From Paracoccaceae bacterium (GTDB lineage Bacteria > Pseudomonadota > Alphaproteobacteria > Rhodobacterales > Rhodobacteraceae): a stretch of DNA of 64,000 bases. The stretch is from positions 248,001-312,000 of the forward strand of contig JALHOL010000006.1 of the NCBI GenBank assembly GCA_022843025.1. The letters run 5' to 3'. Of the stretch, positions 1 through 64,000 are shown piece by piece; position 1 is the first letter of the stretch, and each line of letters opens with the position of its first letter. The translations under genes were made by a program, and so were the position numbers. The notes under the pieces were generated by a model, which was given only the letters and a program-made list of their open reading frames with translations, searched no databases and had not been told where the DNA came from.

Positions 1-58
1 GCTTGGCGGCAGGCATCGCCCTTGCTAGGGTTGTGATGGTTTCCATGATCATCCGAAG

Positions 59-898
59 ATGCGCCACACCCTTCCCATCGCGCCCCAGTTCTATGTGACG
101 GCTCCGCAGCCCTGCCCCTATCTGGATGGCCGGATGGAACGGAAGCTGTTTACCGCGCTGCAAGGGGAACATGCGCAAAAGCTGAACGATACCCTGTCCA
201 AGCAGGGCTTTCGGCGCAGCCAGAACGTCCTCTACCGCCCGTCCTGCGCGGAATGTTCGGCCTGCCTGTCGGCGCGCATCCGGGTGGCCGATTTCTCGCC
301 CCGCCGCACGCAGCGCCGGGTGCTGAAGAAATGCGAAGACCTGCGCCGCAACGCCACCTCGCCCTGGGCGACCGAAGATCAGTTTTCGCTTTTCCGCCGC
401 TATCTCGACACCCGCCATGCCGATGGCGGTATGGCCGACATGGATATCTTCGAATTCGCGGCCATGATCGAAGAGACGCCGATCAAATCCCGTGTCATCG
501 AATATTCCCGCCCACCCGGTCCGGGTGAAACGGGCCGCCCGCTCGCCGCTGTCTGCCTGACGGATGTGTTCGATGACGGGTTGTCGATGGTCTACAGCTT
601 TTATGACCCCGATCTCGCCGATCTGTCGCTGGGCACCTATCTGATCCTCGATCACATCGACATCGCGCGCGAGGCGGGGCTGCCTTACGTCTATCTCGGC
701 TATTGGGTGCCGGGGTCGCGCAAGATGGGCTACAAGGCGGGCTTCAACGCGCTGGAAATCTACAAGGGCGGCCGCTGGCATGACATCGGCGATCCGGCCG
801 ATCACAAGGCCGAACTGCACCCCCTGTCGGTCGATCCCATCGCCGAACAGGTGGCCCGCATCTCGCTACCCGAAACCCGCACCCCGCGCGACGCCTGA
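59..898 (+). CDS. bpt: Aspartate/glutamate leucyltransferase (Bpt/ATE family)
   Basis: This protein transfers an amino acid, leucine in bacterial Bpt, from aminoacyl-tRNA to the N-terminal Asp or Glu of proteins, marking them for ClpS-ClpAP degradation in the cytoplasm. The 279 aa length fits the family. The N-terminal half holds Cys19 and the cluster C63-x2-C66-x2-C69 ([10 protein letters not shown]). The C-terminal half (about 190-240) carries the GNAT-like ATE_C segment with [15 protein letters not shown] and [15 protein letters not shown]. It lies 3 bp before the VOC gene, so the two are probably co-transcribed. Leucyl rather than arginyl specificity is inferred from the bacterial family and cannot be read directly from the sequence. 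Confidence 0.93.
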
Positions 899-901
899 TC
901 C

Positions 902-1294
902 ATGGCGCAAAGCCGCCTTGCAGGCGTGTCGCTGATCGTGCCGGACTATGACAGCGCCATCGCCTTTTTCGTCACCGCCCTTGGCTTTCGCCTGACCGCC
1001 GATCTGGATCAGGGTCACAAGCGCTGGGTCACCGTGGAACCTCCCGGCGGCGGCTGCCGCCTAATCCTCGCCCGTGCCGAAGGGCCGGATCAGCAGGCCG
1101 CAATCGGGATGCAGGGCGCAGGCCGCGTCTGGCTGTTTCTGGAAACCGACGATTTCGCCCGCGATCATGCCCGCATGATGGCCCATGGCGTGGTGTTCGA
1201 AGAGGCTCCCCGCCATGAACCCTATGGCATCGTCGCCGTCTGGCGCGATCCCTTTGGCAACCGCTGGGATCTGATCGAACACACAAAGGCGTGA
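902..1294 (+). CDS. VOC (glyoxalase/bleomycin-resistance fold) family protein
   Basis: A 130 aa single-domain VOC protein. The beta-alpha-beta-beta-beta start is visible (LIVPDYDSAIAFFVTALGF), as is the typical ending FGNRWDLIEH with its metal-ligand-type Glu. Family members bind a divalent metal and act as lyases, isomerases, dioxygenases or resistance proteins, and the substrate cannot be told from sequence. It starts 3 bp after the bpt stop, which suggests a two-gene operon. Whether it has any functional link to Bpt is unknown. Confidence 0.8.
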   Translation: MAQSRLAGVSLIVPDYDSAIAFFVTALGFRLTADLDQGHKRWVTVEPPGGGCRLILARAEGPDQQAAIGMQGAGRVWLFLETDDFARDHARMMAHGVVFEEAPRHEPYGIVAVWRDPFGNRWDLIEHTKA

Positions 1295-1413
1295 CTGCCT
1301 CGCCACGGGGGCCGTGCAAAACCCGCGCTTTCTGCGCTTTTTCACCCCCGCCCTCTTGTCCTTCCCGATCCAGACACGATGTGGGGCGCAACATTGTAAA
1401 CTGACTTGGGGTT

Positions 1414-2325
1414 ATGATGACGTATCTTCTCTTCGCACTGGGCCTCGTCGCCCTGTTCTTTGGCGGCGAATATCTGGTGCGCGGGGCGACAGCCATCGCC
1501 AAGCACTTCCGCCTGTCGCCCATGGTGATCGGCCTTACCATCGTGGGTTTCGGCACCTCGGCCCCGGAAATGCTCGTCTCTGTTCAGGCCGCCATGGCCG
1601 GACAGCCCGCCATTGCCATCGGCAACGTGCTGGGATCGAACATCGCCAATATCCTCTTGATCCTTGGCATCTCGGCGCTGATCGCCCCGCTGATCATCCC
1701 TGTGCGCAAGCTGTGGCGCGATCTGGGCTTCATGCTGCTGGCCACGGCGGTGATCTGGGTGATGCTGCTGGATGGCAATGTCACGCGCCTTGACGGTGCC
1801 CTGCTGATCGGCGGTCTGCTGATCTTCCTGATCGTTGCTTTCACCACCGGCAAAGTGGAACCGGAAGAGGCCAACGCAGGCGACATCCCCCAATGGAAGG
1901 CCTGGGCCATGACGCTGGGCGGCCTGGTCGTGCTGGTCATCGGTGCGCGGCTTCTGGTGGACAGCTCCACCGAACTCGCCCGCGCCTTCGGCATATCTGA
2001 GGCGGTCATCGGCCTGACCATCGTCGCCGTCGGCACATCACTGCCGGAACTGGCCACCTCGGTCATCGCCGCCATCCGCAAGCAGACCGAAATTGCCGTC
2101 GGCAATATCGTGGGGTCGAACATCTTCAACATTTTCGGCATCCTGGGCACCACCGCCCTGATCGCCCCGATCCCGTCGGATCCGCGCTTTTCGGCGATAG
2201 ACATGCCTTGGGTCGCGGCCTCTGCCATCGGGCTGACTGTTCTGGCCTTTGTGCTGGGCGGTCTGCCGCGCATCGCGGGGGTGCTGCTGCTGGCGGCCTA
2301 TGGCGGATATGTCGCCTTCATCTGA
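1414..2325 (+). CDS. Calcium/sodium antiporter (CaCA superfamily, YrbG-like)
   Basis: An inner-membrane cation exchanger of 303 aa with about ten hydrophobic segments arranged as two inverted repeats. Each repeat carries the ion-binding signature: GFGTSAPEM followed by GNVLGSNIANI in the first half, and AVGTSLPEL followed by GNIVGSNIFNI in the second. The two GTSxPE glutamates and the GNxxGSNxxN asparagines are the known ion-coordinating residues of the family. The gene stands alone, 120 bp after the VOC gene, and ends at a bidirectional terminator. Exchange of Ca2+ for Na+ is the family default; K+ dependence cannot be excluded. Confidence 0.9.
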   Translation: MMTYLLFALGLVALFFGGEYLVRGATAIAKHFRLSPMVIGLTIVGFGTSAPEMLVSVQAAMAGQPAIAIGNVLGSNIANILLILGISALIAPLIIPVRKLWRDLGFMLLATAVIWVMLLDGNVTRLDGALLIGGLLIFLIVAFTTGKVEPEEANAGDIPQWKAWAMTLGGLVVLVIGARLLVDSSTELARAFGISEAVIGLTIVAVGTSLPELATSVIAAIRKQTEIAVGNIVGSNIFNIFGILGTTALIAPIPSDPRFSAIDMPWVAASAIGLTVLAFVLGGLPRIAGVLLLAAYGGYVAFI

Positions 2326-2346
2326 TCCGGTCTGATCACGCATGAC

Positions 2347-2376
2347 AAAGGCCCGCGCCACCGGCGCGGGCCTTTT
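2347..2376. terminator. Bidirectional intrinsic terminator between the antiporter and GST genes
   Basis: A perfect 13-bp stem (2347-2359 with 2363-2375) encloses a 3-nt loop. The left arm begins AAA and the right arm ends in a T run, so the structure can terminate both converging transcripts. Confidence 0.85.
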
Positions 2377-2397
2377 CCATTCCACACAGCCCGGCGC

Positions 2398-3003
2398 TTA
2401 CTTCAGCAGACCCTCGGCCTTCATCGCCGCCTGCACCGCAGGCCGTGCCGCAATCCGCGCGCGCACCGCTTCCAGCTTCGGGAAGGCGGAAAGGTCATGC
2501 CCAATCCCCTTGGACCAGTTGGTCACGGTGAACAGATAGGCATCCGCCGGGGTGAAATCCGCGCCCAGCAGATAGTCGCGCCCATCGGCAAGCCGTGCCT
2601 CCACCAGCGCCAGACGGTTGTTCAGCAGCGCCAGCTGGGCCTCTTTCACCGCGCCCTCCAGCCCCCGGAAAAACGGCGAATAGGTCTTGTGCACTTCGGT
2701 CGATACAAAGTTCAGCGCTTCTTGCAGCCGCGCCCGCGCCAGCGTGCCTGCGGCGGGCAACTTGCCCGGCGTCACGCTGTCGGCCACGAACTGCATGATC
2801 GCCACGCCCTCGGTCAGCACTTCGCCATCCTCAAGCACCAGCACGGGCACCGCCCCGCGCGGGCTGATGGCGGTGAAATCGCCACCGCTTTCCGTCTTCT
2901 TGGCGCGGATATCGGCCCGCTCCACGGAATAATCGGCCCCGCTTTCGGCCAGAACGATATGCGAAGCCAGCGAACAGGCCCCGGGCGAATAGTAAAGCTT
3001 CAT
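2398..3003 (-). CDS. Glutathione S-transferase family protein (beta-like)
   Basis: A 201 aa protein with an N-terminal thioredoxin-fold domain (about 1-80) and an all-helical C-terminal domain. The start MKLYYSPGACSLA places a Cys at residue 10, the catalytic/mixed-disulfide Cys of bacterial beta-class GSTs. PRGAVPVLVLEDGEVLTEG contains the cis-proline and the glutathione-binding segment. It conjugates or reduces substrates with glutathione in the cytoplasm; the substrate is unknown. It lies downstream of the TRAP operon on the same strand but is separated from it by a terminator-like hairpin. Confidence 0.88.
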   Translation of the reverse strand: MKLYYSPGACSLASHIVLAESGADYSVERADIRAKKTESGGDFTAISPRGAVPVLVLEDGEVLTEGVAIMQFVADSVTPGKLPAAGTLARARLQEALNFVSTEVHKTYSPFFRGLEGAVKEAQLALLNNRLALVEARLADGRDYLLGADFTPADAYLFTVTNWSKGIGHDLSAFPKLEAVRARIAARPAVQAAMKAEGLLK

Positions 3004-3026
3004 GGAAACATCCCTTTTGTTAAGAA

Positions 3027-3055
3027 GGGCCGCACCATCGCAGTGCGGCCCCCCC
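3027..3055 (-). terminator. Hairpin terminator after takP
   Basis: A 9-bp perfect inverted repeat (3027-3035 with 3043-3051) with a 7-nt loop lies just beyond the takP stop. Read on the minus strand it is followed by a short T-rich stretch. It probably ends the TRAP transcript before gst. Confidence 0.6.
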
Positions 3056-3076
3056 GGTTTTCATCTGCCTGCGCGA

Positions 3077-4165
<1,089 letters not shown>

Positions 4166-4199
4166 TTAGGCCTCCCTTTGAGTTTTCGGATCAGTACGT

Positions 4200-5645
4200 T
4201 CAGTCGCCCGCCGGCGCGGGTGCCGGCGAAAGGTCAAGGTCAAGCGCGGGTGCCTCAAGACCGGGCATCGGCAGCGCGTCCAGTTGCAGATCAATCGCCG
4301 CATCATCCAGCAGCACTTCCTCAGTGATCAGCCCGTCAACGATCCCCGGGAAGGTGATGATCAACGCCACCAGAATCAACTGCAAGATGATGAACGGTAT
4401 CGACCCCAGATAGATGTCCCGGCTTTTCACCTCGGGCGGGGCGATCCCGCGCAGATAGAACAGCGCAAATCCAAAGGGCGGATGCATGAATGCCGTCTGC
4501 ATGTTCACGCAGATCAGCACACCCAGCCAAACCAGATCGATGTCCAGTGCGATCGCCGTCGGAATCAAGAGCGGGATGATGATGAAGGCGATCTCGAAGA
4601 AGTCGAGGAAGAAGGCGATGAAGAAGATGAACACGTTGACAAAGATCAGGAAACCAAGCCGCCCGCCGGGGATGTGGCTCAGCAGATGCTCGATCCACTT
4701 GCCCCCGTTCACGCCCTGAAACACCAGACTGAACACTGTGGCACCCACAAGAATGAAGATCACCATCGCCGTGATCCGCATCGTGCCGTCAGACGCCTCC
4801 CAGACCATCCGCCAGCTGAACCGCCCATGCGACTTGGCCAGCAGCACCGCGCCCACCGATCCCATCGCACCCGCCTCGGTCGGCGTGGCCAGCCCCATGA
4901 AGATCGTGCCCAGCACCAGGAAAATCAGCACCAGCGACGGCACCATTCCCCAGGCCAGCTTTGACGCCAGCGCGCGGCCCGACAGCGTGCGCGCCTCGGG
5001 CGGTAGCGCGGGCACCTTGTGCGGGCTCAGGATCGACACCAGCAGGATGAAACCCGTGAACAGCAGCACTTGCGCGATCGAAGGCCCGATGGCGCCCAGA
5101 TACATATCGCCCACCGGCACGCCCAGCTGGAAGGCCAGAACGATCAGCACGAGCGACGGCGGGATCACCTGCGTAATTGTGCCAGAGGCCGCGATCACCC
5201 CGGTGCCGATCTTCATGTCATAACCGTATTTCAACATGATCGGGATCGAGATCATCCCGATGGCGATGACGGATGCCGCCACCGTCCCGGTGATGGCCCC
5301 CAGAATTGCGCCCACAAAGATCACCGCATAGGCGATGCCGCCCGGGATCGGCCCGAACAACTGGCCAAACCCTTCCATCAGGTCCTCGGCCAGACCCGAT
5401 TTCTCCAGCACGACCCCCATGAAGGTAAAGAACGGGATGGCCAGCAGCAGATCGTTCGACATGATGCCGAACACCCGCGCCGGCAGTGCCTGCAGGAACG
5501 GCAGCCCGAAATATCCCACCTCAATCGCGATGAACCCAAAGGAAAGGCCAAGGGCTGCCAGCGAGAAAGCCACCGGAAAACCAACCAACAGAAAGCAGAT
5601 CAGGCCCGCGAACATCGCCGGGGCGAGGAAACCGTATTCAAGCAT
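4200..5645 (-). CDS. takM: TRAP transporter large permease (DctM/TakM family)
   Basis: The ion-coupled transport subunit of the TRAP system, 481 aa, with about 12 hydrophobic segments. Family features include the pore segments IFVGAILGAITGTVAASV and GVLICVNMQTAFMHPPFGFALFYLRG. It starts 16 bp after the frameshifted small subunit and is followed by takP. After the last membrane segment comes an unusual tail of about 40 residues, rich in Leu/Asp repeats and then Pro/Ala (LDDAAIDLQLDALP... and DLDLSPAPAPAGD). This tail goes beyond the usual DctM end and has no function I recognise. Confidence 0.92.
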   Translation of the reverse strand: MLEYGFLAPAMFAGLICFLLVGFPVAFSLAALGLSFGFIAIEVGYFGLPFLQALPARVFGIMSNDLLLAIPFFTFMGVVLEKSGLAEDLMEGFGQLFGPIPGGIAYAVIFVGAILGAITGTVAASVIAIGMISIPIMLKYGYDMKIGTGVIAASGTITQVIPPSLVLIVLAFQLGVPVGDMYLGAIGPSIAQVLLFTGFILLVSILSPHKVPALPPEARTLSGRALASKLAWGMVPSLVLIFLVLGTIFMGLATPTEAGAMGSVGAVLLAKSHGRFSWRMVWEASDGTMRITAMVIFILVGATVFSLVFQGVNGGKWIEHLLSHIPGGRLGFLIFVNVFIFFIAFFLDFFEIAFIIIPLLIPTAIALDIDLVWLGVLICVNMQTAFMHPPFGFALFYLRGIAPPEVKSRDIYLGSIPFIILQLILVALIITFPGIVDGLITEEVLLDDAAIDLQLDALPMPGLEAPALDLDLSPAPAPAGD

Positions 5646-5660
5646 GCGCGGCCTTTCCGG

Positions 5661-6199
5661 TCATTGCAGAGGTTTTTCGTAGCTGAGGTCCAGCGCAATT
5701 TCGCCGCGCAAGGCAGCCACGCGCCGGATCAGTTCGGCCACGCCCTGCAACAGCAGCAGCGTGAACCCCAGCGGCAACAGCAGCTTGACCGGCCACACGG
5801 GCAGCCCCCCGCATTGGCCGAAATCTCGCCCGCCACCATGGCATTCCAGGCCCAGGGGAAGGCCATCTCAAGCATGATGAAGCAGACCGGAAACAGAAAG
5901 AACAGCAGCCCGAAGACATCGACCCACAGCTTCGTGCGCGGCTGATAGATGCTGTAAAGCAGATCGACGCGCACATGTTCATTCAGCTTGAACACCCAAG
6001 GCGCGCCAAGAAGGAAGGTTGCGGCATACATCTGCCACTGAATCTCAAGGAACGCGTTGGAAGAGATATCGAATGCATAGCGCGAAATCGCATTCAGCGC
6101 GCTGATCAGACAGGCCGATGCCACCATGATCGACGCCACGATTCCAAAGAATTTGTTCATCCGGTCAATGCCGGACGCGAGCGTCAAAAGACCCTGCAA
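5661..6199 (-). pseudogene. takQ: TRAP small permease (DctQ/TakQ), single-base frameshift
   Basis: The small TRAP subunit, normally four membrane segments. The first frame starts at TTG 6199, with GGAAGGA just upstream, and reads through to ...VAGEISANAGG. It loses the frame at a six-C tract (5805-5810, G6 in the coding sense). In the frame one base away the family-like end resumes: LPVWPVKLLLPLGF, then LLLLQGVAELIRRVAALRGE, ending in SYEKPLQ and a stop at 5661-5663. The span is 539 bp. Adding one G gives 540 bp, or 179 aa, the expected size. It is therefore either a real frameshift or a homopolymer sequencing error; the intact partners make an error or a very recent mutation plausible. Confidence 0.85.
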
Positions 6200-6409
6200 T
6201 TCCTTCCCCCCGAGTACGCTGGCCGTCTAACGCGGCCATACAATGAGTAGTTGTTCAGTCCGCTTCTCTTTTCAAGTGCGATCCACAATCTTTGCGCGGT
6301 TTATGCCGAAACTCGCCCCACCTTTTCAAAAGTTGCGCGAACTGGCAGCAATGGGAAAGAATAGTGCAATTTTTCACCTCCCTGCGACACTTTAAGCCTG
6401 TTTTTGCGG

Positions 6410-6438
6410 TTGACGCCCCATTCCGCCCGCCATAGTGT
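6410..6438 (+). promoter_or_regulatory. Putative ilv operon promoter
   Basis: TTGACG (6410-6415) is followed after 17 bp by TAGTGT (6433-6438). The start of transcription would fall near 6445, about 20 nt before the leader peptide start. The -35 is good and the -10 is weak. The rest of the 6200-6409 gap between takQ and this promoter shows nothing else I recognise. Confidence 0.45.
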
Positions 6439-6464
6439 CCGCCGCGGTAACAAGAGGAACGGAT

Positions 6465-6512
6465 ATGTCCGGCATTCTCGTAGACGTAGGACGATGGCGC
6501 ATGGGGCGGTAA
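6465..6512 (+). CDS. ilv leader peptide (15 aa, contains Ile-Leu-Val-Asp-Val)
   Basis: A short reading frame MSGILVDVGRWRMGR with a good ribosome site (GAGGA at 6455-6459, about 6 nt before ATG). Codons 4-6 are Ile, Leu and Val, and codon 8 is Val again: exactly the three amino acids made by the downstream pathway. The stop at 6510 lies inside the loop of the competing hairpin. This is the layout of a ribosome-mediated attenuation leader, where stalling at scarce charged tRNAs controls read-through. The peptide itself is probably not functional. Confidence 0.8.
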   Translation: MSGILVDVGRWRMGR

Positions 6513-6564
6513 CGCTGGCCATATGGCTCCCATGCGCCCCCGGATCGAAAACCGGGGGCTTTTT
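6496..6564 (+). promoter_or_regulatory. Transcription attenuator of ilvB: antiterminator and intrinsic terminator
   Basis: Two mutually exclusive hairpins. The antiterminator pairs 6496-6505 with 6529-6538 (10 perfect bp). The terminator pairs 6536-6543 with 6552-6559 (8 perfect bp, GC-rich) and is followed by five T at 6560-6564. The arms overlap at 6536-6538, so only one can form completely. A ribosome stalled on codons 4-8 leaves 6496-6505 free and the antiterminator forms. A ribosome reaching the stop at 6510 covers that arm and the terminator forms. The mechanism is established for ilv operons; its operation here is inferred from the geometry. Confidence 0.82.
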
Positions 6565-6608
6565 GTTGCGCGATGACGGGGCAGTGGCCCGAACAAGGAT
6601 GGATGACG

Positions 6609-8363
6609 ATGACCAAGCAGATGAGCGGCGCAAGAATGGTGGTGCAGGCCCTGAAGGATCAGGGGGTCGAGGTCGTGTTCGGCTATCCCGGCGGGGCCGT
6701 GCTGCCGATCTATGACGAAATCTTTCAGCAGAATGATATCCGCCACATCCTCGTGCGCCACGAACAGGGCGCTGTCCACATGGCCGAAGGCTATGCCCGT
6801 TCGACCGGCAAGCCGGGCGTTGTGCTGGTCACCTCTGGCCCCGGTGCGACCAATGCCGTGACCGGCCTTGTCGACGCGCTGATGGATTCCATCCCTCTGG
6901 TGGTGCTGACGGGTCAGGTTCCCACCTTCATGATCGGCACCGACGGGTTCCAAGAGGCCGACACCGTCGGCATCACCCGCCCCTGCACGAAACATAACTG
7001 GCTGGTGAAAGACACCGCGAAGCTGTCGGAAACCATCCATCAGGCCTTCCATGTGGCCACCTCGGGTCGCCCCGGCCCGGTGCTGATCGACATCCCCAAG
7101 GATGTGCAATTCGCCACCGCCGAATACACGCCGCGCGAAAAGACCAAGGTGTCGCATTATCAGCCTCGCGTGCAGGGCGACACCGAGGCGATCACCCGCC
7201 TTGTGGAAATGATGGAAACCGCCGAACGCCCGATCCTCTACACCGGCGGCGGCGTCATCAATTCTGGCCCCAAGGCCAGCCAGTTGCTGCGCGAACTGAC
7301 CGCCGCCACGGATTTCCCCGTCACCTCCACGCTGATGGGGCTGGGTGCCTATCCGGCCTCGGGCAAGAACTGGCTGGGGATGCTGGGGATGCACGGCCTT
7401 TATGAGGCCAACCTCGCCATGCATGGCTGCGATCTGATGATCAACGTTGGCGCCCGCTTCGACGACCGCATCACCGGCCGCGTCAAGGATTTCTCGCCCC
7501 ATTCCCGCAAGGCCCATATCGACATCGACCCGTCCTCCATCAACAAGGTGATCCGCGTCGACGTGCCGATCCTTGGCGACATCACCCTTGTGTTGGAAGA
7601 GATGCTCCGCATCTGGAAGGCGCGCGGCAGCAAGACCAACCGCGCGGGCCTCGACAAATGGTGGAAGCAGATCAACGAATGGCGGGCGGTGAACTGCCTG
7701 TCCTTCAAGAACAGCACAAAGGTCATCAAACCCCAGCACGCGCTCCAGCGGCTTGAGGCGCTGACCAAAGGCATGGATCGCTACATCACCACCGAGGTGG
7801 GCCAGCATCAGATGTGGGCCGCGCAATTCCTTGGCTTTGAAGATCCCAACCGTTGGATGACATCGGGTGGCCTCGGCACCATGGGCTATGGTCTGCCTGC
7901 CTCCATCGGCGTTCAGATCGCCCATCCCGATGCGCTCGTCATCAACGTGGCGGGCGAAGCATCCTGGCTGATGAACATGCAGGAAATGGGCACCGCGATC
8001 CAGTTCCGCGCCCCGGTCAAGCAATTCATCCTGAACAACGAACGGCTTGGCATGGTGCGCCAGTGGCAGGAACTGCTGCACGGCGAACGCTATTCGCACA
8101 GCTGGAGCGAATCCCTCCCCGATTTCGTGAAACTGGCCGAAGCCTTTGGTTGCAAAGGCATCAAATGCTCTGATCCCGCCGATCTTGATGACGCGATCAT
8201 GGACATGCTGCGCTATGACGGCCCGGTGATCTTTGATTGCCTCGTGGAAAAGCACGAAAACTGCTTCCCCATGATCCCGTCGGGCAAGCCGCATAACGAA
8301 ATGCTGCTGGGCGAAGCCGATACCCAGGGCGTGATCGGTGCCAAGGGGGCGGTGCTGGTGTGA
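6609..8363 (+). CDS. ilvB: Acetolactate synthase, large catalytic subunit
   Basis: A thiamine-diphosphate enzyme that condenses two pyruvates, or pyruvate and 2-oxobutyrate, in the first common step of Val/Leu/Ile synthesis. The length is 584 aa from ATG 6609, chosen because AAGGA (6595-6599) lies 9 nt upstream; in-frame ATGs at 6573 and 6603 fit the ribosome site less well. Landmarks are GYPGGAVLPIYDE, the cofactor-activating Glu in VRHEQGAVHMAEGYARSTG, GARFDDRITG, and the ThDP/Mg segment VAGEASWLMNMQEM. It is first in an attenuator-controlled operon, but the small subunit comes only after two unrelated genes. Confidence 0.95.
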   Translation: MTKQMSGARMVVQALKDQGVEVVFGYPGGAVLPIYDEIFQQNDIRHILVRHEQGAVHMAEGYARSTGKPGVVLVTSGPGATNAVTGLVDALMDSIPLVVLTGQVPTFMIGTDGFQEADTVGITRPCTKHNWLVKDTAKLSETIHQAFHVATSGRPGPVLIDIPKDVQFATAEYTPREKTKVSHYQPRVQGDTEAITRLVEMMETAERPILYTGGGVINSGPKASQLLRELTAATDFPVTSTLMGLGAYPASGKNWLGMLGMHGLYEANLAMHGCDLMINVGARFDDRITGRVKDFSPHSRKAHIDIDPSSINKVIRVDVPILGDITLVLEEMLRIWKARGSKTNRAGLDKWWKQINEWRAVNCLSFKNSTKVIKPQHALQRLEALTKGMDRYITTEVGQHQMWAAQFLGFEDPNRWMTSGGLGTMGYGLPASIGVQIAHPDALVINVAGEASWLMNMQEMGTAIQFRAPVKQFILNNERLGMVRQWQELLHGERYSHSWSESLPDFVKLAEAFGCKGIKCSDPADLDDAIMDMLRYDGPVIFDCLVEKHENCFPMIPSGKPHNEMLLGEADTQGVIGAKGAVLV

Positions 8364-9445
8364 ACCATCATCATTCGGGCGATGTTCAGGGGACCAGTGT
8401 TACAGTGCCGGACCAACCGACATCGCCCGCACCCTCGACCCTATTCTGGAAGGCCGGGGATCCTGTCGAACAGCTGCAGGGGGCCGTCGTCTTTCTGGCG
8501 ATGACGGCCTTTCGTCACTACACCGACGAAATCGCCGATGCTCTGCATGCGCGGGGCGCGTTCGTGCGCCTTGTCCACACCAGTGATGCGGTCAAGGCAA
8601 CCGATGCGCTGCGGCAGGCGCGTTGTCTGGTCACGTTTCATTCCTGCGTCACCTCCATCCTCGGCATCCTGAATGACCTGCGCGGAAAGGTTCCGACGCT
8701 CACCTTGCAGGACGGGATCATCGAATATCAGCATTCCAGCGTTGTCTTCGCCGACGGCACCGCGCGCTATCGGCCCTTGGCCAGCGACAGGATTGCCGTC
8801 TTTGGCGATGCATCGGCCCGGATGCTGCGGGCCATGGGTGTCGCCCCGGATCGGATCCATGTCACGGGCAGTTCGCGCATCACCTTGGGCGATGCAGATC
8901 GCTTTCCGGGCACGGGCGACATCCTGATCGCAACGGCCAACAAGCCGGGGTATTCGCCGGCGCAGCTTGTGGCCTTCTATCGGCTGCTCGACCGCACCGT
9001 GACAACGCTGGCGGCAAGCGGCCATCGGCTGCGCTTCCGCTTCGGGCGCGGTCTCAAACCGGATGGCCTTTGCGCGGTCGAACTTTTCGCCGACACGCTG
9101 GGACAAGACATGGTCGACCGTATCCGGTCCCTGCCCCAATCCACCGCACCGCTGGAGCAGGACCTGCGCGAAAGCCGCGCCGTGATCACCACAGCATCGA
9201 CGCTTTCAATCGAAGCGATGGCCCAAGGCCTGCCTGTCGCCCATCTCAGCTATGATGACGACACCGCTTTTCTGCATCCCGCCTGGCAGATACGGCCCGA
9301 CAGCGATGCCTCCGCCGTCCTGCAGTCCATGCTGGCACCGACGCCGCTGCAAAAGATGTATCAGCTCTCTGTTCTGCACGACAACCTTCGCCCCGGCCCC
9401 GCCACCGACCGCATCGCCGATCTGATCCTGGATGGTGCGCGATGA
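8360..9445 (+). CDS. GT-B-fold glycosyltransferase-like protein, function unknown
   Basis: A 361 aa soluble protein that I cannot assign to a named enzyme. The middle (LQDGIIEYQHSSVVFADG, then DRIAVFGDASARMLRAMGV and RIHVTGSSRI) and the C-terminal half (STLSIEAMAQGLPVAHLSYDDD) follow the pattern of two-Rossmann-domain transferases such as the CDP-glycerol or capsule transferase groups. There is no signal peptide or membrane segment. It starts at GTG 8360 overlapping the ilvB stop, and its own stop overlaps the next start (ATGA), so it is coupled on both sides. Its position inside the ilvB-ilvN operon is unusual. A sugar or polyol-phosphate transferase role is inference only. Confidence 0.72.
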   Translation: MNHHHSGDVQGTSVTVPDQPTSPAPSTLFWKAGDPVEQLQGAVVFLAMTAFRHYTDEIADALHARGAFVRLVHTSDAVKATDALRQARCLVTFHSCVTSILGILNDLRGKVPTLTLQDGIIEYQHSSVVFADGTARYRPLASDRIAVFGDASARMLRAMGVAPDRIHVTGSSRITLGDADRFPGTGDILIATANKPGYSPAQLVAFYRLLDRTVTTLAASGHRLRFRFGRGLKPDGLCAVELFADTLGQDMVDRIRSLPQSTAPLEQDLRESRAVITTASTLSIEAMAQGLPVAHLSYDDDTAFLHPAWQIRPDSDASAVLQSMLAPTPLQKMYQLSVLHDNLRPGPATDRIADLILDGAR

Positions 9446-10281
9446 AGATTTACTTCGCCAATGATTGCCGGGCCTATCACGGCGGCAGCTGGGCCGTGTC
9501 CGAGGTGATCCGGTCCGAGATTGCCGCCGCAGGCCACAGCCTGCTTGTCGAAAGCGATCCCGCACGGATCGAGATTGACGCAATCTCCGAAGCCGACGCC
9601 ATCATCGTGAACGGCGAAGGCACGCTCCACCACAACAAATCCCGCCCGCGGCACCTGCTCGATATTCTGGCCGAAGGCCAGCGGCGCGGAAAATGGACCG
9701 CCCTGATCAATACATCCTGGCAGGACATGTCGAACGACCATGACGACGTGCTTCGTCGGCTTGACCATTTCACGGTCCGCGAAACGCTCAGCCTGCGGGA
9801 GCTTGACCAAAAGCACGGTGTCACCGCCACCTTGTTTCCTGACCTGAGCCTGCAATATCCGATAACGATCCCCGACCTTCCAAAAGATGACCGCACCCTG
9901 ATCACCGATCTCTACGCGGCGGAGTTCGGGTGTTTCGTCATCCTGAACGGCGGCTCCAGATCAAAATTGCCCTTGCTCGACATGCGCAAACTGAACTGGT
10001 CGGACACGCTGGCCACCGTCAAACGCCATCCCGTTTTCGTGACAGGGCGCTTCCATGGCATGATGGCGGCCCTGCGCGCGCGGACCCCCTTTGTCGCCTT
10101 TGGCGGCAATACGCACAAGATTGCGGGGGTCATGCATTGGGCAGGCCAGCCGCAACTGTGCTGCGATACCCCTTCCGCGCTTTTCACAGCGGCAGGTAAG
10201 GTAAAGCGGCTTGGCGAGCTTTACGAAAAACTCTTCGACTGGGCAGCCCAGCTTCCGAAATGGCGCCTGCCCGCGCTTTGA
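9442..10281 (+). CDS. Polysaccharide pyruvyl transferase family-like protein
   Basis: A 279 aa protein with the pattern of the polysaccharide pyruvyl transferase family. Near residues 52-60 it has VNGEGTLHH, the family's nucleotide-phosphate Gly-rich loop. Late in the protein it has VTGRFHGMMAALRARTPFVAFG, with the conserved His of the family. Such enzymes put pyruvyl ketals on cell-surface sugars using phosphoenolpyruvate, although many relatives have other acceptors. It overlaps the upstream glycosyltransferase-like gene by ATGA and lies 20 bp before ilvN. Together the two look like a small glycan-modification pair captured in the branched-chain operon. Confidence 0.75.
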   Translation: MKIYFANDCRAYHGGSWAVSEVIRSEIAAAGHSLLVESDPARIEIDAISEADAIIVNGEGTLHHNKSRPRHLLDILAEGQRRGKWTALINTSWQDMSNDHDDVLRRLDHFTVRETLSLRELDQKHGVTATLFPDLSLQYPITIPDLPKDDRTLITDLYAAEFGCFVILNGGSRSKLPLLDMRKLNWSDTLATVKRHPVFVTGRFHGMMAALRARTPFVAFGGNTHKIAGVMHWAGQPQLCCDTPSALFTAAGKVKRLGELYEKLFDWAAQLPKWRLPAL

Positions 10282-10301
10282 CTCAACTCCGGAGATCCCC
10301 G

Positions 10302-10862
10302 ATGCCACCTCTGAACATAAGAAAAGGCTCAACCAGCCATTCCGCCTATGACCTGCGCGATCACAACAGCACCGTGATCGAAAGCCATACCCTCGCGGTC
10401 ATCGTCGAAAACGAACCCGGCGTCCTCGCCCGCGTGATCGGCCTGTTTGCCGGGCGCGGCTACAACATCGACAGCCTCACCGTGGCCGAGGTGGATCACA
10501 CCGGCCACCGGTCGCGCATCACCATCGTCACCTCGGGCACCCCCGCCGTGATCGACCAGATCGAGGCACAGCTTGGCCGCATCGTTTCGGTCTATGAAGT
10601 ACATGACCTTACGGCCGAAGGCCCCGCCGTGCAGCGCGAACTTGCGCTGTTCAAGGTGGCCGGCAAGGGCGAAGCCCGGATCGAGGCGCTGCGTCTGGCC
10701 GAGATCTTCCGCGCCAATGTGGTGGATTCCACGCTGGAAAGCTTCATTTTCGAGATGACGGGTACCCCCGAAAAGATCGACGCCTTCGCCGAGCTGATGC
10801 GCCCGCTGGGCCTGCGCGAAATCGCCCGCACGGGCGTTGCGGCCCTGTCGCGCGGGGCCTGA
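10302..10862 (+). CDS. ilvN: Acetolactate synthase, small regulatory subunit
   Basis: The regulatory subunit (186 aa) that binds valine and activates and feedback-inhibits IlvB. It starts at ATG 10302, with GGAGA at 10291-10295 six nt upstream. The N-terminal ACT domain (about 28-100) reads HTLAVIVENEPGVLARVIGLFAGRGYNIDSL. The C-terminal domain covers LALFKVAGKGEARIEALRLAEIF and TLESFIFEMTGTPEKIDAF. The non-conserved N-terminal stretch of about 25 residues is typical of alphaproteobacterial homologues. It is last in the attenuated operon. Confidence 0.95.
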   Translation: MPPLNIRKGSTSHSAYDLRDHNSTVIESHTLAVIVENEPGVLARVIGLFAGRGYNIDSLTVAEVDHTGHRSRITIVTSGTPAVIDQIEAQLGRIVSVYEVHDLTAEGPAVQRELALFKVAGKGEARIEALRLAEIFRANVVDSTLESFIFEMTGTPEKIDAFAELMRPLGLREIARTGVAALSRGA

Positions 10863-10863
10863 C

Positions 10864-11011
10864 GCGATTTTTGACGCAAAGATCGCACCGGAATTTGACA
10901 CAAATTCCGGTGCGGCTGCGCCGCAATCCCAACCTGATCGGAAGCCCCGTTTTGCCGTCAGGCAGCCAGTTTCTGCGCGCGAGTCCGTCGCGGAATTTGC
11001 TTCAAATTCCG
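10864..11011. repeat. Hairpin array A between convergent ilvN and the paaG-like gene
   Basis: Three stem-loops lie in about 150 bp. Hairpin 1 pairs 10864-10872 with 10878-10886 (9 bp, one G-T wobble; loop region TGACGCA). Hairpin 2 pairs 10885-10897 with 10901-10913 (13 bp perfect, centre TTGACACAA). Hairpin 3 pairs 10991-10999 with 11003-11011 (9 bp perfect, centre TTGCTTCAA). Position and structure fit a multi-part bidirectional terminator, and the shared loop core links it to the array at 52791-52950. Confidence 0.75.
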
Positions 11012-11019
11012 CCCTCGCG

Positions 11020-11796
11020 TCACTCCCCGCGAAACCGCGCCGGGCGTTTTTCCAGAAACGCGGTCACCCCTTCGCGGAAATCCGCGGTCGCTCCGGCCTC
11101 GCTCTGCAACCGCGCCTCCAGCGCCAACTGCGCCTCCAGCCCGTTCGCCGGTGACGCCCGCAGCGCCTCTTTCACCAGCCGATAGGCGACTGTCGGCCCA
11201 GCCGCCAGCGCCCCGGCGCGCGCCGCCACATGGGCGGCAAAGGCCTCATCTGGCACCGCCTCCCAGATCATCCCCCAGTCCACCGCCTGCCGCGCGGTGA
11301 TCTTCTCTGCAAACAACGCCGCCCCCATCGCCCGCGCCATCCCCACCTGCCGCGGCAGCCAATAGGTGCCGCCCGCATCCGGGATCAGCCCGATCCGCGT
11401 GAAAGCCTGAATGAAACTGGCGCTCTCGCAGGCGATCACCACATCACAGGCCAGCGCCAGATTGGCCCCCGCCCCCGCTGCCGCCCCATTCACAGCGGCA
11501 ATGGTCGGCACCGGGCAATCATAGATCGCCTTTAGCAAGGGTTCATATTCCTCGGCCAGAATGCGGCCCAGATCGGTCTGCCCCAGCGCCATCGCATCCT
11601 GCAAATCCTGCCCGGAACAGAAGGCCCGCCCCGCCCCCGTCAACACGATACAGCGCGCGCTAAGGGATGCCGCCCGGATCGCTTCCACCAACTCTCCCCG
11701 CAGCCGCGAAGACAGCGCATTCATCACCTCGGCCCGGTTCAGGGTGATGGTCGCCACCCCACCCGCCTCTGTCACGGTGATCGTCTCATAGCCCAT
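11020..11796 (-). CDS. Enoyl-CoA hydratase/isomerase family protein, PaaG-like
   Basis: A crotonase-fold protein of 258 aa from ATG 11796, chosen for the GGAGG six nt upstream; the open frame continues upstream without family similarity. Oxyanion-hole segments are GAGRAFCSGQDL and NGAAAGAGANLALACD. SFIQAFTRIGLIPDAGGTYWLPR carries the acidic residue typical of PaaG-type isomerases, and AVDWGMIWEAV also fits that group. PaaG isomerises ring-epoxidised phenylacetyl-CoA, but no other paa gene is nearby, so a general 2-enoyl-CoA role is equally possible. It lies downstream of ccmFH on the same strand, 65 bp away. Confidence 0.87.
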   Translation of the reverse strand: MGYETITVTEAGGVATITLNRAEVMNALSSRLRGELVEAIRAASLSARCIVLTGAGRAFCSGQDLQDAMALGQTDLGRILAEEYEPLLKAIYDCPVPTIAAVNGAAAGAGANLALACDVVIACESASFIQAFTRIGLIPDAGGTYWLPRQVGMARAMGAALFAEKITARQAVDWGMIWEAVPDEAFAAHVAARAGALAAGPTVAYRLVKEALRASPANGLEAQLALEARLQSEAGATADFREGVTAFLEKRPARFRGE

Positions 11797-11861
11797 GTCG
11801 CGCCTCCCTGTTGCCGCCAGCCTAACGGCGGCTCGGGGCAAAGCAAAAGCGCGACGGCGCG

Positions 11862-12332
11862 TCACTCTTTCATAATCTCGGCGACCCGCGCCGCTTCCTC
11901 GGCGTTCAGCCCCTCTGCCACCGCCGTTCCCCGCCGCCGGAAGGTGGCAAAGGCAATCCCCGCCCCGGCCAGCAGCATCACAGGTCCCGCGATCCACAAC
12001 AGGATATTTGCCCCTGTCGCAGGCGGGTTCAGCAGTACGTACTCCCCATAGCGGTCCACCAGAAAGGCCACCGCTTCGGCATCCGTGTCGCCCGCCACCA
12101 GCCGCTCGCGCAGCAGGATGCGCAGGTCGCGCGCCAGTTGCGCATCGCTGTCATCAATGTTCTCGTTGCGGCACACCAGACAACGCAACCCCTCGGACAG
12201 CACCCGCGCCCGCGCCTCCAGCGCCGGATCGGCCAGCATCTCATCGGGCTGCACCGCCATCACCGGCGGCGCGGCCAGCAAGGCCAGCGCCAGCAGCGCG
12301 GGCTTCAGCACGCCAAACCAGCCGCCGCTCAT
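11862..12332 (-). CDS. ccmH: Cytochrome c maturation protein CcmH (thioredoxin-like CxxC)
   Basis: A membrane-anchored periplasmic apocytochrome c reductase/chaperone, 156 aa from ATG 12332, overlapping the ccmF stop by ATGA. It has an N-terminal hydrophobic signal (LKPALLALALLAAPPVMA), the redox motif LRCLVCRNENIDDSDAQLARDLR, and a C-terminal membrane segment (ILLWIAGPVMLLAGAGIAF). It keeps the CxxCH of apocytochromes reduced and passes them to the CcmF/CcmH haem ligation complex. The size fits the short alphaproteobacterial form without the TPR (CcmI) extension. Confidence 0.93.
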   Translation of the reverse strand: MSGGWFGVLKPALLALALLAAPPVMAVQPDEMLADPALEARARVLSEGLRCLVCRNENIDDSDAQLARDLRILLRERLVAGDTDAEAVAFLVDRYGEYVLLNPPATGANILLWIAGPVMLLAGAGIAFATFRRRGTAVAEGLNAEEAARVAEIMKE

Positions 12333-14305
12333 TCCGCAGGCACCCCGGTTGCCGCAGGCGCACGCCGCGCCCCTGCCGCCACGCGATAGCGCCGGTCCGT
12401 CAGGCTCAGCACACCGCCCAGCGCCATCAGCAGACACCCTGCCCACAGCCAGTTGGCAAAGGGCTCGATATAGGACCGCACTGCCCAGCCGCCATTGTCC
12501 TGCGGATCGCCGATCACCAGATAGATATCGCGCAAAAAGCCATAGTCGATTGCCGCTTCGGTCGTGGGCATCCCGGCCACTGGATAGACGCGTTTTTCCG
12601 GGAACAGCGTCGTCACATCCGCACCGTCCCGCGTTACTCGCATCTCGGCCATGGTGGATTGGTAATTCGGCCCCTCCACCTCGCGCACATCGACCAGCGT
12701 CACCTCATAGGGGCCAAGGGCATAGCTGCCCCCCACCGGCACCACGCGGATATCCTCGGTCTTCCAGGCCAGCATGGCCGACACGGCAAAGATCGTGACA
12801 CCCAGCCCGCCATGCGAAACCGCCTTACCCCAATCAGCACGCGGCAACCGCGCCAGCCGCGAAAACCGCCCTGACAGCGCCCCGCGCCCCGTCCGCGTCC
12901 ACAGATCGACCAGCGCGCCACCCAGCACCCAGATGCCAAGGATCACGCCCACCGGCCCCAATGCCGACCGCCCCGTCTGCATCGCCCAGACCAGCGCCCC
13001 CAGCGACACAGACAACAGCAGCACCGGCCATAGCGGCCGCATCGCGCGGCCCACATCGCCCCGCTTCCATGGCATCATCGCGCCAAAGGGCAGGATCATC
13101 GCCAGCCCCACGACGAAGGGTGAAAAGGCCGCGTTGAAGAACGGCTCGCCCACGCTCAGCTTGCGGTCAAAGACCAGTTCCGCCACCAGCGGCCAGATCG
13201 TGCCGAAGAACACCACAAAGGCCGATACCGCCAGCAGGATGTTATTGGCCACCAGCGCGCTTTCGCGGCTGACCATGCCGAACACCCCCTTCGCCTCCAG
13301 CGCGCCCGCCCGCGCCGCGAACAATGTCAGCGCGCCCCCCATGAACACACCCAGGATCAGCAGGATGAACATCCCCCGCTCCGGATCATTCGCAAAGGCA
13401 TGAACCGACGTGATCACCCCCGACCGCACGATGAACGTCCCGATCAGCGAAAACCCAAAGGCAAGGATCGCCAGCAGGATCGTCCAGGCCTTCAGGCTTT
13501 CCCGCTTTTCCACCACGATCGCCGAATGCAACAGCGCCGCCGCGATCAGCCAGGGCATGAAACTGGCATTCTCCACCGGGTCCCAAAACCAGAACCCGCC
13601 CCAGCCAAGCTCATAATAGGCCCACCAAGACCCCAGCGCGATCCCAATGGTCAAAAACACCCAGGCCGCCAGCGTCCAGGGCCGCACCCAGCGCCCCCAG
13701 GCCGCATCCACCCGCCCCTCGATCAGCGCGGCAACGGCGAAACTGAACGACATCGAAAGCCCGACATATCCAAGATACAGGAACGGCGGATGGAACGCCA
13801 AACCCGGATCCTGCAACAGCGGGTTCAGATCCTGCCCATCCAGCGGCGGCACAGCCAGCCGCAGGAACGGGTTCGATGTCAGCAGCATGAACAGCAGGAA
13901 CGCCACCCCGATCATCCCCTGCACCGCCAGCACCCGCGCCTTCAGTTGCGGCGGCAGGTTCTGCCCGAACCACACCGCACAGGCCCCGAACAGCGCCAGG
14001 ATCAGCACCCACAGAAGAAGCGACCCTTCATGGTTCCCCCAGACGCCCGATATCTTGTAAAGCATGGGCTTCAGCGTGTGCGAATTGCCCACCACCAGCG
14101 CCAGCGAAAAATCCGACACCACAAAGGCATAGGTCAGCGCGGCAAAGGAAAAGCCGATTAGCAGGAACTGCGCCACCGCCGCCGGATCGCCCACCGCCAT
14201 CCAGGCCGCATTGCGCCGCTGCGCCCCCACAAGAGGCACGATCGACTGGATCACCGCCACCGCCAGCGCCAGGATCAGCGCAAAATGCCCAAGCTCTACG
14301 ATCAC
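12329..14305 (-). CDS. ccmF: Cytochrome c haem lyase subunit CcmF
   Basis: The core subunit of the system I cytochrome c synthetase, 658 aa and highly hydrophobic (about 14-15 membrane segments). It starts at GTG 14305 with GGGGAGG seven nt upstream; the frame extends further but without similarity. The tryptophan-rich WWD haem-handling domain is clear: GSWWAYYELGWGGFWFWDPV, then ENASFMPWL. It is coupled to ccmH. ccmE, often just upstream in other alphaproteobacteria, is not present here and must be elsewhere. Confidence 0.95.
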   Translation of the reverse strand: MIVELGHFALILALAVAVIQSIVPLVGAQRRNAAWMAVGDPAAVAQFLLIGFSFAALTYAFVVSDFSLALVVGNSHTLKPMLYKISGVWGNHEGSLLLWVLILALFGACAVWFGQNLPPQLKARVLAVQGMIGVAFLLFMLLTSNPFLRLAVPPLDGQDLNPLLQDPGLAFHPPFLYLGYVGLSMSFSFAVAALIEGRVDAAWGRWVRPWTLAAWVFLTIGIALGSWWAYYELGWGGFWFWDPVENASFMPWLIAAALLHSAIVVEKRESLKAWTILLAILAFGFSLIGTFIVRSGVITSVHAFANDPERGMFILLILGVFMGGALTLFAARAGALEAKGVFGMVSRESALVANNILLAVSAFVVFFGTIWPLVAELVFDRKLSVGEPFFNAAFSPFVVGLAMILPFGAMMPWKRGDVGRAMRPLWPVLLLSVSLGALVWAMQTGRSALGPVGVILGIWVLGGALVDLWTRTGRGALSGRFSRLARLPRADWGKAVSHGGLGVTIFAVSAMLAWKTEDIRVVPVGGSYALGPYEVTLVDVREVEGPNYQSTMAEMRVTRDGADVTTLFPEKRVYPVAGMPTTEAAIDYGFLRDIYLVIGDPQDNGGWAVRSYIEPFANWLWAGCLLMALGGVLSLTDRRYRVAAGARRAPAATGVPAE

Positions 14306-14440
14306 CGGCAGGCCTCCCCTATACTTTGGCGCAGACAATAGGCGCATTCCGCGCCCGCTCCAATGGCCTGCGCGCCCCTGACGCAGGCGCATACGCAGGT
14401 TTGATCAGTCGCGGACCCACCCTGCCGGAACGCGGCCAAG

Positions 14441-14506
14441 CCCCTCATCTCCTCTGCATCAAATATCCTCTGGGGGTCCGGGGGGCGAAGCGCCCCCGGC
14501 GGCCAG
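14441..14506. repeat. AAATATCC/G-rich hairpin repeat, copy 1
   Basis: The core AAATATCC (14462-14469) is followed by a G-rich stretch and a hairpin pairing 14479-14485 with 14494-14500. It is related to copies at about 17022, 23746 and 50626. It lies between the starts of ccmF and the 3' end of the Lrp gene, in a 210-bp gap that holds nothing else recognisable. Confidence 0.6.
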
Positions 14507-14515
14507 CCCCGCGCG

Positions 14516-14950
14516 CTACCGCCGCCCCGCCTTGCGCGTCGACAACAACAGGTTCGTCTCCGACACCGTCACCCCTTCCATCGCCCGAATGCGGTGGATC
14601 GTCTCATCCAGCTCCAACAGCGTCTGCGTCCCCAACTCCACGATCACATCCCACCGCCCGTTGGTCGAATGCACCGCCTGCACCTGCGGCAGCCCCCCCA
14701 ACCGCGCCATGATCTTCTCGCCGCCCCGCCCCTCGATCCCGATCATCATCAAGCCGCGCACGGGCGATGGCGTCACATCCCCCCGCGTCAGAACGGTGAA
14801 CCCCGCGATATCCCCCCGTGCCGTCAACCGCTCCATCCGCGCGCGCACCGTGGCCCGGCTCAGCCCCAGCCGTTCGGCCAGATCGGACAGCGCCGCCCGC
14901 CCGTCGCGCCGCAACTCGGCCACCAATCGCTGATCCGTTTCGTCCATCAT
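14516..14950 (-). CDS. Lrp/AsnC family transcriptional regulator (arginine/ornithine catabolism)
   Basis: A 144 aa regulator from ATG 14950; GAGG lies nine nt upstream, and an alternative ATG is the very next codon. The N-terminal winged HTH is DLAERLGLSRATVRARMERLTARGDI (about residues 22-47). The C-terminal RAM/effector domain is VRGLMMIGIEGRGGEKIM ... GRWDVIVELGTQTLLELDETI. It is divergent from arginase and ornithine cyclodeaminase across 104 bp with a perfect 10-bp inverted repeat. It is therefore probably their ligand-responsive activator, with arginine or ornithine the likely effector (inference). Confidence 0.9.
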   Translation of the reverse strand: MMDETDQRLVAELRRDGRAALSDLAERLGLSRATVRARMERLTARGDIAGFTVLTRGDVTPSPVRGLMMIGIEGRGGEKIMARLGGLPQVQAVHSTNGRWDVIVELGTQTLLELDETIHRIRAMEGVTVSETNLLLSTRKAGRR

Positions 14951-14967
14951 GGCCAATTGCCTCGCCG

Positions 14968-15000
14968 TTATGGTCAATACCTTGTCCGCTTTGACCATAA
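14968..15000. promoter_or_regulatory. Operator-like inverted repeat between the Lrp gene and arginase
   Basis: TTATGGTCAA (14968-14977) and its exact reverse complement TTGACCATAA (14991-15000) are separated by 13 bp, so the arm centres are 23 bp apart (about two helical turns). It sits between the divergent starts, the expected place for binding by the adjacent Lrp-type dimer or octamer. Confidence 0.72.
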
Positions 15001-15054
15001 CAACGCTGGATTCCACCGCAACCCGGAAAGACCCTGTGGGTCAAGGAGAGTCCC

Positions 15055-15981
15055 ATGCCCAACACCATCCTCATCGGCGCACCCATCGACAGCGGCCAGC
15101 GCTACCCCGGCTGCCTGATGGGCCCCGCCGCCTATCGCGTCGCGGGCCTTGCCCCTTCCCTCCGCATGCTGGGTCACGGGGTCGAAGATTGGGGCGATGT
15201 CGCCCTCCCCGATCTGGAGCCTGTCACCTGCGCCAACCCCGCCGTCCACTCGTTGGCTGAAACGTTGGGCTGGACACAGATCCTCGCTGACCGCGTCGAT
15301 GACGCGCTGTCACAGGGCGGCCTGCCCATCATCCTGGGCGGCGATCATTCCCTCGCGCTCGGCACCGTCTCCGGTGCTGCGGCCTTTGCCAAACGGCAAG
15401 ACCGCCCCCTGTTCCTGCTCTGGCTCGATGCCCATTCCGATTTCCACACGCCGATGACCACCACCTCGGGCAACCTGCATGGCACACCCGTGGCCTATAT
15501 CGCCGGACGCGACGGGTTTGACGCCTTCCCCCCCTTCCCCGCCCCCATCCCGCCGCAGAACATCTGCCTTTACGGCATCCGCTCGGTCGACCCGGCCGAA
15601 CATGCCGCGCTGCTCACCCATGACATCGCGATCAACGACATGCGCGTGCTGGATGAACAGGGCATCGTCGCCCCGCTGCGCGCCTTCCTCGACCGCGTCC
15701 GCATGGCGGGGGGGATGCTGCATGTCTCGCTCGACGTGGATTTCCTCGACCCCTCCATCGCCCCGGCCGTCGGCACCACAGTCCCCGGTGGCACCACCTT
15801 CCGCGAGGCGCATCTCGTGATGGAACTGCTGCACGAATCCGCCCTCGTCACCTCGCTCGATCTTGTGGAACTCAACCCCTTCCTCGATGAACGTGGCCGC
15901 ACCGCGCGGTTGATGGTCGATCTCGTCGCCTCCCTCATGGGCCGCAAGGTGTTCGACCGCCCGACCCGGGGGCATATGTGA
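15055..15981 (+). CDS. rocF: Arginase
   Basis: Hydrolyses L-arginine to L-ornithine and urea with a binuclear Mn2+ centre. The length is 308 aa, normal for the family. Metal and active-site motifs are present: GGDHSLALG (first His), WLDAHSDFHTP (Asp-x-His-x-Asp plus substrate residues), and SLDVDFLDPSIAPAVGTTVPGG (Asp-x-Asp). It is preceded by AAGGAGA, and its TGA overlaps the ornithine cyclodeaminase start. The pair converts arginine to proline and is probably controlled by the divergent Lrp regulator. Confidence 0.95.
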   Translation: MPNTILIGAPIDSGQRYPGCLMGPAAYRVAGLAPSLRMLGHGVEDWGDVALPDLEPVTCANPAVHSLAETLGWTQILADRVDDALSQGGLPIILGGDHSLALGTVSGAAAFAKRQDRPLFLLWLDAHSDFHTPMTTTSGNLHGTPVAYIAGRDGFDAFPPFPAPIPPQNICLYGIRSVDPAEHAALLTHDIAINDMRVLDEQGIVAPLRAFLDRVRMAGGMLHVSLDVDFLDPSIAPAVGTTVPGGTTFREAHLVMELLHESALVTSLDLVELNPFLDERGRTARLMVDLVASLMGRKVFDRPTRGHM

Positions 15982-17009
15982 TGCTGAACCTCGTTCCCTT
16001 CGTCTCGGTCGACCGGATGATGAAACTCGTCCACCATATCGGGATCGACCGTGTCCTGACCGACCTCGCCACCGCGATCGAGGCGGATTTCCTGCGCTGG
16101 GGTCAGTTTGACAAAACCCCCCGCATCGCCTCCCATTCCGATGTCGGCGTGATCGAACTGATGCCCACCTCGGATGGCGAAACCTACGGGTTCAAATACG
16201 TCAACGGTCACCCGTCCAACATGAAGCGGGGGCTGCAAACCGTCACCGCCTTCGGCCTGCTGGCCGATGTGGAAACCGGCTATCCGGTGCTTCTGTCGGA
16301 AATGACCATCCTCACCGCCCTGCGGACTGCCGCCACCAGCGCGATGGCCGCCAAATGGCTGGCCCCGCGCGGGGCCACCACCATGGCGCTCATCGGTAAC
16401 GGCGCGCAGGCCGAATTTCAGGCGCTGGCCTTCAAGGCGGTCTGCGGGATCACCGAAGTGCGGCTCTACGACATCGACCCCGCCGCCACTCTGAAATGCG
16501 CCCGCAACCTCGAAGGGCGCGGCCTCACCGTTACCGCCTGCCGCACCGCAGAAGACGCGATCCTTGGCGCACAGATCATCACCACTGTCACCGCCGACAA
16601 GACCAACGCCACCATCCTGACCGACAACATGATAGGCTCCGGAGTCCATATCAACGGCGTCGGCGGCGACTGTCCCGGCAAGACGGAACTGCACCGCGAT
16701 ATCCTCACCCGCTCGTCCATCTTCGTCGAATACCCGCCCCAAACGCGCGTAGAGGGCGAAATTCAGCAACTCGCCCCCGACCACCCGGTCACCGAACTCT
16801 GGCAGGTCATTGCAGGCCAGACACAGGGCCGCACCCATGCGACCCAGGTCACCCTGTTCGACTCTGTCGGCTTCGCGATCGAGGATTTCTCGGCTCTGAA
16901 CTACATCCGCTCCAAACTGGCAGAGACGGGCCTCTACGAAGACCTCGACATGATCGCCGATCCCGACGATCCGCGCGACCTGTTCGGAATGCTCCTGCGC
17001 GCCGCCTGA
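15981..17009 (+). CDS. Ornithine cyclodeaminase
   Basis: Converts L-ornithine to L-proline with release of ammonia, using bound NAD+. The length is 342 aa from ATG 15981, which overlaps the arginase stop; a GTG one codon upstream is possible. The family N-terminus is visible (DFLRWGQFDKTPRIASHS), as are EMTILTALRTAATSAMAAKWLA, the Rossmann loop LIGNGAQAEFQALAF, and GVHINGVGGDCPGKTEL with the catalytic Asp region. The ending DDPRDLFGMLLRA is typical. It completes a two-step arginine-to-proline route with the preceding gene. Confidence 0.94.
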   Translation: MLNLVPFVSVDRMMKLVHHIGIDRVLTDLATAIEADFLRWGQFDKTPRIASHSDVGVIELMPTSDGETYGFKYVNGHPSNMKRGLQTVTAFGLLADVETGYPVLLSEMTILTALRTAATSAMAAKWLAPRGATTMALIGNGAQAEFQALAFKAVCGITEVRLYDIDPAATLKCARNLEGRGLTVTACRTAEDAILGAQIITTVTADKTNATILTDNMIGSGVHINGVGGDCPGKTELHRDILTRSSIFVEYPPQTRVEGEIQQLAPDHPVTELWQVIAGQTQGRTHATQVTLFDSVGFAIEDFSALNYIRSKLAETGLYEDLDMIADPDDPRDLFGMLLRAA

Positions 17010-17021
17010 CCCACCCCGACA

Positions 17022-17095
17022 AAGCGGCCAAGCCGCTTCATCTTGGCAAAATACCCTGGGGTCCGGGGCAACGCCCCGGGGGTTGCCTGCCCGCG
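17022..17095. repeat. AAATATCC/G-rich hairpin repeat, copy 2 (divergent), with terminator-like hairpin
   Basis: A 7-bp hairpin (17022-17028 with 17032-17038) is followed by AAAATACCCTGGGGTCCGGGG and a second 7-bp hairpin (17063-17069 with 17073-17079). It lies between convergent ornithine cyclodeaminase and usg and probably terminates transcription. Confidence 0.55.
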
Positions 17096-17130
17096 CACCC
17101 TTGCCGGATCATCTACACGCCGCTCGCTGC

Positions 17131-17176
17131 GTGCATACGCCCGTCTGCACAGCCGTCTGCACCACGCGCTGAACGC
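17131..17176. repeat. TGCAC iterated motif, copy 1
   Basis: TGCAT at 17132, TGCAC at 17146 and 17158, and the variant TGAAC at 17170: the last three are spaced exactly 12 bp apart. The same arrangement, with matching spacer bases (CCGTC, GCGC), recurs at 58425-58480 upstream of tpiA. Here it sits at the 3' ends of convergent genes. Confidence 0.55.
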
Positions 17177-17181
17177 CGATT

Positions 17182-17469
17182 TCAGTGCAAACGGAACTCG
17201 CCCACCACGTTGCGCCACTCGCCGGGGCTGATCAGCTTGCGATGGGTGAACTTCACCGAATGCAGCGGCCCCTCGATCTGCTCATGCCAGAACTCGATGA
17301 AGCGGAACAATTCCGGGTAATCCGGGGCCAGATCATAGGTCTGCCAGACGAAGGTATTGAGAACATTGCGATAATCCGGCATCCGATAGTAGAATTCCGC
17401 CGTCGTCAGGCCATATCCCTTCAGCATCAACTCGGTCTCGCTGCGGTCACGGTTCAGGCTCATGCGCAC
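17182..17469 (-). CDS. usg: Usg family protein (function unknown)
   Basis: A 95 aa protein matching the Usg family of alphaproteobacteria, named for a frame upstream of a tryptophan gene in Caulobacter. Conserved segments are LKGYGLTTAEFYYRMPDYRN, VWQTYDLAPDYPELFRFIEF, and HSVKFTHRKLISPGEWR. No enzymatic function is established. The start may be the first or third codon (both Met). It is divergent from gyrA and convergent with ornithine cyclodeaminase, with no trp gene nearby. Confidence 0.88.
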   Translation of the reverse strand: MRMSLNRDRSETELMLKGYGLTTAEFYYRMPDYRNVLNTFVWQTYDLAPDYPELFRFIEFWHEQIEGPLHSVKFTHRKLISPGEWRNVVGEFRLH

Positions 17470-17656
17470 CTCCAGGTTATTCCCCCAGTAAAATGCTGCA
17501 CCGATTCGGATTTTCCGGCAATGATTTCAATATGTTGTCACTCTCACGCCGTGGCTGCCAAAACCCAGGCCCTTCCTGCATTGCACCCCAGATACGGGAT
17601 GGTGTAAGGTCCACGCCAACAAGATGTAGCATGCCCACAGGAAGGCTCAGGTCCAC

Positions 17657-20374
17657 GTGAACGACACGCCCGAAACCCCTGAAAACACCGAAGATTCCGC
17701 GCCAAAGTCCACCTGGACAGGCCAGCAGCGGTCGATCACCGAAGAGATGAAGACCGCCTATCTCGATTACGCCATGAGCGTGATCGTCTCCCGCGCGATC
17801 CCCGATCTGCGCGACGGATTGAAACCGGTTCACCGCCGCATCCTGTTCGCGATGCAGGAATCCGGCAACACTCATGACAAATCCTATCGCAAATCCGCCC
17901 GCCCGGTCGGCGACACGATGGGGAAATACCACCCCCATGGCGATAGCGCGATTTACGATGCCCTCGTCCGCATGGCGCAACCCTTTTCCATGTCGCTCAA
18001 GCTCTTGGATGGACAGGGAAATTTTGGGTCCATGGACGGCGACGCCGCCGCCGCCATGCGCTACACCGAAGTGCGGATGGACAAGCCCGCCGCCTTCCTT
18101 CTGGCCGATATCGACAAGGATACCGTCGATTTTCAGGACAACTACGATGGCAAGGACCGTGAACCCACCGTCCTTCCCGCCCGTTTCCCGAACATGCTGG
18201 TCAATGGCGCAGGCGGCATCGCCGTCGGCATGGCCACCAACATCCCGCCCCACAACCTGGGCGAGGTGATCGATGGCACGCTGGCCCTGATCGACAATCC
18301 CGACCTGTCGACCGAGGCGTTGATGGACATCATCCCCGCCCCCGATTTCCCCACGGGCGCGGTGATCCTCGGCCGGTCCGGCGCGCGCAAGGCATATCTG
18401 GAAGGGCGCGGCAGCGTCATCATCCGGGCCAAGACGCGGGTTGAAGAAATCCGCAAGGACCGTTTCGCCATCATCATCGACGAGGTTCCCTATCAGGTGA
18501 ACAAGGCGCGGATGATTGAAATCATTGCCGAAATGGTCCGCGACAAGAAAATCGAAGGCATCTCCAACGTCGCCGATGAATCCGACCGGATCGGTGTGCG
18601 CGTGGTCATCGAACTCAAACGCGACGCAACGCCCGATGTGGTGCTGAACCAGCTTTACCGTTTCACGCCGATGCAAACCTCGTTCGGTTGCAACATGCTG
18701 GCGCTGAACGGTGGTCGCCCCGAACAACTCACCCTGCGCGATTTCCTCACGCATTTCATCACCTTCCGCGAAGAGGTCGTCGCCCGCCGCACGGCGTTCG
18801 AACTGCGCAAGGCCCGCGAACGCAGCCATATCCTCTGCGGTCTGGCCGTCGCTGTCTCGAACGTCGATGAGGTGGTCCGCACCATCCGCGCCAGCGCCGA
18901 CGCCGCCGAGGCGCGCGAAAAGCTGATGACGCGCCGCTGGCCCGCCCATGACATTGCCGATTACATCCGCCTGATCGACGATCCTTCGCATACAATCAAC
19001 GAAGACGGCACCTATAACCTGTCCGAGGCGCAGGCCCGCGCCATCCTTGATCTGCGCCTGCAACGCCTCACCGCGCTCGGCGTCAAGGAAGTCACGGACG
19101 AGTTGGAAGAACTGGCCGCCAAGATCAAGGATTACCTTGATATCCTGTCCTCTCGTGACCGGATCATGGGCATCATTTCCGATGAACTGCGCGAAGTGAA
19201 GGCCCTCTTCGCCGTGCCCCGCCGGACCGAAATTCAGGACTGGTCCGGCGATATGGAGGATGAAGACCTCATCGAGCGCGAGGATATGGTCGTCACCATC
19301 ACCTCGGGCGGCTATATCAAGCGCACGCCGCTGGTGGAATTCCGGTCCCAGAACCGGGGCGGAAAAGGCCTTTCGTCGATGCAGACGAAAGAAGATGACG
19401 TCGTCACCACCCTGTTTGTCGCCAACACCCACACGCCGCTTTTGTTCTTCACCACCGACGGCATGGTCTACAAGATGAAGACATGGCGCCTGCCGCTGGC
19501 GGGCCGCACCGCCAAGGGCAAGGCCATCGTCAACATCCTGCCCATCGCCACGGGCGTCTCCATCGCGGCCCTGATGCCTGTCGATGTGCCTGAAGAAGAA
19601 TGGGAAAACCTCCAGATCGTCTTCGCAACCTCCGATGGCGATGTCCGCCAGAACGACCTGTCCGATTTCACCAATGTGAAGCGCAACGGCAAAATCGCCA
19701 TGAATCTGCCCGAAGGCGTGTTCCTCGTGAACGCCGCTATCGCGGATGAGAACGACGATGTCATGCTGGTCACCGCAGGCGGCCGCGCCATCCGCTTCCC
19801 CACCACCGATATCCGCGTTTTCAAATCGCGCGGCTCCACCGGCGTGCGCGGCATCCGTCTGGCCGAGGGCGATACCGTCGTCTCCATGGCCATCATCCGC
19901 CATTTCGACGCCACGCCCGAGGAACGCGAAGCCTATCTGAAACAGCGCCGCCTTATGGCCGGCGCGGTGGAAGATGAAGCCGAAGCCGATGACGACGAAG
20001 AAACCGTCGCCGCAGGACAGTTGTCCCCCGAACGCTATGCCGAAATGTCCGCTGCCGAAGACCTGATCCTGACGATCACCTCCGGCGGTTCGGGCAAGCT
20101 CTCCTCCTCGCACGGTTATCCCATCCGGGGCCGGGGCGGCATGGGCGTCAAGGCGATGGATGGCGCGATGCGCGGCGGCAAGCTGGTGGCCTCCTTCCCG
20201 GTCGAGATGTCCGATCAGATCATGCTCGCCACCTCCACCGGTCAGTCAATCCGCGTGCCCGTCGATCAGATCAGCTTCCGCTCCCGCTCCGCCGGGGGGG
20301 TGAAGGTGTTCAACGTTGGCGCGGATGAAGAGGTGGTCTCCGTCGCCCGTGTCGCAGAACAGGGGGATGAGTGA
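17657..20374 (+). CDS. gyrA: DNA gyrase subunit A
   Basis: The breakage-reunion subunit of type II topoisomerase; with GyrB it introduces negative supercoils. The length is 905 aa from GTG 17657. The catalytic Tyr is Y136 ([14 protein letters not shown]). In the quinolone region [14 protein letters not shown], the positions equal to E. coli Ser83 and Asp87 are Ser97 and Asp101, the sensitive residues. The C-terminal beta-pinwheel holds a GyrA box in the form QNRGGKG and repeated [13 protein letters not shown]-like blades. An acidic loop ([14 protein letters not shown]) precedes the last blades. The stop overlaps the next small gene. Confidence 0.97.
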
Positions 20375-20595
20375 TGCCGAACACGATGTATTTTCTTTTG
20401 GCCTTCGTGGGGTTCCTAGCGATTCAGATTGTGTTAACCCGCAACCAAACGAAACGGTATCAGGCCTACATGACCCGCCAAAGCGCGAGCACCGAACAGC
20501 TGATAAAGGAAACACAGCTTTCGAATGCGCAGATCGCACGGCAAATTCAGGCCCTCGAACGCATCGCCGCTGCCCTTGAAAACCGAACCGCTTGA
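20374..20595 (+). CDS. Small single-pass membrane protein, hypothetical
   Basis: A 73 aa protein with one N-terminal membrane segment (MYFLLAFVGFLAIQIVL) and a charged helical tail (TRNQTKRYQAYMTRQ... NAQIARQIQALERIAAALE) that could form a coiled coil. The start ATG 20374 overlaps the gyrA stop (TGATG), so translation is coupled to gyrA. I do not recognise the family. The co-transcription is visible; a link to gyrase is not. Confidence 0.7.
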   Translation: MPNTMYFLLAFVGFLAIQIVLTRNQTKRYQAYMTRQSASTEQLIKETQLSNAQIARQIQALERIAAALENRTA

Positions 20596-20875
20596 ACTGC
20601 GTCTGGCCGCCCTCGCGAGGGAGGGCACCACAACGACCTACGGCGCGCTCGCCCGCGATCTGGGCTGGCGCGTCGCAGAACTCACCGATGCTCTGGAACG
20701 GCTCATGGAGGCGGATGCCGCCAACGACGCACCCCAGCGGGCGGCCCTGCTGGAAGCCCGTCTCGGCAACGGCATGCCCGCCCCCGGCTTTTTCCTGAAG
20801 CTTGCCGAACTCGGCCTCACCCCCGAAGACCCCGCCGCCTTTGTCGCTGAAACCCGCGCCCGCCTCCACCGCTGA
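20576..20875 (+). CDS. Hypothetical protein with HTH-like N-terminus
   Basis: A protein of about 99 aa. It includes a helix-turn-helix-like stretch TTTTYGALARDLGWRVAELTDALERLM and a C-terminal FFLKLAELGLTPEDPAAFVAETRARL. The start is uncertain: TTG 20576, used here, overlaps the end of the upstream small gene by 20 bp; ATG 20525 would overlap by 71 bp and has no ribosome site. I see no strong ribosome site, so expression probably depends on coupling to the upstream gene. I do not recognise the family. Confidence 0.58.
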   Translation: MKTEPLELRLAALAREGTTTTYGALARDLGWRVAELTDALERLMEADAANDAPQRAALLEARLGNGMPAPGFFLKLAELGLTPEDPAAFVAETRARLHR

Positions 20876-21016
20876 TCCGTGCATCAGCGCACAATGCACT
20901 TGCGTTTCGTCGCCTATGGCGCGCCACAGAGATAGGCTATGCCTGCGCCAATCGGTCGCCCCTGCGGATGGGTCGCGTACCGGGATACTCGGCACATAGG
21001 GACAGGAACCCAAACG

Positions 21017-21394
21017 ATGCAAGCACTTAACTCTTTCGGCCCGCTGGTGGGCCGCGTTCTGATCGGTCTTCTCTTCCTGCTCGCAGGTCTGGGCAAACTG
21101 GGCGATGTCGCGGGCTTCTCCGGCTATCTCGCTTCGGGTGGCCTGCCGGCCTTTCTCGCCTGGCCTGCGGTGATCTTTGAACTGGCCGTCGGCGTGCTGC
21201 TGATCATCGGCTACCAGACCCGCATCACCGCGCTGGCCACGGCGGCCTTCTGCGTCGTCGCGGGCCTCCTCTACCACTTCGCCCCCGCAGACCAGATGCA
21301 GATGGCCATGTTCCTCAAGAACCTCGCCATCGCTGGCGGCCTGCTGATGTTCGTCATCCACGGCCCCGGCCGCTACGCCGTCGACAAGGCATAA
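21017..21394 (+). CDS. DoxX family membrane protein
   Basis: A 125 aa protein with four membrane segments (GRVLIGLLFLLAGLGKLGD, AVIFELAVGVLLIIGY, ALATAAFCVVAGLLYHF, LAIAGGLLMFVIHGP), the DoxX pattern. It starts at ATG 21017 with AGGA nine nt upstream; the frame is open further up but not family-like. Members are linked to thiosulfate-quinone oxidoreductase or oxidative-stress membrane complexes, and the function of this subgroup is not established. Confidence 0.88.
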   Translation: MQALNSFGPLVGRVLIGLLFLLAGLGKLGDVAGFSGYLASGGLPAFLAWPAVIFELAVGVLLIIGYQTRITALATAAFCVVAGLLYHFAPADQMQMAMFLKNLAIAGGLLMFVIHGPGRYAVDKA

Positions 21395-21528
21395 TGCCCT
21401 TTCACCCCCGGCCCTGTGCCGGGGGAACGACCTTCCCCTCTCCCCCTCCTCGGGGGCGAGGGCTTGGAAAAGGGGCGCCCACCGCCGACACCCTTTCCAA
21501 CCGCGCCATTTGCGCCTAAATCCACCCC

Positions 21529-22896
21529 ATGACAGACACACTCCACATCATCGGCGGTGGCATGGCCGGGGCCGAAGCCGCCTGGCAAGCCGCCCAGCAG
21601 GGCATTCGCGTGGTCATCCACGAAATGCGCCCCCATGTCGGCACATTCGCCCATCGCACCGGCAGCCTGGCCGAGATGGTCTGTTCCAATTCCTTCCGTT
21701 CCGATGATGACGAACGCAATGCCGTAGGCCTGCTCCATTGGGAAATGGGCGCGGCGGGCGGCATTATCATGGAAACCGCCCGCGCCCACCGCCTGCCCGC
21801 AGGTGGTGCCTTGGCCGTGGACCGCGATCCCTTTGCCGAGGCCGTCACCGCCCGCCTGCACGCCCATCCGCTGATCACGGTCGAGCCGGGCGAGATCACC
21901 GAACTGCCCAGCACCGGCCATTGGATCATCGCCACCGGCCCGCTCACCTCTGCCGCGTTGGCCAATAGCATCCGCGCGGCCACCGGGGCCGACAGCCTCG
22001 CCTTCTTCGATGCCATCGCCCCCATCGTCTATGCAGAATCCGTCGACATGTCGGTCGCCTGGATGCAGTCGCGTTATGACAAGGGCGAAACCGCCGAAGA
22101 ACAGACCGCCTATATGAACTGCCCGATGGACAAGGCGCAGTATGAGGCCTTCATCGACGCCCTGCTTGCCGCCGACAAAACCGAATTCCACGAAGGCGAG
22201 ACGGCAGGTTACTTTGACGGCTGCCTTCCGATCGAGGTGATGGCCGAACGCGGGCGCGAAACCCTGCGCTTTGGCCCGATGAAGCCCGTGGGGCTGACCA
22301 ATCCGCACCGCCCCGACGTGAAACCCTATGCCGTGGTGCAGCTGCGCCGCGACAACAAGCTGGGCACGCTCTACAACATCGTGGGCTTCCAGACGAAAAT
22401 GAAATACGGCGCGCAAACCGCTGTTTTCAAAATGATTCCTGGTCTGCATGAGGCGTCCTTCGCGCGGCTTGGCGGCATCCATCGCAACACCTTCATCAAC
22501 TCACCCACCCTGCTGGATGATCAGATGCGCCTGAAGTCTCGCCCCAACCTGCGCTTTGCCGGGCAGGTGACCGGGGTGGAAGGCTATGTAGAATCCGCGG
22601 CCATGGGCCTGCTCGCTGGTCGCATGGCCGCCGCCGAGCTTCAGGGCCGCCACCTGCCCCCACCGCCGCCCGATACGGCCATGGGCGCGCTGATCACCCA
22701 CATCACCGGCGGCGCGGATGCCAAGACCTTCCAGCCGATGAATGTGAATTTCGGCCTCTTCCCCCCGATTGATGCCAAGGGCGGGCGCAAAGGCCGCAAA
22801 GACCGCTACAAGGCCTATACCGACCGCGCCAAGGACAGCTTCACCCGCTGGCTCGCGGATCAGACAGCCATGGAACACCAACCCGCCGCCGAATGA
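21529..22896 (+). CDS. trmFO: Folate-dependent tRNA (uracil-54-C5)-methyltransferase TrmFO
   Basis: Makes ribothymidine at position 54 of tRNA, using methylenetetrahydrofolate and FAD. The length is 455 aa. The N-terminal FAD-binding loop is [17 protein letters not shown]; the signature [15 protein letters not shown] holds a catalytic Cys. Also present are [17 protein letters not shown] with the second active-site Cys region, [29 protein letters not shown], and a late FAD segment [22 protein letters not shown]. The stop overlaps the gluQ start, so a tRNA-modification operon is likely. Confidence 0.96.
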
Positions 22897-23732
22897 TGCT
22901 GCGCACCCGCTTTGCCCCTTCGCCAACCGGGCCGCTGCATCTGGGCCATGCCTATTCCGCCCTTCTGGCGCATGACATGGCCCGCGCTGCAAACGGTGCC
23001 TTCCTGCTGCGGATGGAGGATACCGATCTGGACCGCTGCCGCCCGGAATGGGAGGCGCAGATCGCAGATGATCTCATTTGGCTCGGCCTCACCTGGGATG
23101 GCCCGATCCACCGCCAGTCTGACAAGATCGCACAATACAACGCCCGCCTTGAACCGCTGGCGGAACGCGGCCTTCTCTACCCCTGCTGCTGTACCCGCGC
23201 CGACATCCGCGCCGCGCTGTCGGCCCCACAGGAAGGGGTGGCCTTCCAAGTCTATCCAGGCACTTGCCGCCACCGCAGCATGCAAAGCCGCCAACCGGGC
23301 GATGCCCTGCGCCTGAACCTTGCCGCGGCATTTGAGGCGCTTTCAGGCGAACCGCTCACCTTCACGGATACCGGCCCCGCCCATCAAGGCACCCATCAGA
23401 TCGACCGAAAAACCGCTCTCGCCCTGATCGGCGACGTGGTTTTGTCCCGCAAAGGCGAGGATATCGTCGCCTATTTCCTCGCCTCCGCCTTCGATGACGC
23501 TGACCAAGGCATCACCCATGTGATCCGGGGCGAAGATCTGTTCGATTTCACCCCGGTGCAGGTGATCCTGCAGCGCCTTCTCGGCCTGCCCACCCCCACC
23601 TACCACCACCATCGCCTGATCCGGGATGAGAGCGGCAAGCGCCTCGCCAAACGCGACGATGCCCGCGCCATCACGAAATACCGCGCCGAAGGCGCCTCCC
23701 CGCAAGACATCCGCCGTATGGTCGGCCTCTAG
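22893..23732 (+). CDS. gluQ: Glutamyl-Q tRNA(Asp) synthetase
   Basis: A 279 aa paralogue of glutamyl-tRNA synthetase that lacks the anticodon domain and attaches glutamate to queuosine in tRNA(Asp). The HIGH-type motif is in [20 protein letters not shown] Cys-rich metal site lies near 105-130 ([11 protein letters not shown] ... GTCRHR), and the KMSKS-like loop is [11 protein letters not shown]. It ends soon after, as expected for GluQ. It overlaps trmFO by four bases, so two tRNA-modifying enzymes share one transcript. Confidence 0.94.
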
Positions 23733-23745
23733 CCCCCCCCACGGC

Positions 23746-23822
23746 TCTCTTCTCTGTTGAAATATCCTCAGGGGGTGAATTGGCGCGGCACGCGCCAAGA
23801 GGGGGCGCGAGCGCCCCCTTCC
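23746..23822. repeat. AAATATCC/G-rich hairpin repeat, copy 3, as terminator
   Basis: TCTTCTCTGTTGAAATATCC (23748-23767) is identical to bases in the copy at 50626. Two perfect 8-bp hairpins follow: 23780-23787 with 23791-23798, and 23801-23808 with 23811-23818, the latter followed by TT. It fills the space between convergent gluQ and hisI. Confidence 0.7.
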
Positions 23823-23827
23823 TTCCG

Positions 23828-24187
23828 TCACTCCATTGGCTCCGTCAGCACCACCTCTGCCCCGTCCCGCACCGCCGTGTAAAAGCACGACCGCCGGTTC
23901 GTGTGGCAGGCGGGCCCCGTCTGATCCACCAGCACCAGCAGACAATCCCGGTCGCAATCCACCCGCAACTCCACCAGCCGCTGCACATGGCCCGATGTTT
24001 CGCCCTTCACCCAGAACGCCGCCCGCGACCGGCTCCAATAGGTCACCCGCCCGGTTTCCAGCGTCTGCCCCACGGCATCGGCATTCATCCAGGCCATCAT
24101 CAGCACCTCGCCCGTCGCATGATCCTGCGCAATGCAGGGGATCAGGCCATTGGCATCATACTTTAGGCTTGCGGCATCAAAGCTCAC
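23828..24187 (-). CDS. hisI: Phosphoribosyl-AMP cyclohydrolase
   Basis: The third step of histidine synthesis, opening the purine ring of PR-AMP in the cytoplasm with Zn2+ and Mg2+. The length is 119 aa, a stand-alone HisI without the HisE domain. Metal motifs are WMNADAVGQTLETGRVTYWSRSR, the Asp/Cys cluster VDCDRDCLLVLV and the C-terminal PACHTNRRSCFY. It is isolated from other his genes here and divergent from the Fe-S scaffold-like gene. Confidence 0.95.
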   Translation of the reverse strand: MSFDAASLKYDANGLIPCIAQDHATGEVLMMAWMNADAVGQTLETGRVTYWSRSRAAFWVKGETSGHVQRLVELRVDCDRDCLLVLVDQTGPACHTNRRSCFYTAVRDGAEVVLTEPME

Positions 24188-24253
24188 GGGCCTTCTCCTT
24201 GGCAGGGGCGGTGGACGGGTCTATCTAAGGGATGCAACGCCGGAGGAAAAGGC

Positions 24254-24706
24254 ATGAGCGACAGCGATCTGGTCAAGCTCTATTCGGGCCGCATCCTCGA
24301 ATTGGCGGCGGATATCCCGCATCACGGCCGCCTGCCCGCCCCCGAAGGGACCGCCCGCAAACGCTCACCGCTTTGCGGATCGACGGTGACCGTGGATCTG
24401 ACGATGGCGGGCGACCGCATCGCCAGCTACGGCCAGGACGTCAAGGCCTGTGCCTTGGGTCAGGCCTCGGCCTCGGTCACGGGCCGTGTGCTGATCGGTT
24501 GCACCCGTGAACAGGTGTCGCAGGCCCGCACAGAGCTGGAGGCGATGCTCAAACGCGGTGGCCCGGTGCCGCAAGCCCCGTTTGACGGGCTCGAGGTGCT
24601 TCTGCCCGCCCGCGACTATGCCAATCGCCATGCCTCAATCCTGCTGGCGCTGGATGCGACGCTGGACGCGATGGATCAGGCCGCCAAGGCCCGCGCGGCG
24701 GGCTGA
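24254..24706 (+). CDS. NifU/IscU-type Fe-S scaffold-like protein, degenerate cluster site
   Basis: A 150 aa protein with the NifU_N/SufU fold pattern: LYSGRILELAADIPHHGRL at the start, then LCGSTVTVDLTM and VKACALGQASASV, which carry the first two cluster-site cysteines (about 41 and 66). Two features of working scaffolds are altered. The Asp after CG is replaced by Ser. The region that should carry the third Cys reads PARDYANRHASILLALDA, with no Cys. It may bind metal differently or have an accessory role rather than building clusters. It is divergent from hisI. Confidence 0.82.
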   Translation: MSDSDLVKLYSGRILELAADIPHHGRLPAPEGTARKRSPLCGSTVTVDLTMAGDRIASYGQDVKACALGQASASVTGRVLIGCTREQVSQARTELEAMLKRGGPVPQAPFDGLEVLLPARDYANRHASILLALDATLDAMDQAAKARAAG

Positions 24707-24724
24707 CACTTTTCCCCAAGAATG

Positions 24725-24757
24725 AAAAAACCGCCGCACGTCTTGCGACGGCGGCGG
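24725..24757 (-). terminator. Intrinsic terminator for the 40-aa membrane protein gene
   Basis: Read on the minus strand, a stem of 7 bp (24731-24737 with 24751-24757) plus an inner 4-bp stem closed by a GCAA-like loop is followed by six T (24725-24730 as A on the plus strand). Confidence 0.8.
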
Positions 24758-24853
24758 CAGTGGCGTTTCGTTCCGGTGGCGAATGGCAGGGCTGTCATCC
24801 GCGTGCCGCTTGGGGACAGGCACGGCCGGGAAACGGAGCGCAGGCAGAAAACG

Positions 24854-24976
24854 TCAGGCCGTGCCGAACAGATGCAGACAGGCAAAAAGCAGGGTGAACA
24901 GCGACACGACACCAATCGTGTCTTCCACCAACGTGGCGCGCGAACGGGCCAGAATATCCTTGATTTCGGTCAGCAT
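24854..24976 (-). CDS. Small inner-membrane protein (40 aa) behind a possible SOS box
   Basis: The start is ATG 24976, with a strong GGAGG five nt upstream; longer starts on the same frame lack a ribosome site. The product has a charged N-terminal helix (MLTEIKDILARSRATLVEDT) and one membrane segment (residues about 21-38, IGVVSLFTLLFACLHLFG) ending at TA. It stands as its own unit: a GAAC-N7-GAAC (SOS-type) element about 56-70 bp upstream and an intrinsic terminator downstream. I know no named family. By size, topology and the possible LexA site it could be a damage-induced membrane peptide, comparable in concept to Caulobacter SidA; this is inference. Confidence 0.7.
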   Translation of the reverse strand: MLTEIKDILARSRATLVEDTIGVVSLFTLLFACLHLFGTA

Positions 24977-25031
24977 CGTCACCTCCATGCTTCGTTGCTC
25001 ATTTGTTCTCATATTCCGGCGGGCCTGTAAA

Positions 25032-25046
25032 GAACTTTTTAAGAAC
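25032..25046 (-). promoter_or_regulatory. Possible LexA (SOS) box, GTTC-N7-GTTC
   Basis: On the minus strand the sequence is GTTCTTAAAAAGTTC, an exact match to the alphaproteobacterial LexA site GTTC-N7-GTTC. It lies 56-70 bp upstream of the 40-aa gene, overlapping a possible -35 (GTTCTT) that stands 16 bp before TATGAG. Eight fixed bases would occur about twice by chance in a window this size, so position and context carry the weight. Confidence 0.5.
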
Positions 25047-25141
25047 ATTTGAGATCATAGAGGGAACACGCCCGCCCTCAGACGTGCTGGAAGTGTGGCA
25101 GGGCCGTAAGCCCGGCAAGTCGATTTCGGGGAAGAAGGCCC

Positions 25142-29541
<4,400 letters not shown>

Positions 29542-29549
29542 TCAGCCGT

Positions 29550-30269
29550 TCAGCTTGCCGCCGCGATGGACACGCGACGATGCGCCACTTCCGGCACCGG
29601 ATCGCGCATCACATAGCCGCGCCCCCAGACGGTTTCGATGTAGTTGTCACCCCCCGTCGCCTCGGCCAGCTTCTTGCGCAGCTTGCAGATGAAGACGTCG
29701 ATGATCTTCAGTTCCGGCTCATCCATCCCGCCATAAAGATGGTTCAGGAACATTTCCTTGGTCAGCGTCGTGCCTTTGCGCAGGGAAAGAAGTTCCAGAA
29801 TCTGATACTCCTTCCCCGTCAGATGCACGCTCTTGCCGCCCACATCGACCGATTTCGCATCCAGATTCACATTCACCTGACCGGTGCGGATGATGGATTG
29901 GGAATGCCCCTTGGACCGGCGGATGATCGCGTGAATCCGCGCGATCAATTCCTCACGATGGAAGGGTTTGGTCATGTAGTCATCCGCGCCAAAGCCAAAG
30001 CCGCGGATCTTGTTGTCCGTGTCGTCGGACCCGGACAGGATCAGGATCGGTGTCTCGATCCTTGCAAGGCGCAGCTGGCGCAGAACCTCATGCCCGCTCA
30101 TATCGGGAAGGTTCAGGTCCAGCAGGATCAGGTCATAATCGTAAAGTTTCGCCAGATCGATCCCGTCTTCGCCCAGATCGGTGCAATAGACGTTCAGATT
30201 GGCATGTGTCAGCATCAACTCGATGCTCCGCGACGTCGCGGGATCGTCTTCAACCAGAAGTACTCGCAT
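29550..30269 (-). CDS. ctrA: Cell-cycle/flagellar master response regulator CtrA
   Basis: An OmpR-type response regulator of 239 aa from ATG 30269. The receiver domain has the acidic pocket LLVEDD, the phosphorylated Asp51 ([13 protein letters not shown]), and the Lys in [13 protein letters not shown]. The DNA-binding winged helix is [25 protein letters not shown] followed by [15 protein letters not shown]. CtrA is phosphorylated through CckA-ChpT; in Rhodobacterales it controls motility, gene-transfer-agent and related genes and is usually not essential. sciP lies directly upstream on the same strand, and a CtrA-like box lies in its own promoter region. Confidence 0.97.
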
Positions 30270-30315
30270 TTTACACTCCGTAAGGTCGCATAAGAACGAC
30301 TTTGCAGACCACTCA

Positions 30316-30330
30316 TTAAACAAATATTAC
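30316..30330 (-). promoter_or_regulatory. CtrA-like half-site pair upstream of ctrA
   Basis: TTAA (30316-30319), 7 bp, then TTAC (30327-30330), close to the CtrA site TTAA-N7-TTAA. It lies about 50-60 bp upstream of the ctrA start in an A/T-rich gap and suggests autoregulation. Confidence 0.5.
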
Positions 30331-30357
30331 TATTCCAGCATTTGAAAGAAAGACAAC

Positions 30358-30636
30358 TTAAAATTGACGATATTGCTGGATCTTCGTCACCCGAAGGGCA
30401 GCCTCGCCGTGGCTGCGGATGGCGGTTTCCCACAGACCGAACTCCTCATCCGTCAGGTCATATCGTTCCAGCGCCTCATCCCGGGCCAGCAATCCATGGG
30501 CAACCGCCTGCACCACCACCGCCTTGCGCCGCGCCACCCAGCGGCGGGTGTCGGCGGGCGGCAGATCGGCACGGGTCAGGATGGTTCCATCCGGCAGCGT
30601 CACATGGCGCGGGCCAGAAACACGCTTGATATACAT
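30358..30636 (-). CDS. sciP: SciP-like CtrA inhibitory protein (DUF1153)
   Basis: A 92 aa DNA-binding protein from ATG 30636, with a strong AAGGAGG seven nt upstream. The family core is clear: GPRHVTLPDGTILTRADLPP, then DTRRWVARRKAVVVQAVAHG and LLARDEALERYDLTDEEFGLW, the winged-HTH of DUF1153. In Caulobacter SciP binds CtrA and blocks its activation of target promoters. It lies 88 bp upstream of ctrA on the same strand, so activator and brake are encoded together. The functional transfer from Caulobacter is inference. Confidence 0.92.
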   Translation of the reverse strand: MYIKRVSGPRHVTLPDGTILTRADLPPADTRRWVARRKAVVVQAVAHGLLARDEALERYDLTDEEFGLWETAIRSHGEAALRVTKIQQYRQF

Positions 30637-30678
30637 GGCAAGCCTCCTTTGTTTAGCCCGCACTATCGCGCCAGTTCC

Positions 30679-30694
30679 TTAATCCTTGCTGAAC
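30679..30694 (-). promoter_or_regulatory. CtrA-like box upstream of sciP
   Basis: TTAA-N7-TGAAC (30679-30694) differs by one base from the consensus TTAA-N7-TTAAC. It lies 43-58 bp upstream of the sciP start in the sciP/mnmA divergent gap. It would place sciP under CtrA control, as in Caulobacter. Confidence 0.5.
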
Positions 30695-30774
30695 GCCCGC
30701 CGAGGCGCAGGCCCTTGTGGCCCTGCCCCCTTTTCCTGTAATGCAACGGCTTCCCGCCCTCGAAAGCCAGTCCG

Positions 30775-31920
30775 ATGCCGCTTGATCAACCGCTCAATTC
30801 CCTGGGCCTGCCCAAGGCCCCCGCCGACACCCGCGTGGTTGTCGCCATGTCGGGTGGCGTCGATTCCTCGGTCGTGGCCGCGATGCTGGCGGAAGAGGGC
30901 TATGATGTCGTGGGGGTCACCCTCCAGTTGTACGATCACGGCGCGGCGCTGGCCAAAAAGGGGGCCTGCTGCGCGGGGCGCGATATCCACGATGCCCGCC
31001 GCGTGGCCGAAACCATGGGCTTTCCGCATTACGTGCTCGATTATGAAAACACCTTCCGCGAGGCAGTCATCGAAGAATTCGCCGATGCCTATCTGGCGGG
31101 TGCCACCCCTGTTCCCTGCATCCGCTGCAACGAACGGGTGAAGTTCAAGGATCTGCTGGCCACCGCCAAGGATCTGGATGCCGACTGCATGGCAACAGGC
31201 CATTACATCCAACGCATGATGGGCGCGCGCGGGCCGGAACTTCACATGGCCACCGATCCGAACCGCGATCAAAGCTATTTCCTGTTTTCCACCACGTCGG
31301 AACAACTCTCCTACCTGCGCTTCCCGCTTGGCCATCTGGCCTCCAAGGCGGAAACGCGCGCGCTTGCCGCCCGTTACGGCCTGCCCGTCGCCGACAAGCC
31401 CGACAGCCAGGACATCTGCTTTGTCCCCAACGGCAACTACGCCGCCGTGATTGAAAAACTGCGCCCCGGCGCGGCTGATCCGGGCGAGATTGTCGATCTG
31501 GCCGGCAACATCCTGGGCCAGCATCGCGGCGTGATCCATTACACGATCGGCCAACGCAAGGGGCTGGGCATCGGCGGGCTGGAAGACCCGCTTTATGTGG
31601 TCCGGCTTGATCCGGTCACCCGCCGCGTGATCGTCGGCCCGAAAGAGGCGCTGTCCACCCGCACCATCCCGCTGCGCGAAATCAACTGGCTGGGCGATGC
31701 GCCCCTGACCAGCCGCCCGGAATGGCACCTGAACGTCAAGGTCCGCTCGACCCGCCCACCGCGCCCGGCGGTGATCCGGCCCCTGTCCGAGACGGAGGCC
31801 GAGGTGGAATTGCTGGCCCCCGAAGACGGCGTCAGCCCGGGCCAGGCTTGCGTCTTTTACGCCCCCGAAGGCACCCGCGTCTTTGGCGGCGGCTGGATCT
31901 GGAAAGGCCGCCAGGCCTGA
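30775..31920 (+). CDS. mnmA: tRNA-specific 2-thiouridylase MnmA
   Basis: Puts sulfur on U34 of Lys, Glu and Gln tRNAs, using ATP and a relayed persulfide. The length is 381 aa. The PP-loop is [17 protein letters not shown]. Active-site cysteines lie in [18 protein letters not shown] and [20 protein letters not shown] and [22 protein letters not shown] are typical. The C-terminal beta-barrel includes QRKGLGIGG and ends in ARVFGGGWI-like [15 protein letters not shown]. It is monocistronic and ends in a triple-hairpin array. Confidence 0.96.
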
Positions 31921-32020
31921 AACTTTTCACTGAAAAGTTTCAGGCCGTACCGCACCAGAATTTTTCCTGAAAAATTCTGGTGTTGTTTGCGCCAAGATTT
32001 TTCCCGAAAAATCTTGGCGC
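31916..32020. repeat. Triple-hairpin array B between convergent mnmA and lpxB
   Basis: Three perfect stem-loops lie back to back with 1-2 nt loops: 31916-31929 with 31931-31944 (14 bp, containing the mnmA stop), 31953-31966 with 31969-31982 (14 bp), and 31989-32003 with 32006-32020 (15 bp). Each stem ends in TTTTC/GAAAA near the loop. It could be a tandem terminator acting on both strands. Confidence 0.85.
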
Positions 32021-32034
32021 GTGGCAGGTGCAGT

Positions 32035-33150
32035 TCACAACGCCGCCAACACCGACCGCGCCGCCCGAAGCCCGGGCGGCTCACCGCCCTTGCCCAACCG
32101 TTCCATCGTGACCCGCATCGCCGCATCCTGCGCTGATGGATCGTCCAGCACCGCCTCCACTGCCGGAACAATCAGATCGGCGCGGCAACGGTCTCCGATG
32201 AATTCCGGCACCACCCGCGTTTCCGACACCAAATTGACCAACGTCACCGTATCCACCAACGCCGCCCGCCGCATAAGCCAAAGGGTCAGCGGGTGCATGT
32301 CATAGGCAATCACCATCGGGCAGCCATTGGCCGCCAGTTCCAGCGACACCGTGCCCGACGCGGCAATCGCCACATCCGCCATGGCAAAGGCCCCGCGCTT
32401 CAGACCCGCCTCCTCGATGATCTGCGGCTGCACGGCCCATCCAGCCGTCACCTCACGCACCAACCCGGCCACCCCCGGCACCGTGGGCAGCGCCACGCGC
32501 AGGCCCGGATAGCGGGCGGCCAACCGCGCCACCACCTCGCCCAGCACGGGGGCGATCCGCGCCACCTCGCCCCGGCGCGAACCGGGTAGGGCCAGAACCA
32601 ATGGCCCCTCTCCCGCAAAGGCGGCACGCTCCGTGTCGGAGGCCAGCGTCTCGGCCACCACAGGATGCCCCACGAAATCGCAGGTCATCCCCGCCGCTGT
32701 CATATAGGGCGGCTCGAACGGCAACAGCGCCAGCACGTGATCGACATGGCGCGCCATCTTGGCCGCCCGCCCCGGCCGCCAGGCCCAGACAGACGGTGCC
32801 ACATAATGGATCGTCCGCAGCGCGGGACGCGCGGCTTTGACCAAGGCCGCCACCCGCAGCCCAAAATCGGGGGAATCGATGGTGACCAGCGCCGCCGCAT
32901 CACTGGCAATCACGGCCTCTGCAACCTCACGGATGCGCCGTTTCAGATGCAGGTATTTGGGCAGCACCTCGGCAATGCCCATGACCGACAGTTCATCCAT
33001 CGGAAACAGCGATGCCATCCCCTGCGCCTGCATCAAGGGCCCAGCGACGCCGGCAAACTCCGCCCCCGGCGACAATTGCTGCAATCCCGCCATCAGCGCC
33101 GCGCCCAGACGGTCGCCCGAAGGCTCGCCCGCGACGAGGAAGATCTTCAT
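32035..33150 (-). CDS. lpxB: Lipid-A-disaccharide synthase
   Basis: A GT19 glycosyltransferase that joins 2,3-diacylglucosamine-1-phosphate with its UDP form at the inner membrane. The length is 371 aa from ATG 33150, coupled to lpxI by ATGA. The start MKIFLVAGEPSGDRLGAALM is the family signature. Also seen are HYVAPSVWAWRPGRAAKMA, LPFEPPYMTAAGMTCDFVGHP, LALPGSRRGEVARIAP and the nucleotide-binding AIAASGTVSLELAANGCPMV. It is the last gene of the envelope cluster. Confidence 0.96.
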   Translation of the reverse strand: MKIFLVAGEPSGDRLGAALMAGLQQLSPGAEFAGVAGPLMQAQGMASLFPMDELSVMGIAEVLPKYLHLKRRIREVAEAVIASDAAALVTIDSPDFGLRVAALVKAARPALRTIHYVAPSVWAWRPGRAAKMARHVDHVLALLPFEPPYMTAAGMTCDFVGHPVVAETLASDTERAAFAGEGPLVLALPGSRRGEVARIAPVLGEVVARLAARYPGLRVALPTVPGVAGLVREVTAGWAVQPQIIEEAGLKRGAFAMADVAIAASGTVSLELAANGCPMVIAYDMHPLTLWLMRRAALVDTVTLVNLVSETRVVPEFIGDRCRADLIVPAVEAVLDDPSAQDAAMRVTMERLGKGGEPPGLRAARSVLAAL

Positions 33151-33953
33151 GCCTCCCGCGCCCACAGGAACAGGCCGCGTGCCGTGGCCTCTGCCACCAT
33201 TTCCGGCACGTTCAGGCAGATCACCCCGCCCGCCTCGAATGCGATGCCGCCCAGCCCCGCCTCGGCCACCCGGCGCACCGTCTCTGGCCCCAGCGCCGGC
33301 AGGTCGATGCGGCGGTCCTGCCCCGGTTTGGGTGCCTTGTAGAACAGCCCCCGCACGCCCGCAGGCCGCAGCGCAGGCGGCAAAGCCGCCACCCCCGCCA
33401 GCATCGCATCCGTTCCTGGCAGCGCCTCTACGCCCAAGCACAGCCCCTGCTGCACCACCGCGCCCTGCCCCACATCCACCGCCCCCAGCGCCGCCACGAT
33501 GGCCGCTGCGCGTTTGGCATCCGCCTGATCCCGGTCCGTCACTTGCCCGGCCAGAACACCCGCCCCCGGCACCAGATCCGGCGCAATCTCCGGCACGCCG
33601 GCCAACGCGAACCCTGCCTCTTCAAAGATCGACAGCACTTCGCGCAGCGTGGCATCATCGCCCTGCGCCATGGCCTGCAACAGGCGCGGCACCATGGTCG
33701 CGGTATCGGGATCGAACAGCGCCGGATCCAGCCTTGGCCGCTCTACCGCGCCTGCAAAACAGACGCGGGCCACCCCCTCCTCCTCCAGCCGCCGCAGGAA
33801 GGGCACCAAACGCTCCACCCGAAAGGCCAGATCGGGAACCAGACCGGCAGGGTTGAACCCCTCCAGCGCCGCCACAAAGGGCCGTTCCGGCAATGCCGCC
33901 ACCAGCGCCGCAGGCAGCGCCCCGCGTCCCGCAATGATCGCCGTCCGCGTCAT
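33147..33953 (-). CDS. lpxI: UDP-2,3-diacylglucosamine pyrophosphatase LpxI
   Basis: Cleaves UDP from UDP-2,3-diacylglucosamine, the fourth step of lipid A synthesis, replacing LpxH in alphaproteobacteria. The length is 268 aa (DUF1009). Landmarks are IIAGRGALPAALVAAL, the central ALGAVDVGQGAVVQQGLCLGVEA with GTDAML, FYKAPKPGQDRRIDLPALGPETV, and GIAFEAGGVICLN with FLWAREA. It overlaps lpxA upstream and lpxB downstream by four bases each. Confidence 0.95.
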   Translation of the reverse strand: MTRTAIIAGRGALPAALVAALPERPFVAALEGFNPAGLVPDLAFRVERLVPFLRRLEEEGVARVCFAGAVERPRLDPALFDPDTATMVPRLLQAMAQGDDATLREVLSIFEEAGFALAGVPEIAPDLVPGAGVLAGQVTDRDQADAKRAAAIVAALGAVDVGQGAVVQQGLCLGVEALPGTDAMLAGVAALPPALRPAGVRGLFYKAPKPGQDRRIDLPALGPETVRRVAEAGLGGIAFEAGGVICLNVPEMVAEATARGLFLWAREA

Positions 33954-34756
33954 TTCGGCGTCAGGAAAGACCGGTCCGAGGCCGACAGAATGAAATCCGT
34001 CACCTCGCGCACATGCACGCTGTCCGTCTCTTCGCCCAGACGCCGCGCCCGGTCCAGAAACGTCCCCTCGCCCTGTGCCAGCATCTGATAGGCGGCGCGC
34101 AGCGCGGTGATCTCACCCCGCTCCACCCCCCGGCGCTTGAGGCCTACAAGGTTCAGCCCGTCCAACTCGCCCCGCGGGGCCTGCACAAGGCCATAGGGGA
34201 TCACGTCATTCGTCACCATCGTCACTGCGCCGATGATGGCCCCCTGCCCGATCCGCACAAATTGATGCACGCCCGACAGCCCGCCCACGATCACATCATC
34301 GCCCAGCACGCAATGCCCGGCTATGGCGACCTGATTCACCAAGATCACCCGGTTGCCGATCTGGGCGTCATGGCCCACATGCGCGCCGGTCATGATCAAC
34401 ACGTCATCGCCCACACGCGTGACACCGCCGCCGCCCTCGGTTCCCAGATTCAGCGTCGCGCCTTCGCGGATGCGGCAGCGTTGGCCGACCACAAGCCGCG
34501 ACTTCTCGCCCTTGTATTTGAGGTCCTGCGGCACCTCGCCCACGGTGGCAAAAGGAAAGATCACGGTCTCGGACCCGATCTCTGTGCGCCCCGTCACGAC
34601 GGCATGGCTCTTCACCACCACGCGGTCATGCAGCACAACCTCGGCCCCGATCACGCAGAACGGCCCGATCTCGCAGCCCGCGCCGATCACCGCTCCGGGT
34701 TCCACAACACTCGACGGATGGACGCGCGCCTCGGGGTGAATGGTCATATCTGTCAC
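33950..34756 (-). CDS. lpxA: Acyl-ACP--UDP-N-acetylglucosamine O-acyltransferase
   Basis: The first step of lipid A synthesis. A 268 aa left-handed beta-helix protein with repeated hexapeptides ([20 protein letters not shown] ... [19 protein letters not shown]). The catalytic His region is [20 protein letters not shown], and [18 protein letters not shown] precedes the C-terminal helical part [15 protein letters not shown]-like NLVGLKRRG. It overlaps fabZ by four bases. Confidence 0.96.
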
Positions 34757-35214
34757 GCCTTCGGCACGTCAAACATGGCCATGAAGGTGGCCTCGCAGGC
34801 CAGCTCCCCCTCAACCATCGCGCGGCCTTCGAATTTCCACACGCGCCCCCCGCCTCGGACAGCCCGGACATGCAGTTCCAGCACATCCCCCGGCACCACC
34901 TTGCGGCGGAACTTCACGCCATCCACACCCATGAAGAACACATTGGCATTCTTGTCGACCAGATCCATCGACAAGCCCACGAGAATCCCGCTGGTCTGGG
35001 CCATCGCCTCGATGATCATCACGCCGGGAAAGATCGGCATGCCGGGAAAATGCCCGGTGAACTGCGGCTCGTTGATCGTCACATTCTTGATGCCGACACA
35101 GCTTTCGGGAACGACGATGTCGCGCACCTTATCGACCAGCAGGAACGGATAGCGATGCGGAATAATCCGCTGGATCAAGGCGAGGTCGGCAGAGGTGACG
35201 GGGCTGTCGGTCAT
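34753..35214 (-). CDS. fabZ: 3-hydroxyacyl-ACP dehydratase FabZ
   Basis: Dehydrates beta-hydroxyacyl-ACP in fatty acid elongation. The length is 153 aa from ATG 35214, with AAGGAG six nt upstream. The hot-dog fold catalytic pair lies in [22 protein letters not shown] (positions 35010-35075): His and Glu, typical of Fab[14 protein letters not shown] is the family start and [19 protein letters not shown] the central strand. It is located directly after ompH; lpxD, often found between these two, is absent. Confidence 0.95.
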
Positions 35215-35294
35215 CTGGTTCTCCTTCACGGGTGCCAAACAGGACACCCGTTCGTGACTAGCAACTTGAAAAGGCCGAAACAAGCGCCCCCGGA

Positions 35295-35912
35295 TCAGGG
35301 GGCGGTGGACGCGCCATCGGCACCGTCCGGCGCCACTTCCGGTGCGGGGGCTTCGGGCAGCGTCGATCCGTCCCCAAGGGCGGCATCAATCAGCGGGATC
35401 GCCTCGTCGGTGATATCCACACCGCGCAGTGACAGGATCACCGTATCCTTGTCAAAAATGGCAACCGCCCCGCTTTCCTGCATCAACTCGCCCAGCACGG
35501 GCACCGCCGCCTGCAGGAACCGCTGGCGGTCCTCCTCGCGCTTGGTGGTGATGGCGCGCGACTTTGCATCCTGCGCGGCGCGGATGGCTTCTGTCTTTTC
35601 ATCAAAGGCCGTGGCCAGCGCCTGAAACGCCTCGGCATCCAGCGTGGCCCGCTGGTCCGTCAGGCTGCGCTCTTCGGCTTCCAGCGCACGCTCAAGCTCA
35701 AGGTTCTCGGCAATCAAGGCCTGGCTGTCGGCCTGAAACCGGGCCTCCGCTGCCTTGCCAAAGGCGGATTCGGTGAACAGCCGGTTGCGATCCAGCATCA
35801 GCACCGGCGCGCGCAACCCGTCGGTCTCCTGCGCCTGTGCAGTCACCCCACCAGGACCGCACAGCGCCAGCAGCGCCGCCACCAGCACCGTCTTTGCGCC
35901 CGCGCGCAGCAT
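35295..35912 (-). CDS. OmpH/Skp-family periplasmic chaperone
   Basis: A 205 aa protein with a signal peptide ([22 protein letters not shown], about 1-28) and a long charged helical stretch ([20 protein letters not shown] through [18 protein letters not shown]) that would form the coiled-coil arms of a Skp trimer. The last strand [23 protein letters not shown] matches the OmpH body. The tail is Pro/Ala/Asp-rich. It starts on the bamA stop (TGATG), which fits a role escorting outer-membrane proteins to BamA. Confidence 0.88.
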
Positions 35913-38284
35913 CAGAACTTGGTCGATACCGTCAGGTCGAAGGTCTGCTCGACGTCGTAATCTTCCTTGATCAACGGCTTGGCAAAGTTCAGACGCAGCG
36001 GCCCGACCGGGGTTTCCCAGAACACCGAGAAGCCGACCGAAGACCGCAGGTTTAACGAGTCGTCCACGATATCCGCCCCGGCCAGACCGCCGTTGACGTT
36101 ATCCAGACTCCAGACCGACCCCACGTCAAAGAACAAGCCGCCGGTGATGCCGTATTCTTCCGGCAGACCAAGCGAGAAATCCGCCTCGAACCGCGCCACG
36201 GCAAAGATGTTGCCGCCCAGTGCCTCGTTATCCGCACCCGCGCCCAGTTCGCGCGGCCCGATCCCGCCCGGCTCAAACCCGCGAATCTTGCCATTGCCGA
36301 AGAAGCGTTCGGTGATCCGGCTATTCGTTCCGCCAAGGCTGTTGATCATCCCGCCTTCAAAGATGGCGCGCAGCGTCACCTCTTCCTGCCGCACCTTGGT
36401 TTCCGCCAAGGCCAGCGCGCTGGTCAGGATATACTGGCTGTCGCCACCCAAACCGGCAAAGTCTTGGCCAAAGCGCAGCAACACGCCGCCCTTGGGGTTC
36501 AACCCGCTGATCCGGCTGTCATAGCTATAGGTATAGCCGACCGAACTGGTCACCACCGCACCTTGATTGACGTCCTGACGGATGATGTCAGACGCCGTTG
36601 CCGGGGCATTGCTGATCTTGCTGTCCTGATAGGTATAGCGCACTTCAAGTCGGCTCAGCTCACCCACCGGGAATTCCAGCGCGGGCGAGAACCGACCGAT
36701 CCGCGAGTCGTAGGTGGACGAATTTTCATTGTCGGACTCGCGATAGGAAATCGCGAATTTCAACGCCACATCCCGGCCCAGGAAGGCCGGTTCGCGGAAC
36801 GAGAAGCTGCCTTCGGTGGCATCCGTGCCAGTCGTCAGCGACACGCCAACCGCCTGCCCGCGACCCAAGAAATTCTGCTCGCTCAGGCCGATGTTGAACC
36901 CGATCCCGCTCGACACGCCATAGCTCGCGCCAAGGCTCAGCGATCCGGTCGGCTGTTCTTCCACATCGACATTGACCACCACCTGATCCGGGCTGCTGCC
37001 CGGCTCGGCATTCACCTGCGCATCGGCAAAATATCCCAGCGTCCGGATGCGTTCCGCAGACTGGCGGATTTCGCGCGCATTCAGCGGGTCACCTTCCACC
37101 GTGCGGAACTGGCGGCGCACCACCTGATCCAGCGTCGTGGTGTTGCCCTCGATGTCGATCCGTTCCACGAAAATCCGTTCGCCACGCACGATGGCGAATT
37201 GCACGTCCAGCAGGCCGCCGCGTTCATCCCGCGTGATCCGCGGATCGACGCGCACAAAGTTCAACCCCTTGCGCAGCGCCAGATTTTCCATCCGCGCGAT
37301 GTTGTTGTCGATCAGCGCCGGCGACCACACCTCACCCGGACGGATGCGCTGCACCGCTGCGAATTCGGCCTCATCCAGCCCTTCTACTTCGGAAATCGTC
37401 GACACTTGCCCGATGCGGAACTGCTGGCCCTCGCGGATCGAGATGGTCACGAAAAACGCATCGCGTTCGCGCGCCACATCCGACGTTGCCTCAAGCACCT
37501 GCACATCTGCATAGCCACGCGCCAGATAGAAATCGCGCAGCAGTTGCTTGTCCAGTTCCAGCCGCTCGGCCACGAAGGTATCGCGCTGGATGATCTGGCG
37601 CAGCAGACCGGCCTGCTTAGTCTCCAGCACCTGCCGCAGACGGCGGTCGCTGAAGGCGCGGTTGCCGACGAATGACAGCCGTTCGATCTCGGCCACCTTG
37701 CCCTCGGTCACCTCGAACACAAGGTCCACCCGGTTGCCGTCGCGGCGGATGATGCGCGGCTCCACCGTTGCGGCGATCCGGCCGCGCTGGCGATAGGCCT
37801 CGGCGATATTGGCGGCATCCTCTTCGGCCTGCGACGGCGAATAGACGAAGCGGCCCTTGGACTTGGCGATCTCGGCCAGTTCCTCATCCTTCAGCCGCGC
37901 ATTGCCCTCGAAGTTCACGATGTTGATCATCGGGTTTTCGACAACGCGGATCAGCAGCGTGCCACCCTGCGGCACCAGTTCGACAGATTGGAACAGCCCG
38001 GAATTGACGATTCCCTGATAGGCGTCATTCAGACGGGCGGCAGACACCGTCTCGCCGCGACCGATTCCAGCCAAAGAAATGATCGTCGCAGCTTCGATGG
38101 CCTGGTTGCCTTCGACCTGCACGCCGGAAAAGCTGTAACTCTGCGCCTGAGCGGGTGTCAGGAACGGCCCGGAAATGGCCGCGCTGGAAAGGAAAAAGGC
38201 AATCAGCGCCGGGCGCATCACCCCGGTGCGCGCACGCATCTCCGGCTTCGCCTGCGTCTCGAACGCCGTTGTCGTGTTCCGCAT
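35912..38284 (-). CDS. bamA: Outer-membrane protein assembly factor BamA
   Basis: The core beta-barrel insertase, 790 aa. It has an N-terminal signal (LIAFFLSSAAISGPFLTPAQAQ), five POTRA domains (about 50-430; for example FSGVQVEGNQAIEAATI and RIDIEGNTTTLDQVVRRQFR), and a C-terminal 16-strand barrel. Barrel features include the conserved RGFEPGGIGPRE-type loop (IRGFEPGGIGPRELG), the GLFFDVGSVW strand, and the terminal Phe signal (TFDLTVSTKF). Genes for lipid A, chaperone and fatty acid steps follow on the same strand. Confidence 0.96.
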   Translation of the reverse strand: MRNTTTAFETQAKPEMRARTGVMRPALIAFFLSSAAISGPFLTPAQAQSYSFSGVQVEGNQAIEAATIISLAGIGRGETVSAARLNDAYQGIVNSGLFQSVELVPQGGTLLIRVVENPMINIVNFEGNARLKDEELAEIAKSKGRFVYSPSQAEEDAANIAEAYRQRGRIAATVEPRIIRRDGNRVDLVFEVTEGKVAEIERLSFVGNRAFSDRRLRQVLETKQAGLLRQIIQRDTFVAERLELDKQLLRDFYLARGYADVQVLEATSDVARERDAFFVTISIREGQQFRIGQVSTISEVEGLDEAEFAAVQRIRPGEVWSPALIDNNIARMENLALRKGLNFVRVDPRITRDERGGLLDVQFAIVRGERIFVERIDIEGNTTTLDQVVRRQFRTVEGDPLNAREIRQSAERIRTLGYFADAQVNAEPGSSPDQVVVNVDVEEQPTGSLSLGASYGVSSGIGFNIGLSEQNFLGRGQAVGVSLTTGTDATEGSFSFREPAFLGRDVALKFAISYRESDNENSSTYDSRIGRFSPALEFPVGELSRLEVRYTYQDSKISNAPATASDIIRQDVNQGAVVTSSVGYTYSYDSRISGLNPKGGVLLRFGQDFAGLGGDSQYILTSALALAETKVRQEEVTLRAIFEGGMINSLGGTNSRITERFFGNGKIRGFEPGGIGPRELGAGADNEALGGNIFAVARFEADFSLGLPEEYGITGGLFFDVGSVWSLDNVNGGLAGADIVDDSLNLRSSVGFSVFWETPVGPLRLNFAKPLIKEDYDVEQTFDLTVSTKF

Positions 38285-38318
38285 TGCCTGGCCCCGCCGT
38301 TAACAAAGTCTTGTGCTC

Positions 38319-38347
38319 TGACTACTCGGAAGCGCAGGACTTGTCAA
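38319..38347 (-). promoter_or_regulatory. Putative promoter upstream of bamA
   Basis: On the minus strand a perfect -35 TTGACA (38347-38342) is followed by 17 bp and TAGTCA (38324-38319). Transcription would start about 28 bp before bamA. It overlaps a 7-bp hairpin (38346-38352 with 38357-38363) that may end the upstream small gene. Confidence 0.45.
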
Positions 38348-38372
38348 AAGGCTGAGGCCTTTTTAACGATTT

Positions 38373-38510
38373 TCAGTGACCCAAAAGTGAAGAACCAAGG
38401 AAGGCGCCGGCCAGCAAACCCGCCACCATCGTCCCCACCGTGAAGATACGGTCGGAATTCACCACCATGATCAAAGACAGGCCGCGATAGCCCTTCGTGA
38501 ATGTTTGCAT
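38373..38510 (-). CDS. Small membrane protein (45 aa), hypothetical
   Basis: The start is ATG 38510, with GGAGG about eight nt upstream, a clear ribosome site. The product begins MQTFTKGYRGLSLIMVVNSD and ends with a Gly/Ala-rich membrane segment (FTVGTMVAGLLAGAFLGSSLLG, roughly residues 23-44) and His. It lies between rseP and bamA on the same strand. No family is recognised. The ribosome site, clean frame and placement inside the envelope cluster support a real gene; a possible link to Bam or RseP function is speculation. Confidence 0.65.
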   Translation of the reverse strand: MQTFTKGYRGLSLIMVVNSDRIFTVGTMVAGLLAGAFLGSSLLGH

Positions 38511-38642
38511 CTTCTATCCTCCGGCCCCCGTTCGTGAAGTCAGGACTAGGATGCAAATATGGCGCGACTTTGGCTCACACCCGGCACTTTCGCGACGGGT
38601 GCAAACTGGCACGCGCCTTGCTGGCGCGCTGCCCACTTTAGG

Positions 38643-39980
38643 TTACGGACAGAAAATGTCGTTGGTTAGCGCAAAGACCATCAGCGTCAGAATCGCCGCC
38701 AGACCCACCGTCATCAACACCCGCAGCGCTTTGGCTGTCGGCGGTTTGCCGGTCACCGCCTCATAGGCGTAGAACGCCAGATGCCCGCCATCCAGAACCG
38801 GCACCGGGAACAGGTTCATCATCCCCACCGCCGTCGACAGCATGGCGATGAACCAGATGAAACTGGTGATCCCCGCGCTTGCCGCCGCACCAGAGGTTTC
38901 GGCAATCCCGATCGGCCCGCGCAGATTGCACGACGATATTGCCCCCGTCACCATATGCCACAGCCCCGACAGCGACGTGGTCGCAATGTCCCAGCTTTGG
39001 CTTGCGCCCAGACCGATGCTTTCAATCACGCCCGGCACCCGCGTTTCCGGCTCGAAAGACATCGCCCCCGTCAACCCGATCAGCCAGCGGGTTTCAAACC
39101 CGCCCTCGGCCAGCGGCAGATCCACCCGGCGCGGCTGCAATTCCAACTCGACCGGCTGGCCCTCGCGCATCAGGCTCAACCGCAGGGGCGTGCCATCCGA
39201 TGCCCCCACCAGTTCGCGCAGTTGCGAAAAGGTCGTTACCGCCTGCCCGTTCACCCCTGTGACGATGTCACCCGCCTGAACCCCGGCCTCCTGCGCTGCC
39301 GAATCCGGCTGCACCGTTTCCACCAGCGGCGGCAGCGGGTGTGAATCCGTCACCTCGACCGTCGCGCCGCCGCGATCAACAAGGTATTGCGCCGTGGCCA
39401 CCGGCGGCAAAGCTGCCGCCGCATCAAGGAAGGCCGGGAAATCCGGCGTCTCCTGCCCACCCAATGCGACGATCTTGTCGCCCGGTTGCAGGCCAGCCGT
39501 GATCCCCGGCATGGTCTTGACCGTTCCCACCGTCGGCGCATCCGTCGCAACACCGCTGGCAAGAAACACCCCGGCAAAGACAACGATCGACAGGATGAAA
39601 TTGAAGATCGGACCCGCCGCCACCGTCGCCGTGCGCGCCCAAAGCGGCGCGCCATGCATCGTGGCCCGCACTTGTTCCGGCGTCAGGCCGCCCAGATCAT
39701 CCACATGCCCGGCCGACGCCGCGTTCGAATCCCCAAAGAATTTCACATAACCGCCCAAGGGCAGCGCCGCGATCTGCCAGCGCGTCCCGCGCTTGTCCGC
39801 CCGCGACCAGATCACCGGCCCGAAGCCCAGCGAAAACACCTCGGCATGAATCCCTGACCAGCGACCCACGATGTAATGGCCGAATTCATGCACAAAGACG
39901 ATGATCAGCAGCGCCAGCACAAAGGCAAGGATCGTATAGGCCAAGCCGCCAAAGCTTGGGATCAGGTTGATAAGTTCCAC
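38643..39980 (-). CDS. rseP: Site-2 intramembrane metalloprotease RseP
   Basis: Cleaves membrane-embedded anti-sigma factors and signal-peptide remnants. The length is 445 aa. The zinc site is IVFVHEFGHYIVGRWSGIHA (HExxH form HEFGH) in the first membrane segment, and the second ligand region is MNLFPVPVLDGGH near the C-terminus. Two PDZ-type regions lie between: GITAGLQPGDKIVALGG, and DSAAQEAGVQAGDIVTGVNG. It is located between dxr and the 45-aa gene in the envelope cluster. Confidence 0.95.
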   Translation of the reverse strand: MELINLIPSFGGLAYTILAFVLALLIIVFVHEFGHYIVGRWSGIHAEVFSLGFGPVIWSRADKRGTRWQIAALPLGGYVKFFGDSNAASAGHVDDLGGLTPEQVRATMHGAPLWARTATVAAGPIFNFILSIVVFAGVFLASGVATDAPTVGTVKTMPGITAGLQPGDKIVALGGQETPDFPAFLDAAAALPPVATAQYLVDRGGATVEVTDSHPLPPLVETVQPDSAAQEAGVQAGDIVTGVNGQAVTTFSQLRELVGASDGTPLRLSLMREGQPVELELQPRRVDLPLAEGGFETRWLIGLTGAMSFEPETRVPGVIESIGLGASQSWDIATTSLSGLWHMVTGAISSCNLRGPIGIAETSGAAASAGITSFIWFIAMLSTAVGMMNLFPVPVLDGGHLAFYAYEAVTGKPPTAKALRVLMTVGLAAILTLMVFALTNDIFCP

Positions 39981-39983
39981 GCG

Positions 39984-41168
39984 CTACCTGCCCTTTATTC
40001 GGTTTCGGGCCTGCTCGGCGGCCCGTATTCTTGCCAGATGGTCCATGGCCAGCACCTCTTCAAGGCTCGCCGCGGGCTTTGTCAGCCCCGTCTCGGCTGA
40101 CAGGGCCTCCAGCGTATCCTCGACCACCGCCGCCATGTCCAGAAATCCGATCTCGCCCGCCATGAAATGATCGAGAGCGATCTCCTTCGCCGCATTGAAC
40201 GCCGCGCCCGACAGCCCGCGCAGCGCCATCACCTCACGCGCAAGACGCAGCGCCGGAAAGCGGCGGTCATCGGGGGCCTCGAATGTCAGGCTGCCCAGCC
40301 GCGCCAGATCAAGCCGCTCCACCGGGATATGCCCCCGCTCTGGCCAATGCAGCGCGAATCCGATGGCATGGCGCATGTCGGCAGGCCCCAGATGGGCCAT
40401 GATGCCCCCATCGCGGAACCCCACCAGCGCATGAACGATGCTTTGCGGATGCACCAGCACCTCGATCATCGCCGGATCGAACCCGAAAAACTCGCGCGTC
40501 TCGATCAGTTCCAGCGCCTTGTTGAACATCGACGCGGAATCAATGCTGATCCGGTTACCCATCGACCAGTTGGGATGCGCCTTTGCCTCGGCCACGGTCG
40601 CCGCCGCCAGCCGCTCCAGCGGCCATTCGCGGAACGGCCCGCCTGATGCAGTGATGATCACCCGCTCCACCGCCTCGGCATCTTCGCCTGTCAGCGCCTG
40701 AAACACCGCTGAATGTTCGCTGTCCACCGGCAGGATCGTCGCGCCATGCGCCCGTGCCGTGGCCAGCAGCAACTCCCCCGCCGTCACCAGACTTTCCTTG
40801 TTTGCCAGCGCCAGACAGGCCCCATGGCGCAGCGCGCGCATCCCCGGCACCAGCCCCGCCGCGCCCACGATCCCGCTCATCACCCAATCGGCTGGCCGAT
40901 CCGCAGCCTCGGCAATTGCTGCCGCACCCGCCGCCGCCTGCACGCCCGACCCTGCCAGCGCTTCGCGCAGCGCCGGCAACTCCGCCTCATGCGCCGTCAC
41001 CGCCACCTCGGCCCGCAACTCTCGCGCCATCTCGGCCAATCTGCGGACATTGCGCGCGCCGGTCAGCGCAACAACCCGATAGGCCTCGGCCCCGCCTGCC
41101 CGGCGGATCAGATCAAAGGTGCTTTCCCCGATCGACCCCGTGGCCCCGAATATGGAAATCGACCGCAT
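39984..41168 (-). CDS. dxr: 1-deoxy-D-xylulose-5-phosphate reductoisomerase
   Basis: Converts DXP to MEP with NADPH, the committed step of the non-mevalonate isoprenoid pathway. The length is 394 aa. The N-terminal NADPH loop is ISIFGATGSIGESTFDLI. The catalytic region includes LALANKESLVTAG, ILPVDSEHSAVFQALTGED, ITASGGPFREWPLERLAAAT, and HPNWSMGNRISIDSASMFNKA with the metal and substrate residues. It lies between rseP and cdsA, as is common in proteobacteria. Confidence 0.96.
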   Translation of the reverse strand: MRSISIFGATGSIGESTFDLIRRAGGAEAYRVVALTGARNVRRLAEMARELRAEVAVTAHEAELPALREALAGSGVQAAAGAAAIAEAADRPADWVMSGIVGAAGLVPGMRALRHGACLALANKESLVTAGELLLATARAHGATILPVDSEHSAVFQALTGEDAEAVERVIITASGGPFREWPLERLAAATVAEAKAHPNWSMGNRISIDSASMFNKALELIETREFFGFDPAMIEVLVHPQSIVHALVGFRDGGIMAHLGPADMRHAIGFALHWPERGHIPVERLDLARLGSLTFEAPDDRRFPALRLAREVMALRGLSGAAFNAAKEIALDHFMAGEIGFLDMAAVVEDTLEALSAETGLTKPAASLEEVLAMDHLARIRAAEQARNRIKGR

Positions 41169-41174
41169 ATCCCC

Positions 41175-42035
41175 TCAGCCGATCGGAAGGTCTTTGAAGA
41201 ACAGGCCCAGCAGCATCACCAGAACCGTCGCCCCTATCAGCGCATCGAACCGGTCCAGCAGCCCGCCATGGCCGGGGATCAGGTTGGAACTGTCCTTCAC
41301 CCCTGCCCGGCGCTTGACCCAGCTTTCCAGAATGTCGCCCAACTGCCCGGCCAGCGCCACGATGGGCGACAGGATCAGCAGACCCCAATCCCCCCGCCCG
41401 GCAATCACAAAGCACAGCCCCACCAGCGCCGCCCCGATCCAGCCCGCAACCGTCCCCGACCAGGTTTTCTTCGGGCTGACCTTGGGCCAGAACTTCGGCC
41501 CGCCCATGATCCGCCCGACGAAATACCCCGCCACATCCGACACCACCACGATGATCACCAGCCACAGGATGCCGGTCGTGCCGACCTCTTCGCGCAGGTC
41601 CACCAGCCCATAGCCCGCCACCATGATCGCCGCCGCGTAAAGCGCGGCAATCTGGCGGTCCCGGCGCGGCGTCAGCGCCAGCGCCATCGGCGCCATCATC
41701 AAAAGCGACGTCGCCAGATCAGACCGCAACACCAGCGCCCCGCTCAGCGCCGCCGCCGCAATCCCGGCCATCAAAAGGGGGCGGTTCTTCTGCACCGGCG
41801 CGGTGATCGCCGCCAGTTCCCAGATCATCCCCGCCGTCAACAGCACCACCAGCACAGCAAAGGATGGCCCGCCTAGCCAGATTTCCGCCGCACCGACGGA
41901 AATCATCACGATGGCCGACACCACCCGTGGCCTCAGGTCATTCCACCGACCCAGCACATTTGCCGCCGGCTCTGCCGGTGCCGCTGCGGCCTGCGCGGCG
42001 GCCTCCGCCGCGCTCTCCTCCGTCTTGTCCGTCAT
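41175..42035 (-). CDS. cdsA: Phosphatidate cytidylyltransferase
   Basis: Makes CDP-diacylglycerol from phosphatidate and CTP, the precursor of all phospholipids, in the inner membrane. The length is 286 aa from ATG 42035, overlapping the uppS stop. It has about eight hydrophobic segments. The C-terminal family signature is SDVAGYFVGRIMGGPKFWPKVSPKKTWSGTVAG (41455-41550), with its Asp and Lys residues. An Ala/Glu-rich soluble N-terminus of about 30 residues precedes the first membrane segment. Confidence 0.94.
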   Translation of the reverse strand: MTDKTEESAAEAAAQAAAAPAEPAANVLGRWNDLRPRVVSAIVMISVGAAEIWLGGPSFAVLVVLLTAGMIWELAAITAPVQKNRPLLMAGIAAAALSGALVLRSDLATSLLMMAPMALALTPRRDRQIAALYAAAIMVAGYGLVDLREEVGTTGILWLVIIVVVSDVAGYFVGRIMGGPKFWPKVSPKKTWSGTVAGWIGAALVGLCFVIAGRGDWGLLILSPIVALAGQLGDILESWVKRRAGVKDSSNLIPGHGGLLDRFDALIGATVLVMLLGLFFKDLPIG

Positions 42036-42775
42036 GCGCCTGCCACACCACCAAATCGACGCTCGCGATTGCCGAACTGGCCGACAATCGCCGCCAATTC
42101 CTGCGCGCCGAAATCCGGCCACAGCGTCGGCGAAAACTCGTATTCGGCATAGGCCGCCTGCCAGGGCAGGAAATTCGAAGTCCGCGTCTCGCCGCTGGTG
42201 CGGATCACCAGATCAGGGTCGGGCAGATCGCCCGTGTCCAGACGCGAAGCAAACACCGCTTCCGTCACCGCCTCGGGTGCCAACCGCCCCTCGGCCACAT
42301 CACGGGCGATGGACCGCACCGCGCGGGCAATCTCATCGCGCCCACCGTAATTGATTGCCACGGTCAGGTTCAGCCGCGCGCCACCCGCCGTGCGCGCCTC
42401 GATCCCGGCCATCATTTTCTGCAACTTCGGGTCCAGCCGCGTCCGGTCGCCAATGAACCGCAACCGCACGCCTTCAATCGACAGCCGGTCCGCCTCACGC
42501 TCGATATAGCGGGCAAATATCGCCATCAGGCCCAGCACCTCTTCGGTGGACCGCTTCCAGTTCTCGGTCGAAAAGGCGTAAACTGTCAGCCAACGGATGC
42601 CCAGATCAGGACAGGCGCGCACGATCTCGCGCACCCGTTCCGCCCCGCGCCGATGCCCCACAAGCCGCGGCCAGCCGCGCGATGTGGCCCAGCGGCCATT
42701 GCCATCCATGATTATGGCCACATGCTCCGCATTGCGGGGCGGGCGCTTCGGATCGGTTGTCTTGCCTGTTCCCAA
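42032..42775 (-). CDS. uppS: Undecaprenyl diphosphate synthase (cis-prenyltransferase)
   Basis: Makes the C55 lipid carrier for peptidoglycan and O-antigen. The length is about 247 aa from TTG 42775, chosen for GGAG a few nt upstream and normal family length; GTG 42790 and ATG 42829 are alternatives. Motifs are HVAIIMDGNGRWATSRGWPR with the catalytic Asp, GHRRGAERVREIV, LTVYAFSTENWKRS, NLTVAINYGGRDEI, and the C-terminal LVIRTSGETRTSNFLPWQ ... AEYEFSPTLWPDF. It is coupled to cdsA. Confidence 0.94.
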   Translation of the reverse strand: MGTGKTTDPKRPPRNAEHVAIIMDGNGRWATSRGWPRLVGHRRGAERVREIVRACPDLGIRWLTVYAFSTENWKRSTEEVLGLMAIFARYIEREADRLSIEGVRLRFIGDRTRLDPKLQKMMAGIEARTAGGARLNLTVAINYGGRDEIARAVRSIARDVAEGRLAPEAVTEAVFASRLDTGDLPDPDLVIRTSGETRTSNFLPWQAAYAEYEFSPTLWPDFGAQELAAIVGQFGNRERRFGGVAGA

Positions 42776-42830
42776 GCCCTGCTCCCCCACACACAGCCAG
42801 ACGGGGACCAAAACCCCCGGCCCGGCCATG

Positions 42831-43397
42831 TCAGACCTGCATGATTTCCGCCTGCTTCTGTTCAAGCTGCTTGTCGACGGCGACAATCGCCTTATCCGTC
42901 AATTCCTGCACCTCGTCCGACCACATCTTCTGATCGTCTTCGGACATTCCGGCAGATTTGGCCTTCTTGATCTGGTCCATCCCGTCGCGTCGCACATTGC
43001 GGATCGCCACCTTGGCGCTTTCGGCATATTGCGCCGCCACCTTGGCCAGCTCCTTGCGGCGCTGTTCGTTCAACTCGGGGATCGGCAGCCGGATCAGCGG
43101 CCCGTCCGTCACCGGGTTGATCCCGATCCCGCTTTCGCGGATGGCCTTTTCCACCTTGCTGATCATGCCTTTGTCCCAGACGTTGATCACCACCATCCGC
43201 GGCTCGGGCACGTTCACGGTGCCAAGCTGGTTGATGGGCGTCATCTGGCCATAGGCATCCACCTGAATGGGATCCAGAATTTGCGCCGACGCACGGCCCG
43301 TCCGCAACGAGGCGAATTCCTGCTTCAGTGCGTTCATCGCGCCGTCCATGCGGCGCTGAATGGCGTCCAGATCGATGTCGAGGTCATCAGCCGACAT
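42831..43397 (-). CDS. frr: Ribosome recycling factor
   Basis: Splits post-termination ribosomes together with EF-G. The length is 188 aa from ATG 43397, with GAAGGA upstream. The three-helix-bundle landmarks are [22 protein letters not shown] near the start, [49 protein letters not shown] and [16 protein letters not shown]. It is in the order pyrH-frr-uppS-cdsA on the same strand, with 144 bp to pyrH. Confidence 0.96.
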
Positions 43398-43541
43398 TTG
43401 GTCTTCCTTCATTCTCCAGCCCGAACCCGCTTCTGATTTCGGGGCCGTTTCGTTGCTCTATACCAGAGCCGCACCGCAACGGAACAGCGTCATTGACCAC
43501 GCGGCAGGGCACATCCCTGCGCTGCGCTGCGGCCCGGCGCG

Positions 43542-44276
43542 TCAGTCCTGAACCCGTGTGTAGGTTCCTTCGCCCCGCAGGATGCCGCTGAACCCGCCCG
43601 GCTCGTCCAGCGAAAACACGATGATCGGCAGGTTGTTATCGCGCGCCAGCGCGATGGCCGAGGCATCCATCACCCCCAGATGCTTGGCCAGACATTCATC
43701 ATAGCTCACCGTCACATAACGTTTAGCATCGGCGTGCTTCTTGGGGTCCTTGTCATAAACCCCGTCCACCTTGGTGCCCTTGAAGATCACCTGACAAGCC
43801 ATCTCATTGGCACGCAACGTGGCGGCCGTGTCGGTGGTGAAATAGGGGTTGCCCGTCCCGGCCGCAAAGATCACCACGCGCTTCTTTTCCAGATGCCGCA
43901 CGGCGCGACGGCGGATATAAGGCTCGCAGACCTGATCCATCGGGATCGCGCTGATCACCCGGGTGAACACCCCGATCTGCTCCAGCGCCGATTGCATCGC
44001 CAGCGCGTTCATCACTGTGGCCAGCATCCCCATGTAATCCGCGGTCGTCCGCTCCATCCCTTGCGCCGATCCGGCCAGCCCGCGAAAGATGTTGCCGCCG
44101 CCGATCACCATGCAGATCTCGACGCCCAGATCATGCACCGACTTCACTTCTTGCGCGATGCGCTGAACGGTGGGCGGATGCAGACCAAAGCCCTGATCCC
44201 CCATCAGCGCCTCACCCGAGATCTTGAGCATCACGCGGCTATACTTCACCGCAGCATCAAGACCCGGTTTGGACAT
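43542..44276 (-). CDS. pyrH: Uridylate kinase
   Basis: Phosphorylates UMP to UDP; a hexameric amino-acid-kinase-family enzyme of 244 aa. Motifs are [40 protein letters not shown]-type [53 protein letters not shown] and [13 protein letters not shown]. rpsB and tsf, the usual upstream partners, are not here; miaA lies divergently 180 bp away. Confidence 0.96.
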
Positions 44277-44457
44277 GGAAAACCCCGTTCTTCAGTATAT
44301 CGGTTGGACTGCGCCGCAAAATGTATGAAAACGGCGGCGGGTTCAACCGGGAACGGCAGGCCGGAATTGCGAATGTCGGCACCGCACACAGGGGGCCCCG
44401 CCCTTCCCTGCCTGCGCAACTGGCCCGGACCAATGGACGTTGAAAGGAACATCCCCC

Positions 44458-45330
44458 TTGGGCTTTGATCTGTCGACCCTCTCGCGCGAAGCCCCCGTCC
44501 TGATCGCGGGCCCCACCGCCAGCGGCAAATCCGCGCTCGCGATGGAACTGGCCGCCCGCGACGGGCGCGTGATCGTGAACGCCGACGCGCTTCAGGTCTA
44601 TGATTGCTGGCGCATTCTGACGGCCCGCCCTTCTGTTCCCGACGAATCCGCCCAGCCTCACGCCCTCTACGGCCATATCGGGCGCGACGCGCCTTATTCG
44701 GTGGGCCATTGGCTGCGCGAGGTGGCACCGCTCCTGCCCCGCCCTGTCGTCATCGTGGGCGGCACGGGGCTTTACTTCACCGCCCTCACCGAAGGGCTGG
44801 CAGAAATCCCGCCCACGCCCCCCGCCATCCGGGCCGAGGCTGACCAGCGCCTGTCGCAGCACGGCCCCGCCGCCCTGCTGGCAGATCTCGACCCCACCAC
44901 CGCTGCCCGGATTGACCAGCGCAATCCCGCCCGCATCCAGCGCGCATGGGAGGTGCAGCGCAGCACCGGTCGCGGCCTCGCCGCCTGGCAGGATCAGACC
45001 GGCGCGCCGCTTCTGCCTTTGTCAGGCGCGCAGGCGCTCGTCCTGCGGCCCGATGTCGATTGGCTCAACAGCCGCATCGACCACCGCTTCGACCAGATGA
45101 TCGCCGCAGGCGCATTGGATGAAGCACGCGCCGAACTGCCCCATTGGCAGCCCACCCGCCCCTCCTCCCGCGCCATCGGCGCGCCTGAACTGATCGCCCA
45201 TCTGCGCGGCGAACTGTCCCTGCCCGATGCCATCGCGGCTGCCAAGATCGCCTCGCGCCAATATGCCAAACGTCAGCGGACATGGTTCCGGTCCCGCATG
45301 GGCGACTGGCGCAGCATCGTCCTGCCCTGA
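44458..45330 (+). CDS. miaA: tRNA dimethylallyltransferase
   Basis: Transfers a dimethylallyl group to A37 of tRNAs that read codons starting with U. The length is about 290 aa from TTG 44458, with AAAGGA eight nt upstream; TTG 44440 is an alternative. The P-loop is [18 protein letters not shown]. Also present are [59 protein letters not shown] and the C-terminal [16 protein letters not shown]. It is divergent from pyrH. Confidence 0.94.
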
Positions 45331-45389
45331 CGGCACCCGCAAAAACGGGCTGTCATAGAACACTGCCACAGAACTGCGACACCCCTTGG

Positions 45390-45421
45390 TTATCAACAGG
45401 CGACGAATGCCTTGTGGATAA
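45390..45421. promoter_or_regulatory. Pair of DnaA-box-like sites upstream of the AraC-type regulator
   Basis: TTATCAACA (45390-45398, one mismatch from TTATCCACA) and, inverted, TGTGGATAA (45413-45421, exact) are separated by 14 bp. They lie in the 175-bp gap between miaA and the AraC-family gene. Confidence 0.5.
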
Positions 45422-45505
45422 CTGCCCCCCATCGCCATCTTTTCGCTTGGGTTCGTTGCAATAGCAGGCGTATGATTCGTTAACAACGCGGCGGAAGTGC
45501 CTTTG

Positions 45506-46327
45506 ATGCAAGACCAAAACCATTCAGCGGCCGTTTCGGGTGTGGCTGGCGGGGAACCCCGCCTTGTCGCGATTCCGCGACTCGCCGCCGGTGGCCGTTG
45601 GCGGGTCGAAGCGATGCGCGCCATTTCCGAACCGATGCTCCTGTGGTTCACCAAGGGACAGGGACGCATCACCGTGGCCGGCGTCACGCGCGGCTACACT
45701 GCGCACAACGCTGTCTTTATTCCCGCTGGTGTGATGCACGGGTTCGAGGTCGGGCCGCAGGTCTTTGGCAATGCCATTTTCTTTGGCAAGGATTGCCCCA
45801 TCCCCCTGCCCCAGACCCCGCAGATCCTTCGCATCCGCGAGGTGCATGCCCAGCAAGAGGTGAATGTCATCTTCGACATGATCCTGCGCGAGATGAATTC
45901 CGACAGCCCCGCCCATGAACGCGCCACACGCCATTACCTTGGCCTTCTGGGTGTCTGGCTGGAACGGCAGGTCGCCAAGGCCGCGCCCGAACAGGGCAAG
46001 CCCGACGCTGCCCGCCGCCTCGTGGCACGCTACACCGCGCTCATCGAACGTGATTTCCGCTCGGGTGCCGGGGTTGGCGACTTTGCCGCCGCGCTGGGCG
46101 TCACCCCCACCCATCTGTCGCGCTGTTGCCGTCAGGCTTGCGGCAGGTCGGCCATCACGATCCTGCAAGACCGCCGCATTTTTGAAGCCCGCCGTCTGCT
46201 GGCCGAAACCCGGATGCCCGTGGGCCAGATCGGGGCCAGCCTCGGCTTCACCTCGGCGGCCTACTTTACCCGTGCCTTCCAGCACCTCACCGGCAAGTCC
46301 CCGACCGAGTTCCGCCGGTCCCAGTGA
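45506..46327 (+). CDS. AraC family transcriptional regulator with cupin sensor
   Basis: A 273 aa protein from ATG 45506; GGAAG lies about eight nt upstream, and GTG 45497 is an alternative. The N-terminal cupin/AraC_binding domain (about 20-130) contains AHNAVFIPAGVMHGFEVGPQVFG. The C-terminal double HTH is FAAALGVTPTHLSRCCRQACG and MPVGQIGASLGFTSAAYFTRAFQHLTGKSPTEFR. It lies directly upstream of the peptide-type ABC importer on the same strand and is its likely regulator, with an unknown small effector. Confidence 0.92.
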   Translation: MQDQNHSAAVSGVAGGEPRLVAIPRLAAGGRWRVEAMRAISEPMLLWFTKGQGRITVAGVTRGYTAHNAVFIPAGVMHGFEVGPQVFGNAIFFGKDCPIPLPQTPQILRIREVHAQQEVNVIFDMILREMNSDSPAHERATRHYLGLLGVWLERQVAKAAPEQGKPDAARRLVARYTALIERDFRSGAGVGDFAAALGVTPTHLSRCCRQACGRSAITILQDRRIFEARRLLAETRMPVGQIGASLGFTSAAYFTRAFQHLTGKSPTEFRRSQ

Positions 46328-46567
46328 CAGGCGTTCGGCGGCGCCATCGCCCGGAATCGTCGCAAATCTGTCGCGAACCGACCGCCAGACGGCGAATCCA
46401 AGCGTTGACGTAAGACCGAAAAAGATGCGCTATGGTGTTTGCGAACTGCGCGCCGCTGGCTGTGATGCTCTTGCCCATGTCGATGCTTGCATGGGGAAAT
46501 CCTGCTCAACCGGTGCGCGAAACCGACATAAAAATAATAAACCAACTGCCAGTCCAGGGAGACCGAC

Positions 46568-48217
46568 ATGAAAGACACGCTCGACATCGCCGCACTGCAT
46601 CCGGCGGCCACGATGTATGCCAACGAACTGCGTCAGGGCCAGTTGTCCCGCCGCGAATTCCTTGCCCGCACCACCGCCCTCGGCGTCTCTGCCGCCGCTG
46701 CCTATGCGCTCATCGGCATGGACGCGCCCGCCATGGCGCAGGACACGCCCGCGATGGGCGGCACGCTGCGCATGTCTATGGAAATCAAGGCGCTGAAAGA
46801 CCCGCGCACCGCCGACTGGTCGCAGATCGCCAACGTCACCCGCGGCTGGCTGGAATACCTCGTCGAATACAACAACGACGGCTCGATCCGCGGCATGCTG
46901 CTGGAATCGTGGGAAACCAATGCCGACGCCACCGAATACACGCTCAAGGTTCGCCCCGGTGTGAAATGGAACAACGGCGAAGACTTCACCGCCGATGACG
47001 TGCTGCACAACTTCACCCGCTGGGGCGATGCCAGCGTCGAGGGCAACTCGATGCCGGGCCGCATCACCAATCTGGTGGATGCCGAGGCGAAAACCCTGCG
47101 CGAAGGCGCCGTCACCGTCGTTGATCCGCTGACCGTGAAACTCACCCTCAGCGCGCCGGACGTCACCTTGGTCGCAGGTCTGGCCGATTATCCCGCCGCC
47201 GTGGTCCACAAATCCTATGACAACGGCGATCCGACCGGCACGCCCGGCACCGGCCCCTTCCTGCCCGAAACGGTCGAGGTGGGCGTCAAGGCGCATCTGG
47301 TCAAGAACGCCGATCACACCTGGTGGGGCACCGCCGTCTATGGCGGCCCGTATCTGGACCGGATCGAATATACCGACCTCGGCACCGATCCGTCGGCCGA
47401 AGTGAACGCCGCAGCAGCGGGCGAACTGGATGCGACCTATCAGTCGACCGGTGAATTCATCGAACAGTTCGATGCGCTGGGCTGGACGAAATCCGAAGCC
47501 GTGACCGCCGCCACCCTCGCTGTGCGCTTCAACCAGATGGCTGAAGAGTACAAGGATGTGAACGTCCGCACCGGCCTGATCAAATGCGTCGACAACAATG
47601 TCGTGCTGGAGCTGGGCTATTCGAACCTCGGCACCGTGGCAGAAAACCACCATGTCTGCCCGATCCATCCCGAATACTACGCCCTGCCCCCGCTGGCCGC
47701 TGATCCGGCAGCCGGCAAGGCCGCGATCGACGCCGCCGGGAAGGCCGATTTCGAATTCGAACTGATCTCGCTCGATGACAGCTGGCAGGCCGCAACCTGT
47801 GACGCCGTCGCCGCGCAGATCCGCGACGCAGGCATCAACATCAAGCGCACCGTTCTTCCGGGCTCCACCTTCTGGAATGACTGGCTGAAATACCCGTTCT
47901 CGGCCACCGAATGGAACATGCGTCCGCTCGGCGTCCAGATCCTCGCGCTGGCCTATCGCTCGGGCGAAGCCTGGAACGAATCCGCCTTCGCAAACGCGGA
48001 ATTCGACTCTGAACTCGCCAAGGCGCTGTCGATTGCCGACGCCAAGGCCCGGTCCGAGGTGATGAAGCGTCTCGAAGAGATCATGCAGGAACAGGGCGTC
48101 ATGGTGCAGCCCTACTGGCGCTCGATCTACCGCCACTTCGATCCGAAGGTGAAAGGTGCCGACATGCACGCCACCTTTGAACACCACCACTACAAGTGGT
48201 CGATCGCTGCGGCCTGA
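46568..48217 (+). CDS. ABC transporter substrate-binding protein, peptide/opine (SBP_bac_5) family
   Basis: A periplasmic receptor of 549 aa for a dipeptide-type importer. It carries an unusually late twin-arginine signal ([22 protein letters not shown] at about residues 27-48, 46646-46711). Family landmarks are [32 protein letters not shown] (46909-47005), [11 protein letters not shown] and the C-terminal [20 protein letters not shown]. The ligand cannot be read from sequence. It is the first gene of an SBP-permease-permease-ATPase operon. TTGACG at 46405 with TATGGT at 46431 is a poor promoter candidate in the 240-bp upstream gap, which also holds a CCCATG/CATGGG hairpin. Confidence 0.93.
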
Positions 48218-48233
48218 TCTGCCATCGCAAGAC

Positions 48234-48261
48234 GGGCGCGCGGGGCATTCCCCGCGCGCCC
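48234..48261 (+). promoter_or_regulatory. Strong intercistronic hairpin between the SBP and permease genes
   Basis: A perfect 12-bp all-GC stem (48234-48245 with 48250-48261) with a 4-nt loop starts 17 bp after the SBP stop. Such hairpins protect upstream mRNA or partly terminate transcription, which would give more binding protein than permease. Confidence 0.75.
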
Positions 48262-48341
48262 TCCTTCGCCTGCTCCGGGCGCGCTTGCCCCGCACAGCCA
48301 TTCCATTTGCCTGCGATCCCATGACCGGGAAAGGATGAGCC

Positions 48342-49427
48342 ATGCTCCTCTTCGTGCTTCGGCGTATCGGTGTCATGATCCTGACGGCCATCGCGCTCAC
48401 CTTCATCGTCTTCTACATGACGAACCTGCCGCCGAACCTTGAAAAGCTCGCAAAGTCCGAAGCCTCGGTCCGCATGGCCGATGACGCCGTGGCAAGCTGG
48501 CTGGAAAGCAACGGCTATGGCGGGTCGGTCTTCGTACGTTATGGCGAATGGCTTGGCGTGATGCCCGGCTGGACCCTCACGGATGAGGATGGCACGATCC
48601 GTGGCCGCTGCATCGAAAAGGGTCAGGATGCCGCCACCGCCCGCAGCCATTGTGGGATCCTGCAAGGCGATTGGGGCTTTTCCACCGTCTTCAAACAACC
48701 CGTGACCGAGGTTCTGGCGCGCTCGCTCGGCGCAACCGGCTGGCTGATGCTCTGGGTGATGATCGTCATGGTCCCCGCCTCGCTGCTCCTTGGCGTGCTG
48801 TCGGGCATGCGCGAAGGCAGCCGGACCGACCGGATCCTTTCAACCGTTGCCATCACCACCACCGCCACCCCCGAATATGTCTCCGGCGTCATCCTGATCG
48901 CGCTGCTGGCCTCCGCCACCGCCGGTATCTCGCCCATCCTCGCCGAAGCGGGCTGGATTTCGGGCAAGACGCTGTTCCCCGGCACCGCCACCTCCGCCAT
49001 GGAGAACATCACCTTCTGGAACTTCTTCCTGCCCGTGATGACCATCGCCCTTTACGGCATCGGCTACATCGCCCGCATGACCCGCGCCTCGATGACCGAG
49101 GTGATGACCCAGCAATACATCCGCACCGCCCGGCTCAAGGGCGTGGGTTTCCGTCAGGTCGTCATGCGCCACGCGCTGCGCAACGCCCTGATCGCCCCCT
49201 TCACGGTGATCATGCTGCAATTCCCGTGGCTCTTGAACGGCGTGGTGATCGTGGAAACCCTCTTCAACTACAAAGGCTTCGGCTGGACCCTCGTGCAGGC
49301 CGCCGGCAATAACGACATCGACACCCTGCTCGCCTGCTCGGTTGTCGCCGTCTTCGTCGTCCTGGTAACGCAGCTGATCTCGGATATCGGCTACGTCTTC
49401 CTCAATCCCCGCATCCGCCTCGCGTAA
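48342..49427 (+). CDS. ABC transporter permease, DppB/OppB type
   Basis: An inner-membrane permease of 361 aa with about six membrane segments. It has the typical N-terminal segment (FVLRRIGVMILTAIALTFIVFYM) and an extended periplasmic loop. The EAA loop that contacts the ATPase is RTARLKGVGFRQVVMRHALRNALIAP. The periplasmic loop (about 35-115) contains two cysteines (GRCIEKGQ and SHCGIL). It forms a heterodimer with the next gene, which starts 11 bp downstream. Confidence 0.92.
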   Translation: MLLFVLRRIGVMILTAIALTFIVFYMTNLPPNLEKLAKSEASVRMADDAVASWLESNGYGGSVFVRYGEWLGVMPGWTLTDEDGTIRGRCIEKGQDAATARSHCGILQGDWGFSTVFKQPVTEVLARSLGATGWLMLWVMIVMVPASLLLGVLSGMREGSRTDRILSTVAITTTATPEYVSGVILIALLASATAGISPILAEAGWISGKTLFPGTATSAMENITFWNFFLPVMTIALYGIGYIARMTRASMTEVMTQQYIRTARLKGVGFRQVVMRHALRNALIAPFTVIMLQFPWLLNGVVIVETLFNYKGFGWTLVQAAGNNDIDTLLACSVVAVFVVLVTQLISDIGYVFLNPRIRLA

Positions 49428-49438
49428 GGGAAGCAAGA

Positions 49439-50605
49439 ATGGACGACGCACTTTCCTGGGGCTCCATCTTCCTGCGCATCGCAGCGCAGCTCCTGCCCGT
49501 CTGGGTGGCGCTGATCGCCACCTTCGCACTGTCGATGCGCTACAAACGCCGCTTGGGCCTCTATGGCCGCATCTTCGACAGCCCGGTGGGCATGACAGGC
49601 TTCGGCCTTGTGATGTTCTGGGTCTTCATGGCCATCTTCGCCGACTGGATCATCACCCATGATCCGCTGGCACAGCTGTCGGGGATGAAGAACATCCTTC
49701 CCGGTGCGCCGGTCAAGGACGTGGCCGAAGGCGCCTATCCCTATTACCTGCTGGGCGGCGACCACCTCGCCCGCGACGTGTTTTCCCGCATGGTCATGGG
49801 CGCGCGCGAAGTGCTCAAGATCGCCCCCGCCGCCACGGTCATCGCCTTCATGGTCGGCATCACACTGGGCCTGCCCGCAGGCTATCTGGGCGGCAAGCTC
49901 GACACCACGATCAGCTTCATCTCCAATCTCGTCCTCGCCTTCCCGGTGATCTTGCTGTTCTACCTGCTGGTCACGCCCGAGATTCGCGTCACCGGCATCC
50001 CCACGGCGCTCGCCGCAATCCTGTTCATCTTCCCGGTGATCTTCCTCACGCTGCTCTTGAACGCGCGCTTCTTCACCGCACCGTCCAAGCGCAACCTCTA
50101 TGTGGGTCTCGTCCTCGTCATCGGCCTCTGGGCCTATTCCGGCCTGGCCTTCAATGCCGATCCCACCGGCATCTGGTCGATGGACCCGAACATGCTCAAC
50201 GTCTTCGTCTCGGTCGTCTTCGTGAACTCGCCCGGCGTGTTCCGCATCGTCCGCGGCATGGTGATGGACATCAAAACCCGCGATTACGTCGCCGCCGGCC
50301 AGACCCGCGGCGAAGGCCCGTGGTACATCATGCTGTGGGAGATCCTGCCCAACGCACGCGGCCCGCTGATCGTCGATTTCTGCCTGCGCATCGGCTACAC
50401 CACCATCCTTCTCGGAACGCTCGGCTTCTTCGGCCTCGGCGTCACGCCCGAATCCCCCGACTGGGGCAGCACCATCAACTATGGCCGCCGCCTGCTGGCC
50501 ATAGCCCCCCACCCGGCGGTCGTCCCCGCCTTCGCCCTCATGTCGCTTGTCCTTGGCCTGAACCTCCTCGCCGATGGCTTGCGCGAAGAAAGCATGAAGG
50601 ACTGA
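49439..50605 (+). CDS. ABC transporter permease, DppC/OppC type
   Basis: The second permease, 388 aa. The N-terminal segments (GMTGFGLVMFWVFMAIFADWI) are followed by the DppC-type core: VMGAREVLKIAPAATVIAFMVGI, and the EAA loop TRDYVAAGQTRGEGPWYIMLWEILPNARGPLIVDF (50271-50378). It is longer than standard DppC (about 300 aa) because of an insertion with extra hydrophobic segments near 185-235. It is followed by an AAATATCC repeat and then the ATPase gene. Confidence 0.92.
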   Translation: MDDALSWGSIFLRIAAQLLPVWVALIATFALSMRYKRRLGLYGRIFDSPVGMTGFGLVMFWVFMAIFADWIITHDPLAQLSGMKNILPGAPVKDVAEGAYPYYLLGGDHLARDVFSRMVMGAREVLKIAPAATVIAFMVGITLGLPAGYLGGKLDTTISFISNLVLAFPVILLFYLLVTPEIRVTGIPTALAAILFIFPVIFLTLLLNARFFTAPSKRNLYVGLVLVIGLWAYSGLAFNADPTGIWSMDPNMLNVFVSVVFVNSPGVFRIVRGMVMDIKTRDYVAAGQTRGEGPWYIMLWEILPNARGPLIVDFCLRIGYTTILLGTLGFFGLGVTPESPDWGSTINYGRRLLAIAPHPAVVPAFALMSLVLGLNLLADGLREESMKD

Positions 50606-50625
50606 TCCCATGACCCGCCCCAAAT

Positions 50626-50676
50626 TCTTCTCTGTTGAAATATCCCACGGGGGTCCGGGGGTGTGAAACCCCCGGT
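50626..50676. repeat. AAATATCC/G-rich hairpin repeat, copy 4, inside the ABC operon
   Basis: TCTTCTCTGTTGAAATATCC (50626-50645) is identical to copy 3, followed by GGGGGTCC and a perfect 7-bp hairpin (50655-50661 with 50669-50675). It lies between the second permease and ATPase genes, which run the same way. Confidence 0.75.
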
Positions 50677-50705
50677 CCCGCACCCTCCACCCGCGCGAGG
50701 CCACC

Positions 50706-52790
50706 ATGTCTGAACCCTGGGATCCGTCCAAACCCATCCTCGAGATCGAGAACCTCTCGATCTCCTTCTTCACGCGCCTGCGCGAAATCCCCGCCGTGAT
50801 GGATTTCTCCTGCACCGTCATGGCCGGTGAGGCGATGGGGCTGGTGGGCGAATCCGGCTGCGGCAAATCTACCGTCGCCCTCGCCGTCATGCGCTATCTG
50901 GGCAAGAACGGCCGCATCACGGGCGGCACCATCCGCTTCAAGGGGCGCGACCTGACGAATATGGAAGATGAAGAGCTGCGCAAGATCCGCGGCTCGGAAA
51001 TCGCCATGATCTATCAGGAACCCATGGCCTCGCTGAACCCGGCGATGAAGATCGGCGCGCAACTGGCCGAAGTGCCGATGATCCATCAGGGCATGGCCAA
51101 GGACGATGCCTGGAAACTCGCGCGTCAGATCGTGGCCGATGTCCGCCTGCCCGACCCCGACCGCATCATCAACGCCTACCCGCATCAGCTTTCCGGTGGC
51201 CAGCAGCAGCGCATCGTCATCGCCATGGCGCTGATGTCCAAACCCGCGCTCCTGATCCTTGATGAACCCACCACCGCGCTCGACGTGACAGTTGAGGCCG
51301 GCATCGTCGATCTGGTCAAGGAACTTGGCACAAGATACGGCACCTCCATGCTGTTCATCAGCCACAACCTCGGCCTCGTGCTCGATGTCTGCGACCGGCT
51401 CTGCGTCATGTATTCCGGTGAGGCGGTGGAAACCGGCAATGTCGAGGAAGTCTTCGACAAGATGCGCCACCCCTATACCCAGGCGCTCTTCCGCTCCATC
51501 CCTCTGCCCGGTGCCGACAAGAACACCCGCCCGCTCGTGGCCATTCCCGGCAACTTCCCCCTGCCGCATGAACGCCCCAACGGGTGCAACTTCGGCCCGC
51601 GCTGCGATTACTTCAAGGATGGCCTTTGCAACGCGCAGGACGTGCCCATGGCCACCGTCCCCGATGACAACCGGCACGAAACCCGCTGTCTCCGCTTTGC
51701 CGAGATCGACTGGAACGCCCCCCTCGCCGCCGTGAAAATGGTCGAGAAAACGCCTATCGGGCGCGTGGTCCTGAAGCTCGACGATCTCAAGAAATACTAT
51801 TCCGTCTCCGGCTCCGCCTTCGGTGGCGGCTCGGCCAAGGTGGTAAAGGCCAATGAAACCCTCAGCTTCGAGGCGCGCGAAGGCGAAACCCTCGCCATCG
51901 TGGGTGAATCCGGCTGCGGCAAATCCACCTTCGCCAAGGTGCTGATGGGGCTGGAAACGGCAACCAGCGGCCAGATCATGCTGTTTGATGAGAACGTCCA
52001 GAACACGCCCATCCAGATGCGTGACACGGGCACCATCTCCAAACTGCAAATGGTGTTTCAAAACCCGTTCGACACGCTCAACCCGTCCTCAACCGTGGGC
52101 CGCCAAATCATCCGCGCGCTGGAGATTTTCAAATTCGGCGACTCTGATGCCGAACGTCAGTCCCGGATGCTGGAACTGCTCGATCTCGTCAAACTCCCCC
52201 GCGCCTTCGCCGACCGGATGCCGCGCCAACTGTCCGGCGGCCAGAAGCAGCGAGTCGGCATCGCACGCGCCTTTGCAGGCGGGGCCAAGGTGGTGGTGGC
52301 CGATGAACCCGTCTCCGCGCTTGATGTGTCGGTGCAGGCCGCCGTGACCGACCTCCTGATGGACATCCAACGCAAAAACAAGACGACGCTGCTTTTCATC
52401 AGCCATGACCTGTCCATCGTGCGCTACCTGTCGGATCGCGTCATGGTCATGTATCTGGGCCATGTGGTGGAAATGGGCACCACCGATCAGGTGTTCCAGC
52501 CGCCCTACCACCCCTATACCGAGGCGCTGCTGTCGGCCGTTCCCATCGCCGATACTCGCGTACAGAAAAAACGCATCGTGCTGGAAGGCGACATCCCCTC
52601 AGCCGTCAACCCGCCCCCTGGCTGCCCGTTCCAGACCCGCTGCCGCTGGAAATCGCAGGTCGCAGGCGGGCTCTGCGATCGTGAGGTGCCCCCGGTGCGG
52701 ATGATGGAAGGCGGCCATCAGATCAAATGCCACCTGCCGGACGAGGTTTTCGCCACGATGGAGCCGGTCATCAAGATCGCCGCCGAATAA
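50706..52790 (+). CDS. Dual ATP-binding subunit of dipeptide-type ABC importer (DppD-DppF fusion)
   Basis: A cytoplasmic ATPase of 694 aa with two complete nucleotide-binding domains. NBD1 has GLVGESGCGKST, the signature LSGGQQQRIVIAMAL and Walker B LLILDEPTTALDV. NBD2 (after about residue 350) has AIVGESGCGKSTFAK, LSGGQKQRVGIARAF and VVVADEPVSALDV. Each NBD ends in an oligopeptide-transporter C-terminal region with a Cys cluster (for example PNGCNFGPRCDYF, and PPGCPFQTRCRWK), the Fe-S-type motif of DppD/OppD. It energises the two permeases encoded upstream. Confidence 0.95.
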   Translation: MSEPWDPSKPILEIENLSISFFTRLREIPAVMDFSCTVMAGEAMGLVGESGCGKSTVALAVMRYLGKNGRITGGTIRFKGRDLTNMEDEELRKIRGSEIAMIYQEPMASLNPAMKIGAQLAEVPMIHQGMAKDDAWKLARQIVADVRLPDPDRIINAYPHQLSGGQQQRIVIAMALMSKPALLILDEPTTALDVTVEAGIVDLVKELGTRYGTSMLFISHNLGLVLDVCDRLCVMYSGEAVETGNVEEVFDKMRHPYTQALFRSIPLPGADKNTRPLVAIPGNFPLPHERPNGCNFGPRCDYFKDGLCNAQDVPMATVPDDNRHETRCLRFAEIDWNAPLAAVKMVEKTPIGRVVLKLDDLKKYYSVSGSAFGGGSAKVVKANETLSFEAREGETLAIVGESGCGKSTFAKVLMGLETATSGQIMLFDENVQNTPIQMRDTGTISKLQMVFQNPFDTLNPSSTVGRQIIRALEIFKFGDSDAERQSRMLELLDLVKLPRAFADRMPRQLSGGQKQRVGIARAFAGGAKVVVADEPVSALDVSVQAAVTDLLMDIQRKNKTTLLFISHDLSIVRYLSDRVMVMYLGHVVEMGTTDQVFQPPYHPYTEALLSAVPIADTRVQKKRIVLEGDIPSAVNPPPGCPFQTRCRWKSQVAGGLCDREVPPVRMMEGGHQIKCHLPDEVFATMEPVIKIAAE

Positions 52791-52976
52791 GCGGAAATTG
52801 ACACAATTTCCGCGTCGTTTTCTGACGCAGAAAACGCCCCACCACTGGGGGGAGCCGGAATTTGCGTCAAATTCCGCCGCGATTTCTGCGTCAGAAATCG
52901 CCCCTTGTCCAAAGCGCCCAAGCCAAAATTCTTCGAAGAATTTTGCAAGAATTTTCGAAAATTCTTGCGCGCGCCC
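52791..52976. repeat. Hairpin array C (six strong stem-loops) between the convergent ABC ATPase and transglycosylase genes
   Basis: Perfect inverted repeats in order: 52791-52800 with 52804-52813 (centre TTGACACAA); 52816-52822 with 52830-52836 (loop TGACGCA); 52856-52864 with 52868-52876 (centre TTGCGTCAA); 52879-52886 with 52894-52901 (loop TGCGTCA); a 22-bp palindrome at 52924-52945; and a 24-bp palindrome from about 52945 to 52968. A small GC hairpin lies near 52837-52852. The first four share the loop core seen in array A. Confidence 0.85.
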
Positions 52977-53575
52977 TACCCGAGGATCGCCTTGACGTAA
53001 TTCTCGGTCTCGGCATAGGGCGGGATGCCGTCATGTTCTTCCACCGCCATCGGCCCGGCATTATAGGCCGCCAGCGCCAGCCGCCAGCTTCCGAACCGGT
53101 CATACATCATCCGCAGATAGCGCGCCCCGCCCTCCAGGTTCTCTTGCGGATCGTTGATATCCACGCTCAGGAACCGCGCCGTATCGGGCATCAGCTGCGC
53201 AAGGCCCGTCGCACCCTTCGGGCTCACCGCGCCGACATTCCAGCCGCTTTCCTGCTGCACCAGCCGCAGGAACAGGTCTTCGGGGATGTTGTGCTTGCGC
53301 GCCGCTGCCTTGGCAACCTCAAGGAACTCGCCCTTGTAATTGCCGCGAAAGGCCGGCACCGGTCCCCCGTCTTCGTCACGTTCGCTTTTGGGCTTCAGCC
53401 GTTCCGATCCGGAATACTGCTTGGACAACCGCCCTTCCAGCAGGTCTTTCTGCTTTTCAAAGATCGCCAGACGCGACACGCCCGATCCCGACAGCGTCAG
53501 CCCTTCCGCGCGCGCGCCTTCTGCCGGCAGCACCGTCCAGACCGCAATCAGGGAACCAAAGACAAAGGTCCGCAT
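52976..53575 (-). CDS. Lytic transglycosylase (SLT domain)
   Basis: A periplasmic peptidoglycan-cleaving enzyme of 199 aa from ATG 53575, giving a normal signal peptide (MRTFVFGSLIAVWTVLPAEG, cleavage near ARA). Longer starts at 53608 and 53647 are possible. The SLT domain holds the catalytic Glu in LRLVQQESGWNVGAVSPKGA, then TGLAQLMPDTARFLSVD, GGARYLRMMYDRFGSWRLAL and AAYNAGPMAVEEH with YVKAIL. The Lys/Arg-rich middle is likely a linker. It is convergent with the ABC operon. Confidence 0.92.
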   Translation of the reverse strand: MRTFVFGSLIAVWTVLPAEGARAEGLTLSGSGVSRLAIFEKQKDLLEGRLSKQYSGSERLKPKSERDEDGGPVPAFRGNYKGEFLEVAKAAARKHNIPEDLFLRLVQQESGWNVGAVSPKGATGLAQLMPDTARFLSVDINDPQENLEGGARYLRMMYDRFGSWRLALAAYNAGPMAVEEHDGIPPYAETENYVKAILG

Positions 53576-53650
53576 CCATCCATCCCGCACATCCAACCGG
53601 GCGGACATTACAAGATCACCGCCCCTCTTGGCCAGTGCCTTGATCACCGC

Positions 53651-54199
53651 TCAGACCTTCGTCGCGGCGGCCGCTTCGGGCACCAGCGGGGCGTTCAGCA
53701 GATCCTCGATCAGCACGCTCACCAACTGCCCGCGCCCCTGCACGCCGGCCTTGCGATAGATGGCATTCAGGTGCGTTTTCACCGTCCCCTCCGCCGATCC
53801 GCGCAGGGTGGCAATCTCGGCAATGGAATAGCCCTTGATGGTAAAGGCCGCGACATCCGCCTCCGATGGCGTCAGGCCCCATTGGCGAAAGTAATCCTCC
53901 ATCAACGAACCCAGCGCCCCGGCCGCCACGCCCAGCGATTTCTCCATCACGGCCTGCCGCCGCATCAGGTTCATCAGCGCCCGCACCTCAAAGGCCAGCC
54001 CGACAAACAGCCCCAGCGTAGCCCCCAGTTCCGGCAGCATATGCGTCAGCACCACGCCGCCTTCCTGGAAATCCTCGACGATATCCACCACAAAAAAGGC
54101 CGAACACAGGATCTGGAACCCGATCAGCAGGATCAGCAGCCGCGCATCACGCGCCTTCGGGCGCGCAACGTCGCGGGTCGAAACAACGTCATCGATCAT
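53651..54199 (-). CDS. LuxR-type HTH regulator with N-terminal membrane segments
   Basis: About 182 aa from ATG 54199; GTG 54217 is an alternative start. Two hydrophobic segments near the N-terminus (RLLILLIGFQILCSAFFVVDI, and MLPELGATLGLFVGLAFEV) would anchor it in the inner membrane. The C-terminal LuxR/GerE HTH is LTPSEADVAAFTIKGYSIAE, then GTVKTHLNAIYRKAGVQGR. It has no receiver domain. It stands next to a cytochrome b561 gene and a PepSY gene on the same strand, so it may sense membrane redox or envelope state (inference). Confidence 0.85.
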   Translation of the reverse strand: MIDDVVSTRDVARPKARDARLLILLIGFQILCSAFFVVDIVEDFQEGGVVLTHMLPELGATLGLFVGLAFEVRALMNLMRRQAVMEKSLGVAAGALGSLMEDYFRQWGLTPSEADVAAFTIKGYSIAEIATLRGSAEGTVKTHLNAIYRKAGVQGRGQLVSVLIEDLLNAPLVPEAAAATKV

Positions 54200-54233
54200 C
54201 GGCTGGCTCACCCTCACCTCACCCGGTCATCCA

Positions 54234-54755
54234 TCAGGGAAGTGTCTTGTACCCTGTCACCATGGATTTCGGAAGGTTTACCCCAAGCCTGCGGCTTTCC
54301 ACCACTACGGCCAGCACATGCACCACGATGGAAATCTCGGCCCAGATGACCAGCACCTCGTGCACTTCCTCCACCCAGCCCACGCCAAAGAACATCAGCG
54401 TCGTCATCGCATAGCCCGACGCCGCCAACCCGGCCATCGTCAACAGCAGGTTGAAGATCATCAGCGCGCCCAGCGGCGAATGGCCTTCATGCACCCGGCG
54501 CCGCCCGGTGGCCATATCACCCACCTGCCCCAGCACCGCATCTGGCCCCGGCAGGAAATCGGCAAAACGCGCATGGCGCGTGCCGATGAAACCCCAGATC
54601 ACCCGCAGCGCGATCAGCCCGGCCACGATATAGCCCACCCATTGATGCGCCACCTTGCCCGGCGCGGTGAAAAAGGCATTGGCCGCAAAGGCCGCCACCA
54701 AGGCCCAGTGAAACACCCGCACCAGCGGATCCCAGACACGCACCTTCACCGACAT
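54234..54755 (-). CDS. Cytochrome b561-type membrane haem protein
   Basis: 173 aa with four membrane helices and histidines placed for two b haems (VFHWALVAAFAANAFF, KVAHQWVGYIVAGLI, HSPLGALMIFNLLL, VHEVLVIWAEISIVVHVLAVV). It begins with VRVWDPLVRVFHW, the hallmark of the cytochrome b/b6-domain family. It likely passes electrons across or within the inner membrane to a periplasmic acceptor. The PepSY gene lies upstream on the same strand and the LuxR-type gene downstream. Confidence 0.92.
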   Translation of the reverse strand: MSVKVRVWDPLVRVFHWALVAAFAANAFFTAPGKVAHQWVGYIVAGLIALRVIWGFIGTRHARFADFLPGPDAVLGQVGDMATGRRRVHEGHSPLGALMIFNLLLTMAGLAASGYAMTTLMFFGVGWVEEVHEVLVIWAEISIVVHVLAVVVESRRLGVNLPKSMVTGYKTLP

Positions 54756-54787
54756 GATCCCAACTCCCGTTCCATGATCCCTTGGGG

Positions 54788-54824
54788 GGCAGGCGCGCCC
54801 GGGTTCACCCCGGCCGCGCCTGCC
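54788..54824. promoter_or_regulatory. Long hairpin between the PepSY and cytochrome b561 genes
   Basis: A 10-bp outer stem (54788-54797 with 54815-54824) and a 5-bp inner stem (54799-54803 with 54809-54813) lie in the 113-bp gap between two genes on the same strand. It is probably an mRNA-processing or attenuation element. Confidence 0.6.
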
Positions 54825-54868
54825 TGCATCATCACCGACGCGCCACCCTTGGGCGCGCCGAAAGGGGA

Positions 54869-55150
54869 TCAGCCCTCTTCACCTTCTTCATGCTCGACCT
54901 GCTTCAGGCCCGCATCGAACCACAGCTCTTCCATCTTGCCGTCCTTGACGACATAGACCTCGATCAGCCCGTCTTCGGCCTTGAACTGGCGGACCTCGTA
55001 GCCTTGGGCCACCAGCTGCGCGGTCAGCGTTTCCTGCACGGCGGCATCCACCGTGGCTTCGGTTTCTGCCATCGTGATGGCAGGCGCGGCAAAGGCACCA
55101 CCCAGGCTTCCAAGGACAAGGGCAACAACGGCAAATTTACGGATCATCAT
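54869..55150 (-). CDS. PepSY domain periplasmic protein
   Basis: 93 aa from ATG 55150, with GGAG five nt upstream (the next codon is also ATG). The signal peptide is MMIRKFAVVALVLGSLGGAF, cleaved near APA/ITMA. The mature part is a single small PepSY-like unit: LTAQLVAQGYEVRQFKAEDG, then LIEVYVVKDGKMEELWFDA, with an acidic tail. Such proteins often accompany haem membrane proteins of the b561 type, as here. Confidence 0.87.
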   Translation of the reverse strand: MMIRKFAVVALVLGSLGGAFAAPAITMAETEATVDAAVQETLTAQLVAQGYEVRQFKAEDGLIEVYVVKDGKMEELWFDAGLKQVEHEEGEEG

Positions 55151-55453
55151 CTCTGCTCCAGGTTTGTTCGCCGACGGACATCTCTGCCGCCGGATGCCCC
55201 CCACCTGCCCCGTTCCACCGTGATCCGAAATCCAACCCAGGTCTTGGATCGGCCTTGGCCTTCCCCCCTCTGACCAAAGGCACAGAGCGGACTTTCGCTC
55301 TCCACCCAAAGGTGCAGGCGCCCCCAAGCCGAGCCCAGCCGATGCCCGCCCTAACCCCAGCCTATGATTGCGGCCTCCTGCCCGGCGGGCTATAGCCTTT
55401 TGTTAACCAGCCGGAGGATAGCCTCCGCACAGGATCAGATTCGGAGGGAAAAC
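55151..55453. other. 303-bp divergent intergenic region, PepSY/ssb
   Basis: No gene or RNA is recognised. It contains a 10-bp palindrome GGCTATAGCC (near 55388-55397) and a 6-bp inverted repeat CGGAGG-atag-CCTCCG (55412-55427), about 30 bp before ssb. I looked for a GTTC-N7-GTTC SOS box, common upstream of ssb in relatives, and did not find one. Confidence 0.5.
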
Positions 55454-55993
55454 ATGGCCGGTTCCGTCAACAAGGTGATCATCGTCGGCAATCTCGGGCG
55501 CGACCCCGAGGTTCGCAGTTTCCAGAACGGCGGCAAGGTGGTGAACCTGCGCATCGCCACCTCGGAAACCTGGCGCGACAAAAGCTCGGGCGAACGCAAG
55601 GAACGCACCGAATGGCATTCCGTGGCGATCTTCAACGAAAACATCGCCAAGGTGGCCGAACAATACCTGAAAAAGGGATCGAAGGTTTACGTCGAAGGCC
55701 AGCTTGAAACCCGCAAGTGGCAGGATCAAAGCGGGCAGGATCGGTATACGACCGAAGTCGTCATCCGCCCCTATCGCGGTGAACTGACCCTGCTTGATGG
55801 CCGCGATGGCGGCGGCGGCGGCGGTGGTGCAGGCGGCGGCGACTACGGCGGCGGCGGCTATGATGATTATCAGGGCGGCGGCGCCTCTGGTGGCGGCGGT
55901 GGCGGCTATCAGGGCGGCGGCGCGCGCAGCGGCGGTGGCGGTGGCGCCCCCGCAGGCGGGCGCAGCGACATGGATGACGAGATCCCCTTCTGA
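55454..55993 (+). CDS. ssb: Single-stranded DNA-binding protein
   Basis: 179 aa from ATG 55454, with GGAGGGAA directly upstream. The N-terminal OB fold (about 1-110) reads [40 protein letters not shown], and [21 protein letters not shown] very Gly-rich flexible linker of about 50 residues follows ([20 protein letters not shown]-type). The acidic tip MDDEIPF recruits partner proteins. It binds single-stranded DNA in replication and repair. Confidence 0.97.
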
Positions 55994-56020
55994 TCCCAAC
56001 GGCCTTACGGCTGAAACGGC

Positions 56021-56054
56021 AAAGGGCGCATCCCGCAAGGGCCGCGCCCTTTTT
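56021..56054 (+). terminator. Intrinsic terminator after ssb
   Basis: A 9-bp stem AAAGGGCGC (56021-56029) with GCGCCCTTT (56044-56052) continues into TT, 25 bp after the ssb stop. Confidence 0.82.
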
Positions 56055-56144
56055 GCTGCGCCCTTGTCGGGGCAAACTTCCTGCACTGGACCTTGGCCCC
56101 GGCATTCCCTATATATTCACTCAACAACCCCTTCCGGAACCGCC

Positions 56145-56504
56145 ATGACCAACGTGGACAAGATCGAAGGCGCACCGCTGATCGCGCCCTCCAGCACCGA
56201 CCACCCGCTCTACGACCAGGTGGTCGAGGCCTGCCGCACCGTGTTCGATCCGGAAATCCCGGTGAACATCTTCGATCTCGGCTTGGTCTATACTGTCGAC
56301 ATCTCAACCGAGAATGACGTCGACATCACCATGACCCTCACCGCGCCGGGTTGCCCCGTGGCGGGCGAAATGCCCGGCTGGGTGGCCGATGCGGTGGAAC
56401 CCGTGGCCGGGGTGAAATCGGTCAATGTGAAGATGACCTTCGATCCCCCTTGGGGAATGGACATGATGTCCGATGAGGCCCGTCTCGAACTCGGCTTCAT
56501 GTAA
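56145..56504 (+). CDS. SufT/DUF59 (MIP18-like) Fe-S assembly factor
   Basis: 119 aa from ATG 56145. The DUF59 core is VVEACRTVFDPEIPVNIFDL, then GLVYTVDISTENDVDITMTL and the conserved Cys in TAPGCPVAGEMPGWVADAV; the end KMTFDPPWGMDMMSDEARLELG is typical of SufT-type proteins. It helps mature Fe-S proteins. Here it stands apart from a complete suf operon, with a terminator between ssb and it, but sufA lies about 1.5 kb downstream. Confidence 0.92.
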   Translation: MTNVDKIEGAPLIAPSSTDHPLYDQVVEACRTVFDPEIPVNIFDLGLVYTVDISTENDVDITMTLTAPGCPVAGEMPGWVADAVEPVAGVKSVNVKMTFDPPWGMDMMSDEARLELGFM

Positions 56505-56549
56505 GCGCAAAACTTTTTTCTTGCATTTCGGCTTTGCAAAGGTTTTCAT

Positions 56550-56568
56550 TTGCATCATCCTGATGCAA
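56550..56568. promoter_or_regulatory. 19-bp palindrome upstream of the SatD-like gene
   Basis: TTGCATCA (56550-56557), 3 bp, TGATGCAA (56561-56568): perfect arms ending 10 bp before the TTG start. A related TTGCATTTCGG...TTTGCAAA lies just before. It is a candidate operator for the HTH protein encoded next. Confidence 0.6.
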
Positions 56569-56578
56569 GGACTCCGCT

Positions 56579-57229
56579 TTGCAATCTCCGTCCGACCCGG
56601 TCCATGCTGTCATCACAGGTGATCTCGTCGCCTCCAGCACCCTGCCCGACAGCAGGCTCGATGCCGCGATGTCCGCGCTGCACCAAGCCGCGCAAAGCTG
56701 GGCGGCGGAGGATCTGCAATTCACCCGCTTTCGCGGCGATGGCTGGCAGATCCTGATCCAACGCCCCGGACGCGCCTTGCGCATCGCCCTGTCGCTTTCT
56801 GCCGCGCTCACCGCCGCTGATACCGGCCTTTCCACCCGCCTCGCCATCGGCTTTGGCAGCGTCACGCGCCGGCCCACGGGCGATCTTTCCGCCGCCACCG
56901 GAACCGCCTTCATCCGCTCGGGTCGCGCGCTGGATGCCATGCCGCGCAGCCAGACCTGGGCCGTCGCAGGCGGCACGGGCCTGCCCCCGTGGATCGCGGC
57001 CTCCATTCCCCTCGCCGAATGGCACGCCGCGCTCTGGACCAAAGGACAGGCCGCCGTCGTGGCCGAATACCTCGATCCCGTCCACCGCACCCAGGAAGAA
57101 TGGGCCGCCCTCATGGGCCTGACGCGGCAGGCGTGGAAATCCCGCTTCGCCGGATCAGGCATCGCCGCATGGCAGCCGACACTCGACCTTTGGGAAAACT
57201 GGGATGGCGCAGGGATAGGCGATGATTGA
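56579..57229 (+). CDS. SatD-like protein with C-terminal HTH
   Basis: 216 aa from TTG 56579, with AAGGA eight nt upstream. The N-terminal part (AVITGDLVASSTLPDSRLDA ... FTRFRGDGWQILI ... RLAIGFGSV) resembles the SatD family. The C-terminus (RTQEEWAALMGLTRQAWKSRFAG) looks like a DNA-binding helix-turn-helix. It overlaps the next gene (DUF3307) by eight bases, a pairing I recall from other bacteria. The upstream palindrome suggests autoregulation. The biological role is not established. Confidence 0.7.
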   Translation: MQSPSDPVHAVITGDLVASSTLPDSRLDAAMSALHQAAQSWAAEDLQFTRFRGDGWQILIQRPGRALRIALSLSAALTAADTGLSTRLAIGFGSVTRRPTGDLSAATGTAFIRSGRALDAMPRSQTWAVAGGTGLPPWIAASIPLAEWHAALWTKGQAAVVAEYLDPVHRTQEEWAALMGLTRQAWKSRFAGSGIAAWQPTLDLWENWDGAGIGDD

Positions 57230-57938
57230 AACCCTGACCGCCCTCTTCCTCGCCCATGTGCTGGCCGATTTCCTGCTGCAACCGGACCGCATGGTCGCGG
57301 GCAAGCGCAAACCGCTCTGGTTTCTCGCCCATACCGCCATCGTGCTGGCCACGGCCATTGCGGCCACAGGCAGCCTTCACCCGGCGCTCTTTGCCCTCAC
57401 CCTCGGCCATGCCCTAATCGACGCGGCAAAACTTGCCACGCGCCGCACCGATGCCTCCGCATTTCTGCTGGATCAACTGGCCCATATCGCCACGCTGCTG
57501 CTCACTGCCGCGCTTGCGCCGGGCCTTTTCGCCAGCGGCCTGTGGGCAGACCTGCCGCAGCTTCCCGCCATCTTCGCCCTTGCCGCAGGCGCGATCTGGA
57601 CCGTCCGCGCGGGCGGCCATGCCATCGGCCTGATGATGGCCCCGTGGACCGCGCTTATCGCCATGGATGGCCTGCCCAACGGTGGCCGCGCCATCGGCCA
57701 GCTTGAACGCGGGTTGATCTTCGTGATGATCCTCGGCGGCCTGCCCGAAGGCATCGGCTTTCTCATCGCCGCGAAATCCGTCCTGCGCTTTGGGACCGTG
57801 CGGGAAGAGGCGAAACTGTCGGAATACGTCATCATCGGCACTCTTGCCTCCTTCGCCTGGGCGCTCTTGTCCGCATTCGTCACGCTTGCGGTTCTGGAAA
57901 CCCTGCCGCCACTTGGAATTCCTGCATTTCCGCCTTAA
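57222..57938 (+). CDS. DUF3307 membrane protein
   Basis: 238 aa with about six membrane segments. The N-terminus MIETLTALFLAHVLADFLLQPDRMVAGKR carries the DUF3307 signature (HxxxDFxxQ). Further on, FALTLGHALIDAAK and FLLDQLAHIATLLL repeat histidine-containing membrane motifs, which may form a metal or proton site. It is translationally coupled to the SatD-like gene. The substrate and function are unknown. Confidence 0.82.
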   Translation: MIETLTALFLAHVLADFLLQPDRMVAGKRKPLWFLAHTAIVLATAIAATGSLHPALFALTLGHALIDAAKLATRRTDASAFLLDQLAHIATLLLTAALAPGLFASGLWADLPQLPAIFALAAGAIWTVRAGGHAIGLMMAPWTALIAMDGLPNGGRAIGQLERGLIFVMILGGLPEGIGFLIAAKSVLRFGTVREEAKLSEYVIIGTLASFAWALLSAFVTLAVLETLPPLGIPAFPP

Positions 57939-57961
57939 GTTAAGCCAACAAGGAGAACCCC

Positions 57962-58321
57962 ATGTTCGGCATCCCCGGCAAACAGGCTGTGACACTGACC
58001 CCCGCCGCCGTACGGCAGATCGCCCGCCTGATGGAAAAGCAGGGCAGCACCGGCCTGCGCATCGGCGTGAAAAAGGGCGGCTGCGCGGGCATGGAATACA
58101 CCATGGATTATGTCACTGACATCAATCCGATGGATGAGCTGATCGAACAGGATGGCGCACGGGTGATGATCGCCCCCATGGCGCAGATGTTCCTTTTCGG
58201 CACCGAGATCGACTATGAAACCTCGCTGCTGGAATCGGGCTTCCGCTTCAACAACCCCAACGTGGCCGAAGCCTGCGGGTGCGGTGAATCGATCAAGTTC
58301 AAGGAACAGCCCGCCGCGTAA
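57962..58321 (+). CDS. sufA: A-type Fe-S carrier (SufA/IscA/HesB family)
   Basis: 119 aa carrier that passes Fe-S clusters to target proteins. Family features: VTLTPAAVRQIARLMEKQGS, then LRIGVKKGGCAGMEYTMDYV with the first Cys, and the C-terminal NPNVAEACGCGESIKF with the CGC pair. It follows AAGGAG. It sits downstream of the DUF3307 gene by 23 bp and ends in a terminator. The choice of SufA over IscA or ErpA is based only on resemblance (the longer C-terminal tail). Confidence 0.9.
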   Translation: MFGIPGKQAVTLTPAAVRQIARLMEKQGSTGLRIGVKKGGCAGMEYTMDYVTDINPMDELIEQDGARVMIAPMAQMFLFGTEIDYETSLLESGFRFNNPNVAEACGCGESIKFKEQPAA

Positions 58322-58343
58322 GGCAGGGCCGTCACGAATACAC

Positions 58344-58367
58344 GCCCCGGGCCTGACCCGGGGCTTT
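58344..58367 (+). terminator. Intrinsic terminator after sufA
   Basis: An 8-bp GC stem (58344-58351 with 58357-58364) with a 5-nt loop is followed by TTT. Confidence 0.7.
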
Positions 58368-58385
58368 CCATTTCGCACGTTCCTC

Positions 58386-58480
58386 TGCACCAGCGCACCA
58401 AGCGCTGCCAATCCCGCATGTCTCTGCACGAATTTGTATGCACAACCGTCTGCACCGCCATCTGCACAAAGCGCTGCACA
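58386..58480. repeat. TGCAC iterated motif, copy 2, upstream of tpiA
   Basis: TGCAC occurs at 58386, 58425, 58439, 58451, 58463 and 58475; the last four are spaced exactly 12 bp apart. It lies 65-160 bp upstream of tpiA. The copy at 17131-17176 shares spacing and neighbouring bases. Confidence 0.65.
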
Positions 58481-58543
58481 CCCCTTTTCCTTCATCCCCT
58501 TTCCCCGTAACGCTTGTTGCGTGCAAAACCCCGGGAGGACAGC

Positions 58544-59287
<744 letters not shown>

Positions 59288-59366
59288 TCGCGCCCTTTCA
59301 CGTCGCCCCCGGAACAGCCTTCGGCCCGGCACCGGGGGATGGTTCGGGGGTGATGCAGGACATTTG

Positions 59367-60287
59367 ATGACAGCCCTTTCCCCCACCCGCTCTGCCCTTT
59401 CGGCCAACCTGATCTGCATGGCCTCCATGCTGATCTGGGCCGCCGCCCTGCCTGCGGCCGAGGTGCTCATCCGTGCCGACCCCGCCCCCCTGCCACCGGT
59501 CATCCTGAACGCTGCACGCATGGTGATGGCGGCGGCGTTCTTGTTGCCGATCTGGTGGCTGGTCGAAGGAACAGATGCCCTGCGCCGCGCCAACTGGCCG
59601 CGCGGGACCATGGTGGGCTCGCTCCTCGCACTCGGCGCTTTGCAACTGGTGTTTGGTCAGACCCGCACTTCGGCGGTGATGGCGGCTGTTGTCTCCTCCG
59701 CCATGCCCCTGATCGGGATCACGCTGGAAATTTTCCTTGATGGGCGCAAACTTACGCTGCAAATCGCGCTCGGCCTGCTGCTGTCGATCCTCGGCGGCAT
59801 CCTTGCGGCGGGCAATTTCGACGGGGGGCTGTCCTTCGGCATCGGGGCGCTTCTCTGCCTCGGCTCGGTCATCACCTTCACCCTCGCCTCACGCTGGACA
59901 GTCACCGCCCTGCCCGGCCTTACCCCCCTCGGCTCCACCAGCCTCACCGTCTGCGGCGCGGCGCTGGCGGGCACGGTTTTCGCCCTGATCGGCGGGATGT
60001 TCGGCCTTCCCGGCCCCAACCTTTCCGCCTTCGGCCTGACCGAATTTACCGCGCTTGCCATCTATGGCGTGGGCGGCCTCGCCATCAGCCAACTCCTTTG
60101 GATTATTGCCGTGGGTCGCCTCGGCATCGCCATGTCGGCGCTGCATATCAACCTGACGCCATTTTATGTCATGGTCTTCATGCTGGCGCTTGGCGGCACC
60201 TGGAGCTGGATTCAGGCGCTTGGTGCGGCTTTTGTCGCCATCGGCGTGCTGGTGGCGCAAGGCCTGATCGCGCTGCCCCGGCGCTAA
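59367..60287 (+). CDS. EamA/DMT family transporter
   Basis: 306 aa from ATG 59367, with AGGA eight nt upstream. Ten membrane segments in two EamA repeats (for example NLICMASMLIWAAALPAAEV and TALAIYGVGGLAISQLLWII; the last is FYVMVFMLALGGTWSWIQAL). These transporters export or import small metabolites. The substrate is unknown. It is followed by the P450 gene 20 bp on, which suggests co-transcription. Confidence 0.88.
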   Translation: MTALSPTRSALSANLICMASMLIWAAALPAAEVLIRADPAPLPPVILNAARMVMAAAFLLPIWWLVEGTDALRRANWPRGTMVGSLLALGALQLVFGQTRTSAVMAAVVSSAMPLIGITLEIFLDGRKLTLQIALGLLLSILGGILAAGNFDGGLSFGIGALLCLGSVITFTLASRWTVTALPGLTPLGSTSLTVCGAALAGTVFALIGGMFGLPGPNLSAFGLTEFTALAIYGVGGLAISQLLWIIAVGRLGIAMSALHINLTPFYVMVFMLALGGTWSWIQALGAAFVAIGVLVAQGLIALPRR

Positions 60288-60307
60288 AACCCCTCAAGAA
60301 CAAGACC

Positions 60308-61489
60308 ATGCAAGACCTTCATCAATCCCCCACCGATCCTGCCTTCGTTCAGAACCCCTATCCGTTCTATGACCGCGCCCGCGCCACAGGCCCCTTCTTC
60401 CGCTGGGTCGATTACAACCTGACCTGCACCCCCAACGCATCAGCGGTCAACGCCATCCTGCGCGACCGCCGCTTTGGCCGCGAAGCCCCGCCCGAATGCG
60501 CGCCCGTGATCCCTGATCACCTGCGCCCTTTCTACGCGGTCGAGGCGCATTCGATGCTGGAACTGGAACCGCCGCGCCACACCCGCCTGCGCAGCCTTGT
60601 CTTGCGCGCCTTCACCTCACGCCGCATCGCCGCGCTTGGCCCTGAAATCACACAGCTTTCCAACGATCTGATCGATGCATTGCCTGCGGATGAATTCGAT
60701 CTTCTCCCGACCTTCGCGCAGAAACTGCCCGTCATAATCATCGCCCGCCTTCTGGGCGTGCCAGAGTCCATGTCGGATGACCTGCTGCGCTGGTCCAATG
60801 CCATGGTCGGCATGTATATGGCCAACCGCAGCCCCGCCGCCGAGGATCGCGCCATCGCGGCGACCGAAGATTTCGTGGCCTTCCTGCGCGGCTATATCGC
60901 CGACCGCCGCGCCGACCCGCGGGATGACCTGATCACCCATCTGATTGCCGCCGAGTCCGAGGGTGACCGTCTGACAACCGACGAACTGATCTCGACCTGC
61001 ATCCTGCTGCTGAATGCGGGGCATGAGGCGACGGTTCACACCATCGGCAATGGCGTGAAAACGCTGCTTGAAACGAAAACCCCCGCCACCGCCCTATCTC
61101 CCGACAAGGTAGAGGCGACGGTGGAGGAAATCCTGCGCTTCGATCCCGCGCTGCATATGTTCACCCGCTGGGCCTATGAAGAAGTTGATGTGATGGGCCA
61201 CCGCTTTCAGCGCGGTGATCAGGTCGCGCTGCTGCTGGCCGCCGCCAACCGCGACCCCGGTCAATGGGACCGCCCGGCGCAATTCCTGCCGGACCGCCCC
61301 GCCAAACCCAACGCCACCTTCGGCGCAGGCCTGCATTTCTGCGTGGGCGCGCCGTTGGCCCGGCTGGAATTGCAAATCGCCCTGCCGATCCTGTTTCAGC
61401 GCCTGCCGAACCTGCGCCTTGCGGCAAAGCCCGTCTATGCTGATGTCTATCACTTCCACGGGCTCAAGGCGCTGCACCTCGCCCGCTAG
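60308..61489 (+). CDS. Cytochrome P450
   Basis: A soluble bacterial class I-type P450 of 393 aa from ATG 60308. The I-helix is LLLNAGHEATVHTIGNGV, the K-helix ExxR is in EATVEEILRFDPA, and the haem-binding loop FGAGLHFCVGAPLARLELQI carries the ligand Cys. No ferredoxin or ferredoxin reductase gene is adjacent, so its electron partner is elsewhere. The substrate is unknown. The preceding EamA transporter is the only plausible partner, and the stop lies 5 bp from the convergent Lrp gene. Confidence 0.92.
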   Translation: MQDLHQSPTDPAFVQNPYPFYDRARATGPFFRWVDYNLTCTPNASAVNAILRDRRFGREAPPECAPVIPDHLRPFYAVEAHSMLELEPPRHTRLRSLVLRAFTSRRIAALGPEITQLSNDLIDALPADEFDLLPTFAQKLPVIIIARLLGVPESMSDDLLRWSNAMVGMYMANRSPAAEDRAIAATEDFVAFLRGYIADRRADPRDDLITHLIAAESEGDRLTTDELISTCILLLNAGHEATVHTIGNGVKTLLETKTPATALSPDKVEATVEEILRFDPALHMFTRWAYEEVDVMGHRFQRGDQVALLLAAANRDPGQWDRPAQFLPDRPAKPNATFGAGLHFCVGAPLARLELQIALPILFQRLPNLRLAAKPVYADVYHFHGLKALHLAR

Positions 61490-61494
61490 AACCG

Positions 61495-61956
61495 TCAGAC
61501 CGGCAGGATTGTCGTCGCCTTGATCTCTTCCATGCTCAACAGCGCGGTCACGTTGTAAATCCGCACCTCGGAAATCAGGGCCTGATAAAACGTGTCATAG
61601 GCCCGCGCATTCTTGACCCGCACCTTCAGGATATAGTCAATGTCGCCCGCCAACCGATGCGCTTCCAGCACCTCGGGACGTTCGCGCAGCGCTTTCAGGA
61701 ACTTGCGCTGCCAGTCCGCCTCATGCTCGCTGGTGCGGATCAACACGAAGAAACAGGCCTCAAGACCCAGCGCCTCGGGGTCCAGAATGGCGGTCTGCCG
61801 CGTGATGACGCCCGCCTCCTTCATCCGGCGAATGCGGTTCCAGACCGGGGTTTTGGAAGACCCCACCTTGCGCGCGATCTCATCCAGCGACTGCTCGGCA
61901 TCGGCCTGCAGTTCCGCAAGGATTTTCCTGTCCATCTCGTCCAGCCGGACCGCCAT
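61495..61956 (-). CDS. Lrp/AsnC family regulator divergent from the sulfite reductase operon
   Basis: 153 aa from ATG 61956, with GGGGGAA upstream. The N-terminal HTH is LDEIARKVGSSKTPVWNRIRRMKEAGVI. The effector domain includes ACFFVLIRTSEHEADWQRKF, LAGDIDYILKVRVKNARAYD and SEVRIYNVTALLSMEEIKATT. It is divergent from cobA-DUF2849-cysI across 137 bp, so it is likely their regulator, responding to an amino acid such as cysteine (inference). Confidence 0.92.
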   Translation of the reverse strand: MAVRLDEMDRKILAELQADAEQSLDEIARKVGSSKTPVWNRIRRMKEAGVITRQTAILDPEALGLEACFFVLIRTSEHEADWQRKFLKALRERPEVLEAHRLAGDIDYILKVRVKNARAYDTFYQALISEVRIYNVTALLSMEEIKATTILPV

Positions 61957-61977
61957 TCGCCAATTCCCCCGTTTCGC

Positions 61978-62019
61978 GGAAACACGTTCCACACTGCGCC
62001 AGTATCGGAACAATCGTTC
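61978..62019. promoter_or_regulatory. Two operator-like inverted repeats in the Lrp/cobA divergent region
   Basis: GGAA-ACACG-TTCC (61978-61990) and GAAC-AATC-GTTC (62008-62019) are short inverted repeats of related sequence, about 29 bp apart. They lie between divergent starts, near the 5' end of the Lrp gene. Confidence 0.45.
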
Positions 62020-62093
62020 TTATCTGCAAGGGTGGCTGGCCCGAAACCGGGAAAATATCCTATATTCCAGACAGCCAAACCGGGATCGCCAGC

Positions 62094-62879
62094 ATGACCG
62101 ACCTGCCCCATTTCGCCCCTACCCCTGTTGCCGTCACCTTTGTGGGTGCCGGCCCCGGCGCGGCCGCGCATCTGACACTGGGCGCTTTCCGCGCCCTGCA
62201 ACAGGCAGATGTGGTGATCCATGACCGTCTGGTCGGCGATGAGGTGATGGCCCTGATCCCGCCGCATGTCACCCGCATCGACGTGGGCAAAGAAGGGTTT
62301 GGCCCCACCACCGCCCAGACCACGATCAACGCAACTCTCGTGGCTCAGGCCATGACAGGGGCGCGCATTGTCCGGCTCAAGGGCGGTGATTGCGGCATCT
62401 TTGGCCGTCTGGACGAAGAGATGGACGCGCTGGAAGCGGCGGGCCTGTCCTTCGCCATCCTGCCCGGCCTGACCTCTGCCGCCGTCGCGGCGGCCAATAT
62501 CGGCCAGAGCCTGACGAAGCGTGGCCGCAACGGCGCGCTGCGCATCGTGACCGGGCATGACATGGAAGGTTTCGCCGAACAGGACTGGCGCGGCATGGCC
62601 CGCGCGGGTGAGGTTGCGGCGATCTACATGGGCAAGAAATCCAGCCGCTTTATCCAAGGCCGCCTGATGATGCACGGCGCCGCCCCGGAAACCCCCGTGG
62701 CTATCGTGGAAAACGTCTCGCGCACCAATCAACGCGTGATCGCCGCCACCCTTGCCACCCTGCCCGACGCTGTGGCGCAAGTCGCAGGCCCTGCCGTGCT
62801 GCTTTACGGCCTCGAACCCCGCCGCATCCGTGCGGCCCTGCCCGCACTGACGTCAGAATTGAAGGAAGCCACCGCATGA
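62094..62879 (+). CDS. cobA: Uroporphyrinogen-III C-methyltransferase (siroheme synthesis)
   Basis: 261 aa SAM-dependent enzyme that adds two methyl groups to uroporphyrinogen III to give precorrin-2, on the way to siroheme for sulfite reductase. Landmarks: VTFVGAGPGAAAHLTLGAFRALQQADVVIHDRLV (62139-62238), RIVRLKGGDCGIFGRLDEEM (the family usually has GGDPFIFGR, so Pro is Cys here), ILPGLTSAAVAAANIGQSLT, IVTGHD and YMGKKSS. It lacks the CysG N-terminal oxidase/chelatase domain. It overlaps the DUF2849 gene by ATGA. Confidence 0.93.
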   Translation: MTDLPHFAPTPVAVTFVGAGPGAAAHLTLGAFRALQQADVVIHDRLVGDEVMALIPPHVTRIDVGKEGFGPTTAQTTINATLVAQAMTGARIVRLKGGDCGIFGRLDEEMDALEAAGLSFAILPGLTSAAVAAANIGQSLTKRGRNGALRIVTGHDMEGFAEQDWRGMARAGEVAAIYMGKKSSRFIQGRLMMHGAAPETPVAIVENVSRTNQRVIAATLATLPDAVAQVAGPAVLLYGLEPRRIRAALPALTSELKEATA

Positions 62880-63181
62880 GCCGCCGCTTCACGCCCAAAA
62901 TCGTCACCGCCAACCGCCTGCGCGAAGGCGATGTGGTCTACTTGACCGCCGATGACCGTTGGTCGCCGTTCCACCATGAGGCGGAATTGATCGAGGATGA
63001 GGCCCATGCCCAGATGCGCCTACTTCACGCCGCCGCGCAAAAGCTGATCGTCGTCGGCGCTTACCTCGCCGATGCCAAGCTCGGCCCGAACGGACCGGAA
63101 CCCACCCATTTCCGCGAAGAATTCCGCACCCGTGGCCCGTCGAACTATAACCACGGCAAACAAGCCGACTACGCGAACTGA
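62876..63181 (+). CDS. DUF2849 protein associated with sulfite reductase
   Basis: 101 aa small soluble protein of the DUF2849 family: FTPKIVTANRLREGDVVYLT, then HHEAELIEDEAHAQMRLLHA and the C-terminal VGAYLADAKLGPNG with FREEFRTRGPSNYNHG. It is regularly encoded between the siroheme methyltransferase and cysI in alphaproteobacteria. No function is established; a role in siroheme delivery or reductase assembly is a guess from this position. Confidence 0.92.
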   Translation: MSRRFTPKIVTANRLREGDVVYLTADDRWSPFHHEAELIEDEAHAQMRLLHAAAQKLIVVGAYLADAKLGPNGPEPTHFREEFRTRGPSNYNHGKQADYAN

Positions 63182-63191
63182 GGCAGCCAGA

Positions 63192-64000
63192 ATGTACAGC
63201 TATTCCGAATTCGATGAAGCCTTCGTCCGCGAACGTGTCGCCCAGTTCACCCAGCAGGTGGAACGCCGCCTTGACGGGTCGCTGACCGAGGAAGAATTCC
63301 GCCCGCTGCGCCTGATGAACGGGCTGTACCTGCAACTGCACGCCTACATGCTGCGGGTGGCCATTCCCTATGGCACGATCAACCCGAACCAGATGCGCCA
63401 GCTGGCCCATATCGCCCAGACCTGGGACAAGGGCTATGGCCACTTCACCACCCGCCAGAACATTCAGTTCAACTGGCCGAAACTGGAAGACGTGCCTGCC
63501 ATGCTTCAGGCGCTTGCCGATGTGGGGATGCACGCCATCCAGACATCTGGCAACTGCGTGCGCAACGTGACCGCCGATCATTTCGCCGGCGCTGCGGCGG
63601 ATGAAATCGAAGACCCCCGCCCCGTGGCAGAACTGCTGCGCCAGTGGTCGACCGACCACCCGGAGTTTCAATTCCTGCCCCGCAAGTTCAAGATCGCCAT
63701 CACCGGTTCCCCGAATGACCGTGCGGTCACCCGCGCCCACGACATCGGCCTGCGCATGGTCCGCAACGCGGCGGGCGAGCCGGGGTTCGAGGTGATGGTC
63801 GGCGGCGGTCTTGGCCGCACGCCCATGATCGCCCACACGGTGCGGGACTTCCTGCCCAAGGCCGACCTGCTGCCCTATGTGGAGGCGGTCCTCAGCGTCT
63901 ACAACACGCTCGGCCGTCGCGACAACAAGTACAAGGCACGCATCAAGATCACCGTGCATGAAACCGGCGCGGCCGAAATCACCCGCATGATCGAAGAACG
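63192..64000 (+). CDS. cysI: Sulfite/nitrite reductase haemoprotein subunit (CysI-like), truncated by the window
   Basis: The frame is open from ATG 63192 to the window edge (269 codons seen of an expected 550 or so). The N-terminal nitrite/sulfite reductase half-domain is present: LMNGLYLQLHAYMLRVAIPY, GYGHFTTRQNIQFNWPKLED, AIQTSGNCVRNVTADHFAG and RKFKIAITGSPND. The Fe4S4-siroheme cysteines lie beyond the window. It reduces sulfite to sulfide for cysteine synthesis. The neighbours (cobA, DUF2849) favour the assimilatory sulfite role over nitrite. Confidence 0.93.
   Translation, partial: MYSYSEFDEAFVRERVAQFTQQVERRLDGSLTEEEFRPLRLMNGLYLQLHAYMLRVAIPYGTINPNQMRQLAHIAQTWDKGYGHFTTRQNIQFNWPKLEDVPAMLQALADVGMHAIQTSGNCVRNVTADHFAGAAADEIEDPRPVAELLRQWSTDHPEFQFLPRKFKIAITGSPNDRAVTRAHDIGLRMVRNAAGEPGFEVMVGGGLGRTPMIAHTVRDFLPKADLLPYVEAVLSVYNTLGRRDNKYKARIKITVHETGAAEITRMIEE

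Follow-up and report, generated by a model that had tools for sequence, protein, structure and literature searches.

The locus and its transcription unit

The window, which is the whole 64,000-nucleotide stretch of DNA that was analysed, carries on its minus strand a coding sequence of 40 codons and a stop (MLTEIKDILARSRATLVEDTIGVVSLFTLLFACLHLFGTA; 24854..24976) for a small protein predicted to cross the membrane once. A ribosome-binding site, GGAGG (24982..24986, minus strand), is placed five bases 5′ of the ATG. Downstream, a region scan located a hairpin resembling an intrinsic terminator, with a run of T behind it (24730..24752, minus strand; 0.6 expected by chance), and the same scan found no consensus sigma-70 promoter. 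Going upstream on the minus strand, the gene order is recG, ligA and, beyond these, ctrA. The recG gene (25142..27250, minus strand; NCBIfam RecG, 1106 bits) is a conserved neighbour, and 165 bases separate its end from the start of the 40-codon gene. The 3′ neighbour is convergent and codes for a SufU-like protein, the match to which lies below its curated cut-off. The 40-codon gene therefore appears to be a stand-alone unit with its own putative promoter and terminator.

These features had been pointed out in an earlier note on this DNA, and they were recovered here: a minus-strand gene of 40 codons with its own GGAGG, a GTTC-N7-GTTC element 56–70 bp upstream (at 25032–25046 on the minus strand), a single membrane segment (one helix, residues 2–37, in the predicted structure), a downstream intrinsic terminator (the hairpin just described, reading from 24752 to 24730), and a position after recG and ligA, both of which are upstream on the same strand.

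A longer frame of 64 residues, beginning at 25048, was rejected as the true protein; it starts at the operator, and the start shared by the family is the methionine of the 40-residue protein. No RNA family scored above its gathering score between 24600 and 25200, the only sub-threshold match being Ocean-VII on the other strand, at 16.3 bits where its gathering score is 53.5. The ctrA gene (29550–30275, minus strand; NCBIfam CtrA equivalog, 431 bits) is just upstream of ligA and recG, so this cell-cycle master regulator and the candidate SOS gene are near neighbours in the window.

Operator sites and predicted control by LexA

LexA-like sites were scored at 127,962 positions on both strands of the window, using a matrix made from 55 lexA and recA sites alone. 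The best of them is O1, a LexA-type box (GTTCTTAAAAAGTTC; 25032..25046, minus strand; score 16.9) that extends from 70 to 56 nt before the ATG. Second in rank is O3, a degenerate third site (GTTCCCTCTATGATC; 25053..25067, minus strand; 11.5), which is upstream of O1 by 21 bp, centre to centre, and fourth is O2, an inverted site with one core mismatch (GTTGCTCATTTGTTC; 24994..25008, plus strand; 10.2). Three of the four best sites in 64 kb are, in this way, found within 75 bp. A conserved block directly after O1 contains the putative −35 element TTTACA (25026..25031, minus strand), and 17 nt further on is the putative −10 region GAACAA (25003..25008, minus strand), which belongs to a conserved GAGAACAA at nearly fixed spacing and is overlapped by O2. 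Since no consensus promoter scored, the −35 and −10 assignments are drawn from these conserved blocks.

The O1 box taken alone means nothing, because its counts match chance. The window has one GTTC-N7-GTTC, with 1.14 expected from shuffled sequence, and the motif is no commoner genome-wide (53 + 55, or 108 in all) than a reversed control (51 + 54, or 105); the caution in the earlier note that such boxes arise by chance was right in kind. What gives O1 its significance is conservation beside orthologues, and this was seen in relatives that had been chosen by their protein, 47 of 49 of which have an exact GTTC-N7-GTTC upstream of the gene. The 49 comprise the 29 best relatives, with the box in 28 (L025 being the exception), and 20 genomes that have the protein but fail a relaxed pattern made of the box and its downstream blocks, with the box in 19 (all except L272). 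The exact match of one relative (L014) is at the place of O3, and its usual O1 place reads GTTG in the first half.

The relaxed pattern occurs in 187 of 295 Rhodobacteraceae genomes, and the reversed-pattern control in none. Twenty genomes were examined that have the pattern with a profile match that is weak, unlisted or absent, and in all 20 a family-like frame follows it, the weakest scoring 18.3 bits. A stricter promoter pattern, scanned over 84,980 species with one genome each, matched at least 119 stretches. When 80 of these matches were examined in the reverse direction, 79 led to the 40-codon gene (weakest E value 7e-4, L186), and for the remaining one (L217) the DNA stretch ends before the position of the gene. 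Ruegeria, Sulfitobacter and Roseovarius are among the listed matches, and we take the matching records to be Rhodobacteraceae genera, or unresolved genomes of Rhodobacterales, Alphaproteobacteria or Pseudomonadota.

The relatives with O1 share more of the promoter than the box. In 47 of 48 (L272, which has the gene and no box, is left out of the operator statistics) the common sequence is roughly TTTGTTC.CAAATGTTCTCAAAAAGTTCTTTACA, about 14 variable bases, and then TGAGAACAAA..G.CAACA. Of these 47 relatives, 42 have an O2-type GAAC-N7-[GC]AAC after O1, and 40 have an intact GTTC as the half-site of O3 that adjoins O1. The spacer of O1 is more strictly kept than that of the boxes at lexA and recA.

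The same box marks known SOS genes. GAAC-N7-GAAC, which is GTTC-N7-GTTC read on the other strand, was found at 29 of 30 Rhodobacteraceae lexA loci, no more than 250 nt upstream of the match, and at 25 of 28 readable recA loci, at most 300 nt from the match (L092 and L104 were left out of the count on account of odd lengths). In the genome from which the window comes, lexA (C2:121220) and recA (C7:22309) are both preceded by boxes, as are frames matching UvrA, RuvB, ImuA, DnaE2 and photolyase; up to 300 residues of each frame were searched, and RuvB alone reaches its curated cut-off. One more boxed frame is presumably ImuB-like, the NCBIfam result being only a weak polymerase IV match. These targets come from 45 scanned loci and 69 scored cores of the 108 matches, and when the bare 15-base core is considered at least 26 of the 69 rank above O1. 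Gene and LexA go together only weakly, the gene being present in 212 of 253 good genomes with LexA and in three of seven without it (p = 0.019 with kinship ignored, and with too few genomes in the second group to weigh much).

Two other readings of the operator were considered. A chance box beside a meaningless short frame might be proposed on the grounds that 64 kb should contain roughly one such box, but the conservation of both frame and box across Rhodobacteraceae refutes it, and its probability is negligible. The sites could also belong to a different repressor that reads GTTC repeats, which would put the gene outside the SOS response. This would agree with the stricter spacer of O1 and with the A that precedes its second GTTC, a position at which the lexA and recA boxes mostly have T, as it would with a genome (G150; 3 contigs, 100% complete) that keeps both gene and box yet gave no canonical LexA match, just one stretch with 27% identity to the C-terminal part of LexA. 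However, the same A occurs in some lexA boxes (L084, L085 and L087), GTTC-N7-GTTC is itself the box at lexA and recA in these genomes, and it was a matrix of lexA and recA sites alone that placed O1, O3 and O2 at ranks 1, 2 and 4, making a different repressor very unlikely. The gene is, with high probability, under LexA control, and from the operator sequences we infer that LexA binds here and that the gene is induced by DNA damage.

Several other boxes in the same genome deserve mention. The top box among the scored loci of this genome (L304, C3:316050-318050; score 27.6) is near locus position 1010, 17 nt before a frame of 148 residues whose best match is to the C-terminal part of the DnaE2 model (944–1040 of 1047), and the N-terminal part of DnaE2 is encoded at C1:247417 behind a box of its own; the two are possibly a split or duplicated dnaE2. 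A photolyase/cryptochrome-like frame is located behind a good box at C2:148149 (L059; 23.2), in line with the SOS control of photoreactivation reported in alphaproteobacteria (PMC3323433). Another good box, at C7:6776 (L310; 20.9), has no clear gene assigned beside it. Two LexA-type boxes, C3:215104 and C3:215200 (L317; 14.4 and 19.6), are 96 bp apart and precede a frame that has a sunset domain and, weakly, matches of the thermonuclease type; it is possibly an SOS-controlled nuclease.

The protein family and its predicted structure

Searches with the single protein gave a match in 228 of the 295 Rhodobacteraceae genomes (E value of 1 or better), and a profile of 28 members gave one in 243, with one copy each (E value of 0.001 or better). 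Fifty-two genomes were without a profile match, and the three that were looked at (G056, G074 and G151) all carry a diverged copy. In a sample of 385 genomes from the class, E values of 6.5e-13 or better came from five genomes, all of them Rhodobacteraceae and the present one included, and 18 genomes of other families gave only weak matches (0.005 to 0.1) that were taken as noise. Because the strong matches are in the own family and those in other families are only weak, the gene family looks confined to Rhodobacteraceae. The link to recG is persistent, a same-strand recG ending less than 600 nt upstream of the gene in 133 of the 141 loci examined (of 150 loci, six without a family match and two with short upstream DNA were left out).

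A mobile origin was rejected, as neither 50,697 phage records nor 72,556 plasmid records held a match, although the query was one 40-residue member and so short a query makes for a weak test. The window protein has no match in Pfam or NCBIfam, and none in the PDB up to an E value of 1. The 28 members together gave a single weak match in Pfam (PhaG_MnhG_YufB, E value 0.029) and five PHROG families (0.037 or worse), all of which were dismissed as noise rather than relatives.

Members passing the threshold were obtained from 144 of the 150 loci (L217 and L272 are among the six dropped), and 103 of the 144 are exactly 40 residues long. The promoter pattern was the route to many of them, and the set therefore does not test the box independently. 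An aspartate at position 19 is invariant (144/144), L34 stands at 143/143 and G22 at 142/144, and strong conservation is also seen at P37 (130/137), L26 (135/144), L30 (125/144), T15 (115/137) and R11 (113/135); the window protein has F in place of P at position 37. The median dN/dS is 0.23 over 320 unsaturated pairs, out of 358 pairs of 40-residue members at 60% identity or more, a figure that is rough because synonymous change is near saturation. Matched by the profile once per genome in 243 of the 295 genomes, the 40-codon frame is a real gene family.

A hydrophobic stretch begins at about residue 20, and the net charge of residues 1–18 is approximately +1. After residue 20, K, R, D or E is absent from 134 of 140 members and present in six (the charge and helix-period statistics use 140 of the 144 members, those shorter than 36 residues being left out). 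From this distribution of charge and the positive-inside rule, the N-terminus is predicted to be in the cytoplasm. AlphaFold2 returned one helix covering residues 2–37 (mean pLDDT 88.7, pTM 0.50), and the product is almost certainly a single-pass membrane protein.

Conservation along the helix is periodic. For residues 9–35 the best angle is 98 degrees, with 51 of 20,000 shuffles as strong, and the corresponding numbers for residues 19–37 and 2–20 are 386 and 162 of 20,000. R11, T15, D19, G22, L26, L30 and L34 form one stripe on the helix. Since the conservation of the predicted helix is one-sided, we read the stripe as a surface for docking on a membrane partner and not as the mark of a pore-forming peptide.

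Possible action on cell division

Small membrane proteins that are induced by the SOS response or by DNA damage, and whose action is known, often stop late division. In the parts of the cited sources consulted, SidA of C. crescentus is described as an SOS-induced division inhibitor of 29 residues with FtsW as its target (PMC4211646, PMC13396833), and loss of lexA in Caulobacter leads to extreme filamentation through sidA (PMC12700426). DidA, of the same species, is a damage-induced small membrane protein that binds FtsN (PMC4211646). YneA acts on transmembrane segment 7 of FtsW, as has been tested, and SidA, SosA and ChiZ are placed on the same segment by AlphaFold 3 models whose confidence is not high (PMC13396833).

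The 40-residue protein resembles SidA in being very small, alphaproteobacterial, predicted to reside in the inner membrane and predicted to be controlled by LexA. SidA is the shorter of the two, whereas the present family is widespread in Rhodobacteraceae beside recG, and the two are likened by size, topology and control only. A likeness to YneA (B. subtilis), ChiZ (M. tuberculosis) and SosA (S. aureus) is that these are SOS- or damage-induced small membrane proteins blocking late division; YneA and ChiZ have a LysM domain and SosA an extended helix, according to the portion of that work consulted (PMC13396833), whereas the 40-residue protein ends a few residues past its membrane segment. A LysM domain is absent, the window protein having no Pfam match and no room after the helix, and a SulA-type domain was likewise absent in Pfam and NCBIfam, a membrane helix being predicted instead. 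DidA is also a small membrane protein, but it is described as controlled by DriD and independent of SOS, in contrast to the LexA-type operators of the present gene.

A SidA-like division brake is our best guess for the function of the gene, held with middling confidence. It is favoured because the size, predicted topology and predicted control all fit, and because no other division inhibitor is among the LexA targets identified in the own genome, which come from only part of its 108 boxes. In an undamaged cell, LexA dimers would occupy O1 by the −35 element, O2 over the −10 region and probably O3, keeping the promoter shut. Upon damage, RecA filaments would trigger LexA cleavage, and a short one-gene message would be made and translated into the 40-residue inner-membrane protein, whose one helix would have a cytoplasmic N-terminus. 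The face formed by the conserved stripe would dock sideways on a membrane partner, most likely the septal cell-wall machine (FtsW/FtsI/FtsN), and division would wait for repair to finish. Both the target and the block to division are guesses from analogy, and the complete statement, that of a LexA-repressed SOS gene whose one-helix product docks on the septal machine and delays division, has about an even chance of being correct. The earlier note had proposed a LexA-controlled analogue of SidA, and the two halves of this idea have fared differently. The LexA half is strongly supported, the box being kept across relatives together with a second box in inverted orientation and blocks that resemble −35 and −10 elements, and recurring at lexA, recA and repair genes. 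The SidA half is an analogy. The conservation proposed there as a check was found for the box (in the two sets of relatives and in the reverse test) and for the peptide (in the 243 genomes with a profile match), and the frame does not accumulate stops in relatives.

A LexA-controlled protein might instead act elsewhere in the membrane, for example on a transporter, on a membrane protease, on the kinases CckA and DivL of the CtrA phosphorelay or on part of the release of the gene transfer agent. A helix conserved on one side would suit any membrane partner, ctrA is close by in the window, and LexA is reported, in the part of the study consulted, to control cckA in R. capsulatus (PMC6473078). 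Against this, the SOS-induced single-pass proteins described in the consulted part of one paper act on FtsW or late division (PMC13396833), and a target outside the divisome is possible but clearly the less probable. A peptide of the TisB type, which would depolarise the inner membrane and make cells dormant, comes into question by its similar size and single hydrophobic helix. TisB of E. coli, a type I toxin paired with an antisense RNA, is SOS-controlled, and toxins of this type have charged residues in an amphipathic membrane helix. The membrane part of the present family is uncharged, with the six exceptions in 140 members given above, its conservation is limited to one face, as would suit binding to another protein, and no antisense RNA partner was seen at the gene, Rfam, which covers known RNA families only, giving nothing above a gathering score in 24600–25200. 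The likeness to TisB, a dormancy-inducing membrane toxin (PMC11575346, in the part consulted), is that of a small membrane peptide, and a TisB-like action is unlikely. A bolder version of the docking model is that the family represents a new class of SOS effector with its origin in Rhodobacteraceae, in which the conserved stripe, running from the cytoplasmic side (R11, T15, D19) through the membrane, would lock a membrane complex in an ‘off’ state and so couple damage to division, or to the CtrA and gene-transfer-agent programme, through a contact different from those of SidA, YneA and TisB; this we regard as rather improbable.

A search of the open-access literature (titles and abstracts, with most subscription papers and supplements outside its scope) found no paper describing the gene. 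A comparative study of LexA regulons from 2012 covers R. sphaeroides and Paracoccus denitrificans; the part consulted does not name the gene and notes LexA sites at recG of some alphaproteobacteria (PMC3323433), and the consulted part of a study of LexA in Dinoroseobacter does not mention it (PMC6473078). SOS-controlled small membrane proteins are an established kind. Judged by the literature searched, what is new is this family, together with its operator of two or three sites and its lasting association with recG.

An SOS-controlled division brake of Rhodobacteraceae is not named in that literature. If the proposed reading is true, most Rhodobacteraceae, among them the marine roseobacters and species of Rhodobacter, would have a clade-wide SOS checkpoint protein, one easily overlooked because it is only 40 residues long. 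With one candidate gene, its operators and its key residues named, the question is directly testable. The protein would also provide an independent case for the blocking of septal wall synthesis from within the membrane as a common way of stopping division after DNA damage.
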